Below are positions 1 to 64,000 of a stretch of DNA of 64,000 nt, piece after piece. Every line of letters begins with the position of its first letter. The first letter of the stretch is position 1. The stretch covers positions 90,020 through 154,019 of IMG/VR virus record IMGVR_UViG_3300023210_003077. One strand, written 5' to 3'. The position numbers were made by a program, and so were the translations under genes. The notes beneath the pieces were generated by a model, which searched no databases, had not been told where the DNA came from, and saw only the letters and a list, made by a program, of their open reading frames with translations. The DNA is from a virus.

Positions 1-2535
1 GTTGTATTAGTAAATAGCTTAACTCCTAATGTTAACCCATCGGTTAACACAAGTGATATTATACTTGGGTATATAGATTTTACTGTCTATCAAGGTTCAA
101 TTGATAGCGTAACAGCCATATCGAGTGGAGTAACTGATGTAACAGTTGGTGATAGCGGGACATTCGATTACCTTGATTTTAGATTAGGTACCGATTATTC
201 AATAACTGATTTAGGAAGTGGTTCATTAAAAATTGAATTTTTAGGAACTAATACAAAATCAGATGTTAAAAACTACGAACAATATAGAAGATTCAAAATG
301 TATAACAGATTGGTTAATCTGATTGATAGTCCTAATAAAAATAAAATGACTATGTTATTGGATAATTCAATGACTAAAGTTAGTTTGGGATTAATGACTA
401 TAACTGATATTGTTACTTCTACATTAGAAAATAAATCATTCACATTAAATACTGGATTAACAACAGTTGAATTAGTAAATGTAATAACTGATGGTTTATT
501 AGTATTCTATACAGAAGATAATGAGTTTATATTAGGTACTGACGAAGTAACAACAACTGATTTAGTCTCGACACCAGCTTCTGGGGTAGTAGCTAAATAC
601 TCTAACCTTTATGGTAAATACTATGATGGTGTTATTAACACAAAAGATTTCTTTTATGATAATAGACTTTATGTTGATAATAGTGCGAGTGCTACTAATG
701 TTCTTGGAACAACAGTTGATATATCATTTATCGATGGTGAAAATGCTACATCAGCTACTTCATCATACGCTGGATATGATTATATCGTATTTGATTCAAG
801 TGTCGCGTCCTTCTCTGATGAAATTGATTTACAAACATTTGAGCAATTATTGTTCCCTACTTCGAAAGTAAATAAAGGAACATTTACAATAGTAGGAAAC
901 TCAGTAGAGCCAGGAGATACTCCAAATGAATTGGCTGTAAAATTAGGATATGGTATTCTAGGCGGTACATTCTACGCTTATCAAGTAACTGAGGAAGTAG
1001 AGACTGAAACTTTATTCTCACAGAGTATAGTTTATAACTATTCTTCTAGAAGACACTACCTTAAATTATATCTTGATAACGATGGCGTATTGAATGTTCA
1101 ATTTATGGATGAGTTATTACTAGCAACTGAAGCAGTTGATATACAAGCTAATAACACATTTTATATACAATCAGGTAAAACAAACTTCAAACAAACAGTT
1201 GAAGTAGAATTACCTACTGGATATATTCAAATACCAAATAAGATATTAATAGATGGTTCTAGATACACCGAAATAAAAGTTGGTGATTTCTTAGAAGCTT
1301 ATTATGACCCTACAACTCTTGCAGTTGGTGAAGTACCAAGAAGATTAACAAGAATTCTTAGTAAGAGACAATATGTAGGTGATGCTAGTTTAACTGAAAT
1401 ATCTTGTGATTCTAGAATAGCTACTTATGTTTTTAATGGTGATGTACAAACAATGAGATATGTATCAGTTGACCAATATGCGACAACATACAAAGCTATC
1501 ACTATGAAAGGATTCAAGGTTAGACAAGCTTCTTTACCTGATGGAACAGAAGATAAACAAAATCAAGTACTTAACTTAGTAGCTAAAGGAACTCCAATGT
1601 TCAAAGCTTTAATTAACAAAGAAGCATTAGACTTTAGATATTTAATTGACTCATTTGGATTAGGATTAACCGAAAGATCAAAACAACAATTAGTTGATAT
1701 ATGTGGTGATAGATTAGATGCCTTTGGTTTCTTAAATATGCCATCACTTAGATCGTTCAAAAATTCATCTTCTCCATCATTTGTTAATTCAGAAGGTACA
1801 TTACAAGTTAAATATGTAGCAAGTGGAGGTGACCCAGAAAGTAACCCAGCATTCCTTTACTCATTCGGTGATGGAGCAGGTACAACTACTGTTGGTTATT
1901 TCACACCTTATGTTACGGTGAATGATAATGGTAGACCATTAGAATTCCCACCTGCATCCTTTGTAGCAACAACTTATATGAGAAAGCATATTTCTAATAT
2001 AACATCTGTTACTCCTTGGACAATAGCAGCTGGTGTAACAAATGGTAAGATTACTAACACTTCTGGTATAGAAATGGACTTCACACAAGAAGACATCGAA
2101 TACTTGAATCAAGCTCAAATGAATCCAATTGTATTCAAGAGAAATAGAGGTTACCAAATTGAAACTGAGAATACAGCTCAAACTCTTTATAAATCAGCTC
2201 TTTCTTACATACACGTAAGAGAAGTACTTATTGAACTTGAAAGAGAATTATCAAGAATGTTATTAGACTACCAATGGAAGTTTAACACTCCTGATGTAAG
2301 AGCAGAAATTAAACTTAGAGCAGATGTTATTTGTGAAACTTATGTAAGTAAGAATGGTTTATACAACTTCTTTAACAAAATGGATGAAGAGAATAACACA
2401 TCTGAAATTATTGATAACCAAATTGGTGTTATTGATACTTATGTAGAACCAATCAAAGGTATGGGTATAATTGTTAACAACATTACTATACTTAGAACAG
2501 GAGCTATTAACGCGGGTGGGTTTCAAAACTCATAA
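1..2535 (+). CDS. 18: Tail sheath protein, gp18-like (5' end outside window)
   Basis: The frame is open from base 1, so the start codon lies upstream and 844 residues are visible; the first Met in the window (298) is internal. The last ~120 residues look like the conserved C-terminal domain of contractile sheath proteins: a helical stretch starting YIHVREVLIELERELSRM, then an NTPDVRAEI segment, and a closing beta hairpin ending in TGAINAGGF. The N-terminal part is Ser/Thr/Val-rich and beta-like. The sheath contracts around the tube to drive DNA delivery. It is followed by a strong terminator and then by other tail genes. It is larger than T4 gp18 (659 aa), so extra surface domains are likely. 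The assignment rests on the C-terminal domain and on context. Confidence 0.78.
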   Translation, partial: VVLVNSLTPNVNPSVNTSDIILGYIDFTVYQGSIDSVTAISSGVTDVTVGDSGTFDYLDFRLGTDYSITDLGSGSLKIEFLGTNTKSDVKNYEQYRRFKMYNRLVNLIDSPNKNKMTMLLDNSMTKVSLGLMTITDIVTSTLENKSFTLNTGLTTVELVNVITDGLLVFYTEDNEFILGTDEVTTTDLVSTPASGVVAKYSNLYGKYYDGVINTKDFFYDNRLYVDNSASATNVLGTTVDISFIDGENATSATSSYAGYDYIVFDSSVASFSDEIDLQTFEQLLFPTSKVNKGTFTIVGNSVEPGDTPNELAVKLGYGILGGTFYAYQVTEEVETETLFSQSIVYNYSSRRHYLKLYLDNDGVLNVQFMDELLLATEAVDIQANNTFYIQSGKTNFKQTVEVELPTGYIQIPNKILIDGSRYTEIKVGDFLEAYYDPTTLAVGEVPRRLTRILSKRQYVGDASLTEISCDSRIATYVFNGDVQTMRYVSVDQYATTYKAITMKGFKVRQASLPDGTEDKQNQVLNLVAKGTPMFKALINKEALDFRYLIDSFGLGLTERSKQQLVDICGDRLDAFGFLNMPSLRSFKNSSSPSFVNSEGTLQVKYVASGGDPESNPAFLYSFGDGAGTTTVGYFTPYVTVNDNGRPLEFPPASFVATTYMRKHISNITSVTPWTIAAGVTNGKITNTSGIEMDFTQEDIEYLNQAQMNPIVFKRNRGYQIETENTAQTLYKSALSYIHVREVLIELERELSRMLLDYQWKFNTPDVRAEIKLRADVICETYVSKNGLYNFFNKMDEENNTSEIIDNQIGVIDTYVEPIKGMGIIVNNITILRTGAINAGGFQNS

Positions 2536-2552
2536 AAATATCAAAATAAATT

Positions 2553-2581
2553 AAAAAACCCTCGAATTTCGAGGGTTTTTT
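2553..2581 (+). terminator. Rho-independent terminator after sheath gene
   Basis: An 8-bp stem CCCTCGAA/TTCGAGGG, flanked by A-rich sequence and followed by a T run, lies just after the sheath stop codon. Confidence 0.85.
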
Positions 2582-2668
2582 CATTTTAAACTAAACAAAG
2601 TGTATATTATTATTTATAATAGAGGAAGAGTTATATAGAATATATAATTAAAAAATAAAGATAATTTT

Positions 2669-3619
2669 ATGTCAGATAAAAAACAAGATAAGATGTCCGA
2701 AGAGGACTACTTAAAAAGACACTTAACAGACTTGGAAGTTGGTAAAGAGGCAGCGTCAGCTAGTACTGACACACCATTTATTTCAGAAAATAAATCAGGA
2801 TCAAGAGTTGATGATTTACAATACTTTAATTTTGATGTTAAAGAATTACCTTGTGGTGAGTTTTACCCAACAGGTACTCTTTTTATGGTAAGACCAGCTC
2901 AAGTTAGAGAAATACAAGCATACTCAATGGTTGATGATAATAACTTCTATGATATTGTTGAGAAGATGAATGATATGTTACAATCATGTGTTAGGATTAA
3001 ATACACAGATGGTAAGGTAGGATCTTATTTAGAAATTAAAGACCAAGATAGATTATATCTTGTATTCTTAATAAGAGAATTAACATTTCAACAAGGAAAT
3101 AGCTTAGCTATACCAGCAAGATGTGGATGTGGTAGTGAATTTCAGGTTGAATTGAAAAGAGATAGTTTTAATTATCACGAAGTTGATGAGAACTTATCTA
3201 AGTTCTTAAATCTATCAACAAAAACATACCAGTTCAAAACAGTTAATGGTAAAGACTATGAAATTTCACCACCTAATATTGGTTTACAAAAAGCTTTTAC
3301 TGATTATATCATAAAAGAAAATAATGAAAAGAAAACTCCTAATCTAGCTTTCTTGAAGATAATACCATTTATGTTAGCTGGTAGAACTAGCATATCATAT
3401 GATGGTATAAAATCTAAACTTGTAGATTTTGAAGATATGGATGATATTTCATTTCAATTCTTAAACGCAGCAATTGGTAAAATGACATTTGGAATAAAGG
3501 AACTTAAAAAATCATGTGGTGAGTGTGGAATGGAGGTCCTCACAGATATGACGTTTCCCAACGGAGCCTCAGGTATTTTCGTTATTCATGATGCCTTTGA
3601 AGCATATCTTAAAGAATAA
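2669..3619 (+). CDS. T4 gp26-type baseplate hub / tail assembly chaperone-like protein
   Basis: This 316-residue protein has an acidic, disordered start (1-50). The core contains ELPCGEFYPTG (59-69), VRPAQVREI (74-82) and RIKYTDGKVGSY (109-120), a pattern I associate with the T4 baseplate-hub assembly family. Paired cysteines C152/C154 and C283/C286 could form a zinc site. It lies between the sheath and tube genes, where tail assembly factors are expected. The next ORF overlaps it in the +1 frame, the layout seen for frameshifted tail assembly chaperones. The family name is from memory of the pattern. Exact role, hub assembly or tape-measure chaperone, is uncertain. Confidence 0.5.
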   Translation: MSDKKQDKMSEEDYLKRHLTDLEVGKEAASASTDTPFISENKSGSRVDDLQYFNFDVKELPCGEFYPTGTLFMVRPAQVREIQAYSMVDDNNFYDIVEKMNDMLQSCVRIKYTDGKVGSYLEIKDQDRLYLVFLIRELTFQQGNSLAIPARCGCGSEFQVELKRDSFNYHEVDENLSKFLNLSTKTYQFKTVNGKDYEISPPNIGLQKAFTDYIIKENNEKKTPNLAFLKIIPFMLAGRTSISYDGIKSKLVDFEDMDDISFQFLNAAIGKMTFGIKELKKSCGECGMEVLTDMTFPNGASGIFVIHDAFEAYLKE

Positions 3620-3839
3620 GTTATTATTACAGAAACATTTCCATACACAAGAATTAGCTATGGACAATTGGCCTTATTGGTTATTTGAAGAAAATGTTAA
3701 GTTAGTAAATGAAATTCTTGAAGAAGAAGATTCTAATCAGAAGAAACAAGAAGATGGACAACAAGGAAACTTCGATGCAAATTCTATGATGAAAAGTGCT
3801 TCTGATATGACAAAAAACATGAAAATGCCGAAATTATAA
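3588..3839 (+). CDS. Small tail assembly protein overlapping the previous gene (possible frameshift product)
   Basis: This ORF of up to 83 residues overlaps the end of the preceding gene by 32 nt in the +1 frame. The conserved-looking part is MDNWPYWLFEENVKL, which starts at an internal ATG at 3660. The tail is Gln/Asp-rich and low-complexity. The coding-like residues upstream of 3660 (QKHFHTQELA) suggest either initiation at 3588 or a +1 ribosomal shift at the CTT AAA GAA TAA end of the upstream gene, giving a gpG/gpGT-like pair. No clear ribosome binding site decides between these. Function is inferred from context only. Confidence 0.5.
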   Translation: MMPLKHILKNKLLLQKHFHTQELAMDNWPYWLFEENVKLVNEILEEEDSNQKKQEDGQQGNFDANSMMKSASDMTKNMKMPKL

Positions 3840-3872
3840 ATACTAGGCGACCTATTGGGGATAGACAATAAT

Positions 3873-3907
3873 AAAAAAACCCACTCAAATTTTGAGTGGG
3901 TTTTTTT
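3873..3907. terminator. Bidirectional terminator, CCCACTC/GAGTGGG stem
   Basis: A perfect stem (CCCACTCAAA/TTTGAGTGGG) is flanked by A7 on one side and T7 on the other, between convergent genes. It can therefore terminate transcription from both sides. Nearly the same stem recurs at 21211 and 39469. Confidence 0.85.
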
Positions 3908-3929
3908 ATTATTCTTATTAATCTTAATT

Positions 3930-4550
3930 TTAATATCCTGTTACTAAAGGAGGATTAATTGTAAAGTTTTGATCTATATACTCATCAATAAAGTAATCAT
4001 AAACAAAATCTGCTGATGCTTCAGTTAATATATTATTAGATGACCAATCGAGTGAATATCCACCTAATTTTGTTATCTGACAATTCTGAAATGTTACTCT
4101 TCTTAAAACAACACCTTTCTTATCATGCTGATTAACTATAATAGTACCAATCATATCACTTTTATAGTGTAATGCACCATTTTGTGAATTAAACATTAAA
4201 TCGTACCAAGATTTCATAGTGTTCCAAGTCTCCATAGAACCTTGTTGATTTACGTTAACTTGAATCGGTATAGCTATAGTACCACTAGTTTTAGTTGGTG
4301 TAGTTATAAACTCTCTAGTTGAGTATTTAAATCTTTGTTGTACAGTACTAGAATCAAACTCTGTTAAGTTTAAATCAACCTTAGTTGCGTTTTGTAGCAA
4401 TAAAATTGGGTCTCTTCCCTGTGCTTGTAAAATAACTGGTAAAATAAAAGTTATTTCAAAAAGGTTTAAATATACAACCTCATCCGGTAAGGTTCCTGGT
4501 CCACCTGGTGATCCTGAATTTATTACTTGTGTAAAGTGTGGTAATCCCAT
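3930..4550 (-). CDS. 19: Tail tube protein, gp19-like
   Basis: This 206-residue protein has the features of myovirus tube proteins: a short N-terminal arm rich in Pro/Gly, beta-rich segments with no signal peptide or membrane segment, and a C-terminal pattern (KKGVVLRRVTFQNC, then GGYSLDWSSN and ASADFVYDYFIDEYI) typical of gp19-like tube subunits. Tube subunits stack inside the sheath and form the channel for DNA. The gene faces the sheath operon across a bidirectional terminator, so tube and sheath are expressed from opposite strands, unlike the 18-19 order in T4. Family assignment is by pattern and context. Confidence 0.75.
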   Translation of the reverse strand: MGLPHFTQVINSGSPGGPGTLPDEVVYLNLFEITFILPVILQAQGRDPILLLQNATKVDLNLTEFDSSTVQQRFKYSTREFITTPTKTSGTIAIPIQVNVNQQGSMETWNTMKSWYDLMFNSQNGALHYKSDMIGTIIVNQHDKKGVVLRRVTFQNCQITKLGGYSLDWSSNNILTEASADFVYDYFIDEYIDQNFTINPPLVTGY

Positions 4551-4639
4551 TATCTTTTTATTATTTTTTAATTAATTTGTTTTGGTTAAATTATAATTTA
4601 TATATTATAATCTCTCCTTTCTCTATTAGTATATATAAA

Positions 4640-4798
4640 TTACCAAAAATCATTTTTTGATAAAAAACTTTTTAAGTCCAAAATTCTATCCTTTATATTA
4701 ACAATACCATTATTAATATCTTTCAATAACCTATGGTGACCGTCCAATATCATCCAACATCCAATATAGAAAGATTCAAAAGTCTTAATATATTTCAT
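4640..4798 (-). CDS. Short internal-protein-like ORF with MKYIKTFESF start
   Basis: A 52-codon ORF fills most of the gap between the tube gene and gp47. It begins MKYIKTFESF, the start motif shared by many proteins in this window, and continues with WMILDGHHRLL. The DGHHR string resembles the motif in ParB-like nuclease domains (xxDGxHR), but the protein is far too short for a full domain. A TATATATTAAA promoter-type element lies 5 nt upstream of its start in the matching orientation. It may be a truncated member of the internal-protein group. The start motif plus promoter make it more likely real than chance. Confidence 0.5.
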   Translation of the reverse strand: MKYIKTFESFYIGCWMILDGHHRLLKDINNGIVNIKDRILDLKSFLSKNDFW

Positions 4799-4802
4799 AA
4801 AC

Positions 4803-4813
4803 TATATATTAAA
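4803..4813 (-). promoter_or_regulatory. TTTAATATATA promoter-type element
   Basis: Exact copy of the recurring 11-mer, oriented toward the 52-codon ORF that starts at 4798. Confidence 0.5.
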
Positions 4814-4845
4814 TATTCATATAATTAAAAAAGAAATGTTTTTAT

Positions 4846-5967
4846 ATGAGAGTATTCATGATAACAGATACACACTTTGGTATCTATCTTAATAATTTAG
4901 ATAAGTGGTTAAATATGATGGAATCAACGTTTTATGATTTTGTTATACCTTATCTAAAAGAAAATGCTAAAGAAGGTGATGTACTAATACATTTAGGTGA
5001 TCTATTTGATAATAGAAATAGTTTACCTATTATTGTTATTAACAAAGTAGAGAAAATTCTTAAAGAAATGTCTGATATATTACCATTACATATAATGGTG
5101 GGTAACCACGATTTATGGAATAAAGGTAGTAATGAAGTTAATTCAGTTAGATTATTCGGATATATGAATAAAGATATTCAAGTGTATGAAGAAACAACAA
5201 CATTAGAATTGGGAGGTCAAAAACTCGTTCTAATGCCTTGGATTGAAAGACGAAGAGATATGATTGATCAAATAAGTATAAGTCCTGGAGACTACTTATT
5301 GTGTCACTCAGACTTAAATGGGTGTCAGATGCACCTAAATTCAATAGCTCATAGAAATGGTGATAAGATTGATGTTGAAGAATTCAAAGGATATAAGAAT
5401 GTTTTCTCTGGACACATACATATAAGACAAGAAAATAAAAACTTTATGTTTATTGGTAGTTTATATCAAATGGATAGAAATGACTATGGTGACCAAAAAG
5501 GCATAACAATGTTGGATTTAGATACTGATGAAATTTCATTTATACACAACACTTATTCACCTAGTTTTAAGAAAGTTCGTGTAGAAAATGAGGATGATGT
5601 TGAGAGTCTTGATGAGATAAAAAACACCAAAGATTATGTTGATATAGCTATATCAAATTCATTACTTATGAGTAATAGAAAATTGAGAAGAAAATTGGAA
5701 GTTATATTAGAAAGTAGTAATTTCGCATCTGTTGAGTATATAGATGATGTTTCATTAATAACAGAAAAAAGTGAGGATGATATCATAGAATTGGATGAAG
5801 AGACTTTAGATATATCTATACAACTAGACTACGAAGACTATGTAAAAGAGTACATACTTAAACAAACCTATGATAATGGTAAGTTCAAGGATGGTATATT
5901 AAACGAGTATGATGAAGTAATTAAAATTTATAAAGAAAACTACACTAATAAAAAAGACGATGTTTAA
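4846..5967 (+). CDS. 47: Mre11/SbcD-like recombination nuclease subunit, gp47
   Basis: This 373-residue calcineurin-like metallophosphoesterase has every expected metal-binding motif: DTHFG (8-12), GDLFDNR (51-57), GNHD (86-89), H154 in LLCHSDLNG, and GHIH (189-192). In T4, gp47 pairs with the ATPase gp46 to process double-strand ends for recombination-dependent replication and host DNA breakdown. No gp46/SbcC gene is present in this window, so the partner must be elsewhere. The C-terminal ~110 residues are acidic and probably hold the partner-binding region. The stop overlaps the start of the next small gene by 8 nt, so the two are probably co-translated. Confidence 0.85.
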   Translation: MRVFMITDTHFGIYLNNLDKWLNMMESTFYDFVIPYLKENAKEGDVLIHLGDLFDNRNSLPIIVINKVEKILKEMSDILPLHIMVGNHDLWNKGSNEVNSVRLFGYMNKDIQVYEETTTLELGGQKLVLMPWIERRRDMIDQISISPGDYLLCHSDLNGCQMHLNSIAHRNGDKIDVEEFKGYKNVFSGHIHIRQENKNFMFIGSLYQMDRNDYGDQKGITMLDLDTDEISFIHNTYSPSFKKVRVENEDDVESLDEIKNTKDYVDIAISNSLLMSNRKLRRKLEVILESSNFASVEYIDDVSLITEKSEDDIIELDEETLDISIQLDYEDYVKEYILKQTYDNGKFKDGILNEYDEVIKIYKENYTNKKDDV

Positions 5968-6160
5968 GATAATAGATAATAACAAAATTTATAATAGAAT
6001 TATATCAGGTAAACCTTATGATAAGGACTTAAAGCCTTATTCAGAAGTTTTATTAGAAAGAGTTCTAATTTCATTTGAGAATGATGAAGAATATGAAAAG
6101 TGTATTGTTGTGAAAAATCTATCAGATAGTAGGTTACATGATGAGGGTTTTAACCTTTAG
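5960..6160 (+). CDS. Hypothetical small protein downstream of gp47
   Basis: A 66-residue charged protein with no recognised domain. Its ATG sits inside the last codons of gp47, suggesting translational coupling and possibly a function linked to that nuclease. Its 3' end overlaps the 3' end of the convergent minus-strand gene by 11 nt, leaving no room for a terminator. Its length and its position after a short Ile/Lys-rich lead recall the other small early-type genes in this window. Confidence 0.55.
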   Translation: MFKIIDNNKIYNRIISGKPYDKDLKPYSEVLLERVLISFENDEEYEKCIVVKNLSDSRLHDEGFNL

Positions 6161-6800
6161 GTGTTATCTTAATATCTGCTTTTGTACCGCCATAACCATA
6201 ACTACCAGCTCCAATAATTACAATTCTAATATCAAAACCAGACATATCAATTTGTCTAGTAAAGTATTTGAATTTCCTACTAGTATATTGAGAAACCTCA
6301 ATATTTATAGAGGGTTCCTCTTTATTTAATTTCAGTAACATACTATAATAAAAATCTGTTGTACCAGAATTAGATCTAGTTCTTAATACATTATAAACCT
6401 TTTCTAGTTCAAATAATTTATTATCAGTTACCTCACCAGTAACAAACATTATACTAACACCATAACTACCATACTTAGTGTTATAAAAATGTATTAATAT
6501 TTTATCATTCTCTAACCTATTTCTCAAAGAAATTAACTCATCGAAAAAATCCCATATTCTATTATCAGACATAATATCGGTTCGGTATCCAAAACCAGGT
6601 GTTTTTTCATAGTCATTAAATGAAAATCCAACACTAATGTATTCACTACCATAAAATTTACCCTCTGTTATTGTTCTTTTATCACCAATATCACAAGACA
6701 CACCCAAATCCCTAATAGGTACTAACAATTCATTCAATTCATCTTTAGAATATGAATCAGACTCCGTAATATAGTTATAAAATTTCTCTAGATGTTTCAT
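6150..6800 (-). CDS. Hypothetical internal-head-type protein with MKHLEKF start motif
   Basis: This 216-residue protein starts MKHLEKFYNYITESDSYS, the shared start motif. ITES gives the Ile/Leu-x-Glu form that T4 gp21 cleaves in internal proteins. The body is soluble and mixed alpha/beta. Late segments (FKYFTRQIDMSGFDIRIVII) and the C-terminal Gly/Tyr-rich GAGSYGYGG stretch match no family I know. Its start overlaps the stop of the upstream gene (6797-7492) by 4 nt, so the three genes 8242 to 6150 probably form one operon. The head-targeting idea is inference by analogy. Confidence 0.6.
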   Translation of the reverse strand: MKHLEKFYNYITESDSYSKDELNELLVPIRDLGVSCDIGDKRTITEGKFYGSEYISVGFSFNDYEKTPGFGYRTDIMSDNRIWDFFDELISLRNRLENDKILIHFYNTKYGSYGVSIMFVTGEVTDNKLFELEKVYNVLRTRSNSGTTDFYYSMLLKLNKEEPSINIEVSQYTSRKFKYFTRQIDMSGFDIRIVIIGAGSYGYGGTKADIKITPKG

Positions 6801-7492
6801 TTATTCTTTAACTTTTTATCCAACATCTTAGCGATATTAGACCCGATAAAAAAGTGAACATTTGACAAAGAATCTGTTTCAAGTGTTTCTATATCATCCA
6901 TAAACCTAAATTGGAATTTATAGGAGTCAATTTCATTCTCTTCTTCATCTCGATCTACCTTACTAATAGATAATCCCATATCATAGTTATTATTAATATT
7001 GACTTTGAAATCAAACGTTGTTTTATCACACGGAGTAGTCTTAAATTTTGGTTGATACACCACATCAAAAATAGAATAATCTGTTATCTTGTGTCTTCTC
7101 ATGTAGTAATTTAAGAACATAGCAGGTGCCTCAATGAAGTCAGAAAGTATTTGTAAGTCCTCTCCAAAATCTTTAGATTCTATAATATTAGTTATCTTAT
7201 CTTTCAAGTCAATAATATTTTTGAAATCTAATTTATGATAAACACAATTAACATCATATAAATAAATAAAAGAATCCTCTACGGTTTTTCTTTTTTCTAA
7301 ATCAACTTTAAATATAAACTTTGTGTGTATGATAGTAGTATCTTCCGTTACTAAACCATGTATAGATATAACCAATTTAAGAAAATCACCTTCTTCGGGT
7401 GACTCATAAATTGATTCAACAGAGTTAACAACACCCTTTTCCTCATCAAATACTTCTTTAAGCAATTCTTCTATTTCTGAAATTCTAGCCAT
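6797..7492 (-). CDS. Hypothetical protein
   Basis: This 231-residue acidic soluble protein has no recognised domain, no signal peptide and no membrane segment. It is the middle gene of a three-gene minus-strand operon: only 3 nt separate it from the nucleotidyltransferase-like gene upstream, and it overlaps the downstream gene by 4 nt. It begins MARISEIEELLKEVF and lacks the shared start motif of its two neighbours, so it may act as their partner inside the cell and not be packaged. That is only a guess from the operon. Confidence 0.55.
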   Translation of the reverse strand: MARISEIEELLKEVFDEEKGVVNSVESIYESPEEGDFLKLVISIHGLVTEDTTIIHTKFIFKVDLEKRKTVEDSFIYLYDVNCVYHKLDFKNIIDLKDKITNIIESKDFGEDLQILSDFIEAPAMFLNYYMRRHKITDYSIFDVVYQPKFKTTPCDKTTFDFKVNINNNYDMGLSISKVDRDEEENEIDSYKFQFRFMDDIETLETDSLSNVHFFIGSNIAKMLDKKLKNK

Positions 7493-7495
7493 AAT

Positions 7496-8242
7496 TTAAT
7501 TAAATTGATTATCATAAGATTTTCTCTTTAGAACAAGAACTTTTCCAATATATCCATTTCTTCTAAGTAACTTAAATACTAAATTACCAGTAGAGAATTC
7601 ACCACCTTGTGTAGCTAATCCACTCTTACGATAATTCTTAATCTTATCCCAAACTTTCTTTACCTTCTTTTGAAATTCTTCATATTTATCTTCATCGATA
7701 TCTCCCTCTAAATCATCAACCATCATCATAGCTGATTTAGCCTTTTCTTTGATTAATTCTTCATTTGGTTCGAAATCTTTTTTACTCGGCTTTACATTCC
7801 ATTCATCATTCATAACTGAATAAATCCCAGATGCTTTATGTATTTCTTTTATACCTTGTATATAAACTTCAACCTCATATCCTCCAATCTCAATATCATG
7901 TAATCCGTTCCATATGTTCTTAACACTATCCGCATATTTCTTAACCAATTCTTCATCATCATTAACATCCTTGAAATCAATTAATATATGTATATCATAA
8001 TCAGAGTATTTTTCCGACCAATTATAATTAGCCAAAGATCCAGTTAGTATAATGTCTTGAACATCAGCCTTTAAATCTGTACCATCGTAAAAATCTTGAG
8101 CAATTTGAAGTAATTGTTCTCTTACCTCAGGTATCATCTCTTCATTTTCCCAAACTTTTGGGTTTAATTCATCTTTAATATAGAAAGATTTAACAGGTTC
8201 TAAATCAGACTGGACAAATTCTAAATATTTAGTAAGTTTCAT
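7496..8242 (-). CDS. Nucleotidyltransferase-like protein with capsid-targeting-like N-terminus
   Basis: A 248-residue protein. Residues 65-90 carry the polymerase-beta-type signature LTGSLANYNWSEKYSDYDIH: the Gly-Ser pair at 68-69 and the two metal-binding aspartates D81 and D83. A third acidic position may lie in YEVEVYI near residue 125. Such domains transfer nucleotides to RNA, DNA, antibiotics or proteins (tRNA nucleotidyltransferase, MntA-type AMP transferases). The first residues MKLTKYLEFVQSD match the shared start motif, so the enzyme may be packaged and injected. It leads an operon with a TATATATTAAA element just upstream. The substrate cannot be read from the sequence. Confidence 0.65.
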   Translation of the reverse strand: MKLTKYLEFVQSDLEPVKSFYIKDELNPKVWENEEMIPEVREQLLQIAQDFYDGTDLKADVQDIILTGSLANYNWSEKYSDYDIHILIDFKDVNDDEELVKKYADSVKNIWNGLHDIEIGGYEVEVYIQGIKEIHKASGIYSVMNDEWNVKPSKKDFEPNEELIKEKAKSAMMMVDDLEGDIDEDKYEEFQKKVKKVWDKIKNYRKSGLATQGGEFSTGNLVFKLLRRNGYIGKVLVLKRKSYDNQFN

Positions 8243-8246
8243 AAAG

Positions 8247-8257
8247 TATATATTAAA
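8247..8257 (-). promoter_or_regulatory. TTTAATATATA promoter-type element
   Basis: Exact 11-mer 4 nt upstream of the nucleotidyltransferase-like start, oriented toward it. Confidence 0.5.
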
Positions 8258-8261
8258 TATA

Positions 8262-8289
8262 AAAACAGAACGCTAGACTTTTCTGTTTA
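8262..8289 (-). terminator. Likely terminator after the fibre gene 8315-10459
   Basis: AAACAGAA and TTCTGTTT form an 8-bp stem around an 8-nt loop, just past the stop of the minus-strand fibre gene and next to the following promoter element. The stem is AT-rich and weaker than the other terminators here. Confidence 0.4.
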
Positions 8290-8314
8290 TAAATTATATG
8301 GATGGTTGTGTATT

Positions 8315-10459
8315 TTAAAAATCTTCTTTCCAAACAACTCCTGCTGAAATCTTTTTGTTTTGAGCGGTAGTAACCAAAGCAGTAGTAACAGTGTAATGGC
8401 TACCAGGTCGCATTCTTATACCTAAATTACTTATATCAACAGAGGTCCCACCATCTTTTGCGACAGAACCTACCCATAGTACTCTACCTCCACTTATTGC
8501 AGTTGCGGTAATATCAGTAGATACAACAGATGTTCCAGTTGATATATCATTAGGTGTTCCCGCTCCAGTCAAAGAACCATCCTCTATTATTTTAACTACA
8601 CCAGGCTCACCTGAACCACTTGCAATACTAATACTTTGTAATAAACAAGATACTTTATTCGTTTTACTTGCGAAGGTAGCATTGTTATATAGTGTAAACA
8701 TTAGTACGTCAGTTGTATTATTAGTATCTTCTATGTTTGTGAATCCATTAACAGGACCAGTTGGTAAGTTATTTCCTTCCACGAAACTTGACATATCAGC
8801 AACTTTCATTACATAATTGTTGGCATCTGATGTTCCTACTTTGAAAACTTCTGCTCTTAATGCAAAAGTTGGATTGTAGGCGGATGGAGCATCCAATATA
8901 TTTGCAAGATGCAATACGTGAACTAATATCATTCTTCCTGTTACATCGCTTTCAATAGAAAAGTTAATACAACCAAACCCGCTTCCATAACTAATTTGGT
9001 AAACATTACCTAGTGTTGGGTCTAATAACATTCCTGATGGATTATCCACACTTCCTGTGCCGTCCATCACATCATTATTCCATAAGGTCTGTACTACGTT
9101 AGTCTGGTTAGCAGGAGGTGTATCAACTGCTCCGTTTGTTCTATACGATATATTCATAACTGAACCTATTAGAGCAAAACCATATCCATCATTTGCATCT
9201 CCTACTCCCATTCCTTGAATGCTTGTTGGTCCATTTGATGAGTTTGTAAACAAGACTGAAAATCTTGCTAACGATCCTTGTCCTGCTCTAAATGTAATAG
9301 TTTCTTTACTTTCTAATGCTGCTGATTCTACTGCGGTTTGATCTACGCTTGTAGAAAGAACAGCCATATTATCACCTTGTGTAACTGTTCCACTTCCTCC
9401 TAAAATAGTAGTTACTATATCTGCATTAATATTATATGGAAAACTTAATTGAGATACTGGAGTAAGTTGTGCTACTTGAACTTCATCATAAGAGGTATTA
9501 GGATTTGTAACGTTTACTTCTAAATGACCTTTAGTATCTATTGGGACATTTTCAAAATTACCTGCATCATTCTGACCAACTATAACTGACTTAGTTACAT
9601 TAGAAAGAGTGCCATCTTTAATTGGTAAATTAACAGGTAATGCTATTGTTTGTTGTGGTGATGTTTCATTCTTAATACTCATGACAAATGAACTTTGAGG
9701 GGTGGATCCGTTGATATACTGAACTCTAAAATATTTAGTTGAAGCTGGTATCATATACACAAGTCCTTGTGGATTTGATGCTGTTAAATATGTAAAACTT
9801 ATTACTCTTTCATCAGTAACACCATCACTCGAATGTATAATTTTAAGTCCATCTGCGGCTGAATCTTGATCCGATTTCATAAAAATAGAAGTTGAAGCAT
9901 AACCACTAGTGTCGGTGAATGTTCCGCTAAATGTTGCTCCTGCACCAAGAGGTGCAACTGATGAATTTACATCACTTATTCCTCCGCTTGGAGTATTTGT
10001 AAAAACAGCATTTGGGTCTTGTCCTACTGTTATACTTCTATTTAGGGTAGTAACCATCGCGGGGGCAATAAAAGCGCCCGTTGTTAATAACTGAGGAGAT
10101 ATTGCAGTTGTTAAAAGCTTAGTAGTATAATAAAAATCTGTTTGTGTTACTCCACCGTTATTTGTAAACTCATATTTTATAAAGTTCGCAAAAGCAGGTG
10201 CGGCAAAGAATTGATAACCCCCACTTGCAGTATAAGGAATTGATATAGTTCTAACAACATCTGTAAAAGCTGAATCTTCACAAAATGAAATATCAATATT
10301 ACCATCGTGAGAGGCTAATATCTCTGTTTGAACTTGTGAACAACCATTTACATCTCCATCCCAATCTACATCAGATGAAGTGTAAGTCGCTCCATTTGCT
10401 AAAAGTGCGGTAGTTTTAAATGCAGTTACTTCTGCTTCTAATGGTGGTGTATAACTCAT
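8315..10459 (-). CDS. Large virion surface or tail fibre protein
   Basis: This 714-residue protein is rich in Thr, Ser, Asn, Gly and Val, with no catalytic motif, signal peptide or membrane segment. It contains repeated segments of the form SITVGQDPNAVFTN and SVIVGQNDAGNFEN (roughly residues 140-155 and 290-305), suggesting duplicated beta domains. The N-terminus (MSYTPPLEAEVTAF) could be the attachment end. It is the most downstream of five consecutive minus-strand fibre-like genes, so a host-recognition or fibre role is likely. No family is recognised. Confidence 0.55.
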   Translation of the reverse strand: MSYTPPLEAEVTAFKTTALLANGATYTSSDVDWDGDVNGCSQVQTEILASHDGNIDISFCEDSAFTDVVRTISIPYTASGGYQFFAAPAFANFIKYEFTNNGGVTQTDFYYTTKLLTTAISPQLLTTGAFIAPAMVTTLNRSITVGQDPNAVFTNTPSGGISDVNSSVAPLGAGATFSGTFTDTSGYASTSIFMKSDQDSAADGLKIIHSSDGVTDERVISFTYLTASNPQGLVYMIPASTKYFRVQYINGSTPQSSFVMSIKNETSPQQTIALPVNLPIKDGTLSNVTKSVIVGQNDAGNFENVPIDTKGHLEVNVTNPNTSYDEVQVAQLTPVSQLSFPYNINADIVTTILGGSGTVTQGDNMAVLSTSVDQTAVESAALESKETITFRAGQGSLARFSVLFTNSSNGPTSIQGMGVGDANDGYGFALIGSVMNISYRTNGAVDTPPANQTNVVQTLWNNDVMDGTGSVDNPSGMLLDPTLGNVYQISYGSGFGCINFSIESDVTGRMILVHVLHLANILDAPSAYNPTFALRAEVFKVGTSDANNYVMKVADMSSFVEGNNLPTGPVNGFTNIEDTNNTTDVLMFTLYNNATFASKTNKVSCLLQSISIASGSGEPGVVKIIEDGSLTGAGTPNDISTGTSVVSTDITATAISGGRVLWVGSVAKDGGTSVDISNLGIRMRPGSHYTVTTALVTTAQNKKISAGVVWKEDF

Positions 10460-10489
10460 GTCTTATATATTTATTTTTATTCTTCTTGT

Positions 10490-11281
10490 TTATATGATGA
10501 TCCAATTTGCACCATCTGATTGTACTGTTCTACTTGTATATTGAGTTGACAAAGTAATAGTTGTGGAACCGTTTATTGTCTCACCACTATTACCTTTTAA
10601 TGTTATTATCCCTGTACCACTGTTTACGAGTGTATAGGTTACGCCTTGAATACCTACTGATGTTGGTAAGTTTACTATAAATGTACCAGCAGTAGCGTTA
10701 ATAGTTTCTTGTGCTGTTGAAAAAGTATCACCTGAACTCACATTTCTTAATGTAAAAGATACTGTTGCTCCGCCTCCTCCTGCTGGAACAGACCAAGTAT
10801 TATCACCTCGTAAGAATGTAGTAGAATCCGGTGTACCAGTAGCAGATAATGTAGAAGTGATATCAGGAACATTTACTGTACCTACATTTTGTAAGCTTAC
10901 AAATGTGCTACTTCCTACCGTTAAGCTTTTAAGAGCAACATTCCAAACATTATCTCCTCCTAAAAAAGTAGTAGTGTCAGATGTACCACTAGCTGAAAGC
11001 ATTGGTATATCTACGGATCCTGCTGCAATAGTCAATGCGGTATCTCCTGTAACATCACCAGTATGAGTAGCATTAGTTACTTTAGCTGTGTTCGCTGCTA
11101 CATCAGTAGCTATATCTATACCATTTATTATACCAGATGTTACTAAATTACCATTTATCGAAAAGGTACCTTGATCCCAATTTAAATTATTATAATCTTC
11201 ACTAACTACACTATTAGTACCTAAGAAAAGTACTGAACCTTGTGAAGCACCTTTTATTTGTTTAATATTCTGTTGAGCCAT
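10490..11281 (-). CDS. Short tail fibre protein with repeats
   Basis: This 263-residue protein carries tandem segments SASGTSDTTTFLGGDNVW and SATGTPDSTTFLRGDNTW (about residues 95-112 and 143-160). The 'TFLRGDxxW' repeat is widespread in phage tail fibres and in Bacteroidota surface proteins. A Gly-rich hinge (GGGG near 168) leads to a C-terminal beta domain ending in SRTVQSDGANWIII, a typical trimeric fibre end. It belongs to the minus-strand fibre cassette and has its own upstream TATATATTAAA element. It may be a fibre tip or adaptor. Confidence 0.6.
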   Translation of the reverse strand: MAQQNIKQIKGASQGSVLFLGTNSVVSEDYNNLNWDQGTFSINGNLVTSGIINGIDIATDVAANTAKVTNATHTGDVTGDTALTIAAGSVDIPMLSASGTSDTTTFLGGDNVWNVALKSLTVGSSTFVSLQNVGTVNVPDITSTLSATGTPDSTTFLRGDNTWSVPAGGGGATVSFTLRNVSSGDTFSTAQETINATAGTFIVNLPTSVGIQGVTYTLVNSGTGIITLKGNSGETINGSTTITLSTQYTSRTVQSDGANWIII

Positions 11282-11310
11282 TTAATGGATTTAATATTTT
11301 TATCTAGTCT

Positions 11311-11321
11311 TATATATTAAA
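11311..11321 (-). promoter_or_regulatory. TTTAATATATA promoter-type element
   Basis: Exact 11-mer about 30 nt upstream of the short fibre gene, in its orientation. Confidence 0.45.
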
Positions 11322-11350
11322 ACAGGATACTCTATTTTAAAAATGTACAT

Positions 11351-11382
11351 AAAAAAAGGAGTGAATTTCTTCACTCCTTTTT
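11351..11382 (-). terminator. Terminator after the long fibre gene
   Basis: The stem AAGGAGTGAA/TTCACTCCTT, with flanking A and T runs, sits 20 nt past the stop of the 1062-residue fibre gene. Confidence 0.8.
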
Positions 11383-11402
11383 GATTAATTAATTATTAAT
11401 TA

Positions 11403-14400
11403 TTATGTTTCGTAAGAAAGAGAAATTGTATCAGTAGTTGTTAAGTTAAATCCAGCAATTGCCCCATTCCAATAAAGAACATCAGTAGCAACTATAAGAC
11501 TTATTGCTCTAGTTGTTGTATTACCAGAATCTCTAAAGTAACAATCTTTGGTTGTGTTATTATCACCCAAGTTTTGTAATTGTCCATTAACAAATACTTG
11601 TACTCTTGAATATTTAGATGGTGGGTTCGCGATAGCAATTTGTGTACTAACATTATCAGTGTTTGGTGTAGTTAATACAGAAGTTTCATTCATTTGATTA
11701 TAAACTGGTTGAGCTGTTGTACCAATTGCTTCTAATTGACCACTTGCATTAACTGTTATAGTTGTACCATCAGTTTCAACTTGTAAAGTGCTGTTGTTAT
11801 CAACAATAACTCCTGAGAATGTTAAACCACCTTGTGCGGTAATATCAGCATCCATCTGTAAGAATCCAGAATTACCACCTCCACTTAAACCAGATCCGGC
11901 TGTAACTCCCGTAATATCTCCTTGTGCAGAAGCAACTAATTCACCATCTATAATTGTTATTGTACTATTATCAACAGATACTTCAATTTGGCCACTAGAG
12001 AATGTTAAACCTCCATTAGATAATAAGTCAGCTTCAACAACATCAGAATTGATTGTTAAACCATTTCCAGTATTTACGTCAAGAACTACACCATTTGCAG
12101 TTAAACCATTTCCTTGTAAGTTAGTATTTATTATCGTATAATTAAAGTTAGCCTCATCAACTACTATATCATCACTAGAGAATGTTAAACCACCATCAAC
12201 TCCAAGATTAACATCTAAAGTAACAAATCCAGAATCACCTCCTCCACTTAAACCAGCACCAGCAGTAACTCCTTGTATATCACCCAATGTAGTAGCGACT
12301 AATTCACCATTTACAATTTGAATTGTTGTATTATCAACATCAACATTAATAACTCCACCCGATTGTGTTAAACCATTACCAGTGATTGAAACAAAATCAA
12401 TTGCCACATCATCAACATTTACTGTAATACCAGTTCCTTGACCAACATTAATAACACCGGCACTTGCTGTTAATCCAGCACCTTGTGTTGATTCAGCAAT
12501 TTCTGTTAAATCAGCAGATAGTGCATTACCAGTTTTTGTTAATCCTGTACCAGCTTCTTGTATAAATGCTGATTCTGATCCAGAAACACCACCAACAAAA
12601 TACCCAGTTGATTCTTCGTGTAAAAATGTAGAATATGTACCATCACCTAAGTTAATTTCGATACCTGAATAAGGTACTGCTGATGGAGAACCACTATAAG
12701 TAGCGTTCAATGTAATAGTATTATCAACTACATAAAGATTTTCTGTATTTACATAAGTTGCTGTTCCAGCAATTGTTAAGTTTCCTGATACGATAACCGA
12801 ATCAGCAAATGTTCTATCTCCTGTAATAGTATTTTTTAATCTAATAACATCAGTTACTATCTCCATAGAGTCAGCATTAACATTAACATCTAAAGTAACA
12901 ACTCCTTGAGTACCACCTCCACTTAAACCAGCACCAGCAGTAACTTCATCGATATCTGATCCAGTAACTATTGAAATAGCATCATCAACATATTCTTTAT
13001 CAACTAAAGAACGATCAGTATAGTTAGATGAGTAATCAGCTTGATACTTTAAACCTGTTAGATTTAAAGTATCACCTACTAACATCTGAGTTGCCAATAT
13101 GTTAATTGATGATTGTCCTCCAGGTGCATCTACGCCTAAAGTACCTTGTTCTTTATTTATATTTAAAAATCCTAAATTACTACTATCACTCGCGCCGATG
13201 ATATAAACTGAGTCTGCTTCCACTTGTAAATCATCAACTCTATTAGTCGAAGGTTCCGAAATACCATTATCAATATCAGAACCAATAGAAAGTGTACTAA
13301 ATGTACCAGATTTATCCGCTAGGTTCTGATTTTTCATCAAAGTGTATGAATCAGCCACATTTGTTATATCTAAAACATTACCATCAGTATCTATTGTTGT
13401 TGTCTTATCTAATGTACCACCTAATTCAACATCATCGCCATCTAAATTTAAACCATTAGAAACATTAACAGATAATGAAACCGCTCCTGACGAACCACCA
13501 CCAGTTAATCCGGCTCCAGCAGTAACTGCTGATATGTCTCCTGCGTTAAGAACCCAATCAAATCCTGTTCCGTTTGATAGTAAAGAATAACCAGCAGTTG
13601 CTCCACCACTAGCATCAAGTTTAACAGTTCCTAACGAACCATCAACTACTTCAGCAGTAATATCGGACCCAGGTGTTACTGAGAATGTGACTGTTATACC
13701 ATCCACAAAATTCGCATCTGTAAAGATAGCTGTTTCTGAAGCGGATGTAAAATCATTTACTTGAGATGCCGTTATATCAATCGTAACATCACTCGCTGAT
13801 GTTAATCTACCTTGTTGATCTACTGTAAATGTTGGTATTGTATCATCAGCACCATAAGTAGTAGGAGTAACGGATGTATCTTCAAGAAAAACTTCTGTTG
13901 ATGATGCTGATAATCCTGTTCCAGATCCAACATTTAATGTGTTACCGGTTTTTGTTAATCCAGATCCAGCTTGTACAACACCAGCAGATGAGAATTGAGT
14001 CCAAATAATTGGAGTTGTTCCTATTGTAGCTGTGCTATTAGGAGAGGAAACAACCCATCCTGTATCAGCATATAAACTACCTTCCGTAACGAATGAATAT
14101 TCACCACCATCAACCTCTTGAGATGGAGAACCATCAAAGTCAGTAGATCTTGTAAGTACTGTCAAACTAGTAACATCATAAATACCATTCACAAATGTGT
14201 CTGTGTTAGAATTTATAATAACTCTTGTTAGTGGTGAGGTTACAGATAGTGTAACACCATCAAAATCAAGACTATTAACGTTTGTAAATGTTAATGTAGC
14301 TCCAACTCCAGAAGCACCATTATTATATACATATCCTGTCTCTGATGCAACGTCATCCTCATAAATAGCAGTAGAAGATTCTTTTGGATTTAATCCAGAT

Positions 14401-14591
14401 GAAACAGAATCAACATAATTTTTATTAACAACATCTAATCCATCTAAAATATTATCATCGGATGTTCTTAAAAAAGCACCCGTAGAAAAACTCATTGTTG
14501 CAGAAGTGAAAGTAACTAAACCACTGGATCCATTTAATTTATCTAATGAGAGTGAGTTATCTCTCATTTGCTTACCATCTAATAATGCCAT
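11403..14591 (-). CDS. Long tail fibre protein with glycine-rich repeats
   Basis: At 1062 residues this is the largest complete gene here. The start MALLDGKQMRDNSLSLDKLNG has the look of fibre attachment segments. The body holds at least four copies of a repeat of the form VTAGAGLSGGGxxGxVTLDVN, and many NGLTxxxxxIxVD units that suggest a long beta-structured shaft. The last ~90 residues (from YSRVQVFVNGQLQNLG) are clearly related to the C-terminus of the upstream gene 14670-16292, so the two fibres share a tip or chaperone-type domain. It probably mediates adsorption. Antisense ORFs inside it are composition artefacts. Confidence 0.7.
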   Translation of the reverse strand: MALLDGKQMRDNSLSLDKLNGSSGLVTFTSATMSFSTGAFLRTSDDNILDGLDVVNKNYVDSVSSGLNPKESSTAIYEDDVASETGYVYNNGASGVGATLTFTNVNSLDFDGVTLSVTSPLTRVIINSNTDTFVNGIYDVTSLTVLTRSTDFDGSPSQEVDGGEYSFVTEGSLYADTGWVVSSPNSTATIGTTPIIWTQFSSAGVVQAGSGLTKTGNTLNVGSGTGLSASSTEVFLEDTSVTPTTYGADDTIPTFTVDQQGRLTSASDVTIDITASQVNDFTSASETAIFTDANFVDGITVTFSVTPGSDITAEVVDGSLGTVKLDASGGATAGYSLLSNGTGFDWVLNAGDISAVTAGAGLTGGGSSGAVSLSVNVSNGLNLDGDDVELGGTLDKTTTIDTDGNVLDITNVADSYTLMKNQNLADKSGTFSTLSIGSDIDNGISEPSTNRVDDLQVEADSVYIIGASDSSNLGFLNINKEQGTLGVDAPGGQSSINILATQMLVGDTLNLTGLKYQADYSSNYTDRSLVDKEYVDDAISIVTGSDIDEVTAGAGLSGGGTQGVVTLDVNVNADSMEIVTDVIRLKNTITGDRTFADSVIVSGNLTIAGTATYVNTENLYVVDNTITLNATYSGSPSAVPYSGIEINLGDGTYSTFLHEESTGYFVGGVSGSESAFIQEAGTGLTKTGNALSADLTEIAESTQGAGLTASAGVINVGQGTGITVNVDDVAIDFVSITGNGLTQSGGVINVDVDNTTIQIVNGELVATTLGDIQGVTAGAGLSGGGDSGFVTLDVNLGVDGGLTFSSDDIVVDEANFNYTIINTNLQGNGLTANGVVLDVNTGNGLTINSDVVEADLLSNGGLTFSSGQIEVSVDNSTITIIDGELVASAQGDITGVTAGSGLSGGGNSGFLQMDADITAQGGLTFSGVIVDNNSTLQVETDGTTITVNASGQLEAIGTTAQPVYNQMNETSVLTTPNTDNVSTQIAIANPPSKYSRVQVFVNGQLQNLGDNNTTKDCYFRDSGNTTTRAISLIVATDVLYWNGAIAGFNLTTTDTISLSYET

Positions 14592-14616
14592 TCTTCATTT
14601 TTAATTTTTCTTAGAT

Positions 14617-14627
14617 TATATATTAAA
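14617..14627 (-). promoter_or_regulatory. TTTAATATATA promoter-type element
   Basis: Exact 11-mer 25 nt upstream of the long fibre gene, in its orientation. Confidence 0.5.
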
Positions 14628-14669
14628 TATGAAACTTAATTATATATCTATGTTTTGTTTATTCTCAAT

Positions 14670-16292
14670 TTATTCTTGATAAAATAATGAAATCCTCCAA
14701 GTAGTGAATAAATCCATTCCAACTACAACTCCATTCCAATATAATTCGTCACCTATCTGTACATTATTAGGTGAAGTTGATGTTTTAGCAGTTGTTCCAC
14801 CATCATCACTAAAATAACATGGAACGCTAGAAGTTGTACCAAAACCAACTTGAAATTCTTGACCATTTATAAAAACACCAACATAAGAATTTACAAGAGG
14901 TGTATTTGATATAACCAATCCAGTAGGTGAACCGTCACCACTAGTATTAGTACTCATTACATAACTTTTATCAGAATACGATAAAGCTCCTCCTCCTCCG
15001 CCTTTCCAGTTAAATAATCCTGATTCATCAACAGATAATACATATCCAGCAGTTGCTCCACCGGAAGATCCAGTGTTTAAGTGTGAAGCCGTTAGTGAAT
15101 CATTTTTAATGAAAGCTGATACCGAGGGACCAAGTGGTGCTACAAAAATATCAAAATCTATCGTGTCTGTATCAGAATATGATGTTACTGATGGGGTTGA
15201 TCCAGTTCCAGAGTCAAAACTAATAAATGATAAGGATCCAAAATTGGAAAAAGTTCCAGTGTTAATAAGTGAACCATTAGCGATAACAACTTGTCCGTAA
15301 TTTTCCATCCAACCATCAATGGTTAAATCTCCATAAACCCAATATTGATAATATTGAGGAACAACTATATAATCAGTAGGTTCTATATAATATTTAACAT
15401 TAAATAAATCATCATTTGAAGGTTTGTTTAATTGAAAATATGTACCATCATAAACTAAACTATAAACAATGTCTGTTTTTATATCAAATGGGTTTAAGTT
15501 TATAACACCACCCGATGTTGATTTTTTTATTAAAACATTACCCAATCCATTTACATCCAATGAAGCTGTTACTCCGGAATTAACTGTATCAAATTTGGTA
15601 AGGAATAACATATCTTTTATATATCCTGAAAATTCAGGATCAGATGTTGTTGAATAACTAAACCCTCCGGTGAAATTAGCATCTATTGATCTAACTTGTC
15701 CTAATTTTTCCTTTTCCCAAGTTCCATTCGGATAATTATTTAATCCACCATCCGTTTCATATTTATAAATGGAATTATCTTCATCATCTACCCTAACAGA
15801 CATACCCTCAGTTGGATATGTGATATCCCAAGACATTAAAGCTGAATTCCACTCAGCTACAAATCCAGGAGATATAACTGACCAATTAGTACCAGAAACG
15901 ACATCGGTGGGTTTAGTACCTACTAAATATCTATCACCACTTGTTGGTGACCCGGGCCCTATCGTTGGCTCAGTTAACAAAACTGAAAACACAGAATCAA
16001 CCCATTCGCTTCCACCACCTCCACCAGATCCACTAAATTCAATCCAATTAGAGTTGTTCATTATATCAGTATCCGCATAATTATACTCTAATTGATATGT
16101 TTTTTTATCATTGATAATGTAACACATCATACCCCATTCTCTTCTCTCAAATATAGTATCATCTCTATCACCACTTGATACCACTGTATGTAATCCACCT
16201 TTTATCTCACTAGAAAAAGCTGACGCAATTGGATCTAATGAATCATTGGGTCTGATTGCTGATGAAACTAATGTACCTATGTTTTGTGCCAT
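14670..16292 (-). CDS. Tail fibre protein sharing its C-terminus with the long fibre
   Basis: A 540-residue protein. The first ~90 residues end in a SGSGGGGGSEW hinge, followed by a segment (TEPTIGPGSPTSGDRYLVG, ~108-126) of the kind found in phage fibre and lyase-like surface proteins. The C-terminal ~90 residues (YVGVFINGQEFQVG through ELYWNGVVVGMDL) align with the end of the 11403-14591 fibre, including a Cys-Tyr-Phe and a YWNG motif. It is likely a fibre of the same complex, or an alternative receptor-binding protein. A TATATATTTA-type element lies about 5 nt upstream. Confidence 0.6.
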   Translation of the reverse strand: MAQNIGTLVSSAIRPNDSLDPIASAFSSEIKGGLHTVVSSGDRDDTIFERREWGMMCYIINDKKTYQLEYNYADTDIMNNSNWIEFSGSGGGGGSEWVDSVFSVLLTEPTIGPGSPTSGDRYLVGTKPTDVVSGTNWSVISPGFVAEWNSALMSWDITYPTEGMSVRVDDEDNSIYKYETDGGLNNYPNGTWEKEKLGQVRSIDANFTGGFSYSTTSDPEFSGYIKDMLFLTKFDTVNSGVTASLDVNGLGNVLIKKSTSGGVINLNPFDIKTDIVYSLVYDGTYFQLNKPSNDDLFNVKYYIEPTDYIVVPQYYQYWVYGDLTIDGWMENYGQVVIANGSLINTGTFSNFGSLSFISFDSGTGSTPSVTSYSDTDTIDFDIFVAPLGPSVSAFIKNDSLTASHLNTGSSGGATAGYVLSVDESGLFNWKGGGGGALSYSDKSYVMSTNTSGDGSPTGLVISNTPLVNSYVGVFINGQEFQVGFGTTSSVPCYFSDDGGTTAKTSTSPNNVQIGDELYWNGVVVGMDLFTTWRISLFYQE

Positions 16293-16303
16293 ATTCTATA
16301 TAT

Positions 16304-17335
16304 TTAACTTATTATTATATTTAATGGTGAGTTTTGTAATGTATTACTAACCCACACTTCATAATTTGTGCCACTAAATCCATTTGAGTTTACAAAAGCT
16401 GACGCGGTCCTAACTCTCGTAAATGCCGTATTAGGCAATCCATTAACACTAAATGATGGTATCAACGCACCACTCACATTACTAGGCCAAGCAAATATTA
16501 AATATTTACCATCACCATCTATTCCCGTATATGTTTTATTTTTACTAATTGCTAATTCACTACCTAACATAGACCCATTTGCATTTGCTCCAGTCAATGA
16601 CTTTATAGCAGTATCGGTACAAAGTGATGCTACTATTGACTGTGATCCTGGATTTGTAGTTAGATTTGGATTATCAATAGAAGCAAGGTCAATATATCCC
16701 CAAAATATTCTATTTTTCCATGTTAATGTATAATTTGAATTTGTAGTAGATGTACCATCATAAGCAGACATAGCAAATACATTAGTTTCAGTAACTCCGG
16801 GTGTTAAGCTATGTGTACCAGTTGAATCTGTTTTTGTACCAACTTGTGAATTACCGGTGGGTATTTGAGCAACACCATCAACAGTTATAACTGTAATTGG
16901 ATCACTATTTTTCACAACAGACCAATTCAATGTTACCGCTAAAGGTGTACCAAATTCTCTTGATAAAGATGATGGTGAAAATCCAGAACTTGGTCCAACA
17001 TATGGATAAAGTAATTGATCCCACATATCTTGCATATTAGTTGGTGTCGGAAACGAAGTTCCTGATGGTATACCACCAACTGTAATTGGTGTAGATTCTG
17101 TATTTTGGAAAAAAGAAGATGCCGAACCCGCAGAAGCTGCTATTACCTCAACAGTATCAATTCTATCCCATAAAGTGTAAACAGAATCTCTAATATTCTT
17201 AGCTACTATTAAGTTAGCCGTATTATCAGGCATACGAATAAGTAAATCATCCAAATCAGACCAACTCTCAGCCGAAGCGCTACCTCCATAAGGAGGACCT
17301 CCACCAGGAGGACTATATGTACCAGTGACAGACAT
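16304..17335 (-). CDS. Baseplate or fibre-associated virion protein
   Basis: A 343-residue protein. The N-terminus is Pro/Gly-rich (TYSPPGGGPPYGGSAS) and a Trp-containing helix (ESWSDLDDLLIRMPDN) follows. The central part (LSREFGTPLAVTLNWSV and following) has an Ig-like beta-sandwich look, and the end is beta-rich. It is the first gene of the minus-strand fibre cassette and has its own TATATATTAAA element. Position suggests a fibre-proximal or structural connector role; no family is recognised. Confidence 0.5.
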   Translation of the reverse strand: MSVTGTYSPPGGGPPYGGSASAESWSDLDDLLIRMPDNTANLIVAKNIRDSVYTLWDRIDTVEVIAASAGSASSFFQNTESTPITVGGIPSGTSFPTPTNMQDMWDQLLYPYVGPSSGFSPSSLSREFGTPLAVTLNWSVVKNSDPITVITVDGVAQIPTGNSQVGTKTDSTGTHSLTPGVTETNVFAMSAYDGTSTTNSNYTLTWKNRIFWGYIDLASIDNPNLTTNPGSQSIVASLCTDTAIKSLTGANANGSMLGSELAISKNKTYTGIDGDGKYLIFAWPSNVSGALIPSFSVNGLPNTAFTRVRTASAFVNSNGFSGTNYEVWVSNTLQNSPLNIIIS

Positions 17336-17356
17336 AAAATACTAATTTCTTTCTTT

Positions 17357-17367
17357 TATATATTAAA
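17357..17367 (-). promoter_or_regulatory. TTTAATATATA promoter-type element
   Basis: Exact 11-mer 21 nt upstream of the first fibre-cassette gene, in its orientation. Confidence 0.5.
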
Positions 17368-17446
17368 TTTTAAATCTATTAATGGTATATTAAGATAAAT
17401 ATAAATACGAAATTATAGTTAAAGTGGTATCATGATGTTACATGTT

Positions 17447-18157
17447 TTACATAGACCATAGTAAAAATCCATTTAATTCACCATCAAACTGACATTCTTC
17501 ACCTAAACAATCAGTAATAACCTTTGTTGAAAATTCTTTATTAAAAATTGAATTCATTTTATCTTCAAAATTTTCTTTTTTAATCAAATCAGAAAGATCA
17601 ATAGAAATTGAATCAGTTAATTCAACTTTATTTTTAGACAATTCATCAAATAAATGGTCTATCATATTACTTACTATTAAATCAATATCCTCTTTTGAAT
17701 AAATGACAATATTGGAACCATCATTTCCCCAAGAAGAAATTTTAAATAAATGTTTATCAGAATCAACAACATCTATTTCACCTAAATTAGTATCGTGATA
17801 ATCAGCTATTATTTTTTCCATTTTAATATCAGCCTTCTCAATACCTTTATAAAGACATTGTTTTAATGATTGTATTTTAAATTCAGCAGATTCTAAGAAC
17901 TTGTGATTCTCAAATGTAAGAACACCATCAGACTCCATACTGAACCTATCATCAATTATATCAGTTAGTATAGTACCAGCACCTTTAATATCACCTAATT
18001 TATTTCTTTCTAGAAATCTATTAAACCTACTAGAACCAGGAGAAAGATACTTTTTCAATTTAGCAGGACGTATTTTCCACTTATCGATATACTCATCAAC
18101 AAGCTCATTCATTATTTGATAATACTTATTAGCATCTTCTCTGTTATTAATTGACAT
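17447..18157 (-). CDS. Hypothetical protein
   Basis: This 236-residue charged protein starts MSINNREDANKYYQIM. It is mostly helical with no recognised domain, signal peptide or membrane segment. Its start overlaps the stop of the zinc-ribbon gene upstream by 11 nt, so the two are likely translated together. Nothing in it identifies a function. Confidence 0.55.
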   Translation of the reverse strand: MSINNREDANKYYQIMNELVDEYIDKWKIRPAKLKKYLSPGSSRFNRFLERNKLGDIKGAGTILTDIIDDRFSMESDGVLTFENHKFLESAEFKIQSLKQCLYKGIEKADIKMEKIIADYHDTNLGEIDVVDSDKHLFKISSWGNDGSNIVIYSKEDIDLIVSNMIDHLFDELSKNKVELTDSISIDLSDLIKKENFEDKMNSIFNKEFSTKVITDCLGEECQFDGELNGFLLWSM

Positions 18158-18467
18158 ACTTTTTCTTCTCTTTTGCTTTTAATGATAATAAATTAACAAA
18201 TTTATCTTTACTATCTTCCCTCTCACTTCTCAAATCTTCTACTTCATCATCCTCTAACCTTGACTCAACCATATCATAGTAACCATCTTCATCCAATTCT
18301 TTAATGTTACCCGTATCACAAAATCTACACTTAACACAAGGATCATTAAATGATTCCCAAAGAGCATTACAAACATTGCAATTATAATACATTGTTAAGT
18401 CTGATTTAGATGATATTGGTAAAGTATTACTAAAATCGAAAGATTCGTATTTTTTAATATGATTCAT
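18147..18467 (-). CDS. Zinc-ribbon protein with MNHIKKYESF start motif
   Basis: The ATG at 18467 is preferred over a Met 7 codons upstream because it gives the shared start MNHIKKYESFDFSN. The 106-residue product has cysteines C30, C33, C44, C47 and C50. The pairs CNVC and CVKC/CRFC form a rubredoxin-like zinc ribbon, probably for nucleic acid or protein binding. The C-terminal half is highly charged and helical (LEDDEVEDLRSEREDSKDK). A candidate packaged internal protein by start motif; its role is unknown. Confidence 0.6.
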   Translation of the reverse strand: MNHIKKYESFDFSNTLPISSKSDLTMYYNCNVCNALWESFNDPCVKCRFCDTGNIKELDEDGYYDMVESRLEDDEVEDLRSEREDSKDKFVNLLSLKAKEKKKYVN

Positions 18468-18515
18468 AACACTATATATAAAAAACAAAAATTATAATTT
18501 AACTATAAACATAAT

Positions 18516-19238
18516 ATGAACATATCATGCCAAGATAATCTTGATTTACTAAAAACATTAGATGACAACTCAATAGATTTGATATACGTAGATATCTTAT
18601 ATGGGACTGGTAGGAAATTCAAAGACTACCAAGACTTAAAACCCATAAAATCTGATATAGAAGAACACTATATACCTAGATTAAAGGAGATGCACCGCGT
18701 ATTAAAGGATACAGGAACCATATACCTACAAATGGATACTAAAATCAATCACTGGATACGTTGTATAATGGAAGACATATTCGGGTATGATAATATGAGA
18801 AACGAAATCATATGGAATTACAATACAGCTCCCAGAAAGAAATTAGATTTTGGAAAAAGACATGATATAATATACCGATTCACTAAAAGTAACAATTATA
18901 AGTTCAACCCAATCAGAGAACCTTATGCTAAAAGTGCACCAAGAGGTTATGCTAAAGAAAAGTACTATCACAAAGACGGTAAAGTAATTGGTGATGTATG
19001 GAAAATGAATATTCTAGGACAAAACGATAAGAAGGAGCGAGTTGGATATGATACACAGAAACCGAAAGAACTTATTGATAGAATAATAAGAGCTTCGTCA
19101 GATGAAGGTGATTTGGTAGCTGATTTTTACCTAGGAAGCGGTACATGTGCTGTTGTTTGTAAGGAGCTAAAGAGGGATTTCATTGGATGTGATATAAATC
19201 AGAAAGCTATTGACTTAACTAAAAAAAGATTAGAGTAG
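18516..19238 (+). CDS. Solitary DNA adenine-type methyltransferase (beta class)
   Basis: This 240-residue protein has the circularly permuted order of beta-class amino-methyltransferases: catalytic motif IV near the N-terminus (residues 25-31) and the SAM-binding motif DFYLGSGT (203-210) near the C-terminus, followed by KRDFIGCDIN. Motif IV reads DILY where the family has DPPY; the Asp and Tyr are kept but both prolines are lost. No restriction enzyme gene lies nearby, so it probably modifies phage DNA to evade host restriction or marks sites for regulation. The altered motif may lower or change activity. Target sequence unknown. Confidence 0.75.
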   Translation: MNISCQDNLDLLKTLDDNSIDLIYVDILYGTGRKFKDYQDLKPIKSDIEEHYIPRLKEMHRVLKDTGTIYLQMDTKINHWIRCIMEDIFGYDNMRNEIIWNYNTAPRKKLDFGKRHDIIYRFTKSNNYKFNPIREPYAKSAPRGYAKEKYYHKDGKVIGDVWKMNILGQNDKKERVGYDTQKPKELIDRIIRASSDEGDLVADFYLGSGTCAVVCKELKRDFIGCDINQKAIDLTKKRLE

Positions 19239-19254
19239 TTTTATATATACTCTA

Positions 19255-19827
19255 ATGAAACACTTACTCACTAGAAAAATATTCGAGAATCAAGAAGAAT
19301 TAAATAATCAAGACACTCTACTAAAGTTAGATGACAATGCTGATATTGAGTTAGTAGAGAAAATACAATCACTTATTTCAAGTGGTTCTATCTTAGAAAT
19401 TTCTTGTGGTAACGGGGCTGATGCTTTAGAACTCTTAAAAAGAGGATATGTAGTATTCGGAACAGAAAACAATCAACAATATGTAGACCACGTTAATCAG
19501 AAGATTAACTGTGTTAAACACGACACCAAAAACAAATTCCCATTTCCTGATAATTCATTTGATTTAGTTTATTCTAGATTAGGACTTCACTATTTCAGTG
19601 AGTCAGAATTACAAAGTATATTCAAAGACATTAGTAGAATCACAAAAGAGTATTTAGTATTTACTGTTAAGTTAGTAAATGATATACAAACAGGTAAAAC
19701 AATATTTAATAAAGAAACTTGGGAAGATTTAGTATCAAATGAATTTGAGATAGTTTCATCTGAGATAAAGGAAGGAATTCTTTATGATAATCAATCAAAA
19801 TGGTTAGAAATAGTTGCTAAGACATGA
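19255..19827 (+). CDS. Class I SAM-dependent methyltransferase with MKHL start motif
   Basis: A 190-residue protein with a Rossmann methyltransferase core: motif I ILEISCGNG (46-54), acidic E71 after strand 2, DTKNKFPFPDNSFDLVYS (~95-112) as motifs II/III, and RLGLHYFSE after it, as in UbiE/type-11 methyltransferases. Substrate is unknown. The start MKHLLTRKIFENQEE is a looser version of the shared N-terminal motif, with FENQEE in place of FxNE, so packaging is possible but less certain. It lies 16 nt after the DNA methyltransferase and overlaps the next tiny ORF (ATGA). Confidence 0.7.
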   Translation: MKHLLTRKIFENQEELNNQDTLLKLDDNADIELVEKIQSLISSGSILEISCGNGADALELLKRGYVVFGTENNQQYVDHVNQKINCVKHDTKNKFPFPDNSFDLVYSRLGLHYFSESELQSIFKDISRITKEYLVFTVKLVNDIQTGKTIFNKETWEDLVSNEFEIVSSEIKEGILYDNQSKWLEIVAKT

Positions 19828-19910
19828 AATATCTAAGAAAATTTAACGAAAGTAATGATATAAAATCAGATGTTTATGATATACTACTAAAAAAATACAA
19901 GTGGTCGTGA
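19824..19910 (+). pseudogene. Frameshifted small internal-protein-type gene
   Basis: A 28-codon ORF starting MKYLRKFNESND, a clean copy of the shared start motif, overlaps the preceding stop as ATGA. After an A7 run (19889-19895) it reaches a TGA. Dropping one A restores an open frame through to the stop at 19965, giving about 46 residues that continue SGRDPEWEDIYFINSS. Either the gene is a recent frameshift mutant, the A7 is a sequencing error, or slippage is used. Even restored it is short, so it may be a relic. Confidence 0.5.
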
Positions 19911-19966
19911 TCCTGAGTGGGAAGATATTTATTTCATCAACTCATCCTTTTTAGCTAAAGGTTAAT

Positions 19967-19977
19967 TTTAATATATA
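19967..19977 (+). promoter_or_regulatory. TTTAATATATA promoter-type element
   Basis: Exact 11-mer 4 nt before the start of the WYL-like gene, in its orientation. It overlaps the space after the frameshifted ORF. Confidence 0.5.
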
Positions 19978-19981
19978 AGAC

Positions 19982-20884
19982 ATGAATTTAAGACAAGTAA
20001 GAGCATATTACAACACAAAACCAGTTGAGTTTATTATTAAAGAAAAATATGACTTGATTGAAAATCAAGAGTTTGTTCCTAGATTTTCATTAAAGAATGT
20101 TAGAGATATAGCAAATATTCCTATTAACGAACCAGTTAAATATTCGGATGAATTAATGATTAAAGCTATTAAATATGGTATGATATTCTTACTTAACTAC
20201 AAAGGAGAAAAGGATTCTCATTTTGCTGGCCATGAAAGAGTTATATATCCAATGGTATTAGGTAGGTCATCAAAAGGTAAGACTTTACTTAGAGGATGGC
20301 ACTTAAATGGTTGGTCAGTATCACAAAAAAGACACATTAATAAGATATGGAGACTTTTTAGAACTGATAGAGTATTGTCAATGACATTTACTGGTTCATT
20401 TTATAGACTTCCACCAAACGGATACAATATGAATGATAAAGGAATGAGAGGTGGTATGATAGCACGTGCTGATTTCAATGAAATAAGAAGAAACCAACAA
20501 AACCTTGTTAAACAAGATAAGATTCAAAGTAGAGAAGAGGTTACTATTGGAGATGAAAATAGAAAATTCGCTATAATTAAAGTTAAAGATGCTGACAGTC
20601 AAGTAGATTTAACAAACCCAATGGAAAATGCTTATATCAATAATATTAAGGATATGGTTGGGTTAAGAATGTCTTTTCTTAAAAGTATTTATGGTAATAA
20701 ATATATTGCTATTTTAGGAGCACTTGGTCAACCAGGAAATACAGTTAAAGTTTTAACAGACAAAGGTACACAATTAGGAGTTTATAAAGTATTAGACTCT
20801 ATAACAGGAGATGTATTAAAAAATATTAAAAGAGTTAAAGGCAATTCACTATATGACCTTTATCTATTTGACGAAAAAGTATAA
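19982..20884 (+). CDS. WYL-domain-like protein (putative)
   Basis: A 300-residue protein. Residues 65-140 run FLLNYKGEKDSHFAGHERVI, then YPMVLGRSSKGKTLLRGW and KIWRLFRTDRVLSMTFTG. This order (Tyr-lys-gly strand, R-x-I-x-P-x-x-L, Leu-Arg-Gly-Trp, then R-x-F-R-x-D-R-I/V) recalls WYL domains, which sense ligands in transcription regulators and anti-phage systems. No helix-turn-helix is evident at the N-terminus. The C-terminal ~60 residues look like a separate SH3-like domain (GNTVKVLTDKGTQLGVYKVL). The assignment is a pattern match only. Its own promoter element lies immediately upstream. Confidence 0.45.
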   Translation: MNLRQVRAYYNTKPVEFIIKEKYDLIENQEFVPRFSLKNVRDIANIPINEPVKYSDELMIKAIKYGMIFLLNYKGEKDSHFAGHERVIYPMVLGRSSKGKTLLRGWHLNGWSVSQKRHINKIWRLFRTDRVLSMTFTGSFYRLPPNGYNMNDKGMRGGMIARADFNEIRRNQQNLVKQDKIQSREEVTIGDENRKFAIIKVKDADSQVDLTNPMENAYINNIKDMVGLRMSFLKSIYGNKYIAILGALGQPGNTVKVLTDKGTQLGVYKVLDSITGDVLKNIKRVKGNSLYDLYLFDEKV

Positions 20885-20888
20885 TAAT

Positions 20889-21212
20889 ATGATTTATAAT
20901 TTCAAAAAGTTTAACGAAGAATTAAAAATGTCTGATTTGGATGAAAATACATTATCACAGATAAATGATAATTTATTATTTAGATTAAAAGAATATAGAA
21001 CTTCTATACTTTTGAACATGGATAAGAAAATAGATTCAAGAACAATACTAAGAGAATTAAACAAAGAATTCACCAAAGAATTCATGGATGATTTAGGATT
21101 AGAAGATTTTCTTAACGAAGTTAATAACATTTTATCTTTAGAAGAAGTTACTAAAAGAATGATAAGAGATCATTTCAAAAAGTTATATGACAAAATAAAT
21201 AAAAAAGCATAA
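20889..21212 (+). CDS. Hypothetical internal-protein-like gene, MIYNFKKFNEE start
   Basis: The ATG at 20889 is chosen because it starts just after the upstream stop and gives MIYNFKKFNEELKMSD, a variant of the shared start motif; the longer in-frame start at 20853 would overlap the previous gene. The 107-residue product is highly charged and helical throughout, with no recognised fold. A bidirectional terminator follows directly. Confidence 0.55.
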   Translation: MIYNFKKFNEELKMSDLDENTLSQINDNLLFRLKEYRTSILLNMDKKIDSRTILRELNKEFTKEFMDDLGLEDFLNEVNNILSLEEVTKRMIRDHFKKLYDKINKKA

Positions 21213-21243
21213 AAAACCACTCAAAATCTGAGTGGGTTTTTAC
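21211..21243. terminator. Bidirectional terminator, CCACTCA/TGAGTGG stem
   Basis: Stem CCACTCA...TGAGTGGG with A6 and T5 flanks, between convergent genes. It is the same stem family as at 3873 and 39469. Confidence 0.8.
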
Positions 21244-21255
21244 TTTATTTTAGTT

Positions 21256-21987
21256 TTAAACTAAATCAACTTCATCTATTAATGTATAAGTAAATTTATT
21301 ACCAGTGTGTGCTTTGAAATTATCACAAACATCCATCACAAACTCTTTATGTTCCCAATTAGAGAAAACTTGACAACCAGCAGACCATTTACCAATTTGT
21401 TTAGAAGGGTACTTTCTACCAGAACCATGAATATTTATACCAAATAAACCATTTTGTGTATTAGACTCATTCAAGTCATAATTATTATCTTTATCATTAT
21501 CTCTATAAACTGTTATCTTACCAGTTTGTCTTAATGCTCTATGACTAGGCTTTATGTGTTGTCCACGAGACCAACAATCTTCCCATTGACCAGGTTTAAG
21601 AACAGCTGATCCCATTTTATTCATAGGGTGGTTTAACCAATAAACCCCAGGGTTAGTTGTATTCGGAAATATTTTTAAATCTTCTTTTCCCTTCTTAGAT
21701 TCATATTGAGAAATAGCATAATCAGTATTTTTACCACTAACACCATCCTCCGATAATTTTCTACCATTGGCTCCTATAAATCCCCAATTATTTAAAAAAG
21801 ATTGTTTTTGTTTTAATGATAAAGTAGAAGGCATTTCTGGGATAGAATAAACCATACAGAAGAAATCATTAAACGAATCTGGTATATCTAATGTGGTTCT
21901 CACTCCTATCATATTAGGTCTATCTGTATACCATTTATATCCTTTGTTTTTCATAACCCTTTTAAGGTTTCCTATTGTTATACTCAT
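21256..21987 (-). CDS. L,D-transpeptidase-like (YkuD-type) cell-wall enzyme, stand-alone
   Basis: A 243-residue protein. Its C-terminal half contains FGINIHGSG (182-190) and WSAGCQVF (201-208), matching the H...S-x-G-C catalytic pattern of YkuD-like L,D-transpeptidases with H187 and C205 as candidate residues. An N-terminal segment (residues 1-110) contains IGVRT and NNWGFIGANG. The same domain, with FGINIHRS and WSKGCQVF, ends the baseplate spike gene at 48205. That points to peptidoglycan processing, probably an endolysin or wall-modifying enzyme. No signal peptide is seen, so release would need a holin or lysis. Confidence 0.6.
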   Translation of the reverse strand: MSITIGNLKRVMKNKGYKWYTDRPNMIGVRTTLDIPDSFNDFFCMVYSIPEMPSTLSLKQKQSFLNNWGFIGANGRKLSEDGVSGKNTDYAISQYESKKGKEDLKIFPNTTNPGVYWLNHPMNKMGSAVLKPGQWEDCWSRGQHIKPSHRALRQTGKITVYRDNDKDNNYDLNESNTQNGLFGINIHGSGRKYPSKQIGKWSAGCQVFSNWEHKEFVMDVCDNFKAHTGNKFTYTLIDEVDLV

Positions 21988-22053
21988 AAGATACTTTTAT
22001 TTTTAGTATATATAATAAACAAAATACCCATTTTTAGATAAAATTCGATACAT

Positions 22054-22332
22054 ATGCAAGAACCAACAGAGTTAGAAATTAATGAATACCTTGATTACCT
22101 AACATCACATATAATTATAATTTCTGATTATATAAAAAATAATAATATTAATAAGAAGAATATTATCAATCAACATCTAGATGAGATGGGAGAATCATTA
22201 ATATCAGTATTAAATATTATCAATAATAATGGTCACTCATCAAATGATATATATGAGGGTATCGATAATTCAACAATTAAAATCATAAGAGATTTCAAAA
22301 TCTCAAAGATTATGGATGAAATAAATAAATAA
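22054..22332 (+). CDS. Hypothetical small protein
   Basis: A 92-residue Asn/Ile-rich helical protein (MQEPTELEINEYLDYL...). No domain is recognised, and no membrane segment of adequate length. It is the first gene in a plus-strand run leading to UvsY-like and clamp genes, so an early replication-linked role is possible. Confidence 0.5.
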   Translation: MQEPTELEINEYLDYLTSHIIIISDYIKNNNINKKNIINQHLDEMGESLISVLNIINNNGHSSNDIYEGIDNSTIKIIRDFKISKIMDEINK

Positions 22333-22409
22333 ATTTTGAAAAATATTTAAATCAAAACATAGATAAAGACATAAAAGGTATGATTAACAAATGAAAAAAA
22401 TATTTAAGT

Positions 22410-22907
22410 ATGAACCCATATAACCAAGAAGAATTAGAGAGAATCAAAAAAGCAAAGGAGACTAATGATAAATTAGAAGACTTCTTTAATGACAAAAGAA
22501 CAGATTGGAATAAAAATGTGGAACCATTATTTCAAGTACTTTCTTTGGATTTAAGTATTCCCTCAAATGCTAAACCATTACTTGATGCTCAAGCTAACGC
22601 TCTCACACACAGACAACAAATTAACGAACAAATTAACTTCTTTTTAAATAAACGTAGTAGAGAAACGACTAAGATAAAGAAACTTAGACAAGATAAATTT
22701 GTTTTTTATGCAACGGGTTTTGGTATGAAAACCAATTTAGGAGAAAAGGGTATTTTAATAGACGGTCACCTAGCCGAGAATGATAGATGTATGGAATTAA
22801 TAGAATCATATATAGAATTTTTAAGAGACACCGTAAGAAATCTTGAAAGCTTTTCATATTCAATAAAGAATATGATTGAATTAATGAACTATTTAGGTCG
22901 TAGTTAA
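22410..22907 (+). CDS. UvsY-like recombination mediator (putative)
   Basis: A 165-residue, charged, mostly helical protein. The layout resembles T4 UvsY (137 aa): a helix with LNKRSRETTKIKKLRQDK (~88-105), an aromatic/glycine break FYATGFGMKT (~107-116) that corresponds to the YYSGRG region, then an acidic helix and a final FLRDTVRNLESFSYSIKNMI helix (~142-161). UvsY loads the UvsX recombinase on SSB-coated single strands. The location upstream of the sliding clamp fits a replication/recombination block. Similarity was judged by eye and is weak, so the call is tentative. Confidence 0.45.
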   Translation: MNPYNQEELERIKKAKETNDKLEDFFNDKRTDWNKNVEPLFQVLSLDLSIPSNAKPLLDAQANALTHRQQINEQINFFLNKRSRETTKIKKLRQDKFVFYATGFGMKTNLGEKGILIDGHLAENDRCMELIESYIEFLRDTVRNLESFSYSIKNMIELMNYLGRS

Positions 22908-22931
22908 TATTTTATAAAAAACAAATTAAAA

Positions 22932-23324
22932 ATGAAGTATCCTAGATTTATATCAAAAGAAGATTGGTGTATAAAGACTGATTTTATGGGCCTTTCAAAG
23001 GAAAAGGTCATTTATGAAAAAGGTCATATATTTGAACCAAACGAAAATGGTACATATGAGGTTCTAGATCCTTATGGTGCTTATCAACAGATTGATGAAA
23101 AGACAATGAAAGAATTTAAGACTTCTTTTGAAAGTGATGAGAATTTCTTTGAAATTTTAAAGGAAGATGAAGACTTCGATATAATAATCGAAGAAATTCC
23201 AGATGATGATGATGTACTTGTTAGAAATTGGAGAATTCAATTAGATGTTAAAACTACGAGAAAGAAGTTAAAGGAAGTTGAAAGAATAATTAACGAACAC
23301 GTTAAACCTATCTTAAATACTTAA
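22932..23324 (+). CDS. Hypothetical acidic protein
   Basis: A 130-residue acidic protein with a Trp-containing start (MKYPRFISKEDWCIKT) and a central acidic run (EEIPDDDDVL). The last ~40 residues form a basic helix (TTRKKLKEVERIINEHV). No known family is recognised. Its 3' end overlaps that of the convergent minus-strand gene by 12 nt. Confidence 0.55.
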   Translation: MKYPRFISKEDWCIKTDFMGLSKEKVIYEKGHIFEPNENGTYEVLDPYGAYQQIDEKTMKEFKTSFESDENFFEILKEDEDFDIIIEEIPDDDDVLVRNWRIQLDVKTTRKKLKEVERIINEHVKPILNT

Positions 23325-23639
23325 AACCATATGTATATCCTTTTCAATATTAATTAACCCACCACTTATGGATTTTGCCTGATTGGTGAAATCAACAGTA
23401 TCACCAACTATTTTTTTAACTATCAAATTATCGATGTCAAATTCATATCTAATAGATAAATCATCTTTAGTGAAATTAACTATTAATTGATGATCATTTT
23501 TATTCTCCCATTCATATACTATGTTCTGGCCATCAGAAACACCATTTATAAGTGTTCTTATCTCTTGCATTTTAATATCGATAACATTATCCGAGTTCTC
23601 TATGAATTCTCTAATAAATTGATTCCATTTTTTTACCAT
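23313..23639 (-). CDS. Hypothetical protein with MVKKWNQFIREF start motif
   Basis: The start at 23639 is taken because it gives MVKKWNQFIREFIENSD, a copy of the shared motif, and sits 5 nt from an exact TATATATTAAA element; the Met 9 codons upstream overlaps that element. The 108-residue product is a small beta-rich protein (ENKNDHQLIVNFTKDDLSIR). No function is recognised. Candidate internal head protein by its N-terminus only. Confidence 0.55.
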   Translation of the reverse strand: MVKKWNQFIREFIENSDNVIDIKMQEIRTLINGVSDGQNIVYEWENKNDHQLIVNFTKDDLSIRYEFDIDNLIVKKIVGDTVDFTNQAKSISGGLINIEKDIHMVLSI

Positions 23640-23643
23640 AACA

Positions 23644-23654
23644 TATATATTAAA
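23644..23654 (-). promoter_or_regulatory. TTTAATATATA promoter-type element
   Basis: Exact 11-mer 5 nt upstream of the 23639 start, in its orientation. Confidence 0.5.
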
Positions 23655-23709
23655 ATAACTAAACAAAAAAAGATTTACATGATATACTTAGTAATAATAT
23701 TTCTACGAA

Positions 23710-24498
23710 ATGGCGAATAAAGTAAAATTTAAAATAAACGGAGACACATTTAATACATTTGTTTCTAAATTAAGTGATTTATCAACTATTGATGATAGTG
23801 TTAGGTTGAAAATAGATAATGATGATGTATTAATGTATTCTATCTTAGGTAAGAATATATTACTCGCCTTCAAAAACTATTTAATACCAACAGATGAATT
23901 TCTCATAAAAAACGATGACCTAGATTATCAATTAGATTTAGTCATACCTAATATCAAGAAATTTGTTAAGAACCTTGGTATGATCAAGGATCCGGATAAA
24001 GTAACAATAGAATTTAATTATAAACCATCAGCCGATGATAGAGACATTTATCAAGTAAGATATTTCCAAGTATCTTGTGGTCGATTTAAGATTAATTGGG
24101 TTGGTGGAGAACACAATAATGAAACTAGAGAAATCAATAAAGAAATGTTAGCTAAGAACTTAAATCTAAAAAATAGTAAATGGTCATTCGCTCTTACGAA
24201 AGATGATTTCACTGATATTAAAAAACTTTCAAGTATTAACTCAGAGAGAATTATAAATATTGGTATCGATAAAGGTATTGTTAACTTCTCTGAAAAATCA
24301 GCTTGGGATTTAGAAGTCGATAACTTAGAAGATGATAGAAGTTCTAACCTTATTTTTAATAAAAGGTTTTTAAATTGCATAAACGCTGAGAGAGAAAAAA
24401 TCACATTCAGTATATTCGAAACCTTTATGTTAGTTAAAGATGAAGAATCTAATTTGATGCTTAGCTTCGAACAAGATTTTGAAGAGGATGATATTTAA
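23710..24498 (+). CDS. 45: DNA polymerase sliding clamp, gp45-like
   Basis: A 262-residue protein, slightly longer than T4 gp45 (228 aa). The overall pattern is that of T4-type clamps: strands with hydrophobic alternation, a central NLGMIKDPDKVTIEFNY segment (~90-107), WSFALTKDDFTDIKKLSSI (~157-175), which starts the second domain, and an acidic C-terminus (EQDFEEDDI). The clamp tethers polymerase to DNA and in T4 also activates late transcription. It sits near a UvsY-like gene and several kilobases before the polymerase fragment. A clamp loader (44/62) was not seen in this window. Confidence 0.68.
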   Translation: MANKVKFKINGDTFNTFVSKLSDLSTIDDSVRLKIDNDDVLMYSILGKNILLAFKNYLIPTDEFLIKNDDLDYQLDLVIPNIKKFVKNLGMIKDPDKVTIEFNYKPSADDRDIYQVRYFQVSCGRFKINWVGGEHNNETREINKEMLAKNLNLKNSKWSFALTKDDFTDIKKLSSINSERIINIGIDKGIVNFSEKSAWDLEVDNLEDDRSSNLIFNKRFLNCINAEREKITFSIFETFMLVKDEESNLMLSFEQDFEEDDI

Positions 24499-24518
24499 TC
24501 AAATAATTTTAATCTAAT

Positions 24519-24878
24519 ATGATAAATTTATACTTACCATTTTACGGAATTGAACTTAAATGTGATAACTCAGACCATATTGAGGTACTTGGTAAAAGAT
24601 TCGTCTCGGTACACCACAAAAGAACTGGATTAGATAACAAATTGTTCACTTTTTACTTAGATGAAAGAGACAATACAATTGATATCCATACATCCACTGA
24701 AATGAGTAAGAAATTAGAAGAAAAATTTAATGAGTTTAAAAACTCAAATATAAATTATGGGAATATAGGAAGTGGTAGTGAATATGAGTATGATGGAACA
24801 GAAAATATTTTACTAAAAGACTTTTTCGAATATCTTAAATCAGAAAACAGAGAATCAATAATAAATCAATCAATATAA
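24519..24878 (+). CDS. Hypothetical protein after clamp
   Basis: A 119-residue soluble protein (MINLYLPFYGIELKCDN...). It has an N-terminal beta part and a C-terminal acidic/polar part with ENILLKDFFEYLKSEN. No family is recognised. It begins 20 nt after the clamp and ends 16 nt before the TonB-dependent receptor, so it may be co-transcribed with both. Confidence 0.55.
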   Translation: MINLYLPFYGIELKCDNSDHIEVLGKRFVSVHHKRTGLDNKLFTFYLDERDNTIDIHTSTEMSKKLEEKFNEFKNSNINYGNIGSGSEYEYDGTENILLKDFFEYLKSENRESIINQSI

Positions 24879-24894
24879 ATCAATAACAAAAAAT

Positions 24895-26877
24895 ATGAAG
24901 AAATTACTATTTTTATTTTTATTAGCAACATCAACATCGTATTCACAGGATACTCTAAAGGTTGACACATCAATGGTGCAAATTGAAGAAGTTACTATAC
25001 AAGGAATTAGAGCTGGATCTAAAACACCAGTCACTCAGAAAACAATCAGTAAAGATGATATAGATGTTATGTATCATACACAAGAATTACCGTTGTTATT
25101 AAACACAACACCAAGTGTAACATCATCAACAGATGGCGGTCACAATATGGGATATACTTACTTTAGATTGAGAGGTATTGACCAAACTAGAATTAATATG
25201 ACACTCGATGGGGTTCCTCTTAATGAACCAGAGGACCAAGGTGTATATTTCTCAAATTACCCAGATTTTACAAACTCAATTAGGTCAATGCAGATACAAC
25301 GTGGTGTTGGTACATCAACAAACGGTGTTTCCTCATATGCTGGTTCTATTAATTTTGAATCACCAACGGGATTAAAGAAAGGAACAGAAGGACAAATTGG
25401 ATATGGATCATTTAATACTTATAGAGTTAGTATTGAAAACTCAACAGGATTACTAAAAAATAAAACAGCCTTTTATACTAGATATTCAAATTACGCGAGT
25501 GATGGATACAAATATAACTCAGGTGGTGAAGGACAATCATTCTTTTTAAGTGGTGGTTATTATGGAGAAAAGGATTTTGTTAAAATAACAGCATTCAATG
25601 GACACACAACTAATGAAATGGCTTGGTTCGCAGTTTCAGAAGATGATATAAAATCAGAACCAAGAACTAACTATAATACTACTAGAGAAAATGACGACTT
25701 TACACAAAGTATGGTTATCTTAAAACACAAACACTTTTTTAACAAGTCAAATTTAACGACTACCGCTTTCTATAATAGATTAGATGGAGATTGGGGATTA
25801 GATTTACTACCACTTGGTGGAGGGGATGATGTTCTTAACTTCAATTTAGGTTCTAACTTCTATGGATTAACCTCTAACTATAACTTAACTGGTAATAAAT
25901 ATAGATTGAATATTGGTGTTAGTGGTAATATGTATGATAGACGACATGCTATGACTGTATTAGCAAACACAGATGAACTATATTCTAATAAAGGACTTAA
26001 AAACGAAGTATCATCATTTGTTAAATTCGGATATGATATAAAGAAGTTTACTCTTTTCGGAGATGCTCAAGTTAGATACGTTGATTTCAAGTATCAAGGT
26101 ACTATGGATATGGCACCATTTGAATGGACATTCTTCAACCCAAAAGGTGGTATAATGTTCACGAAATGTAAACACTATAACTTCTATGCTTCTGTTGGTC
26201 AATCACAAAGAGAACCAACAAGAAATGATATTTTTATGGGAGAAGATGATCCTATTAGTTACATAGATGTTAAACCAGAATCGGTTGTTGATTATGAATT
26301 AGGTACTAATATAACATTAGATAACTTTAAGTTACAAGGTAATCTATACTATATGGATTTCAAAAATGAAATAACATTATTAGGAGCAATTGGTTCAAAT
26401 GGTTTACCGTTAATGACTAATGTTGAAAACTCTTTTAGAAGTGGTATTGAATTAGATATGACTTTAAGTTTATTTAGTAAAAAGAAAATTAACTTATTAT
26501 TAGTTAATACATCATCATACTCTTATAACAGAATTAATGATGATGGGAAAGAATTTAGTCCATTATACACACCTAATTTGATAATTAACCAAGGTGTGGT
26601 GATTAAAGATTCAAAAGATAGAATAAGAGTTGGATTTGATGTGAAGTACCACTCAGAGTCTTATATTGATATGGAGAACACACTCACAACACCAGATTTT
26701 GTGGTATTAAATGCTCAAGTTGATTATAAATTCTATAAACAACACAGTTTAAGTATTAGAGTAAATAACATAACTAATGAAAGTTATTACACTAATGGAT
26801 ACGCAGTTGGTACAGATAGACACTTCTTTGTTAATCCACCATTCAACTTCTTCGCTACAATTAAATTTAAGATTTAA
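24895..26877 (+). CDS. TonB-dependent outer-membrane receptor carried by the phage
   Basis: A 660-residue protein with a clear signal peptide MKKLLFLFLLATSTSYS-Q (1-18), a site form common in Flavobacteriia. A TonB-box/plug region follows: EEVTIQGIRAGSKTPVTQKT (~32-51), then LLLNTTPSVTSSTDGG and YFRLRGIDQTRINMTLDGVPLN (~92-113), then a ~500-residue beta-barrel ending in a terminal aromatic strand (FFATIKFKI). Such receptors import scarce ligands across the outer membrane using TonB energy. The stop codon overlaps the pnuC start (TAATG), so the ligand is probably the one PnuC moves, a nicotinamide riboside-type NAD precursor. A thiamine ligand, as with PnuT operons, is the main alternative. 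Full length and intact. Confidence 0.88.
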   Translation: MKKLLFLFLLATSTSYSQDTLKVDTSMVQIEEVTIQGIRAGSKTPVTQKTISKDDIDVMYHTQELPLLLNTTPSVTSSTDGGHNMGYTYFRLRGIDQTRINMTLDGVPLNEPEDQGVYFSNYPDFTNSIRSMQIQRGVGTSTNGVSSYAGSINFESPTGLKKGTEGQIGYGSFNTYRVSIENSTGLLKNKTAFYTRYSNYASDGYKYNSGGEGQSFFLSGGYYGEKDFVKITAFNGHTTNEMAWFAVSEDDIKSEPRTNYNTTRENDDFTQSMVILKHKHFFNKSNLTTTAFYNRLDGDWGLDLLPLGGGDDVLNFNLGSNFYGLTSNYNLTGNKYRLNIGVSGNMYDRRHAMTVLANTDELYSNKGLKNEVSSFVKFGYDIKKFTLFGDAQVRYVDFKYQGTMDMAPFEWTFFNPKGGIMFTKCKHYNFYASVGQSQREPTRNDIFMGEDDPISYIDVKPESVVDYELGTNITLDNFKLQGNLYYMDFKNEITLLGAIGSNGLPLMTNVENSFRSGIELDMTLSLFSKKKINLLLVNTSSYSYNRINDDGKEFSPLYTPNLIINQGVVIKDSKDRIRVGFDVKYHSESYIDMENTLTTPDFVVLNAQVDYKFYKQHSLSIRVNNITNESYYTNGYAVGTDRHFFVNPPFNFFATIKFKI

Positions 26878-27425
26878 TGGATATTATTGAGGCAGTAGCT
26901 GTTTTATTCACGTTACTAGCTGTTATTCTAACAGTAAAAGATAACATATTATGTTGGCCATTTGGTATCGTAGGAGTTATCTTTTACTCTGTTATCTTTT
27001 ACAACCATAACTTACTTGGTGATTTAGTTTTACAAGGTGTATTTCTAGTCCAATCTATACTAGGTTGGATAAACTGGAGCAAACCAAAAGAAGAATTGGC
27101 TATTAGTTGGTTAAATAAAAAGCAATTAGGATATCTAACAACCAGCACCATTATTCTATACATGACCACGTTTTGTATAACAAGTGAATATGGTGGTAAT
27201 ATGCCATTTCTAGACTCTGCTGTAATGACATTGGGTGTTATGGCTACATTCCTATTAGTGAAGAAGAAAATAGAAGCTTGGATTCTTTGGATTATAAATG
27301 ACATTCTATTAATAGTATTATTCTCATCAAATGGCTTAGACGTATCATCATATGTATATGGTTTATTCTTAATATTAGCATCAATTGGATTATGGAAATG
27401 GATAAAAAGTACAAAAGTAGTTTAG
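26877..27425 (+). CDS. pnuC: PnuC-family nicotinamide riboside transporter
   Basis: A 182-residue integral membrane protein of ~7 predicted segments. PnuC-type landmarks are NILCWPFGIVGVIFY (23-37), GWINW (63-67) and EAWILWIINDILLIVLF in the last third. PnuC carries nicotinamide riboside across the inner membrane by facilitated diffusion, driven by its phosphorylation inside. The next gene, NadR, would supply that kinase. It overlaps the receptor stop by 1 nt and the nadR start by 34 nt, so all three are translationally coupled. The close relative PnuT (thiamine) cannot be excluded from sequence alone. Confidence 0.85.
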   Translation: MDIIEAVAVLFTLLAVILTVKDNILCWPFGIVGVIFYSVIFYNHNLLGDLVLQGVFLVQSILGWINWSKPKEELAISWLNKKQLGYLTTSTIILYMTTFCITSEYGGNMPFLDSAVMTLGVMATFLLVKKKIEAWILWIINDILLIVLFSSNGLDVSSYVYGLFLILASIGLWKWIKSTKVV

Positions 27426-28411
27426 TATTGGGTAAATTCTACGGATTACACACCGGGCACCTTTATTTAATAGACACCGCTTTGGAAAATTCGGAAGTTG
27501 TTCATGTTTTAGCTTGTCATAATCCTACACAAACAATCCCTGGTAAATTAAGAGTAAAATCTTTACGAGAAATATATGAAAGTAACCCAAATGTCATAAT
27601 ACACTCTGTTGATGATAGTGAGATGCCACAATATGAACACGAATGTAAATCACTTGATGAATTTTATTCTTATTGGGTTCCATTTGTTTATAAATTTGTT
27701 GGTAAATTAGATTGTGTATTCACTTCTGAGAATTACGGTGATGATTTTGCTAAATATTTGGGTATAAAACACTATCTAGTTGATAAAGAAAGAAAGAAAT
27801 TTCCTATATCAGGAACTAAAGTAAGAACTAACCCCTTTGATAGTTGGGAATTTATACCGGATGAAATAAAACCCTACTTCGTTAAGAGAATTGTTATTAT
27901 GGGGCCGGAATCTGTTGGGAAATCAACAATGAGTGAAAATTTAGCTAAATACTATAACACAAATTTTGTTGAGGAATATGGCAGAACTGTATTTGAAAGA
28001 AATGGTAATAAAATAGGAATAGAAGACTTTATCCCAATATCTGTTGGTCGACAAGAATTGGAAAATCAAAAAATAAAGACATCCAATAAATTATTATTCT
28101 GTGATACAGAGGATATAACAACATACCTCTTCTCAAAAATGTATTTTCCAAATGGTTATAAAAGTATTGAAAACATATTACTAGATAAAGTATATAAAAA
28201 TAGTAATTATGATTTATACTTACTATTGAAACCTGATTGTGATGGTGTTCAAGACGGAACACGACAGTTTTTAGAAGAAAGGATGGAACATTATAATGTT
28301 ATTAAATCAGAATTGGAAAAGTACAATTGTAATTATATAGAAGTGGGTGGTAATTGGAGAGATAGATTAAGCAAATCTATTGAAATTGTAAATTCACAAT
28401 TTAATATATAA
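27392..28411 (+). CDS. nadR: NadR: NMN adenylyltransferase and nicotinamide riboside kinase
   Basis: A 339-residue bifunctional enzyme. The N-terminal domain has GKFYGLHTGH (14-23, the nucleotidyltransferase H-x-G-H) and ISGTKVR (139-145, the ISxTxxR motif), forming NAD+ from NMN and ATP. The C-terminal domain has a P-loop GPESVGKST (171-179) and a kinase-like core that phosphorylates nicotinamide riboside. No N-terminal helix-turn-helix regulator domain is present, unlike enteric NadR. Two Met codons (27392, 27398) could start it. With PnuC and the receptor it forms a complete uptake-to-NAD route. Confidence 0.88.
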   Translation: MEMDKKYKSSLVLGKFYGLHTGHLYLIDTALENSEVVHVLACHNPTQTIPGKLRVKSLREIYESNPNVIIHSVDDSEMPQYEHECKSLDEFYSYWVPFVYKFVGKLDCVFTSENYGDDFAKYLGIKHYLVDKERKKFPISGTKVRTNPFDSWEFIPDEIKPYFVKRIVIMGPESVGKSTMSENLAKYYNTNFVEEYGRTVFERNGNKIGIEDFIPISVGRQELENQKIKTSNKLLFCDTEDITTYLFSKMYFPNGYKSIENILLDKVYKNSNYDLYLLLKPDCDGVQDGTRQFLEERMEHYNVIKSELEKYNCNYIEVGGNWRDRLSKSIEIVNSQFNI

Positions 28412-28429
28412 CTAAAATAAGAATTCACA

Positions 28430-28690
28430 ATGGACCAACAATTAGAACTTTTAGCAAAACTTTTACAATTCTACAAAGGTAGATATGAAGGTACTAACCT
28501 TGAATCAAAATTTAATGATGCTTGTGAAGATTTAATAAACACAGGCGATTTGAAAAGATCTGTTTATATAAAGTTTTGTATCGAAAATGATATCGAGCCA
28601 CGAATTAATAAAAAAGTAACACCAACACCAAAATCATCAATTTCGAGATTTCGAAACGATGATTCATCATATTCAAGATCATCTTGTTAA
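28430..28690 (+). CDS. Hypothetical small protein after nadR
   Basis: An 86-residue protein. The first ~60 residues are helical (MDQQLELLAKLLQFYKGRYEG) and the last ~25 are a Ser/Arg-rich disordered tail ending SSYSRSSC. No domain is recognised. It follows nadR by 18 nt and precedes the radical SAM gene by 10 nt, so it lies in the same transcription unit. Confidence 0.5.
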   Translation: MDQQLELLAKLLQFYKGRYEGTNLESKFNDACEDLINTGDLKRSVYIKFCIENDIEPRINKKVTPTPKSSISRFRNDDSSYSRSSC

Positions 28691-28700
28691 TAAATAAATA

Positions 28701-29603
28701 ATGTTAGAATCAATCGAATTATTCGGGAAAGAAATTAAGCTAATAACTCATAATTGTGCCTTATTTGGAGAGGAGGAGGGAAACGCCATTGAAGAACCTT
28801 ATATAAATCTTTATGTTAGAACTAAATTCTGTAACGCTAAGTGCTCATTCTGTACATATCACTCAGACGCATCCAAATGGAACGGTAAAAAATATAAAGA
28901 AGTCTTACAACATATATCAGATAGAATTAAGATTAGAAAAATAGCCATTTCTGGTGGAGAACCAACTTTATATTGGGATAATTTTCTGGAAATGTCCAAT
29001 GTTGGTGTGGAATATGCACCTGATTGTGAATTATCACTGAATACAGACGGATTTAGATGGGAGAAGTTATTTAACGACCCTATTGCTAAAAGATATGATT
29101 ATATACAACTTAGTCGTCACCACTATGATGATAAGATTAATGATGAGATATTCAAATGCAAAACTCCTACATCAGAAGAGATAAAGGCTATAAGCCATTT
29201 ACAAACACATCCACACCAAGTACAATTCAGATGTAACTTAATAAAGAATTATATAGATACACCAGAAGAAGTATTTAAATATTTAGAATGGGCAAACTCT
29301 GTTGAGATAAATGATATTGGTTTAGTATCTTTAATGCCTATCAATGAATACTCAAAAGAGAATTATATTTATTTTCACATAAAGGAATTAATAGGTGATA
29401 ACTTTTTTTTAACCAAGTCTTGGAAAAGAACGGGTGGTGGATGTGAGTGTTTTAATTATGTCTATACTCCACCAGAAGAAGACTTTAGAAGACCAATGAA
29501 AGTTTATCACAAAAATACATTTAAGCCTTCTGAGATAACGGAAACAATTGTGTTTGATGGTCAAAATGTTCGTTTGGGGTTTGATGGACCAATTATCTAT
29601 TAA
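28701..29603 (+). CDS. Radical SAM enzyme
   Basis: A 300-residue protein with the radical SAM cluster CNAKCSFC (cysteines 44, 48, 51) following YINLYVRTKF, and the SAM-binding SGGEPTLYW (84-92). It resembles small enzymes of the QueE/MoaA type, but lacks the EIFxSxQGEG lead of QueE. Another Cys pair in GGGCEC (~248-253) may hold a second cluster. The substrate cannot be read. It lies downstream of the NAD operon; a possible link is nucleotide or cofactor modification, or a viperin/QueE-type base-modification role. Complete and in frame. Confidence 0.7.
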   Translation: MLESIELFGKEIKLITHNCALFGEEEGNAIEEPYINLYVRTKFCNAKCSFCTYHSDASKWNGKKYKEVLQHISDRIKIRKIAISGGEPTLYWDNFLEMSNVGVEYAPDCELSLNTDGFRWEKLFNDPIAKRYDYIQLSRHHYDDKINDEIFKCKTPTSEEIKAISHLQTHPHQVQFRCNLIKNYIDTPEEVFKYLEWANSVEINDIGLVSLMPINEYSKENYIYFHIKELIGDNFFLTKSWKRTGGGCECFNYVYTPPEEDFRRPMKVYHKNTFKPSEITETIVFDGQNVRLGFDGPIIY

Positions 29604-29628
29604 TGAATCCAACTAAATTCGATTCATA

Positions 29629-30012
29629 TTAATCTACTGGATTGTTTCCATAAGGAGTAACACTAATAACCTTACAAACATTATCATCTTTAACTGCTAC
29701 GATAGAATCGTTTCCTAAGTTAGCAATCTCCATTTCAGATTTATCTAAGTCAATATTAGAAGAATCACAAGTAACCGTAATTAAATATAACTCAGAACTT
29801 TCTTTCTTATCTAATATAGAAGGGTCGATATCACCTTTATCACATACATAATACTCACCAGGTGAAGAAAGATCAACAACCGGATGAGAAGTGAGTCTAT
29901 AAAGAGTAACCTCACCAGTTAATGTAGATGCTTTGCTACCAGTCTCAACAGGAGTTTCCATCAACTCTTCTGATTCATTAATTTTGAAACTATTAAACTT
30001 CTTTAACCTCAT
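29629..30012 (-). CDS. Hypothetical protein with MRLKKFNSFKINESEE start motif
   Basis: A 127-residue protein starting MRLKKFNSFKINESEE, a strong version of the shared motif including an INE cleavage-like site. The remainder (EVTLYRLTSHPVVDL, then GEYYVCDKGDIDPSIL) vaguely recalls small ADP-ribosyltransferase folds, but no R-S-E triad can be placed, so no function is assigned. Its promoter element is at 30032. A likely packaged internal protein by N-terminus. Confidence 0.6.
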   Translation of the reverse strand: MRLKKFNSFKINESEELMETPVETGSKASTLTGEVTLYRLTSHPVVDLSSPGEYYVCDKGDIDPSILDKKESSELYLITVTCDSSNIDLDKSEMEIANLGNDSIVAVKDDNVCKVISVTPYGNNPVD

Positions 30013-30031
30013 TTGATACTGTTATTTTTAT

Positions 30032-30042
30032 TATATATTAAA
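30032..30042 (-). promoter_or_regulatory. TTTAATATATA promoter-type element
   Basis: Exact 11-mer 19 nt upstream of the 30012 start, in its orientation. Confidence 0.5.
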
Positions 30043-30074
30043 TTTAAAATATAATATATCTGATTAATCAAATA

Positions 30075-30335
30075 GTGATAGGTTACTACTATTTCCATTA
30101 CTATAATCAATATAAGATAAATAAAAAATCAATCATATCTAAAATAAAAGAAACCTGTTTAGAGAGATATGGAGTTGATAATGTATCAAAGGTTGATATT
30201 GTAAAATTAAAATCAAAACAAACAAAGGTTAAAAGAGGTACAGAGCTAATGGCAGATCCTATATTGTTTATTATTATACCTGGTGAATTATTACCACAAT
30301 GGGAATTATATAAACGTGAATGTAGAAGATTATGA
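30075..30335 (+). pseudogene. Homing-endonuclease relic (NUMOD-like segment)
   Basis: A short ORF contains KETCLERYGVDNVSKVDI, a segment characteristic of modular DNA-binding regions in GIY-YIG/HNH homing endonucleases ('KxTxLERYGVDNxSK'). No catalytic motif, good start or full domain remains, and the reading frame ends at 30335 and then continues in another frame (IGIDYYDGEN) for ~30 codons. It is therefore a decayed mobile endonuclease gene. It sits just upstream of the split DNA polymerase, a classic insertion site for such genes in T4-like phages. Confidence 0.5.
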
Positions 30336-30598
30336 AAATTGGATAGGTATCGACTATTATGATGGTGAGAATATAAGTGGTTATCAATCAGCATAACAAA
30401 TACCATATAGGCGTATAGTTCTGTTATCTGACCAAATTGCGCCTGACTAAAGTGTAACATCATATCCACACATATTAAAATATTTTATGTTACGTGGTCC
30501 GATTTTTACTGAAACTTTTTCTTCCTTTATCATATACTTTAAGAGGTTTATTTATATATCAAAATGTATAAGTACCCTTTATAACAAATTTATTAAAT
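30336..30598 (+). other. Non-coding remnant between endonuclease relic and polymerase fragment
   Basis: No ORF of convincing length or composition is found. Short open pieces on both strands change frame repeatedly, as in decayed coding DNA. The last ~50 nt contain TATATATCAAAATGTATAAG, which could hold a degenerate promoter for the following fragment. Confidence 0.4.
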
Positions 30599-30703
30599 AT
30601 GACAAAAACCGAAAAAATAAAAAAAATCGAGTCATTAAAAATTAAAGCGAGCGAGTTGAAAAAGGAAGTAGATTACTACAATGCCCTTCAACTCGCTCTT
30701 TAA
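30599..30703 (+). CDS. Short ORF encoding the DNA polymerase segment just before motif B
   Basis: A 34-codon ORF whose end, DYYNALQLAL, is the kind of helix that directly precedes polymerase motif B. Joined to the sequence resuming at 30741 it reads ALQLAL-KLVLNGSYGAFA, restoring the K-x3-N-x2-YG motif. The stop TAA (30701) follows the CTT codon at once, and the joined part lies 40 nt downstream in another frame. Its ATG may be an accidental start or the start of a split C-terminal polymerase (43B-like). Alternatively it is a broken fragment. It is reported because the junction is so exact. Confidence 0.5.
   Translation: MTKTEKIKKIESLKIKASELKKEVDYYNALQLAL
30649..30698 (+). repeat. 12-bp perfect inverted repeat in polymerase fragment
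   Basis: GAGCGAGTTGAA (30649-30660) pairs perfectly with TTCAACTCGCTC (30687-30698) around a 26-nt loop, ending 2 nt before the stop codon. As RNA it would form a stable stem just 5' of the interruption. Confidence 0.8.
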
Positions 30704-30740
30704 TCACCCCCGCTTTATTTTAAGTGGGGGTAAATGACTA
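30701..30740 (+). other. 40-nt interruption in gene 43 with stop codon and hairpin
   Basis: This segment separates the polymerase coding halves. It starts with TAA and contains a 10-bp hairpin (ACCCCCGCTT/AAGTGGGGGT with one G-T pair, 30706-30731, loop TATTTT). It ends with TGA CTA directly before AAA CTT GTA TTG (the K-L-V-L of motif B). Its length is not a multiple of three and is too short for a self-splicing intron. The arrangement (codon, stop, hairpin, resume) recalls the T4 gene 60 translational bypass. There is no T run, so it is not a simple terminator. Confidence 0.5.
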
Positions 30741-30749
30741 AAACTTGTA

Positions 30750-32060
30750 TTGAATGGTTCTTATGGAGCCTTCGCAACACCATACTTCATACTTTATAAC
30801 AACCACGTTGCAGGTACTATAACAGCAGAGGGTAGAGAATTGACTAGAAAGATGGATGATGATAACCAAGATTATTGGTATAATCAATGGCATCTTGATA
30901 CTGAGCTACACAAACAATTAAATATAAAAGATATCACACCAATTGATACGAAAGAGGATGTTAGTATCTATGGTGATACCGATTCAATTTTTGTTTCATT
31001 CAAACCTTGTATGGACCATTGTACTTGGAGAGATCAAGTATTTAACGATGAATATCTATCTTCAATTGATAAGAAATTTATTATACTATCAAGAGATTTG
31101 ATAGAAACAGATAATCCAAATTATTTGGGTATGTCAAAAGATATCACGGAATTTACAGAACTTCTGAAAGAAGATTATGGGTTAGTTTTAATAGATGGTA
31201 ACTTCGTGAAAGATAGGAAGTTAAATAAGATGATAGATGATGGAGTTTTAACAAATGATATTATCTGGAACTGGTCTACTGAGGTTGATTTTATATTAGG
31301 AGTTGACCAAATAAAATATGAGGGTTACTTCAAAGATTGTTTAGATAAACACGCAGAATCATATGGTGTTGAAAACAAAGAAGATTTTGAACTTGAAAGA
31401 ATATCAGAATCAATTATAAATATTGCTAAGAAAAAATACATACAACATATTTTATATGAGGATGGTATTCCATATGATAGATTGAAATATATTTATCCTA
31501 AAGGAGTTGAACTTGTTAGGTCATCCACACCAGCCTTTGCTCGTGATAAGATTGTTGGGATAGTAGAGTATTTATTTGAGAATCCCGATACATTCAATAT
31601 AAAGGATTTACTTAAATTGGTAAAAGGTCTTAGAAAGGAATTTGAATTGGCTGATGTTGATGATATCGCAATGCAATCATCTTGTAATAAATATGATGAG
31701 AAAGTTTTAAATGATAAAACATTACCATTACAATTTATAAGTGGAGCTCACTTTGCTGTTAAAGCGGCCGCTTATCATAATTACTTATTGAACAATGATA
31801 AGAAATTACAAGATAAGTATGAATTTATGAAATCTGGTACAAAGATTAAATATTATATCTGTAAAGATAAATCAGTTAATTCCACATTTGCTTATGCTAG
31901 AGGGTCTTACCCGATTGAATTTGCTCCTGAGATAGATTATGATATACAATTTGAGAAATCAATACTATCACCAATTAATTCTATTATTGAACCATTAGGT
32001 ATGCCAGAAATAACAAGAAGATTGAGTGTGGTAATGGATATATTCGGTGGATTTAAATAA
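30750..32060 (+). CDS. 43: Family B DNA polymerase, C-terminal part (gp43-like; N-terminal part missing)
   Basis: This fragment of 436 residues is open from 30738, and the first possible start is a TTG at 30750 inside motif B. It contains NGSYGAFATPYF (motif B), AGTITAEGRELTRKMD, and VSIYGDTDSIFVSF (71-84, motif C with the catalytic Asp pair region YGDTDS), then the thumb domain to the C-terminus (VMDIFGGFK). The exonuclease domain and motif A are not present anywhere in this window. Split gene 43 (43A/43B) is known from some T4-like phages. Here the split lies right at motif B. It probably depends on a separate N-terminal half for activity. Confidence 0.75.
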   Translation: MNGSYGAFATPYFILYNNHVAGTITAEGRELTRKMDDDNQDYWYNQWHLDTELHKQLNIKDITPIDTKEDVSIYGDTDSIFVSFKPCMDHCTWRDQVFNDEYLSSIDKKFIILSRDLIETDNPNYLGMSKDITEFTELLKEDYGLVLIDGNFVKDRKLNKMIDDGVLTNDIIWNWSTEVDFILGVDQIKYEGYFKDCLDKHAESYGVENKEDFELERISESIINIAKKKYIQHILYEDGIPYDRLKYIYPKGVELVRSSTPAFARDKIVGIVEYLFENPDTFNIKDLLKLVKGLRKEFELADVDDIAMQSSCNKYDEKVLNDKTLPLQFISGAHFAVKAAAYHNYLLNNDKKLQDKYEFMKSGTKIKYYICKDKSVNSTFAYARGSYPIEFAPEIDYDIQFEKSILSPINSIIEPLGMPEITRRLSVVMDIFGGFK

Positions 32061-32811
32061 GTAGATTAGATTTACTTGAAATAAAAGTATTACCTTTTAT
32101 TTTAACTGGATTAGAGGGTGTATTTCTTAATTTAATACAATTCTTACCATCACATAGTATCAAGTAGTTTGTATTCAATGATAAAGATCCTTCTGTCTTT
32201 ATGAAAATTTTATCACCAATATACTTATAATCAGTAAATGGCTTTACTTGAACAGTAAAACTTCTACCATTGGATAAGAATTTGAAATCAACACCGTTTA
32301 TATCTTCATCAACAGAAGGGTTTTGTATAGTAATCTCGATATCTTTTTCTTTAGAATACTTTAAAAAGGATTCCTTAGCCATTTTTTCAAGTACATTTCC
32401 CCTTCTAGTTGTGTTTATTAAAATAGGTAATGATTGTTCTAAAAAGAATTTACCATTTGGTGAATAAATATTATTCAGATTAGATAACATAAAATTATAA
32501 AAAGATTCTTCCTCTTTAATATTATTAATTCTTATCACATTTTTAAAAATGGTGTAATTATTAACCATCTTTGATATATACTCACCATTAATTATCTTAT
32601 TATCGATAAATATATCAGTATGTTTACCATAAACAAACCCAGATGATCCATAAACACTTTCGATAAACCTTTTTATAACAGCATTAAGATAAGTAATTGA
32701 GTTCTTACTACCATTTTTAACAGTCTTAAACATATTACCACCTTGTCCATCATCCAACACAACGACTTGATTATCTTGGGCCTCCTTTAAATACTCTTTA
32801 TAATTTAGCAT
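32053..32811 (-). CDS. PD-(D/E)xK-like nuclease with MLNYKEYLKEA start motif
   Basis: A 252-residue protein. The start MLNYKEYLKEAQD is a clear match to the shared motif (LKE at the cleavage-like place). The C-terminal half has the layout of a PD-(D/E)xK nuclease core: GNVLEKMAKESF (138-149) with E142/E147, DINGVDFKF (170-178) with D175, then FTVQVKPF (185-192) giving the Q/E-x-K catalytic strand. Restriction, repair and phage nucleases share this core. A packaged nuclease could attack host DNA on entry. Its 3' end overlaps the polymerase's 3' end by 8 nt (convergent). The nuclease call is a pattern match. Confidence 0.55.
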   Translation of the reverse strand: MLNYKEYLKEAQDNQVVVLDDGQGGNMFKTVKNGSKNSITYLNAVIKRFIESVYGSSGFVYGKHTDIFIDNKIINGEYISKMVNNYTIFKNVIRINNIKEEESFYNFMLSNLNNIYSPNGKFFLEQSLPILINTTRRGNVLEKMAKESFLKYSKEKDIEITIQNPSVDEDINGVDFKFLSNGRSFTVQVKPFTDYKYIGDKIFIKTEGSLSLNTNYLILCDGKNCIKLRNTPSNPVKIKGNTFISSKSNLLI

Positions 32812-32816
32812 ATGGG

Positions 32817-32827
32817 TATATATTAAA
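32817..32827 (-). promoter_or_regulatory. TTTAATATATA promoter-type element
   Basis: Exact 11-mer 6 nt upstream of the nuclease-like start at 32811, in its orientation. Confidence 0.5.
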
Positions 32828-32843
32828 TATAGATATATAATTT

Positions 32844-33077
32844 ATGAAAAACGAGGAATTATACCTAGAATATATAACTTACTTGGATACCAGGATTTTA
32901 GAGTCTAAAATATCAAGAGGTGAGTATTCTTTATTGAGAATGTCACGATCATCATTTGATAGTTTCAAACTAAAATTTGAAACCGATGAACTTTTCCATA
33001 AAAATATAATAGGATTACATAAATCCGAAACAAGGGATAAAAAAATAGACGATATATTCGATGATATTAATTTCTGA
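32844..33077 (+). CDS. Hypothetical small protein
   Basis: A 77-residue charged helical protein, MKNEELYLEYITYLDTR... It has no known domain. Its 3' end overlaps the start of the next gene by 17 nt. In size and style it resembles the gene after gp47 (5960-6160). Confidence 0.5.
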   Translation: MKNEELYLEYITYLDTRILESKISRGEYSLLRMSRSSFDSFKLKFETDELFHKNIIGLHKSETRDKKIDDIFDDINF

Positions 33078-33453
33078 GGAAAAAATAGACGATATTAATG
33101 TTAAATACTATGATGGTATAGACCTAAAAATGGCTCAAGAGCATCCTAAGGACGGATCTGGTGGATTTATATTCTACTTCGTTGAGAATTGGGTAAGTGA
33201 GGTTAAAAAGTACGATAGAGGGTCTAAGATAGATAATATACTATCAGATGAAGAAGTTATTGATTTTGATATCGATATTGTAAACAACAATTATATTTGT
33301 ATATATCAGACAGACGGGGATTTAGAAATAGTATATAAAGCAATAAAGGAAAATATACATAAAAAGATAGGAAAACCTTGGTTAGTTGGTAACCACAACA
33401 GAAACCTTGTTGATAGTGGGTTAGGTAAAACACCAACACATAAGTTTTACTGA
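33061..33453 (+). CDS. Hypothetical protein
   Basis: A 130-residue soluble protein. It has a glycine-containing stretch (KDGSGGFIFYFVENW) and a C-terminal basic region with LVGNHNRNLVDSGLGKTP. No family is recognised. It overlaps the gene before it by 17 nt, so the two form a coupled pair. Confidence 0.5.
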   Translation: MILISEEKIDDINVKYYDGIDLKMAQEHPKDGSGGFIFYFVENWVSEVKKYDRGSKIDNILSDEEVIDFDIDIVNNNYICIYQTDGDLEIVYKAIKENIHKKIGKPWLVGNHNRNLVDSGLGKTPTHKFY

Positions 33454-33503
33454 TAAAAAAGGGAATTCAATATGAAATATATACCTTAATGTTTAATAAC
33501 AAT

Positions 33504-33998
33504 ATGAAACACTTAATGAGATATGAAGGTTATACTACCAAAGAAAGGGTAGATGATATTTTAGATAAAATATCTAAATATGGTATGCCTTCTATAACCA
33601 AGCTGGAGAAAGATTTTTTGGACGCTCACGCTTCTGGTGGTGAAGAAGAAGTTCATAAGGAGATAGTGAAAGAAGAAAGTGAAAGAGTTTTCGAAGATGA
33701 TTATGGATATTTCAAATTTGAATTAGAAGAAATAGAAGATTATGGTGATGAAATACACTATATTGGGACAATGTATGTTCCTGATTTAGAATTTCCTAGT
33801 AAGAAGAAAATAGAAGGTAGGTTAGAGGGAAAAATAGTTTTATTTAGTAATGGAACAACATCACCTGATTTTTTCTCAATAAAAAAGAGAAAGAATCAAG
33901 ATAATTATGACATATTCGAATTTTGTAATGGATTAGAATATGAGTTAGATAGTTTTGTTGATTATGTTATAAGTGAATTGAAAAATTCTGATAATTAA
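33504..33998 (+). CDS. Internal-protein-type gene with MKHLMRYEGY start motif
   Basis: Start 33504 gives MKHLMRYEGYTTKE; an in-frame ATG 5 codons upstream (33489) is less like the motif. The 164-residue protein contains DDILDKISKYGMPSITKLEK (~18-37), a segment much like the short C-terminal element of many Bacteroidota rhomboid-family proteins ('LDKISxxGxxSLTxxEKxFL'). The rest is acidic and beta-rich. That host-like segment may have been acquired from a Bacteroidota cell, or it may be a generic adaptor. Function unknown. Confidence 0.55.
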   Translation: MKHLMRYEGYTTKERVDDILDKISKYGMPSITKLEKDFLDAHASGGEEEVHKEIVKEESERVFEDDYGYFKFELEEIEDYGDEIHYIGTMYVPDLEFPSKKKIEGRLEGKIVLFSNGTTSPDFFSIKKRKNQDNYDIFEFCNGLEYELDSFVDYVISELKNSDN

Positions 33999-34000
33999 TT

Positions 34001-34011
34001 TTAATATATAT
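34001..34011 (+). promoter_or_regulatory. TTTAATATATA promoter-type element
   Basis: Exact 11-mer 27 nt upstream of the 34039 start, in its orientation. Confidence 0.5.
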
Positions 34012-34038
34012 AAACACAACAAAAAATAAGTAATAGTG

Positions 34039-34533
34039 ATGATTAAAAAATATAATCAATTTGTTAACGAAAGAGTAAACGAAGAGTTTGAATCAGAAGA
34101 AGAGTTTGATACAAACCAACAAGAACATGAATTAGCTATTCGTGACTTAGAACATGAATTCAAAGATTTAGAATCTGACGTTAAAGAAGCTCCCATTGAA
34201 GATTTAGAATCTGAAGAAATGGAAGAAGAAATGGAAGAAGAAGGTGGAGATGTTTATGCAAATAAACTACAAGAAGTTGCTGATAAATTAGGATCAGAGG
34301 TTACTAATGGTAAAGTAGAATATAATGGACAAAAGATAATTTTCCCATCAGAAACAGAGATGTTTCACGTTGGTAATAAAAAATTCAAAACGGCGGATGA
34401 AGTTGTTACTTTTATAGAAGGTGAATCAAACAAATTAGCTGATAAAGAATTTGATGAAATGGATGAGGATGAAAGATATGCTATGAAAGTAGGTGAATCT
34501 AAAAGTTATAAGAATACTAGAAAATTTAAGTAA
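34039..34533 (+). CDS. Acidic internal/core protein with MIKKYNQFVNERVNEE start motif
   Basis: The ATG at 34039 follows a GTG directly (34036) and is preferred. The 164-residue product has the best copy of the shared start motif, then a very acidic stretch (residues ~15-75, including EEMEEEMEEEGG), a small folded-looking part (KVEYNGQKIIFPSETEMF) and a basic end. An acidic, packaged prohead-core or internal protein is likely by analogy to T4 gp67 and the internal proteins. No homology was established. Confidence 0.6.
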   Translation: MIKKYNQFVNERVNEEFESEEEFDTNQQEHELAIRDLEHEFKDLESDVKEAPIEDLESEEMEEEMEEEGGDVYANKLQEVADKLGSEVTNGKVEYNGQKIIFPSETEMFHVGNKKFKTADEVVTFIEGESNKLADKEFDEMDEDERYAMKVGESKSYKNTRKFK

Positions 34534-34549
34534 TTAAAATAATAGATAC

Positions 34550-34582
34550 AAAAAAAGACCATCAAATTGATGGTCTTTTTTG
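34550..34582. terminator. Bidirectional terminator, AGACCATCAA/TTGATGGTCT stem
   Basis: A perfect 12-bp stem AAAGACCATCAA/TTGATGGTCTTT, A-flanked and T-flanked, between convergent genes. Confidence 0.85.
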
Positions 34583-34585
34583 TTT

Positions 34586-34897
34586 TTAAACTTGTTCTTC
34601 GTGACTTCCTTCCGGATCACCCTTTTTCTTTTCTTTCTGTATTTGAGTAACCATATACCCAGATATAGCAAACTCTATCCCAGCCCAGATAGCTAAGTCA
34701 GATGCAGTCATTGTAGAATGATTTTGTATCATGAAATACACCATCCCGAATTGACCAACTAAAAAAGCCATTCCAGATTCTAGTCTTTTCTTAGAAAAGA
34801 AAGATTTGTTTGTTGAATAAACATTTGTAAGCTCTTTAATAGCCCATTTAATGTTAGACCATCCAAAGAAAGTTTTTGGTAATTTAAATTTACGCAT
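34586..34897 (-). CDS. Small membrane protein with two predicted transmembrane segments
   Basis: A 103-residue protein. The N-terminal ~35 residues are basic and aromatic (MRKFKLPKTFFGW). Two hydrophobic segments follow, MAFLVGQFGMVYFMIQ (~43-58) and LAIWAGIEFAISGYMV (~68-83), then a charged tail with KEKKKGDPEGSHEEQV. The form fits a holin-like or membrane-modifying protein, but no family is recognised. It has its own promoter element (34920) and a terminator. Confidence 0.6.
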   Translation of the reverse strand: MRKFKLPKTFFGWSNIKWAIKELTNVYSTNKSFFSKKRLESGMAFLVGQFGMVYFMIQNHSTMTASDLAIWAGIEFAISGYMVTQIQKEKKKGDPEGSHEEQV

Positions 34898-34919
34898 AGT
34901 GGTTATTTTATTTTAGGTA

Positions 34920-34930
34920 TATATTAAACG
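34920..34930 (-). promoter_or_regulatory. TTTAATATATA promoter-type element
   Basis: Exact 11-mer 22 nt upstream of the membrane protein start, in its orientation. Confidence 0.5.
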
Positions 34931-34968
34931 AGGAAAATGAGAAAATTCAATATATAAATTGATAAAAT

Positions 34969-35442
34969 ATGAAAGTAATAAAAGTAATAAAATTCCTAGT
35001 AAAATCGGAACACCCACATTTTCTCTCAGTAGAAAAGAAAACATACAACAGATGGAAATTTTTAATAAAGTTGGTAGTCATTGTAAATAAGAACTATAAA
35101 TCTTGTGAGATATATAGGAAAAAATTCAAATATATGAAAGACTTTGTTGTGGTCGGACTAAAATATAGCGGTAAAAATGTTAAAAGAAGAACTAGCGGAT
35201 TCGCTAAAGATTTCATAAATAAAAACAAAGGTAGCCTTTGTTTATATTGTGAAGAAAAGTTAAGTTATGAAAACGCTACGGCGGATCATATAGTACCCAT
35301 ATCAGAAGGTGGTAATAATTGTCAAGTAAATCTAGTTGTTTGTTGTAAAGATTGTAATGCAGAAAGAGGAAATAAAGAATTTAAGTCATTTCTTTTTACT
35401 AAAAATAAAAAGTATATAAATAAAGGTAATATAATTATCTAA
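34969..35442 (+). CDS. HNH homing endonuclease
   Basis: A 157-residue protein. The HNH domain sits at 91-138: CLYC (C91, C94), ATADHIVPISEGGNN (D106-H107, the catalytic His), the NLVV Asn (N121), and CCKDCNAERGNKEF with the second Cys pair C126/C129. The N-terminal ~85 residues are basic and may bind DNA. Such free-standing genes are common mobile inserts in T4-like phages. It is next to another degraded zinc-containing fragment (35482-35679) and ~2 kb from the polymerase fragment, so the region is an insertion hotspot. Confidence 0.75.
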   Translation: MKVIKVIKFLVKSEHPHFLSVEKKTYNRWKFLIKLVVIVNKNYKSCEIYRKKFKYMKDFVVVGLKYSGKNVKRRTSGFAKDFINKNKGSLCLYCEEKLSYENATADHIVPISEGGNNCQVNLVVCCKDCNAERGNKEFKSFLFTKNKKYINKGNIII

Positions 35443-35481
35443 AGATATTTAAATTTCCTAATCCACTTTTTAGACCCACAA

Positions 35482-35679
35482 TCAAATATCCGATAATAAC
35501 CCCTTTCGTTCATTATAGAATGTTCTGTTTGGTTTGGAACAGGAGAATCCCAACTTAGAAAACTTGGTTTGTGTGTTATATTTTTTCTTACTTATTAACT
35601 TTTCATTCCCACAAAAATCACATATTCCTGTTATTAAAATACCAGATCCATCTTGTATTAATGTTGATGATACCTCTCT
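35482..35679 (-). pseudogene. Degenerate zinc-cluster fragment, endonuclease-like
   Basis: On the minus strand an open stretch without a start codon encodes GICDFCGNEKLISKKKYN followed by FSCSKPNRTFYNERKG. The CDFCG...CS arrangement with basic residues resembles the zinc-containing regions of HNH/NUMOD homing endonucleases. It stops at 35482 in mid-domain and has no promoter or start, so it is a relic. It occupies most of the 350-nt gap between the HNH gene and primase; the remainder of that gap shows nothing. Confidence 0.4.
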
Positions 35680-35791
35680 TTAATATTCAAATAATATGAG
35701 AGTGTTTTATTGGATATTTTTATTTGTATCAATTCATCTTTTATCATATATAAATAACTCAACTACCTGTATTAACACACACCATGCCAAT

Positions 35792-36988
35792 TCATAATCT
35801 ATTAAAATTATCAAATTTCTTGTTATAATCAGTTTCTCTTTCTACCCACTTACCTTTATTCATTTTAGGTATCCATTTAACATCAAGAACATCTGTGCTA
35901 AAATAATCAGGTAATTTAAGAGCCTTATAGGGATTTGGTACTAACTCAGCCAATTTATTTATATCTTTGACCTTAACTATTCTATGGAATAGCTTATATG
36001 GATCTGTCGAATTCTTTTTATCAACTATATCGTTTAATAATTTTCTCCACAAGAAGACAGAAAACCCATCATTCATTTTTTCTTCTGACTTATTAAAACC
36101 AGCTTCATCATTATCAAAGAAATATTGTATATCAAATCCATTATTCTCCAAAAATCTATAATCAGTATTTACACCAACCAAACCTATTGAATTTGGATAG
36201 AATAAAGAATCTAAATAACCCTCAAATACGGTTATTCTTTTTTCGAAGTTAACATTCAATATATTAAAATAGTATGATAATTTATTATAAATAACCATCT
36301 CACCCATATCTATATTAAGAGGCTCTTCTTTACCATGATTAACCCACTCTAATAGATTCTCATAATTGTATATCTTGAACATTCTTCGTCTACCACCTTT
36401 AAGGTTTCTGACTTGCATTCCAATTATCTTATCACCTCTTCTATTTAACATAGCTATTATCCACTCACTTTCGTTTTCGTTTTTGTGATACTTTGCTTGA
36501 TAAATATTTTTATGTAATTCGGGACCTATTCCTCTACCAATAAGGTACTTATAAATACCACCATTAACCTTAATAGGTTGGAAGTCATTTATGGGAGTTA
36601 TATCAGAAGCGAAAGCTGCTTCAAGATCTTCCATATCAATTAGATTATCAAATTGAGCATCTACAAACTCATTTTCGTAATCATTATAAGTCATGACACT
36701 ATCTAAGTGCTCAATCATTTCTAATTTCTTACCTGGATCAATTTGCTCATTGAAATCCCTACACATCTTGTCTAAGGTAGTCTTCTTATCACAGTTGAAG
36801 CAAATATAGAATAATCTATTGAAATAGAGATTGCCTCTCTTAGAATGTTTGTGACGGTGACTATCACCACAATAAGGACAAGCCATGTTAAGTCTATCGT
36901 GATAATCATTAAGACGACGCTTCTGTTTATGAGAAAACTCTTTATCAAGAATCTTCTGTATCATATTTTTTATATATCCCTTATCCAT
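35792..36988 (-). CDS. 61: DNA primase, gp61-like
   Basis: A 398-residue protein. Zinc-binding domain: CPYCGDSHRHKH (37-48) and CFNC (63-66). TOPRIM-type catalytic core: ITVFEGYLDSLF (252-263, acidic E256) and YFFDNDEAG (289-297) with the metal-binding Asp cluster. This order (Zn finger then TOPRIM) is that of bacterial DnaG and T4 gp61, which makes primers for lagging-strand synthesis. It is somewhat longer than gp61 (342 aa). The gp41 helicase partner was not seen in this window. Confidence 0.75.
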   Translation of the reverse strand: MDKGYIKNMIQKILDKEFSHKQKRRLNDYHDRLNMACPYCGDSHRHKHSKRGNLYFNRLFYICFNCDKKTTLDKMCRDFNEQIDPGKKLEMIEHLDSVMTYNDYENEFVDAQFDNLIDMEDLEAAFASDITPINDFQPIKVNGGIYKYLIGRGIGPELHKNIYQAKYHKNENESEWIIAMLNRRGDKIIGMQVRNLKGGRRRMFKIYNYENLLEWVNHGKEEPLNIDMGEMVIYNKLSYYFNILNVNFEKRITVFEGYLDSLFYPNSIGLVGVNTDYRFLENNGFDIQYFFDNDEAGFNKSEEKMNDGFSVFLWRKLLNDIVDKKNSTDPYKLFHRIVKVKDINKLAELVPNPYKALKLPDYFSTDVLDVKWIPKMNKGKWVERETDYNKKFDNFNRL

Positions 36989-37035
36989 TACATGATATAT
37001 TAGGAAAATAGAGTTAAGTTTATTATATTTGTTAC

Positions 37036-37272
37036 ATGATTAAATTAATGGAGATGTATTTAAATACAGAGCCCGTATCATTCGATGATATACCTGATGA
37101 TTGGCGTAAAAGCTTTACTGAGTTTATGTTTGGACAGGCTGGTCCAATTATTGATGGTGTTCATATGGCTTATAATCACGATTATAAACGTTGGTTTAAT
37201 GAAAATCAAAAAGCTATATTAAGAGATATTAAAATAGATGAAATTATAAAGCATAAAAAAAATCCTCATTAA
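37036..37272 (+). CDS. Hypothetical small protein
   Basis: A 78-residue protein (MIKLMEMYLNTEPVSFDDIP). A second Met at 37048 could also start it. It is Trp/Tyr-containing and charged, and no domain is recognised. It sits alone, divergent from primase, ending at a weak TCCTC/GAGGA hairpin. Confidence 0.5.
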   Translation: MIKLMEMYLNTEPVSFDDIPDDWRKSFTEFMFGQAGPIIDGVHMAYNHDYKRWFNENQKAILRDIKIDEIIKHKKNPH

Positions 37273-37285
37273 GAGGACTTTTAAT
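37256..37285. terminator. Weak bidirectional hairpin terminator
   Basis: TCCTC/GAGGA stem with A-rich and T-rich flanks between convergent genes; short and overlapping the end of the small plus-strand ORF. Confidence 0.45.
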
Positions 37286-37288
37286 TTT

Positions 37289-38356
37289 TTATTTCTTTTT
37301 AGGAAATTTCTTCTTTACTTTCTTTTTCCCTAAGATGTCTTTAGAAGTTTTAGCTAGATATTCAGATTGTCTTCTGAATTGGTTAGCAAAGTCATCTTGT
37401 CTTGTTTTATCATCCGTTGGATACAGTTTATTTGTCATATTATTAAATTGAGTGAATGCTAAAACAGATGATTCCATACCTGGGGTATCATTACCCTCTA
37501 TTAGATTCATTGTTCTAACTTTTTTGGTAACATCTTCTGGGTTTTTTGTATTTTTAACTACAAACTCAACAATATTAGGGAATTTTTCGTGATGTAAACT
37601 ATCAACTAAATCTTCAATATGTTTAACATTACCTAAATCATCATCAGAAAAACCAACTTTTGCTTCCATACCTAGGTTTTTAGCAAAGTCATTAATCTTA
37701 GTCTTGTAATCCATAAGAGCGTTTTCCTTTTCCTTTTCCGGATTCTCAGGAGAACCACCTCTAGAAGGAGCCGAAACACCAACTAAATCACATTGATCTA
37801 AATACTTCTTAACCAATTCATTCTTAGATGGATCACCTTTTAATATTTTCTCACCTTCAACTCTATCAAACATATACTCAAACTTTAATAAGTTATTATA
37901 CATATCATATACTTCGTCTTCGGTTAGAACATTATCAAGTATCCAATCAATACCTAATCTTATAGCCTCTGGTTCGTGACCCCTAGCGGTGATTATAGCA
38001 AATATTGACCCATTTGTCAAACATTCAATAAAATCATCCCAAGCCGGACCATAACTGTTACTAGCAATAGCTGCTTTAGTATCAATCAAAAAGGCTTCAA
38101 CCCCTCGAGGACCGCCATCTCTAAACTCAGAGAAAGCCTCATCAGGATCATTATTCAACATTCTATAATTCTCATCATTTCTGACATCAGCGAAATCAGA
38201 TGTTGAAACATTAATAGGTACCCAAGAGTCACCATCTTTTTTATCTAGGTGTATTACGGTTGGCATATTTAATATATTATCATCCCAATCAAACGCATAG
38301 TAAAGAAGGTAACTAGAATTTTTATTTTCTAGAAATTGATTAAACTTCTTAATCAT
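37289..38356 (-). CDS. HAD-fold phosphatase-like protein with MIKKFNQFLENKN start motif
   Basis: A 355-residue protein. After the shared start motif MIKKFNQFLEN comes a HAD-type motif I FDWDDNIL (22-29, Asp23 as nucleophile and Asp25). FAIITARGHE (~118) matches motif II/III with the Thr, and GFSDDDLGN (~240) gives the acidic motif IV. The final ~25 residues are Lys-rich (KKKVKKKFPKKK), which could bind DNA. Phosphatase on nucleotides or polynucleotide 3' ends is possible, as for T4 Pnk, but unproven. The acidic gene upstream (38365-38682) is probably co-transcribed. Confidence 0.6.
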   Translation of the reverse strand: MIKKFNQFLENKNSSYLLYYAFDWDDNILNMPTVIHLDKKDGDSWVPINVSTSDFADVRNDENYRMLNNDPDEAFSEFRDGGPRGVEAFLIDTKAAIASNSYGPAWDDFIECLTNGSIFAIITARGHEPEAIRLGIDWILDNVLTEDEVYDMYNNLLKFEYMFDRVEGEKILKGDPSKNELVKKYLDQCDLVGVSAPSRGGSPENPEKEKENALMDYKTKINDFAKNLGMEAKVGFSDDDLGNVKHIEDLVDSLHHEKFPNIVEFVVKNTKNPEDVTKKVRTMNLIEGNDTPGMESSVLAFTQFNNMTNKLYPTDDKTRQDDFANQFRRQSEYLAKTSKDILGKKKVKKKFPKKK

Positions 38357-38364
38357 TTTTATTT

Positions 38365-38682
38365 TTATTTTTTAGCGTTCTTATTAACAAATGATTGAAA
38401 AGACTCTAATTGAACCTCATCATCTTTTTCTTCAAGTTCACCTTCTTCAAAGTCACCTTCTTCAAAGTCACCTTCTTCTTGAGCTCCTCCTTCGAAGTCT
38501 CCAAATCCTTGAACTTCTTCTTGTCCTTGAACTTCTTCTTGTCCTTCTTCACCTTCAAATTCTTCTGTTTCAATCGTAAATTCTTCTACAACCTCATCAT
38601 CTTTTTCAGCTTTCACCATAATAAGGCCGTCTTTTTCTTCGACCTCAATTTCGTATCCAGCAATCTCAACTTTAGTTTTCAT
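38365..38682 (-). CDS. Strongly acidic low-complexity protein
   Basis: A 105-residue protein. Residues ~1-35 have a beta-like regular pattern (VEIAGYEIEVEEKDGLIMVKA). The rest is Glu/Gly/Gln-rich repeats (GDFEEGDFEEGELEE), and the end LESFQSFVNKNAKK looks like the shared start motif placed at the C-terminus. Acidic cores and head-associated scaffold proteins have this composition. It overlaps no neighbour, lies 8 nt upstream of the HAD-like gene, and has a promoter element at 38703. Confidence 0.5.
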   Translation of the reverse strand: MKTKVEIAGYEIEVEEKDGLIMVKAEKDDEVVEEFTIETEEFEGEEGQEEVQGQEEVQGFGDFEGGAQEEGDFEEGDFEEGELEEKDDEVQLESFQSFVNKNAKK

Positions 38683-38702
38683 ATTATATTATTATTTTTT
38701 AT

Positions 38703-38713
38703 TATATATTAAA
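38703..38713 (-). promoter_or_regulatory. TTTAATATATA promoter-type element
   Basis: Exact 11-mer 20 nt upstream of the acidic protein start, in its orientation. Confidence 0.5.
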
Positions 38714-38790
38714 AATATAAAGCCACTTTACATACAATTTTACTAAACATTCACAACATTATAACATAAAACAAAAAAATAACTTTGATA

Positions 38791-39456
38791 ATGAATAACG
38801 ACAAAGATTTACAAAAATATCTACGTAGTAATAAAATAGGATCTAATTATAGTGATGACTACTTCAAGCAGATACAGAAAAATAATAACACACCAAACAT
38901 ATTAAGTAATAATGAAATACCAGTAGATGTATTCTCTAAATTATTAGATGATAGAATAATATTTCTTTCAACACAAATAGATGATTATGTATGTAACATA
39001 ATAAAAGCTCAACTTCTATACTTAGAATCCCAAAGTGATGAAGATATATCTATATACATAGATACGGCAGGAGGTTCAGTTTATTCCGGATTAGGATTAT
39101 TGGATGTTATGGAGTTTGTTAAACCTGATATAATTACGGTTAATACCGGGTTAGCTGCTTCCATGGGAGCTATTATATTATGTTCTGGGACAAAAGGTAA
39201 AAGAAAATCACTAAAAAGAAGTAGAACTATGATACACCAACCACTTGGTGGTGGGTGGGCACAACAAGCATCTGATATAGAAATTGAAGCAAAACAAATT
39301 AACTCACTTAAAAAAGAATTATATGAGATAATATCAGATAGAACTGGTCAAACATATGATAGAGTTTATAAAGATGGTGATAGAGACTATTGGATGTCGG
39401 CCGCTGATTCTAAGAAATATGGTATGATAGATGAAATTTTAACAAAAAGGAAATAA
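38791..39456 (+). CDS. clpP: ClpP-like serine protease
   Basis: Start at the ATG 38791 (a TTG two codons upstream is also possible); 221 residues. ClpP landmarks: YIDTAGGSVYSGLGLLD (~89-105, oxyanion region), NTGLAASMGA (Ser124 nucleophile) and RTMIHQPLGGG (His149). The catalytic Asp probably lies near ~170-180 before YWMSAADSKKYGMIDEI. ClpP-family enzymes in phages act as head-maturation proteases or as modified cellular proteases. No ATPase partner is nearby. It may process the internal proteins with the shared motif, or work with a host Clp ATPase; this is inference. Confidence 0.82.
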   Translation: MNNDKDLQKYLRSNKIGSNYSDDYFKQIQKNNNTPNILSNNEIPVDVFSKLLDDRIIFLSTQIDDYVCNIIKAQLLYLESQSDEDISIYIDTAGGSVYSGLGLLDVMEFVKPDIITVNTGLAASMGAIILCSGTKGKRKSLKRSRTMIHQPLGGGWAQQASDIEIEAKQINSLKKELYEIISDRTGQTYDRVYKDGDRDYWMSAADSKKYGMIDEILTKRK

Positions 39457-39468
39457 AATATTAAGAAT

Positions 39469-39501
39469 AAAAAAACCCACTCATATTTGAGTGGGTTTTT
39501 T
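39469..39501. terminator. Bidirectional terminator, CCCACTC/GAGTGGG stem
   Basis: Stem CCCACTCA/TGAGTGGG with A6 and T6 flanks, between clpP and the convergent Lys-rich gene. Confidence 0.85.
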
Positions 39502-39518
39502 GTTAAAAATCAATTAAT

Positions 39519-39893
39519 TTAATCCTTTTTAGCAGTTGACTTTCTAGGAGCTCTCTTCTTAGTAGATTCCTTTTTAACCGTTGACTTTTTATTAGTCGAT
39601 TCCTTTTTAACTTTAGGAGTTGACTTTTTATTAGTCGATTTCTTAGTATCTGACTTTTTAACCGTTGACTTTTTACTCACTGGTTTTTTAACCTTAGCTT
39701 TGATATCCTTAGCTGTTACAGGCTTTTCAACTTTAGACTTGTCCTTTGTTGATTTAGCCTTTACGATTGGTTTAGCCTTTACGATTGGTTTAGTAACTTC
39801 TTTAACAGCTTCTATTTTAACTTCAGCCTTAACAACAACTTGTGTAGTTTTTTTACCAAACAATCTCTTAAAAAAAGATATTATACTTTTCAT
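39519..39893 (-). CDS. Histone H1-like lysine-rich protein
   Basis: A 124-residue protein, extremely basic. After a helix (MKSIISFFKRLFGKK) nearly all residues are Lys, Ser, Thr, Val, Pro and Ala in repeats of the form KKSTVKKxxTKKS. Such sequences bind DNA or neutralise packaged DNA, or act as nucleoid-associated proteins. It lies next to ClpP and the acidic protein; opposite charges suggest a core or condensation role, but this is unproven. Its composition is unlike the neighbours, so the frame is clear. Confidence 0.6.
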   Translation of the reverse strand: MKSIISFFKRLFGKKTTQVVVKAEVKIEAVKEVTKPIVKAKPIVKAKSTKDKSKVEKPVTAKDIKAKVKKPVSKKSTVKKSDTKKSTNKKSTPKVKKESTNKKSTVKKESTKKRAPRKSTAKKD

Positions 39894-40002
39894 GATTTTA
39901 AATTATTTTTTATTATATATTCATATTTTTTCCCTCCCTCTGTAAAAAACCTCGAAAAAACCCAAAATAAACAAAGATTACTTTTTTATATATAAACATG
40001 AG

Positions 40003-41607
40003 ATGAAGTTTAGATATGATAAAGAAACAGAAGAAATTGTCGTAAGTGAAGCTACGAGAATCGAATACCACCAAATGGATTTGTGGTTATCTAGACACGT
40101 TAAAGGTTATCGATATATGCCAGCATTCAAGATGGGTGTTTGGAATGGACAACAATCATATTTTAAGGACGGTAGAATAAACATCGGTCTTTGGAAAGAA
40201 GCTTTGAAAGGTTGTAAAGAAATCGGAGCACCTTTTATATTAGAAAATAAAGAAGATTTCCCATTAAATAGAGATGTTACCTTAGAAAAAGTTCATGATT
40301 TTTGTAAAGAATTTTTTAAAGAACATAAAGTTAAGAAAAAAGATGGTACTTGGATACCATTTATACCTTATGACCACCAAGTTGAATCAGCTTACAAAAT
40401 ATTAAAGAATAGATATTGTATGGCTGAGGTTGCTACATCAGGTGGTAAATCATTAATCATATCAATTGTTATGTTTTATACACTTAAACATACTCCTAAA
40501 GCTAAATTTCTAATAATAGTACCATCGATAACATTAGTTACTCAATTTTATGATAATATTGTAGAATATAACCATGGTGTTAATAATTTAATAGAAATGG
40601 ATGATAAAAAGATAGACCATATAGAAGGAACTCATGTACCCTTTGATTTAAGGGTTGAGGAAGTTATGTCAGAAAGACCAAGAAAACACACAGGTACACA
40701 AGATGCTAATATTTATATCGGAACTTATCAATCATTAGAAAAATGGCCGAAAGAATTCTTTGACCAATTTCACACAGTTGTTACTGATGAGGCACATGGA
40801 GCTAAAGCAAAAACGATGTTAAGTATATTAAAGAGAACGTTTGGTAAAGCATATTCAAGGTTTGGTGTATCTGGTACATTCCCTGAGGATGATACTTGTG
40901 AAATACTAACAATACAATCAGTTTTAGGTCCTAAGATAACAGAAGTTTCTGCTGATGAATTAAAGAAGAAGGGTATAATATCAGCTATGGAAATAAAGGC
41001 TGTCATTATGAATCATAATGACTTAGAATTCGCAGATAGAATGGAACAAATAAGGAAAGGTGGTTATGGTAAAGAAGCTTTTCAAATAGAAAAGGAATAT
41101 ATTCATGTTTCGGATAAAAGATTAGACTTTATCAAGAAGATAGTTGATAAATGTGAATCAAATACACTTTTATTATTTCACACGATTGAATATGGTCAAA
41201 AGATAATGAATAAATTATCAGAGGAATTACCAGATAAAGAATTTTATTATATTGATGGTGGTGTATCGGGTAAAAAGAGGGAAGTTATTAAGAAACAAAT
41301 GGAGGAAACTGATGGTAAAGTTAGAGTATTAGTTGCTTCTTATGGTACACTATCAACTGGTGTATCTATTAATGCTATATTTAATGTGATATTTGTAGAT
41401 TCTTTCAAATCAGAGCAAATTATAATACAATCAATTGGTAGAGCCTTACGTTTACACACGGATAAGACAAAGGCTATGATATTTGACTTAGTAGATGTTT
41501 TTGATCCGAAGAATATGAATAATATATTATATAGACATTTCAAAGAGAGAGCACGTATGTATGATAAACGAAAATACCCATATAAAACAATTAAAATAAA
41601 CTTATAG
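40003..41607 (+). CDS. uvsW: UvsW-type DNA helicase
   Basis: A 534-residue superfamily 2 helicase. Motifs: ATSGGKS (144-150, Walker A), IIVPSITLV (~171, motif Ia), TDEAH (261-265, Walker B), GVSGTF (~286, motif III), and IIIQSIGRALR near the C-terminus (motif VI). T4 UvsW unwinds branched and R-loop DNA, moving replication from origin to recombination mode. The N-terminal ~120 residues (LSRHVKGYRYMPAFKMGVWNG) match the double-stranded DNA-binding part of UvsW. It has no signal peptide and is complete. Downstream, the hub cassette begins after 31 nt. Confidence 0.85.
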   Translation: MKFRYDKETEEIVVSEATRIEYHQMDLWLSRHVKGYRYMPAFKMGVWNGQQSYFKDGRINIGLWKEALKGCKEIGAPFILENKEDFPLNRDVTLEKVHDFCKEFFKEHKVKKKDGTWIPFIPYDHQVESAYKILKNRYCMAEVATSGGKSLIISIVMFYTLKHTPKAKFLIIVPSITLVTQFYDNIVEYNHGVNNLIEMDDKKIDHIEGTHVPFDLRVEEVMSERPRKHTGTQDANIYIGTYQSLEKWPKEFFDQFHTVVTDEAHGAKAKTMLSILKRTFGKAYSRFGVSGTFPEDDTCEILTIQSVLGPKITEVSADELKKKGIISAMEIKAVIMNHNDLEFADRMEQIRKGGYGKEAFQIEKEYIHVSDKRLDFIKKIVDKCESNTLLLFHTIEYGQKIMNKLSEELPDKEFYYIDGGVSGKKREVIKKQMEETDGKVRVLVASYGTLSTGVSINAIFNVIFVDSFKSEQIIIQSIGRALRLHTDKTKAMIFDLVDVFDPKNMNNILYRHFKERARMYDKRKYPYKTIKINL

Positions 41608-41638
41608 GACAGAAGATGTGATGGCAAATATATAGTTC

Positions 41639-43882
41639 ATGTCAAATTGGTCACTCTTCGTAAAAAACCCTGTATCAGATGCAGAGAAATCTATAACCGG
41701 AACAATAGATAATAAAAACCAATTCAATAAATTAACAGTATTTGGTACCGTAAATGGATTTCCCAAACCATTCACAACAAATAGTAGTGTTACGATTGAT
41801 GGTAAATCAGCACAAGAAATAGTTGATATTGGTGAATTTACCATAGAGGGAACCCAAGAAGCAATTACTCCTTTCACGGGTGATGGTCCAGGATCCCTTA
41901 AATACGCAATTGATATACTATTAAGTGAAATGGCTGGAATCATAGATGATATCTATGGCACTACTATTGGACCAAGATTGGTTTGGGAGCCAGCACCAGA
42001 GGAACCAAAACAAGAAGAAGAAGAACCACAAACTGGTACACAGAGCACACCACAGAGCGATCCAGAACCATCAAATAAACAAACATCAGCGATAGTAGAT
42101 CCAAAGTCTATAAATACAAAAATAACATTAAGTGTTAAAAGTGGACCAGGTGTTATAATTGGTATTACCGAAAAAGAAGTTGTCAATGGAGAAATAGACT
42201 TTTCTGGGTTACAATTCGATAAACCAGGTGATTATATTATAGCAGTAACACCAACATCACCAGATCTTGATAGCACAGAATTTTCAATAACAGTATTACC
42301 GGAGGATGAACTTATAGAACAGGATGATAGTGGCCCAGATGAAGTAAAAGTAGAAGGAGATAGACCAATAATTGCACAGATACGTAAACCAGAAGTAATA
42401 TTACCACCAATTCAATATAAGGTCACCGAGGACGCACAACAGAATACGGACTCACAGGGACAAGGTTATATGCCGTTTTTATGGTATAATGCACTACAAA
42501 TACCTGAAAAGGATATTAAGTCACTTGAACTTTATCACGAAGGAATATCACCAACGGTGATTGTAACATTCAAAGATACGCTCGGTATTATGAAAGCTGA
42601 AGGTGCTCCACTTGATGATACTAAGTTTGAAATATTTCTTAATTCTGGATCTGAAAATTTAAAATCAATACACCTAAAATTTAAGATTAAAACCTTTCAA
42701 AGAAAGAGGAAAAATTATACAATATCTGGATCTATTGACTTACCCAAATTTTATGAAATAGCTTATAAATCATATACCGGAACATCATTTGATACATTTG
42801 ATATGATATCAAAAGAATTAAAACTAGGATTTAATTCAAATATAAATAACACAAAAGATTCGATGAAATGGACAAATACAGGTATGTTGTTTAAAGATTT
42901 TGTTTCCAATATTATAAAACACTCATATATATCAGATGACTCTTTTGTATTAGGTTATATTGATCATTATTGGTGTTTTAACTATGTTGATATAGAAAAA
43001 GAATGGAATAGAGATATATCATCAGATGTTGGTGTTGATTCATCAGGTTTATCTACACAAACAGTGGGTAAAAGTGATGAGAGTAAAATAATACCCCTCG
43101 CTTTATCTAACGAGCAGAGTAATCAAAGTAACAACTTATATTTTTCATCATACAAAATAAGTAATAATTCAACAAGCCAATCACTTAAAAAGGGACAATT
43201 TACTATTACCAAATACTATGATAGTAATAAAAAAATTATGCAGATATTCAAAATTGACTCTTTAACTACAAAAAAGGATGATGTTGTCTCATTAAAGGGA
43301 GCACCTGGTGATGAAAAATCATTTAAAGAAAATTATAGAACTAATTTTTTAGGCAGAGTTGATATGGATAATGTTCATGAAAATTATCTCTATTCAGAAA
43401 CACAAAATAGAATTAACTTAGATAACATGGTTAAAATAACAGCCGAGTTACAATTACCACAACCTAATTTTAACATATATAAATATCAAAAAATACAAGT
43501 CAACTTTACAAATACTAAAAGAACACCACAAACAGAAACAACAGAATCATATCTTGATGAGCGGATGAGCGGTGAGTGGTTAATAATAGACATTAGATAT
43601 TCTTGGAGATCTGGTAAATTAACACAAAAAGTTAAAATAGCTAGAAAAGAATTAGGTAAATTAAACAAGGAATTAGACATACCAACAAAAGCAAAAGAGG
43701 GTGTTGATAATGCAGAAACAAATGATAATCCTGTTGAGGAACCTAAACCAAATGAGGTCTATAATATTGGTGAATCATATAGACTTAGTGATGGTAATGG
43801 TAAAATATACGAACTTATAGTTTCATCATTATCAGATGATGGTAAAGAAGTAGTAGGTGAATTAATTGACGTTTCTGATTAA
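41639..43882 (+). CDS. Baseplate hub protein, gp27-like (with Ig-like insert)
   Basis: A 747-residue protein. It has an N-terminal domain (1-115), a Pro/Glu/Gln-rich linker (~117-155), an Ig-like or cadherin-like beta domain (~160-225), and a core starting ~260 (PEVILPPIQYKVTEDAQQ). The core contains LKLGFNSNINNTKDSMKWTN and DDSFVLGYIDHYWCFNYVDIEKEW, of the kind seen in hub proteins of the gp27/gpD family. Its C-terminal GEWLIIDIRYSWRSGKLTQKVKIAR fits the beta-barrel that binds the tube. It is the first gene of the hub operon. The role is inferred from pattern and position. Confidence 0.6.
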   Translation: MSNWSLFVKNPVSDAEKSITGTIDNKNQFNKLTVFGTVNGFPKPFTTNSSVTIDGKSAQEIVDIGEFTIEGTQEAITPFTGDGPGSLKYAIDILLSEMAGIIDDIYGTTIGPRLVWEPAPEEPKQEEEEPQTGTQSTPQSDPEPSNKQTSAIVDPKSINTKITLSVKSGPGVIIGITEKEVVNGEIDFSGLQFDKPGDYIIAVTPTSPDLDSTEFSITVLPEDELIEQDDSGPDEVKVEGDRPIIAQIRKPEVILPPIQYKVTEDAQQNTDSQGQGYMPFLWYNALQIPEKDIKSLELYHEGISPTVIVTFKDTLGIMKAEGAPLDDTKFEIFLNSGSENLKSIHLKFKIKTFQRKRKNYTISGSIDLPKFYEIAYKSYTGTSFDTFDMISKELKLGFNSNINNTKDSMKWTNTGMLFKDFVSNIIKHSYISDDSFVLGYIDHYWCFNYVDIEKEWNRDISSDVGVDSSGLSTQTVGKSDESKIIPLALSNEQSNQSNNLYFSSYKISNNSTSQSLKKGQFTITKYYDSNKKIMQIFKIDSLTTKKDDVVSLKGAPGDEKSFKENYRTNFLGRVDMDNVHENYLYSETQNRINLDNMVKITAELQLPQPNFNIYKYQKIQVNFTNTKRTPQTETTESYLDERMSGEWLIIDIRYSWRSGKLTQKVKIARKELGKLNKELDIPTKAKEGVDNAETNDNPVEEPKPNEVYNIGESYRLSDGNGKIYELIVSSLSDDGKEVVGELIDVSD

Positions 43883-43920
43883 TTTTATAGCGGGGGTTAA
43901 GATAATTATAAATATACAAT

Positions 43921-46281
43921 ATGGGAATAGTTAAAGAGGTTAGAATTACAGGTGATATAATGGTCCGTGTGGTTGAGAATTTTAAAAATAACGGTAAACT
44001 TAAAAGCAGAATCGTTTATGGATTAACTCGATACGTTAATGATTATGATACCGGTCCTATTCTAGGTGAAGGGGATTATAAAGGTAATAGGTATAAAGAT
44101 ATGAGTTCCGATGAAATCATAGCTGATTGGTTGCATGTGAATTCGGCCTCGGGTAAAATACCCAAAGGCTCTGAAATAATACAGGACCCCTGGTCAGTAA
44201 ATATAGCTAGAAAAAGAAACTTCGGATCCGATTATTATCATTTAAATAATGGAACAAGGGTAGATATTAGATGGACATCACCAGACTTCGGCGCATCTTC
44301 TAGTCAGGTCGATGAAAATGGAGATACTACATACTTTGGGCGCACTGTTGGTCCATATACTATGTTGGGTGGTGAACAATGGAGTGATGATGAAGGTAAT
44401 GAATTAGCATTACCTGATGGTGTATCACCCACACAATCCTATTATAGTGATGGTAGTATTGGAGATGGTAATGGTTTGATAATTTATCAAAGTATCAAAT
44501 CTAGAATAATTAAGTCGGTAACCATACGGACTCCTAGTGACCCTTCTTTTGATCCACAATGGAAGACCGAAGAATCTGTTCTTTATATAACAGAGGATAA
44601 TTTATTAGAATTATCTACTAAGGTTGGATATGAAACGACTTATGACGATACTGGGAAATCTACCACAACAAAATTAGAGAAGCAAGAAAAGAAATATACT
44701 GGTAATGTTGATGATGTTGATATCATAAATGATATACTATCTGCTTGGAATAAAAAAGTACCTAATTATAATGTTGGTCAATGTGAGTTGATAGATCCAC
44801 AGGAAACATCACTCGGTAGGTGGCCAGCGAAGGATGGGAACACTAATAAAATATTTGGTAATGGTGTGGCTTGTAACATATATAACCCCGAAGGTGGTGG
44901 TAGATTGGGGGCGGCTAATTCAACACCTGCTAAAAGTGAAAAAGGTTTATATTATTCAGGAGAATTAGTAGAGTATAAAAGCCCCATAAAATTACTACCA
45001 GAAGAAGAAGTAGAAGAGCCCGCGCCTGTAATTACGGGTTCACAAAGCGGTGATGTAGAATCAAAAAAAAATATAATAACATTCAATGTTGAAATTGAGG
45101 GAGTGTTTCTTCCTTTATCAAGTGGAAGTGCAAGCGGCGGAACAACTAGTAACGATTCTCTCAAATCATATGAAGATTCTTTATCAATAATAGTAGATTC
45201 AAAAATTGGTAAATTAACACTAATCGAACCCGGTGGGTTTGTTTTCCAGGATGATTTTGAACAACTTGGTGAATTGGACGATGAGTACCGAGAAACTGCA
45301 TTCTTAGGTCAAGAGGAGGCAGAAGCAGAAGCAGCTGAGGAGCGGGATGAGGCGCGGGAACAGAATGGATCCAATGATCCAGACGCTGATCCAGCTACTG
45401 GTGAACCTCCTACACCAGCATCACCTAGTAACAACCAAACGAAACGACAGGCGATTTATATTTTGATGGAATTGTTAATCAAGGAGGGCGGGTTTACAAA
45501 AGACCAAGCAGCTGGTATCTGTGGTAATATCGATGCAGAATCAAGTTTTAAATTTTGGAATATTGAAAATCAAGCAAATTACATAGTACCCGGTGGGATG
45601 GGTGCAAAACGGTGGTCAAAAGAGAACGCAAAACAAGGATCAGTAAAACATTATACGTGTAAGAAAGGTAAATGTCAAGTATTCTCTGGTCTCGGCTTAG
45701 CTCAATGGACATATTCAAGGAGATATAACATGGAGAAATTTTGTGGTGAGTATCTAACTAACAAAGGAGTTAAGACTTCAGCTTTGAAGAATGGATTCCT
45801 TGATACAGATCCAAGACCACATGGAGGCGGAACTGTTAAGATTGGAAGAGATACTTTAAATAAACTCGAAGTATATTTGAAATCAGTGCCTTATTTATTT
45901 GAGGCACAATGTGCCTTTTTAATATCTGAATTGACTCAGAGCTCCGGTAAAGGAGGTAGAATTCAAAAAATGTTCGCTGGTATTCCATCTGGTAATTCAG
46001 CTAAGTTGATAAAGAATGGTACTTTTATCAACCAAAAGGGTGGTAAGCCAACACAAACAATAGGTGCTTATTGTGAAGCAATTTTATGTGACTTTGAGGT
46101 TCCTGGTTCAGTCGGCCGACCACTAAAGAAGCCTGATGCAATCTATAAAAACGGAGTATCCAATAGGGACTATTACAAACATCACGCTGGTGAAAGAATA
46201 AAGAAGTGTGAAGCTGCTTTAGCTACTTATAATGATGTTAGAGCCGAAAAAAATGGTACTGGTAAATACGCCCCTGCTTAA
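43921..46281 (+). CDS. Hub-associated tail lysozyme (muramidase) on a shared scaffold
   Basis: A 786-residue protein. The N-terminal ~480 residues are related to the minus-strand gene 50378-52495, e.g. RNFGSDYYHLNNGTRVDIRW here, and FVFQDDFEQLGELDDEY near 440. A linker rich in Glu/Ala/Pro follows (EEAEAEAAEERDEAREQ). The C-terminal ~280 residues are a tail-lysozyme-like domain: GGFTKDQAAGICGNIDAESSF with the catalytic-like Glu in ESSF, then GLGLAQWTYSRR. It probably cuts peptidoglycan locally during infection. No signal peptide, as expected for a virion enzyme. Confidence 0.7.
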   Translation: MGIVKEVRITGDIMVRVVENFKNNGKLKSRIVYGLTRYVNDYDTGPILGEGDYKGNRYKDMSSDEIIADWLHVNSASGKIPKGSEIIQDPWSVNIARKRNFGSDYYHLNNGTRVDIRWTSPDFGASSSQVDENGDTTYFGRTVGPYTMLGGEQWSDDEGNELALPDGVSPTQSYYSDGSIGDGNGLIIYQSIKSRIIKSVTIRTPSDPSFDPQWKTEESVLYITEDNLLELSTKVGYETTYDDTGKSTTTKLEKQEKKYTGNVDDVDIINDILSAWNKKVPNYNVGQCELIDPQETSLGRWPAKDGNTNKIFGNGVACNIYNPEGGGRLGAANSTPAKSEKGLYYSGELVEYKSPIKLLPEEEVEEPAPVITGSQSGDVESKKNIITFNVEIEGVFLPLSSGSASGGTTSNDSLKSYEDSLSIIVDSKIGKLTLIEPGGFVFQDDFEQLGELDDEYRETAFLGQEEAEAEAAEERDEAREQNGSNDPDADPATGEPPTPASPSNNQTKRQAIYILMELLIKEGGFTKDQAAGICGNIDAESSFKFWNIENQANYIVPGGMGAKRWSKENAKQGSVKHYTCKKGKCQVFSGLGLAQWTYSRRYNMEKFCGEYLTNKGVKTSALKNGFLDTDPRPHGGGTVKIGRDTLNKLEVYLKSVPYLFEAQCAFLISELTQSSGKGGRIQKMFAGIPSGNSAKLIKNGTFINQKGGKPTQTIGAYCEAILCDFEVPGSVGRPLKKPDAIYKNGVSNRDYYKHHAGERIKKCEAALATYNDVRAEKNGTGKYAPA

Positions 46282-46322
46282 TCACCTTAATTTTCAACAA
46301 ACTTCTATTAGAGTAGGATATT

Positions 46323-46333
46323 TTTAATATATA
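46323..46333 (+). promoter_or_regulatory. TTTAATATATA promoter-type element
   Basis: Exact 11-mer 7 nt upstream of the next gene, in its orientation. Confidence 0.5.
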
Positions 46334-46340
46334 AATCATT

Positions 46341-48197
46341 ATGGGAGTATTCGACAAAATCACAGATTTAAAAGAGAAAATATCTAACTCAGCATCAAGT
46401 ATTATTGCTTTTGTGAGTAATCCTTGGCCACAAACATTAGTAAATCCCGATTTTTCAAAAACTTCTGGATTCTTACCACCAGTTTTGATACAACCATCAT
46501 TGTCTGTTTTTGGGAAGCAGCAAGAAGCTGTTAAAATTAAATATGGACAATATGAATATGAAGATTGGTTAGGTCAGAAAATAACACCAAATGGTTTAAT
46601 TGATTTAGATACTACGGATAGATTTAACGAAAGTAAAGATTTACCGAAATCAAGTGCAGATTTAGAAGATATCCCTTATTCCATGAGAGATCATTATATG
46701 ATATTTGATGATAATAAAACGGATTATTTTAAACACGGTTTACAAATAATTGATGGGTTAACACCAATTGAAAATTCAGAAGGTGCTTCTGATTTAAGAT
46801 TGAGTCAATTCAAAGCAACACCATTCGAAAATAATGATCCGGTTATGTATGGATTTGATTTAATAATTGATGGTATATCATCACCATTATTAAACGGATC
46901 TGTGATAGATTTTTTAAATCAATATAAGGGAATAAATGAAATGGCCGCTAGGATACCAGTATATGAGGATTTTAAGCAACAATTTTTGAAATTTTTCAAA
47001 ACAAAAGGAACATTAAGGATTGATCCAGAACAAACAACAATGAGTAATAGTGGTGTAAACTCAGCTAGTTTTGATAACTCGAAATCAATTTTTCAATTGG
47101 GTAAAAAAGCTTATATGGGTTATTATATACAAAAAATAACAGGTCTAAACTTCTTAGTAGAGAGTAATAAACCAGGAACATTAAAATATATTACTGATTA
47201 TAGAAAAGATGTCATAACATTAGACTTTTTGGAAGATGTTTCTTTGAGTGTTGGTACTTTAACACATCTTTATAAATTATTATATTGGTCTAAACCAAAT
47301 GGTAAGGGAATGATTCCTGAGAATCTATTGAGATTTAATTGTGATATAGTAGTTTCGGAATGTAGAAATTTTAACAGGGTTAGAAAAGCAGTAGAGACTG
47401 GTAATTTAGAAATAATAAAGGATAATGTATCTAGATATGTTTATTCTCTAAGAGAATGTCAATTCTTTTTTGACCAACTACCTCACCCAGCTCAGATAGA
47501 CATGGGTAGTATTGCTGCGCAAGGCACAACACCAGTAACATTTGATTATAAATACTCAGCCGTTAAATTTGAAAAGTTTGTACCAACCGGTGATGGTTTT
47601 GGTAGCTATGTTGGTTATGATAGTGGTGCTATTTGGAAAATTGGTAACCCAGGAGCAAGAGGAACACAATCAGTTGGAGACACATCAATACCAAATTTCT
47701 TCACAGTTGGTAAAAATAAGTTAAGAGAAAATGGTGTTGAATCACCATTTGTTTTAAAAAGTATAAATAAATTAGGAACAACAGAAATTATACTGGCTCC
47801 TGAAGTCCTAACCGCTGATGATCCACCGAGTGATGGGGAAAGTTTAGAAGGAGATAAGAAAGCATCTAAAGGAAAGGCTAAAGCTGCGGCAAAAAAAGCT
47901 AAGGATAGATTGGTATCATCTGCTAAAAAAGAATTACAAGGTGTTATAAACACAAAAGCACAATTATTAGCCAGAACATTAAATAAAGCAGCAATATCAT
48001 TACAGGGAGGTACGATACCACCACCCAAAAATATATATGAGCTTGGCCCAGGAGAACAAGGTTCATTATTGAATGCTGGTAGTAATGTGTCACAAAGATT
48101 TTTCTATGATGTAAGGGGTGATTTAGTTGGGTTTTTAGGAGACTCATTGGGTGGTGCAGTTGGTGGTGGATTCTCTAATGGCGGTCAAAGAAGATAA
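46341..48197 (+). CDS. Baseplate-tube junction protein (gp48/gp54-like, tentative)
   Basis: A 618-residue protein. The central region (YSLRECQFFFDQLPHPAQID, then VTFDYKYSAVKFEKF) has the look of tube-initiator/baseplate junction proteins (gp48/gp54). An Ala/Lys-rich coiled-coil part (KKASKGKAKAAAKKAKDRLV, ~510-535) and a Gly-rich end (GGAVGGGFSNGGQRR) follow. It lies between hub lysozyme and spike. A similar-size gene of this sort (53058-54878, minus) could be the partner. Family call is weak; no membrane segment. Confidence 0.45.
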   Translation: MGVFDKITDLKEKISNSASSIIAFVSNPWPQTLVNPDFSKTSGFLPPVLIQPSLSVFGKQQEAVKIKYGQYEYEDWLGQKITPNGLIDLDTTDRFNESKDLPKSSADLEDIPYSMRDHYMIFDDNKTDYFKHGLQIIDGLTPIENSEGASDLRLSQFKATPFENNDPVMYGFDLIIDGISSPLLNGSVIDFLNQYKGINEMAARIPVYEDFKQQFLKFFKTKGTLRIDPEQTTMSNSGVNSASFDNSKSIFQLGKKAYMGYYIQKITGLNFLVESNKPGTLKYITDYRKDVITLDFLEDVSLSVGTLTHLYKLLYWSKPNGKGMIPENLLRFNCDIVVSECRNFNRVRKAVETGNLEIIKDNVSRYVYSLRECQFFFDQLPHPAQIDMGSIAAQGTTPVTFDYKYSAVKFEKFVPTGDGFGSYVGYDSGAIWKIGNPGARGTQSVGDTSIPNFFTVGKNKLRENGVESPFVLKSINKLGTTEIILAPEVLTADDPPSDGESLEGDKKASKGKAKAAAKKAKDRLVSSAKKELQGVINTKAQLLARTLNKAAISLQGGTIPPPKNIYELGPGEQGSLLNAGSNVSQRFFYDVRGDLVGFLGDSLGGAVGGGFSNGGQRR

Positions 48198-48204
48198 GAA
48201 TATA

Positions 48205-49749
48205 ATGAATAAAGTAGAAGCTAACAAAACATATATAGGTGTTGTCGAAGACAATGCAGATCCTAAGAAACTCGGGAGAGTTAAAGTTAGGGTTATGGAT
48301 ATTTTTGATGAAATGAAGCTAGAGGATTTACCCTGGGCTACACCATGGAAAGATATAAATGGTAATGAATTTAATGTACCAGAAAAGGGTAAAGTTTTAA
48401 TTGTTGTTTTTGACCAAGGTGATGAATATAAACCAGAATTCATATTCTCAGATCACTACAATGTAAATTTAGAAAAGAAGTTAGAATCTTTAGATGGTGA
48501 TAATTATAAATCGATGAAGTCTTTGATTTTTGATCACAAAACACAAATTTATGTTAATGATGATGAAGGACTTAAAATAGACTATAAGTATAATAATATT
48601 AATATAACAGAAGATACAATTGATTTAAATCTTAAAGATAATAATAGAGATGTTAATATTGGGGATGCTGGTGCTTCACAACAAGCTATATTAGGTAATC
48701 ATTGGATGGATTGGTTTGATGAGTTTGTGGATAACCTATTGGGTAGCAAAGCCGGTCCTTATTTAGGAAACTTGGGAGCTCCGGTTGTACCAAATCCAGA
48801 AATGATATCAGTTCTATTAAAATATAAATCTTTGAGAGATCCGGTCTTTCTATCACATCACGTTAATATAGTAGATAATAATAAAGTAACTGCTGTTAGA
48901 TGCCACTCTTTCCCTGAAAGACAAGATGATCCACAAGTAGGGGATGCTTGGGATTCAACAAAGGGTCCAGAAGAAGTAGGAGGAATTGAAAATGATATGA
49001 CAGCTAAAACTGATGAAGATTTCAAACCTCTAGATGGTCCTAAGCAAGAATATGATGAAGATTATGTTGCACCAGCAACGGATGGAGAACCGGACGATGT
49101 ACCAGCAGAAAACACAAATCCACCAATAGATCTGACATCAACAGAATCTAATGAGGAAGTAAATAAGTGGGTAAGGTTTATGCAATCAAAGGGTTATGTG
49201 GTTTATGACCAAGTTGGTATGATGAATATAGTTGGTATTAGAACTAAAGATGATGGAACCGTTTCGAATAAATTTGATGATACTATTTATGTTTTCTTTA
49301 AAAATGTGAATAACACATGGATATCGATGGAATATAATGTAACTACAACTCCAGGTTTTATACCGAAGACTAAGAAGTTACCGAAAAATGTTGCTGTGTT
49401 AGCACTTGGTCAATATATCGATCAATATAAGATAGGATTACACCAGGGTAAAAAAGATCATAAATGTCTAAAATACGCCAAGAGTATAGTACACAGAAAT
49501 GATAAAGATGGAGCATATAACTTCAAAGCTAGTACAGAAGAAGGATCATTTGGTATAAATATACACAGATCTAGTAAAGGTGGTAGTTCTAATAATGTTT
49601 ATAACTGGTCGAAAGGCTGTCAGGTATTTAAGAAATCTAGACAATTTAAACAGTTTATGAATAATTGTGAAAATCAAGTAAAAGTTACAAATAAAGATAC
49701 CTTTACATACACACTTATCAGAAAAAGTGATTTCGATAAATTTATATAA
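48205..49749 (+). CDS. Baseplate spike, gp5-like OB domain with L,D-transpeptidase-like C-terminus
   Basis: The start at ATG 48205 is preferred (7 nt after the upstream stop; earlier in-frame starts overlap the previous gene); 514 residues. The N-terminal NKTYIGVVEDNADPKKLGRV, then VKVRVMDIF and LPWATPWKDINGNEFNVPEKG, match the OB-fold of T4 gp5. A Pro/Asp-rich linker (~280-310) leads to a C-terminal ~180-residue domain ending FGINIHRSSKG and WSKGCQVF, the YkuD-like pattern, closely similar to the stand-alone enzyme 21256-21987. T4 gp5 carries a lysozyme domain here; this phage has replaced it with another wall-acting fold. Confidence 0.65.
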   Translation: MNKVEANKTYIGVVEDNADPKKLGRVKVRVMDIFDEMKLEDLPWATPWKDINGNEFNVPEKGKVLIVVFDQGDEYKPEFIFSDHYNVNLEKKLESLDGDNYKSMKSLIFDHKTQIYVNDDEGLKIDYKYNNINITEDTIDLNLKDNNRDVNIGDAGASQQAILGNHWMDWFDEFVDNLLGSKAGPYLGNLGAPVVPNPEMISVLLKYKSLRDPVFLSHHVNIVDNNKVTAVRCHSFPERQDDPQVGDAWDSTKGPEEVGGIENDMTAKTDEDFKPLDGPKQEYDEDYVAPATDGEPDDVPAENTNPPIDLTSTESNEEVNKWVRFMQSKGYVVYDQVGMMNIVGIRTKDDGTVSNKFDDTIYVFFKNVNNTWISMEYNVTTTPGFIPKTKKLPKNVAVLALGQYIDQYKIGLHQGKKDHKCLKYAKSIVHRNDKDGAYNFKASTEEGSFGINIHRSSKGGSSNNVYNWSKGCQVFKKSRQFKQFMNNCENQVKVTNKDTFTYTLIRKSDFDKFI

Positions 49750-49787
49750 TTGAAAATTAATATATAATTAAAAATATACTAATTAAA

Positions 49788-50042
49788 ATGGTAAATCCTT
49801 CATATCTAATAAACATATCTTATAGTCCATCTCATCTTAGTGGACAACAACTCGTAAATGTTGGTGGTGTAACATCATCAGTAAACACATATGGACCTGC
49901 TTGTTTCGTTGCTGGTATGCCGGAAGTTAATTTATCCGCTACTGGATCAACATATGAATTAGCTTTAGATAATTTATTAATACTTGTGGATGCAGCTCCT
50001 AACCCAGTAAATGGACCTTTAAGTTCTATCAGAACTTGGTAA
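49788..50042 (+). CDS. Small tandem-duplicated protein, copy 1 (HicB-like pattern)
   Basis: An 84-residue protein (MVNPSYLINISYSPSHL) and its neighbour are ~60% alike. The stretch MPEVNLSATGSTYELALDNLLILVDAAP resembles the HicB-type PEhxGxGxTxEEALxN pattern of antitoxin-like domains, but no toxin partner is present, so that is weak evidence. It lies between the spike and the C39-type hub gene, so a small baseplate or fibre role is equally possible. An AT-rich promoter-like region precedes it. Confidence 0.55.
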   Translation: MVNPSYLINISYSPSHLSGQQLVNVGGVTSSVNTYGPACFVAGMPEVNLSATGSTYELALDNLLILVDAAPNPVNGPLSSIRTW

Positions 50043-50063
50043 AAATAATTAAAAATACTTAAA

Positions 50064-50282
50064 ATGGTAAATCCTACATATCTAATAAACATACATTATC
50101 AACCATCCGGACTTGCTACTTCAGGAAGAAACGATCCCGGATTATTCATTGCTATTATGCCGGAAGTTAATTTATCCGCTACCGGAACAACATATGAATT
50201 AGCTTTATCTAATTTATTAGTACTTGTAGATGCAGCTCCTAACTCAGGAAATACACCTTTAAGTTCTATCAGAACTTGGTAA
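50064..50282 (+). CDS. Small tandem-duplicated protein, copy 2
   Basis: A 72-residue paralogue of the previous gene. The two share MVNPxYLINI at the start, MPEVNLSATGxTYELAL in the middle, and PLSSIRTW at the end; copy 2 lacks ~12 residues after residue 15. The DNA of the two copies is also nearly identical in these parts, so the duplication is recent. It begins 21 nt after copy 1. Function unknown. Confidence 0.55.
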   Translation: MVNPTYLINIHYQPSGLATSGRNDPGLFIAIMPEVNLSATGTTYELALSNLLVLVDAAPNSGNTPLSSIRTW

Positions 50283-50377
50283 TTATATTGATAGTATTCT
50301 TGTTCTTAAATAACCACTCGATTAGTTTGATAAACTATCATAGAACTCGTTATCTCCGTAATAACTAATGTGAGATT

Positions 50378-52495
50378 TTATGCCTTATAACATTCAAAGT
50401 AATAACCTTTACAAGTACTCAACGTGGAATCTAAATATACAATACCCTTTTTGGATTTATTACCAGGATCACTTACCCAAAATTTACCATCTCTAAATTC
50501 GGATATCACCATATAATGACCACCATACTTCTTCTTACCACCCGTTTTGTTGTAACCTGATCCTTGCCTACATTGCCATATAACTGGATTTCCACTTTTA
50601 ATTCTAGAAATCGCTTGCTCCTTACTGACTTTCCGTAATTTAAAACCGAATAACGAAGATAGTGTGTCATTACATTTTTTTTCTACTGTACGCATGGCAG
50701 TACCGCTACATGGTGGACCAGGTCGAGCACTGATAGCTAGATCACATATCATTTTTGCTGTTTTTACAGGGGATGTATAAACTCCTTTACCATTCCTTTT
50801 TGCCCAGTAATTACTAACCATAGCCAAACTAGTAGGACCACACCCACCACCTCCAATTCCGGAATACCCTTTATCCCCACTTCTATGATCACATTGTATC
50901 TTATAACTACTTCCTTTAAAATTAACAGTATATAGCTTACCTGAAGAACCTCTTGAAAGCGCTGGTAAGATTTCATCCTCTATAAACTGTTTTTCCTTCG
51001 ATAATCCAAATATGACATAATTCCATCTAGTATCATATTGGAAATAATAAGGTACTTTATTATTCTGAAAGGTGCTATCGGATGATTGACGGGGCTCAGA
51101 GCACGTAAAATCACCAGTTGATATTACAGCGGAAGGAGGTCCAGTATTATCAACTTTAGCAACCTCCATATTTTCTTCAACCTCTTCTGGTGTATTTATC
51201 ACCTCTTGACTTCCTTCAAAATCAGACTCCATATATTCAGGATCCAACTCTTCTAGATTATCAAAATCATCCTGGAAAACAAAACCATCTGATGGTGGAT
51301 CACCTATATAAACTTTAACCTCATCTAAATCTTCTTTAACCTTCAACTCGAAATCTTCCGGTAAAACAACACTCAGTTTAATCTTTGGTGTGCCCTGTGT
51401 TTGTACAGATTCTTCGTTTGGTGTAGGTTCCGGTTCTTTTGGTTCTATTTGTATAGGACTTCTATACTCAACCTCATTACAAGAAAAGTGTTTAGGTAAA
51501 TCCTTACCTTTGGTATTCCCATAGTCCTTATAACAAACATCAAGTGCATCATAATCAGCAACCTTTTTTTTCCAAATAGTCAAGATAGACTCGAGTATTT
51601 CCACATCGAGTATTTCCCCATCTATTTCAAACCCATATTGTTTTTCTATTTCTCCTGTGAAGGGGCCCACGAAATCTGTCATATTCTCCTCAAGTGTGAA
51701 TTTCTCACCGGATTCTTTATGCTCTATCAAGACATATTTCTTTATATCACATTTCTTATATTCTATAATATTTAACGGGTCTTCATATGTATTATCAGAT
51801 TCAATATATAATCCATAAATTTGACCCCAAGCAGCCTTGTCATCATATGTATTACCCTCACTAAATATACCCTCACCATTTGTATCTCTGGTATTTCGTA
51901 ATTTCTCTCGACCATTAGGAAGACTCCAAAGAGCACCACCTGACCACACACCCTCTGTACCTCCAAATGTCGCCCGAAGTTCGAAATTCCCAGTTACCGC
52001 ATTAACTGAGTTAACTGCTTCAGTTTGTGCATAAGTTTTACTAAACTCCAATCTAGATATAGATTGTTTATCACCTATAAACCAAAATATACTGACTTTA
52101 GTTTGATTATTTAAATAATATGGATCATTACCAAAAGATCTATACAATGGGGGATTTTGCTCAAAGGGATTTTGTATTATCTCATAATATTGATCATCAC
52201 CAAATAATTTATAATCATTAACATCAACGATAGAAGAATTTCCTCCAAGTTTAATCTTAGTTGCTTGATAAATCACAGCATGTATAAAGTTTTCAGCAGT
52301 GTATAATTCATATTTGCCTTTCTTTTTAAATTCCGTAACATATCCGTATCCACCCTTAGGAATCCAAGCGACTTTATATTTTTTACCACCCTCATGAATA
52401 ACACGAACCTCTATATCACCCAACCCTGAGTGCCTCTCATCTAGATTTGTATTAATTGCTCTAACTCTTACTGATACATCCGGTTCTTTAGCCAT
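50378..52495 (-). CDS. Hub-scaffold protein with C39-like cysteine peptidase domain
   Basis: A 705-residue protein. The N-terminal ~480 residues are paralogous to 43921-46281 (RSFGNDPYYLNNQTKVSIFW; WKKKVADYDALDVC; FVFQDDFDNLEELDPEY). The C-terminal domain begins ~500 with VPYYFQYDTRWNYVIFG and has GGGGCGPTSLAMVSNYW with the candidate nucleophile C552, then GGHYMVISEF with H660 and SDPGNK with D676, a papain/C39-type triad. It would cut peptide cross-links in peptidoglycan or process proteins. The scaffold is shared with the lysozyme gene, but the enzyme is different. Confidence 0.65.
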   Translation of the reverse strand: MAKEPDVSVRVRAINTNLDERHSGLGDIEVRVIHEGGKKYKVAWIPKGGYGYVTEFKKKGKYELYTAENFIHAVIYQATKIKLGGNSSIVDVNDYKLFGDDQYYEIIQNPFEQNPPLYRSFGNDPYYLNNQTKVSIFWFIGDKQSISRLEFSKTYAQTEAVNSVNAVTGNFELRATFGGTEGVWSGGALWSLPNGREKLRNTRDTNGEGIFSEGNTYDDKAAWGQIYGLYIESDNTYEDPLNIIEYKKCDIKKYVLIEHKESGEKFTLEENMTDFVGPFTGEIEKQYGFEIDGEILDVEILESILTIWKKKVADYDALDVCYKDYGNTKGKDLPKHFSCNEVEYRSPIQIEPKEPEPTPNEESVQTQGTPKIKLSVVLPEDFELKVKEDLDEVKVYIGDPPSDGFVFQDDFDNLEELDPEYMESDFEGSQEVINTPEEVEENMEVAKVDNTGPPSAVISTGDFTCSEPRQSSDSTFQNNKVPYYFQYDTRWNYVIFGLSKEKQFIEDEILPALSRGSSGKLYTVNFKGSSYKIQCDHRSGDKGYSGIGGGGCGPTSLAMVSNYWAKRNGKGVYTSPVKTAKMICDLAISARPGPPCSGTAMRTVEKKCNDTLSSLFGFKLRKVSKEQAISRIKSGNPVIWQCRQGSGYNKTGGKKKYGGHYMVISEFRDGKFWVSDPGNKSKKGIVYLDSTLSTCKGYYFECYKA

Positions 52496-52514
52496 AAACT
52501 ATTTATAAAATTTA

Positions 52515-53042
52515 TCAAAGTCCACCAATATTGAATTTACCATCTTTTACTGAAACTGGTGGCCTGGGTGTTTCTAATACTACTGGTGGTAGTGAATACC
52601 CATTTTTGACAAAATTTTCTCTAGACTTATCTTTACGAGTTGACTTATTAGGGTATGCTAATTTCTCTTTCACTCTATCTTTATGATTAATATCATCATC
52701 AACATTAAGAACTCTAAACTCACGTAGGTTACCCAAATCGGGCGGATATTTTAATACAAGTCCTTCCTTTATATTAAGTGGATTATCAATATTATTGATA
52801 AAGTATATAACATCCATATCTTCTAAATAATTACCAACTTCATTAGGCTCTAAATTATACATTTCCTGAAACACCAAATCTAATCTCATATCAAACCCCT
52901 TAGGAACTCTATATTCTGATAATACTATACGTTGATTATACTTAAACGTAGATGAAAACAAATCATAAAAAACATCTTCATTATCACCTAATTCTCGATA
53001 CTTATTTATTCCTATATACTCAGCAAGTGATTTAAAGTTCAT
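52515..53042 (-). CDS. 53: Baseplate wedge protein, gp53-like (tentative)
   Basis: A 175-residue protein. The centre reads LDLVFQEMYNLEPNEVGNYLE, then DVIYFINNIDNPLNIKEGLV and LKYPP, which fits the LysM-like end of gp53 (xxNPLxIKxGxxLxYP). A Lys/Arg-rich part follows, and the end (SVKDGKFNIGGL) is conserved-looking. T4 gp53 closes the wedges round the hub. It lies 19 nt upstream of the peptidase gene and 15 nt downstream of the next minus-strand gene. The family is assigned by pattern only. Confidence 0.5.
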   Translation of the reverse strand: MNFKSLAEYIGINKYRELGDNEDVFYDLFSSTFKYNQRIVLSEYRVPKGFDMRLDLVFQEMYNLEPNEVGNYLEDMDVIYFINNIDNPLNIKEGLVLKYPPDLGNLREFRVLNVDDDINHKDRVKEKLAYPNKSTRKDKSRENFVKNGYSLPPVVLETPRPPVSVKDGKFNIGGL

Positions 53043-53057
53043 TTATATTAATTATTT

Positions 53058-54878
53058 TTATGGGGCAGGTGTTTCTGATTCTGGTGCTGCGGCTGCGGCG
53101 GCTGTGGCGGCAGCGGCTTCGGCGGCTACTTGTACTTCAGTAGGGGATGTGGTCTCTCCATCGGTTACAACAGATTCAGGTTCTGATCCACTTCCAGCCT
53201 CAGGAACAACCACTTCCACTTCTTTGTTTTCAGTTGTTACTCCACTATTGGTATTATCAACACCAGCGGCTGTATTAGAAACCCCGGGTCCTGATCCCAC
53301 TGGTTCGGCCTTTGGAGTTGGAACATTCTCAAGTGGTGAGTTGTGTAAAGTTTGACCAGCTTTTAATGATGAAAAATCCCTAATAGTATTCACAGTACGT
53401 ATATTACCAGTATTAAATTTACTAGCTATTTCACCTAAACCCCAAGGTCTAGAATTTTTCAGAGTAAACTCAACTCTTATTTTAGATGGTAGATCATTAA
53501 ATGCTAAATCCGCACCAACGATTAATCTGGTGTCCTCAACTAACATATCACCTGAACAAAACATAGGTCTTAATGGGTTTCCAATTGTTATATGCCAAGG
53601 TGTTGACGGCATACCAGATAATGCGTTAGCAACACCCATTATATCATGTTTATATTTAAGAACAGTTGATTCAACTGAGCTCTTAATATCAGCGAGTAAG
53701 CCTTTGAAGAACGCCTTAGCTAGATTACCTTTTTCTTCAGCTTCTTCTTCTAACCTATCCTCTTTATCATCTTTATCTTCTGTCATGGCTGCAATTAATT
53801 CATAAACTTCATCAGCGATTGCATTGACCGCGGATGAAAGTTTTTTAGCAATAAATGCGACAGCTTTACCTGGATCTGTAGACCATTCACCTACTTTTTT
53901 AACAAAATCTTTTGATAATCCATAACTTGATTTTTTAGAAGTACCGAACCTTAACATAGTGCCTAATAAATCCTGCCAAACAATTGTTGGATCTATACCC
54001 GAAATAAACTTCTGCTCATATTCACACACCATTTTCACCGCAAAGCTACATTTCAAACCACTACCCTTGTCAGCAGCATTGATAGTTTTCCTTTTCTTGG
54101 CCATTTTAATTATATTAGGGTTACCTGCTGGTAAAATCTCGATACCTTTAGAATTTGTTGGGAGCTTATCAAATATCCCTAAATTTTTCATGAATTGTCT
54201 TTGTAAACCTTCTGTGAATCCAGGGAGTGGTATAGATCCCAAAGCAGCTCCCATACCGCTACCAACACTCTTACCCAAGAAGTCTTCACCCATTTCATTT
54301 ATTATACCAGTAAAATCAGCAGCAGCATCTTCCCAGTCTTCACTAAATGAAATTTCAAAAAATTCTTCACCCTCTGGTTTCCATGTTATCAACAGCGCCT
54401 GTACGTCCGGCTTTCTAGATTTTCCGATAATATCATCACCAATTGCTCCACCAAATCTTCTAGCTATCATTAGTCTATTATTTGGATAACGACCTAAATC
54501 TTTGAGATAAGCAAAATCAGATGGTCTTAGCCTTGCTGGAGTAGTTGATAATTTCTCTATTAAATTTAACACACTAGTATCATAAATATCATTGTTGTGT
54601 AATGTTGATCTAGAAGTTCCTTTGAAATTATCCGTAAGTCCAGTTGAATCCATCTCGGTCCCTGCAGCTTTAATATTACCCCACGCTTTTACAACATTAC
54701 CACCACTGAATAATGATACCATTCCTCCTTTAGCACTACCCTCATTAGGTTTACCTGTGTTATATTTATTAACATTAACATTACGAGAGTTCCCAGCATT
54801 AAAAGTTGACATACCATCTCTAGATGGGGTACTTTTAATACCTATAAGTCCTAGTGGTGATCCTCCTAATATTGCCAT
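53058..54878 (-). CDS. Baseplate/tail-tube-junction protein (gp48/gp54-like, tentative)
   Basis: A 606-residue protein. The start MAILGGSPLGLIGIKSTPS is Gly/Ser-rich. Residues ~400-460 hold HITIGNPLRPMFCSGDMLVE, then NDLPSKIRVEFTLKNSRPWG, of the type found in tube-junction proteins of large myoviruses. The final ~100 residues are Ala/Pro/Thr/Glu-rich and disordered (AAAATAAAAAAPESE), possibly a flexible tether. It is of the same size and likely function class as 46341-48197. Internal plus-strand ORFs here are shadows. Confidence 0.45.
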   Translation of the reverse strand: MAILGGSPLGLIGIKSTPSRDGMSTFNAGNSRNVNVNKYNTGKPNEGSAKGGMVSLFSGGNVVKAWGNIKAAGTEMDSTGLTDNFKGTSRSTLHNNDIYDTSVLNLIEKLSTTPARLRPSDFAYLKDLGRYPNNRLMIARRFGGAIGDDIIGKSRKPDVQALLITWKPEGEEFFEISFSEDWEDAAADFTGIINEMGEDFLGKSVGSGMGAALGSIPLPGFTEGLQRQFMKNLGIFDKLPTNSKGIEILPAGNPNIIKMAKKRKTINAADKGSGLKCSFAVKMVCEYEQKFISGIDPTIVWQDLLGTMLRFGTSKKSSYGLSKDFVKKVGEWSTDPGKAVAFIAKKLSSAVNAIADEVYELIAAMTEDKDDKEDRLEEEAEEKGNLAKAFFKGLLADIKSSVESTVLKYKHDIMGVANALSGMPSTPWHITIGNPLRPMFCSGDMLVEDTRLIVGADLAFNDLPSKIRVEFTLKNSRPWGLGEIASKFNTGNIRTVNTIRDFSSLKAGQTLHNSPLENVPTPKAEPVGSGPGVSNTAAGVDNTNSGVTTENKEVEVVVPEAGSGSEPESVVTDGETTSPTEVQVAAEAAAATAAAAAAPESETPAP

Positions 54879-54895
54879 ATATAATATCTTTTTAG

Positions 54896-54905
54896 TATAT
54901 ATTAA
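54896..54905 (-). promoter_or_regulatory. TTAATATATA promoter-type element (10 of 11)
   Basis: A near-exact copy of the element, 18 nt upstream of the 54878 start, in its orientation. Confidence 0.4.
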
Positions 54906-54946
54906 TTATTAGTAATCTCTACTAATAATTATACATCTTTATTTAT

Positions 54947-55336
54947 TTAATAATCGCGAATAATTTGCGAATTTGAAAATTTAGAAAGGTTTGATAGAAC
55001 ATCATCCATTATTTCTGGATTCTTTCTGAATTCGTTGTAAAAAATGAGAACATTGAAGTTATTCTCGGCTAATATCTTTTTAAGGTTTAATAATTTCTCG
55101 ATTGCAAAGTCTTTGTCAAAATCTGGAATATAGTAAATATCCTTTTTCTTATCTATTGCTTGTTGAATTTTATTAAAGATTAATATTTTGAGGTAAGTCT
55201 TATCATCAGTGAAATCGACTTCTTCTTCATCAACAATCCTTCGTATATCAACAATATACTTATTTTTAATTTTGTTAACTTTAACAAACTTATCAAACTT
55301 CTTGCGAGTCTTGCAATATACACAAAAGAATTCCAT
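54947..55336 (-). CDS. Hypothetical protein with N-terminal CxxC
   Basis: A 129-residue protein. The start MEFFCVYCKTRKKFDKF carries a CxxC pair of a possible zinc site, followed by a basic segment and a mostly helical/Rossmann-like remainder (NNFNVLIFYNEFRKNPEIM). No family is recognised. It begins 1 nt after the stop of a 36-codon CxxC ORF, so the two look like a coupled pair. Confidence 0.55.
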   Translation of the reverse strand: MEFFCVYCKTRKKFDKFVKVNKIKNKYIVDIRRIVDEEEVDFTDDKTYLKILIFNKIQQAIDKKKDIYYIPDFDKDFAIEKLLNLKKILAENNFNVLIFYNEFRKNPEIMDDVLSNLSKFSNSQIIRDY

Positions 55337-55337
55337 A

Positions 55338-55448
55338 TTATATTTTATTTAATTTTGAATTATCTTTAGTGTATAATAGGTTATCTAAAGACTTTATTAT
55401 ACTTATTGGTGTCATTTTATAAAATTCACATTTGTTACAAGATTTCAT
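55338..55448 (-). CDS. Short CxxC protein
   Basis: A 36-residue ORF, MKSCNKCEFYKMTPISII, with a CxxC pair, directly upstream of the CxxC-containing gene 54947-55336 with 1 nt between them. Tight packing and a related zinc-type start make it more likely real than chance, but it is small and unsupported by homology. A TATATATTGAAA variant of the promoter element lies upstream. Confidence 0.4.
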   Translation of the reverse strand: MKSCNKCEFYKMTPISIIKSLDNLLYTKDNSKLNKI

Positions 55449-55501
55449 AATCATATATATTGAAATATAACATTCTCTTCGAACTTATTAGAATATTTAT
55501 T

Positions 55502-55512
55502 TTTAATATATA
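55502..55512 (+). promoter_or_regulatory. TTTAATATATA promoter-type element
   Basis: Exact 11-mer 5 nt upstream of the amidoligase-like gene, in its orientation. Confidence 0.5.
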
Positions 55513-55517
55513 CTATT

Positions 55518-56912
55518 ATGAGAAAATACTCTGATAAATTTCTAAGCCAAACAAACAAGCTCAAAAAATCACAAGTTGGTTTCGAGTTTGAATTTTATTT
55601 AAAGGATTTATCTTATTATAAAACACTTGAATTATTGAATCAGGAACTTAATCCAGTGAAAGTTTGGGGATTTAGACAATATCACTCAGACTTCAAACCA
55701 GATGCAAATAATTTCAAAATAGAACCTGATTTATCTGGTGGTTCCAATATGGTTGAAATAGTGACTGGACCAATGGATTTTTATAATGCTAAATACTTCT
55801 TAATTAAGATTCTAAAGTTCATACAAAATTATGGATATACAAATGAGAAGTCATCAGTACACTTTAATATATCTTTTACTGATGATGATATGGATCTAAA
55901 TGATCTAAATGTATTAAAATTAATATTAAATACTGATGAAGAAGAGATATACAGAGCTTATCCATCAAGGAAATCAAATGTTTATGCTAAGAGTATTAAG
56001 AAAATGATTCCATTTAAGGAATATGATTTTTTTAACATACCAATTGGTGTTGTTAAAAACAACATGAGATTACCAAATGATAAATATTATGGTATAAACT
56101 TCACTAACATAAGTAATACCAGAGAAACACAAAGGTTAGAATTTAGATATATCGGGGGTGAAGATTACGAGAAAAATATTGGACAATTAATTTACTTCTT
56201 GGAAAGATTTATTATTAATGTTTATGATTCAGTTAGATCTGATTTCAATTCAGAAGATATTAATAAATTAGAAGATTATTTAGAAGAAAATATATTGAAT
56301 TATAAGAACTTATCAAGTTATGATAATTTTATAATCGATTTTCCAACTATACAAATACAAATAGACCAGAATCACTCATATGATATCGTTTCTGCATATT
56401 ATGGTAAAATTTATACAAAACTTTATAATATAATAGAAGGTTCGGAAGATATGAAAGAGTGTATTATCAATTATGTAACAACTGATCAAACCATGGAGGT
56501 TGTTGATGCTAATATAAAAGGAACATCTACCATAAAAGGATATGAATTAATAAACTGTAATGTCGAGGGTATATTTGATGATTGTTTCTTTATGGGAACT
56601 AACATAATAAATTCACAAGTATCTAAATCAAAATTAAATAACTCTGATGCAGAAGATACAAAGATATTAAATTGTAATGTTGAGCGTAGTAAATTAACCA
56701 ATTGTTATTTTGTAGGAGGTTATTTAAATGGTGATATGAGAGGTGGTGTTTATCGATCAGGTAAACTAGGTCCTTATGCAACAATGGATTCAGATGTTAA
56801 GATTGTTACTGATTATAATAACTTCTTTGATACTAAGTTTGATGCTGATGGAGAGAAAGGAACTGATAAGGGTATTATGAAATCATATGGTAAGCAATTC
56901 TTAAAGAAATAA
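55518..56912 (+). CDS. Amidoligase-like protein with pentapeptide-like C-terminus
   Basis: A 464-residue protein. QVGFEFEFYLKD (19-30) and MVEIVTGPMDFYNAKYF (~78-94) followed by VHFNISFTDDD fit the G-x-E-x-E...E...H...N pattern of the amidoligase (COOH-NH2 ligase, glutamine synthetase-like) superfamily, which links amines to carboxylates. The C-terminal ~80 residues (GYELINCNVEGIFDDCFFMG to LTNCYFVGGYLNG) repeat about every five residues with hydrophobic/Asn alternation, like pentapeptide or right-handed beta-helix repeats. This fusion could modify and recognise a protein target. Substrate unknown; the family is assigned by pattern. Confidence 0.5.
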   Translation: MRKYSDKFLSQTNKLKKSQVGFEFEFYLKDLSYYKTLELLNQELNPVKVWGFRQYHSDFKPDANNFKIEPDLSGGSNMVEIVTGPMDFYNAKYFLIKILKFIQNYGYTNEKSSVHFNISFTDDDMDLNDLNVLKLILNTDEEEIYRAYPSRKSNVYAKSIKKMIPFKEYDFFNIPIGVVKNNMRLPNDKYYGINFTNISNTRETQRLEFRYIGGEDYEKNIGQLIYFLERFIINVYDSVRSDFNSEDINKLEDYLEENILNYKNLSSYDNFIIDFPTIQIQIDQNHSYDIVSAYYGKIYTKLYNIIEGSEDMKECIINYVTTDQTMEVVDANIKGTSTIKGYELINCNVEGIFDDCFFMGTNIINSQVSKSKLNNSDAEDTKILNCNVERSKLTNCYFVGGYLNGDMRGGVYRSGKLGPYATMDSDVKIVTDYNNFFDTKFDADGEKGTDKGIMKSYGKQFLKK

Positions 56913-56919
56913 TGAAATA

Positions 56920-57363
56920 ATGAAATATTTAAAGACATTCGAAGGTTGGGAAATGTTAGTACCAAAGGAAGAACATTATAATGGATTAACAAAGGAATAC
57001 ATTGAGGATATGTTTGTTGATATATCGGATGCTGGATATAATACATCAACATACTTTGATAAAAATCTTATCCAAAGAGATACATCAGTTGATAAAGAGG
57101 ATGGTAAAATGGTTATAGAATCTATACCTTATATAAGATGTGTCTTTCAGGAATTGGTTCAACGGAATGCTAATGATGTCGGAAGACAAAAAGAAGAATT
57201 AGAAGATTATATAAAATCTAGTGAATTTAAAGAAATAATAGAAACCACAAATGATAGATTGGGTGATTTTGGATGGTATATTTCGAAGTCAAAGGTAGTG
57301 GGATATCAACTTAAAATATTTATGCATCGAATAGAAGACATAAAAATAAAATACGTTGTCTAA
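56920..57363 (+). CDS. Internal-protein-type gene with MKYLKTFEGWE start motif
   Basis: A 147-residue protein, MKYLKTFEGWEMLVPKEEH. The end (LGDFGWYISKSKVVG, then YQLKIFMHRIEDI) is similar in style to the ends of 61545-62066 and 6150-6800, suggesting a small family of paralogous packaged proteins. Acidic, helical, no known domain. It begins 7 nt after the amidoligase stop, so the two are linked, and lies upstream of the DHH gene. Confidence 0.6.
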   Translation: MKYLKTFEGWEMLVPKEEHYNGLTKEYIEDMFVDISDAGYNTSTYFDKNLIQRDTSVDKEDGKMVIESIPYIRCVFQELVQRNANDVGRQKEELEDYIKSSEFKEIIETTNDRLGDFGWYISKSKVVGYQLKIFMHRIEDIKIKYVV

Positions 57364-57374
57364 TTTAATATATA
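57364..57374 (+). promoter_or_regulatory. TTTAATATATA promoter-type element
   Basis: Exact 11-mer overlapping the upstream stop region, 39 nt before the DHH-gene start, in its orientation. Confidence 0.5.
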
Positions 57375-57413
57375 AAGAATAAAGAAAATTATTATACTGA
57401 TATGAAAAATAAT

Positions 57414-59414
57414 ATGAAAAAATATACTGAGTTTGTAAACGAGGAAGTAGGTTTAAGAAACATAAAAGCTATAACTAAAGGATATAAAGAATGTGAGATA
57501 TACTTTCACAAAGATTTAGATGGAGTAACATCAGCATTAGCTATGAGTGTATTCTTAAAAAATTACTATCAAATAGAAACAGTTGATTGTCATATCATTC
57601 AATATGGTGGATTAGAGTATGCTGTTAAAAACGGAAGACCTGATACATTAAAAGTTTTAGTTGATTTCGCACACGGTAAACCAATGTTCCATATACAATC
57701 GGATCATCATGATAAACAAGTTGGTGCTGAGGACACAGAATCAACATATTTCAAATCAGCTAGATCAAATGTTGAGATTATATCAGGTGAAGTTTCATAT
57801 TCAGATATATTCACGGCACAAGATATAAAAATGATTCAAACAATTGATTCAGCAGATTTCTTGAGAAATAATATTAAGCCAGAAGATGTTCAAAATTCTA
57901 TATTCAAATATGAAAAGGCAGAAACACCACAAAAGAATAGATTTATGATGGGATTAGTGGTTAATAGATTATTATTAGCTTATAAGAATAAAAGAATAAC
58001 TGTTAAATCATTAGATGGTAAAAGAGATCACATAAATAAGAATATACTTGAGTGTTTATTATTAGACTCAACTGCGAGTTTATACTCAATGTTTAACAAT
58101 ATTAGACATTATATTAATAATGCAAAAACAAGCGATAAGCTTGGTAGATTAGCAACACCAGAAGAAATAAAAACAAACCTTACTAACTATATCGAGAGAA
58201 TGAAGGATTACGGATTCGTTGAAAGTGAAAGTGGTGATGTTATGGAAATTGGTAGAACCGAATTAAGCATCCTAAAAAATATACACAGAATGCCAGCCTC
58301 TCAAGATGTTGAATTAGCTAAGAAGCTAGGAATATCTAACGAAGAGTATGTTAAGTATGTTGATAGATTATTTGATAAAAATTATATTGAAGATAAACCG
58401 AAAAATGTTTATAGCGTTACTTGGTTAGGAAGAAAAGCTCTCAATGGTAAGAGTTCTATAAAGGGTATTCATATTGATGAAGATTATAAAATACTTATGC
58501 AATATGGAGGTGGTAGTATGATTAAACCAGGTTCTTATGATAGATATACACCATTTAAGAATTTCCCGGATGCGGAATTTATCTGTATTGTTTGGCCAAT
58601 GGGTCTTGTACAAGTTTCTTGTAATCCATTTAAGGAGAAAATACTTAAAGATATTAACTTAGGAGAAATCTCTAAAGAAGTATTAGCTAAGTATGAACCA
58701 ATGATGAGTAAGTATTATATATCATTAGAATCAATTAAGAATGAATTTGAAAATTCACAAGATTGGAAAAAAATGAAGAAGGATGAAGGTGATTCATACG
58801 AAGGTGTTGGATTTAAATATTCTGATTTAGAAGCTTTTTATTCTGATTGTGTATTTAAGAAAGAGGGTAGAACTATTCTTAATGTTGATATTAAAGAAGA
58901 TGGATTAGAAGAAGCTATGAATGTTTTACATAAAGATTTATCTTACGAACAAAAAACACTATTAAATAATCTCAAAATTCCAGTATGGGAAATTGTAATA
59001 AGAAATAGTGGAGGTCACCCATCAATTACAAATATCGCTGGTCTTAATCTATTAAAATATAATAAAGCTATGATGAAAATAGCTTATGATACAGATAAAT
59101 ATGTTGATGTATTAAAGAAGATAGCTAGAGATTTTGTAAATGCTCTTAAAGAAAAGATAGATACTGCTAGATCTGGAGAGGATGTTGATTATGATACCAA
59201 AGGTGTTAAGTTATTAGGACAAGATACTAATGAAAATTTCGAATATCAATTAGTTAATAACGATGGTACACCATCAACAGTAACAAAAGAAGAATTTATT
59301 AGGGCCGGTGCTGGAAAAGGAATGAAAACGGATAGGAAAAGCTTAATGACTATCGATAATACAAATAAAAAGATTATCGCTAAATTTGAGAAATTCAATA
59401 ACAATAATAAATAA
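57414..59414 (+). CDS. DHH-family phosphoesterase with MKKYTEFVNEE start motif
   Basis: The second ATG (57414) is preferred over 57402 because it gives MKKYTEFVNEEVG, the cleanest copy of the shared motif (FVNE). The 666-residue product has the DHH metal motifs HKDLDGVTSA (32-41), VDFAHGK and QSDHHDKQ (95-102), and a late GGHPSITNIAG segment, matching the GGH motif of the DHHA1 domain. Middle residues ~270-345 look like a winged-helix domain (LAKKLGISNEEYVKYVDRLF). DHH-DHHA1 enzymes include RecJ-type exonucleases and cyclic dinucleotide/nanoRNA phosphodiesterases. An injected enzyme that destroys signalling nucleotides or DNA is an attractive possibility, not shown. Confidence 0.7.
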   Translation: MKKYTEFVNEEVGLRNIKAITKGYKECEIYFHKDLDGVTSALAMSVFLKNYYQIETVDCHIIQYGGLEYAVKNGRPDTLKVLVDFAHGKPMFHIQSDHHDKQVGAEDTESTYFKSARSNVEIISGEVSYSDIFTAQDIKMIQTIDSADFLRNNIKPEDVQNSIFKYEKAETPQKNRFMMGLVVNRLLLAYKNKRITVKSLDGKRDHINKNILECLLLDSTASLYSMFNNIRHYINNAKTSDKLGRLATPEEIKTNLTNYIERMKDYGFVESESGDVMEIGRTELSILKNIHRMPASQDVELAKKLGISNEEYVKYVDRLFDKNYIEDKPKNVYSVTWLGRKALNGKSSIKGIHIDEDYKILMQYGGGSMIKPGSYDRYTPFKNFPDAEFICIVWPMGLVQVSCNPFKEKILKDINLGEISKEVLAKYEPMMSKYYISLESIKNEFENSQDWKKMKKDEGDSYEGVGFKYSDLEAFYSDCVFKKEGRTILNVDIKEDGLEEAMNVLHKDLSYEQKTLLNNLKIPVWEIVIRNSGGHPSITNIAGLNLLKYNKAMMKIAYDTDKYVDVLKKIARDFVNALKEKIDTARSGEDVDYDTKGVKLLGQDTNENFEYQLVNNDGTPSTVTKEEFIRAGAGKGMKTDRKSLMTIDNTNKKIIAKFEKFNNNNK

Positions 59415-59447
59415 TATGTTAGGTGAGATAAAAATCTTTTAGTCCAG

Positions 59448-59855
59448 TTAAATTATCACTTCAATTTCAACCTCATCATCAATAATATTACTATCATCTA
59501 ATATAGATTCTAATCTAAGATTACGAATAACTTGTTTATCGTAATGTAATAGTATGTTATTATGTTTCATATTTAAATCTACATAACAATCTAAACCACC
59601 TATATAACCAACAAGTGTTAATGGGCCTATTTCTTTTTTACTAGATAATTTTATATGTTCAAATCTATCGTGATACTCTAATAGATTAAAGACATTCATT
59701 GATATAACCATATAGTTTCTTCTAGGTTCCATTTTATTATTTATTTTCAATAAATCCTTAACTAATTTACTAGATTTTAATCTATTTCGTTCCTCTAAAG
59801 AACTTGGATCATAACATTCCAATCCAAAATCCAAACTATCACAATCAATTCTCAT
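59448..59855 (-). CDS. Hypothetical protein
   Basis: A 135-residue soluble protein, MRIDCDSLDFGLECYDPSSLEERNR, with a beta-rich middle (ISMNVFNLLEYHDRFEHI) and an acidic end. No family is recognised. It overlaps the 3' end of the gene upstream (59845-60534) by 11 nt, so they form a pair. Confidence 0.55.
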   Translation of the reverse strand: MRIDCDSLDFGLECYDPSSLEERNRLKSSKLVKDLLKINNKMEPRRNYMVISMNVFNLLEYHDRFEHIKLSSKKEIGPLTLVGYIGGLDCYVDLNMKHNNILLHYDKQVIRNLRLESILDDSNIIDDEVEIEVII

Positions 59856-60534
59856 TTAATATTTCATTTATTTTCTCATCCCTCCATTTAGATACATCCT
59901 TGATTATCAATTTATAACAGGTAAAGTCACAATCATAAAAATGATAAGACATTGTATGTTTGTATGATTCATCATCTTTTGAAATTTTATAATCCATATT
60001 TTGTATAGAATAAACTAAGCTTTGTATTGATTTGTCAGTTACATAAATCTCAATATCATCTTCTTTATCATTAATTAGTATAGGTGATAAATATAAGTCA
60101 TATGATCTACTATGATACTTTTCTATATCATAAAAGTGTCCCGGGAAAGGCTTGTTTTTATTAATTTCTTTAGTTATACCAAATAATTTTCTTCCATTAT
60201 ATGAACAAAAAACATAAAGAGGTTTGAATGAGTTTGTTTTTAATTTATCAATATAATAAAATATATTATCAGCCACATTACTTGGTTTACCTATCAATGG
60301 TTCAGTTTTTAATCCTATACTCATTGGTATTGACTTATCGATCATCGATTGAATACTTTCATCGTATATTTGATTTATACAATTTATAACAAAACTAGGT
60401 GAAGTGTTTTTATGTGATATACTACCAGAGTATGATTTATTACTAGATGATTTAACATCACCATCATATAGATATTTGAAGTTGATAATTAAGGTTTCTA
60501 TTGTTTTTTTATATTCTTCGAAAGATTCTCTCAC
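59845..60534 (-). CDS. Hypothetical protein, GTG start
   Basis: The GTG at 60534 is chosen: the frame extends further up to 60708, but that extension is a low-complexity Ile/Leu run opposite a plus-strand ORF and is unlikely coding. The 229-residue product reads MRESFEEYKKTIETLIINF and has a central FVINCINQIYDESIQSM and a Tyr-rich C-terminal half (SRSYDLYLSPILIND, then SYHFYDCDFTCYKLII). No family is recognised; the pair with 59448-59855 may be functionally linked. Confidence 0.5.
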   Translation of the reverse strand: MRESFEEYKKTIETLIINFKYLYDGDVKSSSNKSYSGSISHKNTSPSFVINCINQIYDESIQSMIDKSIPMSIGLKTEPLIGKPSNVADNIFYYIDKLKTNSFKPLYVFCSYNGRKLFGITKEINKNKPFPGHFYDIEKYHSRSYDLYLSPILINDKEDDIEIYVTDKSIQSLVYSIQNMDYKISKDDESYKHTMSYHFYDCDFTCYKLIIKDVSKWRDEKINEILNEN

Positions 60535-60562
60535 ATTAATTCTAATTAATAATAACAAAAAG

Positions 60563-60573
60563 TTTAATATATA
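60563..60573 (+). promoter_or_regulatory. TTTAATATATA promoter-type element
   Basis: Exact 11-mer on the plus strand, 53 nt upstream of the 60626 ORF, in its orientation. Confidence 0.45.
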
Positions 60574-60625
60574 ATTAACAAAAACATTTAAGAAAAATAT
60601 ATAAATATACAAACATTTAAGAATT

Positions 60626-60748
60626 ATGATTATAAAAGATAATATATTAATAATTGAGGTACCAACAGATTCAGTTGAATATGAAATAGATGACTTTCTA
60701 AGTAACACACTTAAATATAAAAAATGGTTATTAATTAACCAATTATAA
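60626..60748 (+). CDS. Short hypothetical ORF upstream of FKBP-like gene
   Basis: A 40-codon ORF, MIIKDNILIIEVPTDSVEYE, with an amphipathic composition and a clean stop, 47 nt before the isomerase gene. It begins downstream of an exact promoter element. No domain. It occupies the region that would be the unlikely N-terminal extension of the opposite gene, which supports the shorter start for that gene. Confidence 0.4.
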   Translation: MIIKDNILIIEVPTDSVEYEIDDFLSNTLKYKKWLLINQL

Positions 60749-60795
60749 CAACAAAAAAAGAATTAATAATATAACTTAAAAATAAATTAATTATT

Positions 60796-61242
60796 ATGAT
60801 AGAAAATGGAAATGTAGTTAGCGTTCATTATACTGGTAAATTAACTGATGGAACAACTTTTGACACATCACAGGGAAGAGATCCCTTAACGTTTCAAATT
60901 GGTTCTGGACAAATAATTCCGGGATTTGAAGACGTTTTAATCGGTAAAAATATAGGAGATAAAGTCAACACAGAGTTTTTAACACCAGAAGATGCTTACG
61001 GACCAGTAAGAGAAGACCTAATTGTAGAAGTACCTAAAGACCAAATGCCTGGGGATGTTGAAGTTGGATTAACACTTGAAGCACAATCAGACAATGGTCA
61101 AAGTACACCAGTAAAAGTTAAAGAGATTAAAGAAAATCACATTGTGATTGATGGTAATCACCCGTTAGCTGGGAAAGATATCCAATTTGACATTGAAGTT
61201 ATTGATATTCAAGCAACTGCTACTGAGACAACAGAGGCTTAA
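60796..61242 (+). CDS. FKBP/SlyD-type peptidyl-prolyl isomerase
   Basis: A 148-residue protein with strong FKBP landmarks: VSVHYTGKLTDGTTFDTSQG (8-27), PLTFQIGSGQIIPGFEDVLIG (29-49), and a SlyD-like insert domain (FLTPEDAYGPVREDLIVEVP, then KVKEIKENHIVIDGNHPLAG). The metal-binding His-rich tail of SlyD is absent. Such enzymes fold proteins by proline isomerisation and act as chaperones. It is rare in phages, probably acquired from a host, and may help fold the phage's large structural proteins. It is followed directly by a strong terminator. Confidence 0.85.
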   Translation: MIENGNVVSVHYTGKLTDGTTFDTSQGRDPLTFQIGSGQIIPGFEDVLIGKNIGDKVNTEFLTPEDAYGPVREDLIVEVPKDQMPGDVEVGLTLEAQSDNGQSTPVKVKEIKENHIVIDGNHPLAGKDIQFDIEVIDIQATATETTEA

Positions 61243-61261
61243 TAACCAAACATATTGATAT

Positions 61262-61297
61262 AAAAACCCAATCACCAAAAGTGATTGGGTTTTTTTG
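61262..61297 (+). terminator. Terminator after FKBP-like gene
   Basis: Perfect stem ACCCAATCAC/GTGATTGGGT with A5 upstream and T7 downstream. Confidence 0.85.
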
Positions 61298-61313
61298 TTT
61301 TTATATATACAAC

Positions 61314-61445
61314 GTGAGTATTATTAATGAAAATATAGCATACGCTAAATCGATATTAAATAAAAATGGAGTCAACACCGATTCCCCAGAATACCAAGAC
61401 TATCTAAAGATAAGAGAAATATGTGGTATAGTAATGGAGAGTTAA
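61314..61445 (+). CDS. Small hypothetical ORF, GTG start
   Basis: A 43-codon ORF starting GTG, MSIINENIAYAKSILNKNG, ending IREICGIVMES. It begins 17 nt after the terminator and its 3' part overlaps the next small ORF by 25 nt. The NGVNTDSPEYQDYLKIREI stretch is coding-like (no low complexity), but no family is known, and it looks like the N-terminal piece of a longer protein. Confidence 0.4.
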   Translation: MSIINENIAYAKSILNKNGVNTDSPEYQDYLKIREICGIVMES

Positions 61446-61534
61446 ATAAACCAGAAGAACCAATCAAACCACAAGCAGTTGAATATCCTAAAAAGAAAGT
61501 CGGTGGATTTTGGAATTTCTTCAAAGGAAAATAA
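61421..61534 (+). CDS. Small hypothetical ORF with basic aromatic C-terminus
   Basis: A 37-codon ORF, MWYSNGELNKPEEPIKPQ, ending KKKVGGFWNFFKGK, a short amphipathic basic-aromatic tail. It overlaps the previous ORF. The Pro-rich middle and charged end are unusual; a membrane-active or interaction peptide is conceivable. Low support. Confidence 0.4.
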   Translation: MWYSNGELNKPEEPIKPQAVEYPKKKVGGFWNFFKGK

Positions 61535-61544
61535 TATATAGTTA

Positions 61545-62066
61545 ATGAAATACTTAAAGAATTATAATAATGTAGAGATGATAAACGAATCGGGCGAGGG
61601 AGATGGTTGGTTTGAATTAGCTATCATGAGATCTGAATATAATAGAGATGGTGAGTTAAAAGAATTTTTCTTAGAATTGGTTGATTTAGGTGGTAAAATT
61701 ATAGGAATTAAAAACTCAACACATACTTTAGTTGATGAAAACTTTGAAGTTAGAGATAGAATAAATTACATAGATAAACCTCTTTATAAAGGATATACAC
61801 TTAGATTAAGATTTGATGATTTATCATCATCAATTAGAGATGTAAATGATAAACAAATGTCTAGTACAATTGAATTCTTTAATGAGTTTTCTGATTCGTT
61901 AATTAAAATAAAAGATTTTGGGTATAAATTCAAAATACTTAATTTTTCTTTAGAGTCCTCGGTATTTCAAGGTGATGGTGAACATGGTATTAGATTTGAT
62001 ATTGCTATGTATCACACAGAAGATATTATCCCCTGGGAACACATATTTGCTCCTTACGAAAAATGA
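61545..62066 (+). CDS. Internal-protein-type gene with MKYLKNYNNVEMINESGEG start motif
   Basis: A 173-residue protein with the shared start, including the INES cleavage-like site. The last third (FGYKFKILNFSLESSVF, then GIRFDIAMYHTEDIIPW) is like the end of 56920-57363 and of 62063-62464, so these may be paralogues. Acidic and beta/helix mixed, with no known domain. The stop overlaps the next start (ATGA), so the two are co-translated. Confidence 0.6.
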   Translation: MKYLKNYNNVEMINESGEGDGWFELAIMRSEYNRDGELKEFFLELVDLGGKIIGIKNSTHTLVDENFEVRDRINYIDKPLYKGYTLRLRFDDLSSSIRDVNDKQMSSTIEFFNEFSDSLIKIKDFGYKFKILNFSLESSVFQGDGEHGIRFDIAMYHTEDIIPWEHIFAPYEK

Positions 62067-62464
62067 GATATCTAAAATCTATAAATGAATTTAACTCAAA
62101 CGTTTCCAAACCTTGTAGAATGGGATATGATAACGAAGAAACAGATTGTTTGGTACAAACGATAAAGGATATTTGTATGGAATTGGAAGACGAAGGATTT
62201 TCTATAAATGTTAGTAAGATGTTACCCAAAAGTGATCAAATATTTGTTAGAATTCAATGGAAAGAATATAAGGAAACACCAGATTCTTCAAACCTAAAAG
62301 ATATAATTGAGAGGATACGTGACTTAATGAAAATATCAGAATGGTTCGAAAAAGATACCGAAGATCGTGAACATTATCCTATTGATAAATATCTTTCTTT
62401 TACAAAAGAAAAAGAAAAGGAATATGTTACATTCGGTGATGGTGTAGCACACACAAACTTTTAA
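62063..62464 (+). CDS. Internal-protein-type gene with MRYLKSINEFNSN start motif
   Basis: A 133-residue protein. After the shared start comes a small charged domain, with CRMGYDNEETDCLVQTIKDICMELEDEG (two cysteines), FSINVSKMLPKSDQIFVRIQ and a helical end. The pattern 'helix - IxV - FVRIQ' matches its neighbour and 56920-57363. Probably a packaged paralogue; function unknown. Confidence 0.6.
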   Translation: MRYLKSINEFNSNVSKPCRMGYDNEETDCLVQTIKDICMELEDEGFSINVSKMLPKSDQIFVRIQWKEYKETPDSSNLKDIIERIRDLMKISEWFEKDTEDREHYPIDKYLSFTKEKEKEYVTFGDGVAHTNF

Positions 62465-62698
62465 TTAAACAACCATATTAAGTTGCTTCTCCATAATAAC
62501 ACTCTTAAAAAGAGAAGATACCGTTTTATATAACTTATCATTGTTTAAAACTTCACTATCTGTGGTTTTCATTTCAGCACAATAAGCATCCATATAAAAA
62601 ATAAATTTCTCAACAAGAAATTTATAATCTTCATCTATTTTATTTCCATTTAAATGTGAAATAGTAAATTCTCTAAGGTTGTTATCGAAATTTTTCAT
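62465..62698 (-). CDS. Hypothetical small protein, MKNFDNNLREF start
   Basis: A 77-residue charged helical protein, MKNFDNNLREFTISHL. The start only faintly resembles the shared motif (F at 4 and F at 11). No domain; it is convergent with the previous gene at their 3' ends without a terminator. Confidence 0.5.
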   Translation of the reverse strand: MKNFDNNLREFTISHLNGNKIDEDYKFLVEKFIFYMDAYCAEMKTTDSEVLNNDKLYKTVSSLFKSVIMEKQLNMVV

Positions 62699-62803
62699 AA
62701 GTAAGATGTTATTTTTTGTAATATATCTATTAACTTTATATTATCACTTTATACCAAAACCTTGAAATTTTAATAAATTTCATCGAATTTATTTTTACCA
62801 ATT

Positions 62804-63250
62804 TTAGGATCTACAAATAGATATTTTTTCAACTCTATCGGAGTGTCTACCACCTTCAAATTCGGTCTTCATAAACTCACACACACACTCTATTGCGTCT
62901 TCTACCGAAATATATCTCCCAGGTAGTGTTAGTATATTAGCATCGTTATGAAGTCTCGCCATATTAGCTATTTCGGAGTTCCAACATAATGCAGATCTAA
63001 CACCATCCCATTTATTAGCTGACATATTTATACCATTACCTGATCCACAAACTAATATACCAAAATCACATATATCTTTTTCAACATCTTCTGCAACTAA
63101 ATGTGCATAGTCTGGGTAGTCACACCTTTCCTCAACAAAACAACCCTTATCACTTATTTCAACTTTATTACCAAGTGTGTGAAGGTATTTTTTAATTTCC
63201 TGTTTTAATTCAAAACCAGCATGGTCCGAACCCATTGATATTTTAATCAT
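62804..63250 (-). CDS. rpiB: Ribose-5-phosphate isomerase B
   Basis: A 148-residue protein with RpiB landmarks: MGSDHAGFELKQEIKKYL (6-23), the phosphate/catalytic LVCGSGNGINMSANK (66-80) with the catalytic Cys68, and the C-terminal HNDANILTLPGRYIS. It interconverts ribulose 5-phosphate and ribose 5-phosphate, feeding nucleotide and NAD(P) synthesis. It is a host-type metabolic gene carried by the phage. Its start overlaps the stop of the Lys-rich gene by 4 nt, so the two are translationally coupled. Confidence 0.88.
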   Translation of the reverse strand: MIKISMGSDHAGFELKQEIKKYLHTLGNKVEISDKGCFVEERCDYPDYAHLVAEDVEKDICDFGILVCGSGNGINMSANKWDGVRSALCWNSEIANMARLHNDANILTLPGRYISVEDAIECVCEFMKTEFEGGRHSDRVEKISICRS

Positions 63251-63510
63251 CCTACTAATTTAATATTTTCTAACCAAGTTTTTAACTCCGTTTTATTTGT
63301 TATTTCCATAACACCGAATCTTTTAATATAATCCAATTTATATTTAAGTGGTACAATAACTTTTTCGATTTCGTTATTCTCGTTTAAGGCCCATAAACTT
63401 AGGTCTTTAATAACTTTAGGTTTCTTAACTACTTTCTTCTGAGTAGTTTTTTTAGCACTAGGTTTCTTAGTGGTTTTCTTCTTAACTTTAACGTTTTCTG
63501 ATTTTGACAT
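63247..63510 (-). CDS. Lys-rich N-terminus plus small C-terminal domain
   Basis: An 87-residue protein. The first ~35 residues are Lys/Thr/Ser/Ala-rich (KKKTTKKPSAKKTTQKK), much like the 39519-39893 protein, and the rest (DLSLWALNENNEIEKVIVP and following) is a small folded-looking domain. It probably binds DNA. Overlaps the rpiB start by 4 nt. Confidence 0.55.
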   Translation of the reverse strand: MSKSENVKVKKKTTKKPSAKKTTQKKVVKKPKVIKDLSLWALNENNEIEKVIVPLKYKLDYIKRFGVMEITNKTELKTWLENIKLVG

Positions 63511-63562
63511 TTTTAAAGATTTATTTCTTTTATTTCTTGACCATGTAAAAGTTTACATTATA

Positions 63563-64000
63563 TTAAAATAATATAGTCAATGAATACATATCCATATTGA
63601 CTTGTTCTAAATTATTAATATCAATAACATTTCTTTCCAAATTATCAAATAACACACCACCACCTTGCATTTTATACTCTTTTGGTTTTTCAGCAATTGT
63701 CATATATGATATATTTTTAATATCGTCCACTGAATTAACAAACCTGATTATATCACCAGCTATTTCAGCAAAATTAAATTCTATTAAATTCGTATAAGTA
63801 TAAACATCACCATACTTTGGTTTGAAAATTCTTATAAATTCATCTCCATCATAAGCTACGAATCCATCATCTATTAAATGTGATAAGTAATAAGTAACAA
63901 CATCTTTAATATCAACATCTTCTTTTATGATTCTATATTTAAGCAAAGGCTTATCATTAATAGTTATATCACCTTTTTTATTTTTACCTATTTTCTTAAC
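63563..64000 (-). CDS. Hypothetical protein (start outside window)
   Basis: The frame is open to the window end (64000), so the N-terminus is missing; the first possible in-window start is a TTG at 63946. The visible part (VKKIGKNKKGDITINDKP, then LKYRIIKEDVDIKDVVTYYL) has a basic lead, then a beta/helix mix with GDEFIRIFKPKYGDVY. No family recognised. A Lys-rich start as in the neighbours is possible upstream. Confidence 0.5.
   Translation of the reverse strand, partial: VKKIGKNKKGDITINDKPLLKYRIIKEDVDIKDVVTYYLSHLIDDGFVAYDGDEFIRIFKPKYGDVYTYTNLIEFNFAEIAGDIIRFVNSVDDIKNISYMTIAEKPKEYKMQGGGVLFDNLERNVIDINNLEQVNMDMYSLTILF

Follow-up and report, generated by a model that had tools for sequence, protein, structure and literature searches.

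A megaphage operon of a TonB-dependent receptor, PnuC and NadR with a predicted role in NAD-precursor import

To our knowledge, the metabolic genes of phages nearly always act inside the cell. Vibriophage KVP40 carries the NAD salvage genes NadV/NatV, and NARP2 is composed of NAMPT plus NMN adenylyltransferase. The pair of PnuC and NadR is already known in jumbo phage Atu_ph07, as gp586/gp587 (PMC6102473), and NARP1 rebuilds NAD from its breakdown products within the cell (PMC12774641). The operon described in this study resembles those of Atu_ph07 and KVP40 in that an inner-membrane transporter plus NadR, or NAD enzymes, are encoded by a phage, but it includes an outer-membrane receptor, which is lacking from the two phages with proteobacterial hosts. 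NARP1 and NARP2 are likewise phage genes that raise the level of NAD+ (PMC12774641, PMC12300627), as is proposed here, but with NARP1 the NAD is rebuilt inside the cell, whereas our operon is predicted to import a precursor. A TonB-dependent receptor has also been recorded in a megaphage before, the 'SusC' of Mar_Mega_1, and the receptor of LR745206, the nearest complete relative of the phage studied here, was labelled SusC and assigned to carbohydrate uptake (PMC9723777). No paper joining the receptor, PnuC, NadR and a phage was found in a literature search that fell short of many subscription journals and bioRxiv preprints. Neither the phage-borne PnuC-NadR pair nor the SusC label on the LR745206 receptor is new; the new points are what the receptor is, that it is tied to NAD genes and that it recurs in one megaphage after another, among them the Lak phages.

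The stretch analysed (hereafter the window, 64,000 nt) is part of a 154-kb IMG/VR record. The positions of three open reading frames in the order receptor, PnuC and NadR were confirmed exactly (Table 1); the ATG of pnuC shares the last base of the receptor stop codon, and the nadR and pnuC reading frames overlap by 34 nt. The layout given in a preliminary description of this DNA, namely a receptor with signal peptide, plug and terminal strand followed by PnuC and the overlapping NadR, was borne out by the reading frames, the Pfam matches and the structural model. Against LR745206 the dN/dS values are 0.09 for the receptor, 0.15 for PnuC and 0.11 for NadR, which shows purifying selection on each of them.

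Table 1. Positions in the window of the three genes and of the parts recognised within them
Feature	Position	Strand	Basis
TonB-dependent outer-membrane receptor, putative nicotinamide-riboside-type (nadR-linked) family, 660 aa	24895..26877	+	ORF, Pfam Plug and barrel, AlphaFold2, clade placement
Predicted signal peptide MKKLLFLFLLATSTSYS, cleavage before QD	24895..24945	+	by eye; N-terminal helix then disordered stretch in model
TonB-box-like segment IEEVTIQG	24982..25005	+	by eye; between signal peptide and plug
Plug domain	25021..25344	+	Pfam PF07715, residues 43-150
Transmembrane beta-barrel including C-terminal strand	25381..26874	+	model strands, residues 163-659; Pfam PF00593, residues 203-626
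PnuC, predicted inner-membrane nicotinamide riboside transporter, 182 aa, 7 predicted helices	26877..27425	+	PF04973, TIGR01528, AF2/Foldseek
NadR-type bifunctional NMN adenylyltransferase / ribosylnicotinamide kinase, 339 aa	27392..28411	+	phrog_3462, PDB 1lw7 and 8x7f
NMN adenylyltransferase half of NadR, HTGH and ISGTKVR motifs	27413..27871	+	alignments
Ribosylnicotinamide kinase half of NadR, P-loop GPESVGKST	27887..28366	+	Pfam AAA_28, residues 166-325; P-loop residues invariant

The first gene encodes a protein with the domains of a TonB-dependent receptor, the scores of Pfam Plug (46.5 bits; cut-off 23.9) and of the TonB_dep_Rec barrel (93 bits; cut-off 27) being well above threshold. 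Structure prediction of this gene, which the preliminary description had suggested as a check, gave a confident plugged barrel (AlphaFold2, mean pLDDT 87.8), and the Pfam matches and the model together indicate a plug within a 22-stranded barrel fold. The solved structures nearest to the model are PqqU/YncD, with PqqU 9c4o as the best PDB match (TM 0.82); PQQ is the ligand of this nearest solved fold, and the complexes of FhuA with T5 pb5 and of FhuA with the superinfection-exclusion protein Llp are also among the fold matches. The signal peptide and the TonB box were judged by eye in the sequence and the alignment, in which the TonB-box-like column is conserved in most relatives of the receptor, one phage relative (L004) being without part of the box.

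The second gene product was identified as PnuC after comparison with PF04973 NMN_transporter (153.5 bits; cut-off 27.3) and TIGR01528 (88 bits; cut-off 42.45), and its AlphaFold2 model (pLDDT 91) shows seven helices, for which PnuC 4qtn is the best and sole strong PDB match in Foldseek. The W and D positions that are conserved in PnuC occur also in PnuT and do not discriminate between the two. The third gene product matches PHROG 3462 (E 3.8e-79) and aligns over the full length with solved NadR (1lw7/8x7f; E about 1e-43), keeping GKFYGLHTGH, ISGTKVR and the P-loop GPESVGKST, so that by alignment both catalytic halves are present with their motifs. The TIGR01526 profile covers residues 10-325, the full length, at 228 bits, below its cut-off of 341, and for this reason the protein is herewith named NadR-type without a claim of TIGR01526 membership.

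The operon lies on genuine megaphage DNA. In the window it is surrounded by genes for a tail sheath, a virion structural protein, DNA polymerase B and a helicase, and the operon together with its flanks recurs in the same order in LR745206 (634,780 bp) with 75-86% nucleotide identity, the receptor and NadR being 85% and 81% identical, respectively. Since gene order and flanks recur in LR745206, the three-gene arrangement is neither a matter of chance nor the product of a chimeric contig. The operon and flanks are also found on a contig with a nucleotide identity of 97-99.9%; a 242-kb contig shows 100% identity over 19,980 bases and carries little weight, as it may be the same sample reassembled. 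The operon is AT-rich, and its composition and codon use match those of its neighbours, PnuC giving the weakest agreement (r 0.62). The preliminary description had named a host operon fused to phage DNA as one way in which its proposal could fail. Bacterial operons of the same layout do exist, but with LR745206, the near-identical contig and the surrounding phage genes all in agreement, the probability of such a fusion is close to nil and this explanation was rejected.

For the family assignment of the receptor, bacterial genomes were searched with the receptor family sequence alone, and the best 80 loci were examined for neighbouring genes. The nadR gene was located on the same strand at a distance of 4.5 kb or less in 71 of these 80 loci (median gap, 583 nt) and pnuC was recognisable in 55, some loci consisting of the receptor and nadR with PnuC not detected, while thiamine pyrophosphokinase (TPK) was found in none of the 80. 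Two further receptors from Bacteroidota genomes (L129 and L130) are each adjoined by nadR, and the search that gave these two also gave seven receptors of the thiamine type, which are without nadR beside them. In the receptor tree, the nadR-linked clade that includes all phage copies (SH-aLRT 99) is sister to the thiamine-type clade (SH-aLRT 96). The receptor phylogeny had been set beforehand as a test capable of overturning the proposal, and the window receptor groups with the receptors neighboured by pnuC and nadR, apart from the thiamine type. Because of these neighbours and the separation from the thiamine clade, the nadR-linked receptors probably represent a Bacteroidota family for NAD precursors, as judged from genomic association; the papers found contain no measured ligand for any receptor of this clade.

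Operons of the same three genes in the same order, with short gaps or overlaps as in the window, are present in Flammeovirga (L020/L021) and on MAG contigs of Bacteroidota (L022, L023 and L029); these are chromosomal, unlike the phage-borne copy, and no paper describing them was found in the literature searched. The receptors of the bacterial operons are 38-58% identical to the window receptor across the aligned set. The bacterial loci nearest in the trees (L022 and L023) carry NrtR and NAMPT upstream, with PRPP synthase in addition in L022. Among the MAG contigs, one labelled 'Deltaproteobacteria' (L018) falls within a phage clade and was not assigned to either side, and one labelled 'Thalassovita' (L019) groups with Flammeovirga.

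The preliminary description held a phage-encoded TonB-dependent receptor to be very unusual. This view needs correction, since the receptor recurs in many megaphages, including Lak. After search of 50,697 phage records with the receptor, 24 records were matched, and LR745206, LR756501-LR756503 and Lak phages account for 19 of them; the remainder, five short human-fecal records, were not counted as phage, and the sole one inspected (L016) looks bacterial. Nine large phage records (242-735 kb, plus the 154-kb record of the window) each encode exactly one TonB-dependent receptor, always of the nadR-linked family; these represent seven distinct phages, two of the records being Lak and a further two belonging to the window phage, one of them as the near-identical contig. 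Among 25 receptor contigs listed as viral in IMG/VR, nadR lies at 4.5 kb or less in 21. A further tally covered 25 phage loci drawn from LR records, from IMG/VR and from the window itself; it takes in most of those contigs and so adds no independent support. Its commonest neighbours were NadR (22), PnuC (17), PncA (7) and PncB (7), and NadE and a NadD-like gene were also present near the receptor in some. LR756501 carries PncB, NadE, receptor, PnuC, NadR and PncA in one run, and in the Lak phages the receptor is followed by NadR and PnuC some 5 kb downstream. The 735-kb phage LR756501/LR756503 encodes a TonB protein as well, and a TonB copy 88% identical to that of LR756501 is carried by the contig with receptor L009. 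In LR745206 and LR756502, away from the operon, a NAMPT-family gene adjoins an NMNAT-Nudix gene, and the two resemble NARP2; the NAMPT and NMN adenylyltransferase pair was not found in the 154-kb record of the window.

A single origin of all phage receptor copies was rejected (p-AU 0.00025), which indicates that the operon was captured more than once. A quick tree had placed the LR756502 receptor apart, as if of separate origin, and this was not upheld: the grouping of the receptors of the window, LR745206 and LR756502 was not rejected (p 0.205), and the same three group together in the NadR and PnuC trees. The trees of the three genes fit a history in which the operon was transferred as one piece.

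With respect to function, thiamine is a competing ligand, since Bacteroidota possess an operon of the same architecture with a receptor of the sister clade, differing in kinase and ligand, of which L016, encoding a receptor, PnuT and TPK, is a true example. The third gene in the window is, however, NadR in place of TPK, and the receptor sits in the nadR-linked clade with starred support; on these two grounds thiamine uptake was rejected and is judged exceedingly improbable. PnuC itself, for which grouping with PnuT had likewise been named as a refuting result, stayed outside the PnuT group with a support of 84, which is weak on its own, and its partner is NadR. Only slightly less improbable is a receptor for siderophores, heme or SusC-type glycans, with no relation to NAD. 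Siderophore models indeed give the best NCBIfam names (TIGR01783, E 2.8e-25), but the score of 89 is far below the cut-off of 223.5 bits, and the SusC label published for the LR745206 receptor must be set against the SusC-named marine phage protein in BFVD (A0A8D9FQQ5, about 805 aa; from its name presumably the Mar_Mega_1 protein), which is only 12% identical to the window receptor. The SusC model gave no match for the receptor among the Pfam and NCBIfam profiles, and a SusD partner was absent among the genes on either side (ORFs, Pfam). On these cut-offs, together with the nadR/pnuC neighbours across 71 bacterial loci, the siderophore and SusC readings were rejected.

TonB-dependent receptors are common adsorption sites of phages, and the receptor could instead replace or mask host receptors, or act as a decoy, against superinfection, its link to pnuC and nadR reflecting nothing but the history of capture. 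The FhuA complexes among the fold matches fit such a surface role, and capture as an operon would explain the linkage without selection for uptake. This is nevertheless unlikely to a high degree, as purifying selection acts on PnuC and NadR as well, several phages add NAD genes outside the usual bacterial triad (PncA, PncB, NadE, NadD-like), and the same family was captured repeatedly in place of the many other receptor families of the hosts. A use in counter-defence, in which NAD+ would be refilled after the action of TIR, SIR2 or similar effectors by a transport-based relative of NARP, is plausible and is a variant of purpose that does not conflict with NAD-precursor import. NAD depletion is a known defence against which phages restore NAD by NARP1/NARP2 (PMC12300627, PMC12774641), and the NARP2-like pairs of LR745206 and LR756502 point in the same direction; import, on the other hand, needs a precursor outside the cell as well as ATP, and plain metabolic supply would be served equally by the operon. 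As the main use, counter-defence is therefore considered somewhat unlikely.

The best explanation is that the operon very probably serves import and conversion of an NAD precursor and was captured, from the type of bacterial operon found in its hosts, by a megaphage putatively infecting Bacteroidota. Upon expression during infection, the receptor would be exported to the outer membrane and energised by TonB, either that of the host or, in LR756501/LR756503, that encoded by the phage. Its ligand would be nicotinamide riboside or a closely related compound, for instance NMN or NAD. Passage of nicotinamide riboside through the inner membrane would fall to PnuC, after which NadR would phosphorylate it to NMN and adenylate NMN to NAD+, by which the precursor would be trapped in the cell. 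The NAD so gained would support phage replication and may offset a host shortage of NAD or an NAD-depleting defence. A small precursor could also enter via porins, in which case the receptor may not be needed. The receptor clade, the NadR partner and the phage DNA context nonetheless support the original proposal of a supply route across the whole envelope.

This assignment corrects the published SusC label and provides a widespread, unnamed bacterial receptor family with a likely ligand. It predicts a virus that rebuilds the outer surface of its host for import of a scarce cofactor precursor, and the fact that a single receptor family, among dozens in Bacteroidota, was captured repeatedly would mark NAD as limiting in megaphage infection. 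More tentatively, megaphages of Bacteroidota may have repeatedly captured a complete envelope-spanning, TonB-energised uptake route for NAD precursors, to which the largest (735 kb, LR756501/LR756503) added TonB, NadE, PncA and PncB. If this is true, these phages would maintain an NAD economy of their own within the host cell, the imported precursor overriding NAD-depleting immunity. The system makes it possible to test directly if such immunity is defeated by precursor import.

A TonB protein is encoded by the 735-kb phage LR756501, in which the profile search matched PF03544 with 78.7 bits against a cut-off of 24.6, and a copy 88% identical to it was identified on IMGVR_UViG_3300028283_000235 (locus L149), the record that also carries receptor L009. 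The NAMPT and NMNAT-Nudix pairs of LR745206, LR756502 and a 362-kb IMG/VR contig are NARP2-like, the LR745206 NAMPT (553 aa) being divergent (139 bits vs cut-off 405).

Further features of phage and bacterial sequences
Feature	Position	Strand	Remark
NAMPT-family gene adjoining NMNAT-Nudix gene	L143:1835-4481	(-)	LR745206
Same	L144:1623-4082	(-)	LR756502
Same	L145:2032-4649	(-)	362-kb IMG/VR contig
TonB protein, phage-encoded	L142:6224-6958 = LR756501:470223-470957	(-)	PF03544
Radical SAM protein	window 28701-29603		directly after operon
Macro-domain-like ORF	L010:10864-11394		near receptor
Macro-domain-like ORF	L117:11156-11632		near receptor
NAD/ADP-ribose cluster	L022:1923-6804; L029:4431-6885		beside bacterial operon
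Homing-endonuclease-like ORF	L008:11673-12533		directly before nadR
Homing-endonuclease-like ORF	L117:12106-12897		directly before nadR

Among the operon neighbours in the bacterial regions L022 and L029, NrtR regulator, PRPP synthase and NAMPT were identified by profile, and NADAR, KptA-like, macro-domain and ADP-ribosylglycohydrolase-like ORFs by eye. The macro-domain-like ORFs of loci L010 and L117 may serve ADP-ribose recycling or reversal; the DarG match in L010 is weak (41.6 bits vs cut-off 250). A radical SAM gene next to the operon recurs in loci L006, L011 and L012, the window protein matching HxsC weakly and viperin weakly (46.8 vs cut-off 180 bits).

Two records seem to be at odds with their filing. 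JAJFLM010000305.1 (L018), filed under a Deltaproteobacteria MAG, carries receptor, PnuC and NadR genes like the window operon, falls within a phage clade of the receptor tree, and is probably a misbinned phage contig. MT838261.1 (L016), filed as a bacteriophage, encodes receptor, PnuT and TPK and has the appearance of a bacterial operon for taking up thiamine. In several viral loci, including L008 and L117, nadR is directly preceded by homing-endonuclease-like ORFs, which are a possible route for gene movement.

Follow-up and report, generated by a model that had tools for sequence, protein, structure and literature searches.

In this study, we report that the C-terminal domain of a spike protein encoded by a huge-phage relative is, by remote similarity, L,D-transpeptidase-like, and that related spikes have lost its nucleophile more than once outside the immediate lineage of this phage, with the domain itself retained. 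The explanation we favour, at a probability of about one half, is that the domain is a wall-docking module which is probably still catalytic in the phage studied here. The window, i.e. the whole stretch of 64,000 nucleotides that was analysed, covers positions 90020-154019 at the right-hand end of the virus record IMGVR_UViG_3300023210_003077, which is 154 kb long. Coordinates of the features are listed in Table 1.

Table 1. Features of the spike region, of the free-standing lysin and of corresponding loci in relatives (L-numbers denote loci in other contigs)
Feature	Position	Strand	Remarks
Free-standing lysin, same domain	21256..21987	-	243 aa; His187 and Cys205 intact
Helical insert of lysin, putative peptidoglycan-binding domain	~21688..21840	-	PG_binding_1 at E=0.18 only
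Tail protein ending in Phage_lysozyme2	43921..46281	+	N-terminal part common with 50378-52495
Upstream neighbour of spike, conserved synteny	46341..48197	+	70% to L006:6078-7994, 38% to L007:6201-7955
Spike gene	48205..49749	+	514 aa, ATG start; Pfam Phage_base_V, PHROG, alignment with relatives
OB fold, PF04717 Phage_base_V	48232..48435	+	E=4.9e-8; residues 28-95 of the GTG-frame ORF
Conserved trunk, beta-helix-like by inspection	48502..48900	+	After OB fold, no lysozyme inserted
Acidic linker, low conservation	48901..49119	+	Alignment; composition from sequence
C-terminal phrog_3000 / L,D-transpeptidase-like domain	49120..49746	+	~205 aa; catalytically intact by sequence
Putative catalytic His codon (CAC)	49564..49566	+	Within FGINIHRS
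Putative catalytic Cys codon (TGT)	49618..49620	+	Within WSKGCQVF; Ser/Ala in most other spikes
Small conserved ORF, copy 1	49788..50042	+	84 aa; directly 3' of spike
Small conserved ORF, tandem copy 2	50064..50282	+	72 aa; 64% identical to copy 1
Tail protein ending in Peptidase_C39_2	50378..52495	-	634-kb counterpart ends M15-like
Corresponding tail proteins in relatives	L006:4757-6052, L006:9827-11440, L007:3507-6158		
Split spike loci	L211:3968-7298, L212:3986-7607, L214:3968-6946, L217:3962-8050		

The spike ORF is genuine. Its longest frame opens at a GTG (48151), but the gene upstream stops at 48197, just ahead of the ATG at 48205; this ATG, also the start given in the sequence-only reading, matches the start positions of the spike relatives in alignment. 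The claim that the protein is a gp5-like spike was borne out by its OB domain, which scored 33.6 bits against the PF04717 cut-off of 23.8 and so places it with the gp5/VgrG-type proteins. PHROG matches to baseplate hub and tail lysozyme were restricted to the N-terminus, and neither Pfam nor PHROG returned a lysozyme domain anywhere in the spike. The trunk is repetitive and strand-like on inspection of its sequence, and alignment showed it to be strongly conserved among huge-phage spikes, including that of LR756501 (735 kb). Homology of the C-terminal domain begins ahead of the two catalytic motifs and takes in its N-terminal part, GYxxY...NIVGxR...FDD; the AF2 model of the domain reached a pLDDT of 93.1 and a pTM of 0.89. 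The gene probably encodes the central spike of a huge phage with a contractile tail, a relative of the 634-642 kb phages.

A search of the record itself located the domain in exactly two places, the spike and the free-standing lysin, which carries FGINIHGS and WSAGCQVF on the minus strand. Pairwise alignment of the two domains gave 53/135 identical residues (39% over 135 aa, E=5e-18), and both matched the PHROG 3000 profile well enough to be counted as members (spike 6.4e-22, 39-203/209; lysin 9e-28, 64-200/209); the family is annotated as being of unknown function. Judged from these matches the spike domain and the lysin are homologous, as had been claimed from the shared motifs. The lysin model reached a pLDDT of 96.4. 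Its insert, with helices at 58-67 and 86-98 in the model, corresponds to an alignment gap in all spikes.

The sequence-only reading had called the domain YkuD-like. No match to YkuD (PF03734) above the curated cut-off was obtained in the window, and 3 of 71 relatives gave sub-threshold matches (best E=0.0088). The window sequence runs H-x14-S-K-G-C, in which His and Cys are present; compared with the L,D-transpeptidase catalytic motif, HXX(14-17)(S/T)HGC (PMC9638812), its spacing is shorter and it lacks the second His. NCBIfam gave no meaningful match, PADLOC gave none, and direct sequence search against solved L,D-transpeptidases (LDTs) returned spurious matches only, e.g. nanobodies. Alignment with host L,D-transpeptidases was too remote for tree placement, and a profile comparison took its place, the YkuD sequences being drawn from Bacteroidota and from a single Desulfonema genome. 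The spike family matched these at P 0.0008-0.0017 with the His and Cys motifs in register. Its scores were 26-29, whereas 60 column-shuffled controls reached at most 16-19 and reversed ones about 10; against the long SHGC subset alone there was no clear match (P 0.03-0.05). When the spike domain model was compared with the PDB in Foldseek, the first 13 places were all taken by LDTs, yet the matches were weak (E 0.025-0.14, TM 0.12-0.26), while the lysin model had no convincing LDT match in the PDB (best LDT E=1.2). A possible bridge through DUF5675, suggested by a weak viral Foldseek match, was rejected: this domain is absent from the window record and occurred once in the 12 genomes searched.

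The domain is named L,D-transpeptidase-like, and not a YkuD member, since no family cut-off was passed, the motif departs and the relation to the YkuD superfamily, supported as it is by the profile comparison, is remote only. Of the YkuD-like assignment, then, the distant LDT relation survives (profile P ~0.001) and membership in the YkuD family does not. It is unlikely that the domain is an independent fold carrying a chance H...SxGC motif. The missing Pfam match, the weak Foldseek E-values, the short spacing and the lost second His would all suit such a fold; against it stand a profile score above every shuffled and reversed control, with the motifs in register, and the best structural matches of the spike domain, which are LDTs throughout.

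The state of the catalytic residues was compared across 61 spike loci in viral contigs, fetched by trunk patterns, and across 80 free-standing domain loci each from viral and from bacterial contigs, fetched with the pattern FGIN[IM]H, which conditions on the His and leaves the Cys unconstrained. Among 27 distinct spikes with a whole domain, Cys is kept in seven (the window, LR756502, L186, L190, L196, L207 and L209) and replaced by Ser or Ala in the other 20, a proportion free of any motif-selection effect since the spikes were fetched by their trunks. At the His position, LR745206 has Ile and L191 has Arg. Conservation of His and Cys in relatives, on which the YkuD-like claim had been staked, therefore holds in part: the nucleophile is gone from most spikes but kept in the window. 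Of the 159 free-standing copies that could be evaluated, 158 had the Cys, which supports calling PHROG 3000 an LDT-like lysin family and supplies exact residues for testing. The separate lysin, located without any motif requirement, was intact in every case read among records with Cys-less or split spikes (L246-L250 and LR745206). Across relatives the spike domain is thus, by its residues, mostly a predicted pseudoenzyme.

The domain has nevertheless been held under constraint. The residues flanking the Cys, S164 and G166, are invariant in 71/71 aligned members, the dead ones included, and dN/dS of dead-domain pairs was ~0-0.16 within dead clades; a single comparison of wider scope gave 0.31. 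At least two Cys losses are required on the domain tree and three on the trunk tree; since two would suffice on the former, the dead sequences, numerous as they are, do not each count as a separate loss. Sequencing error is an improbable source of the losses, as the same Ser and Ala states recur across many records and samples, and in L006 the His site is altered too.

Many spikes continue beyond the domain. A further C-terminal extension, 38-284 aa in length, is present in 19 of the 20 Cys-less spikes versus one of the seven intact ones (Fisher p=1.6e-4, with three independent contrasts); L006 is Cys-less and has no extension. With only three such contrasts the association is a lead and not a result; they are too few for it to reach significance once phylogeny is corrected for. 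The extensions of dead spikes had no Pfam domain over the cut-off and gave marginal matches to PHROG families of unknown function. Between L202 and L208, the trunk is 98% and the domain 91% identical, but the extensions are unrelated (30%), which points to recent exchange at the extreme C-terminus of the spike.

Four further loci (L211, L212, L214 and L217) have a split domain: the spike stops after the N-terminal third of the domain, and the rest of the domain, with Ser in place of Cys, is encoded by the adjacent next gene. The four group together on the trunk tree (96/76). L211 and L214 have an OmpA domain at the C-terminal end of this second product (E=1.5e-23 and 9e-22); OmpA (PF00691) is a peptidoglycan-binding family.

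Related trunks bear heads of other kinds. VanY/M15 heads were found in L225, L232 and L238 (Pfam E 1e-12 to 3e-15), and matches below the cut-off indicated CHAP heads in L218 and L224 (E 2e-4 to 3e-4) and an M15_3 head in L236 (0.003). By inspection L223 was grouped with CHAP, and L234, L240 and L243 with VanY; the head of L228, without a Pfam match, looked C39-like by inspection only. Several related trunks are headless. By these assignments the domain is shown to occupy the place where related trunks carry other predicted cell-wall enzymes. The same trunk, with spike C-termini of other types, was also seen at L231:3971-5308 and L009:7977-9458.

A similar pattern holds for two further proteins beside the spike, which share N-terminal parts between phages and differ in their C-terminal enzymes: lysozyme2 and C39 in the window, CHAP/amidase-like and M15-like in the 634-kb phage (both below the cut-off), and endolysin/GH19-like in the 642-kb phage. 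The upstream neighbour of the spike had no match in Pfam or PHROG that would give it a function; it is the probable hub. The small ORF that follows the spike is present as one copy at the same place in about 14 further spike loci. A ClpP-type protease gene (38785-39456, plus strand; PF00574, E=1e-64) lies upstream of the tail cluster.

LR745206 (634 kb) and LR756502 (642 kb) each carry both the spike and the lysin gene, full-length. The spike is about 72-73% identical to that of LR745206 and about 65-66% to that of LR756502; for the lysin the values are 81% and 49%. Genomes of >634 kb have been placed in the Mahaphage clade, with Bacteroidetes as predicted hosts (PMC7162821), and a Mahaphage-type affinity was found here for the tail genes only, which have homologues in, and are syntenic with, the 634- and 642-kb genomes. 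The spike of LR756501 stops after the trunk and a 636-kb spike has another C-terminus. On the domain tree, a branch supported at 98/93 has all 25 of 25 spike domains to one side of it, and the huge-phage lysins nest among the free-standing proteins. The fusion is thus read from the tree as old and single, the domain having joined the spike lineage once, long ago, and the phage's own lysin is no recent donor, as homologues of both genes occur in both phages and the tree divides the two kinds.

This history bears on the proposal that the domain had recently been shuffled between lysin and tail within this phage, which we now consider very improbable. The shared domain is what it had in its favour, but at 39% identity the two copies are far apart; both genes predate the split from the 634- and 642-kb phages, the 98/93 branch separates them, and the lysin insert is missing from all spikes. 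Exchange of heads among these phages is hinted at, not strongly, by a conflict between trees: the trunk tree makes L006 the sister of the window (99/89), a placement against which the domain tree gives a p-AU of 0.034.

The favoured wall-docking explanation would run as follows. An ancestral fusion would have placed a peptidoglycan-recognising enzyme on the spike, and selection would since have kept the docking of the spike tip on the stem peptides of the wall. Catalysis would be optional, as neighbouring baseplate proteins (in the window those with lysozyme2 and C39) presumably cut. With its His and Cys present, the window domain would probably act on L,D bonds at entry, as a carboxypeptidase or endopeptidase, or may alternatively hold the wall as an acyl-enzyme, while the separate lysin would act at lysis. 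The pattern of constraint suggests that the lasting job of the domain is gripping the wall rather than cutting it. A little more tentatively, we propose that in the spikes of a large group of huge phages an enzyme domain turned into a pseudoenzyme wall anchor, that in one lineage its two separately encoded halves would have to come together again at the spike tip, the second having gained OmpA, and that the phage studied here, its active site retained, would be a living intermediate.

Two other functions were weighed against docking. The domain may be an active entry hydrolase that functionally replaces the T4 gp5 lysozyme, the Cys losses in relatives being neutral decay after other enzymes took over; we consider this rather improbable, though it ranks ahead of the remaining alternatives. 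In its favour are the seven spikes with His and Cys intact, the known hydrolase heads on related trunks and the swapped hydrolases in the neighbouring proteins. Decay should however relax the whole domain, and the dead domains are under purifying selection, keep the residues around the lost Cys invariant and persist even when split. Less likely again is that the domain is purely a structural mount, serving only to trimerise the tip of the spike or to cap it, and in many phages to hold out a variable extension towards the host surface. The distribution of extensions over dead and intact spikes, and the divergence of the extension between the otherwise near-identical L202 and L208, speak for a mount; the Cys-less L006 lacks an extension, the independent contrasts are few, and the wall-binding partners of OmpA type in the split form indicate contact with the wall.

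Enzyme heads on spikes have precedents, as do wall-binding domains, and none of the components (PHROG 3000, OB spikes, enzyme-bearing spikes, OmpA domains) is of a new kind; an LDT-like spike head that is repeatedly nucleophile-less, and split in one lineage, was not found in the titles and abstracts of a partial literature search. Since active and nucleophile-less forms occur side by side in close relatives, they allow one to ask directly if a huge-phage spike must cut the wall or only hold it. PHROG 3000 is common in Bacteroidota phages, including crAss-like ones, and the varied heads on one trunk form a natural catalogue of spike-tip enzymes.

Compared with the PHROG 3000 proteins of crAss-like and other Bacteroidota phages, the window domain shares most of its length, the His and Cys motifs and a C-terminal FTYTL. 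Those proteins stand alone at ~200 aa, whereas the domain described here is appended to a spike trunk, on which the nucleophile is often lost. The OmpA-like PF00691 domain, which L211 and L214 carry on the detached half of their dead domain, is absent from the window spike. With the YkuD LDTs (PF03734, including LdtMt2) the domain has in common the order His...S-x-G-C, followed in the model by strand-helix-strand, and a remote similarity in profile and fold; it differs in falling below the family cut-offs, in the shorter H-to-S spacing, in having no SHGC and in an N-terminal part of ~70 aa of its own. The Tlde1 effectors of type VI secretion systems have an altered LD-transpeptidase fold (PMC9638812) and provide a case of a wall-directed LDT-like enzyme of a contractile injection machine, to which the window domain has a weak, sub-threshold match (Tlde1_dom, Pfam E=0.05). 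Tlde1 is a loaded effector, whereas the window domain is part of the spike.

With T4 gp5 and VgrG (PF04717) the window spike shares the OB domain, a conserved trunk and its location in a tail cluster. In T4 gp5 the lysozyme sits between the OB fold and the needle. The window spike is unlike it in having no lysozyme between OB fold and trunk and in bearing its wall-enzyme-like domain at the C-terminus, after the trunk; the description of this domain as standing in place of lysozyme is accordingly right as to the missing lysozyme and wrong as to position, the domain being a C-terminal appendage. Such C-terminal placement is that of the 'evolved' VgrG proteins of type VI secretion systems.
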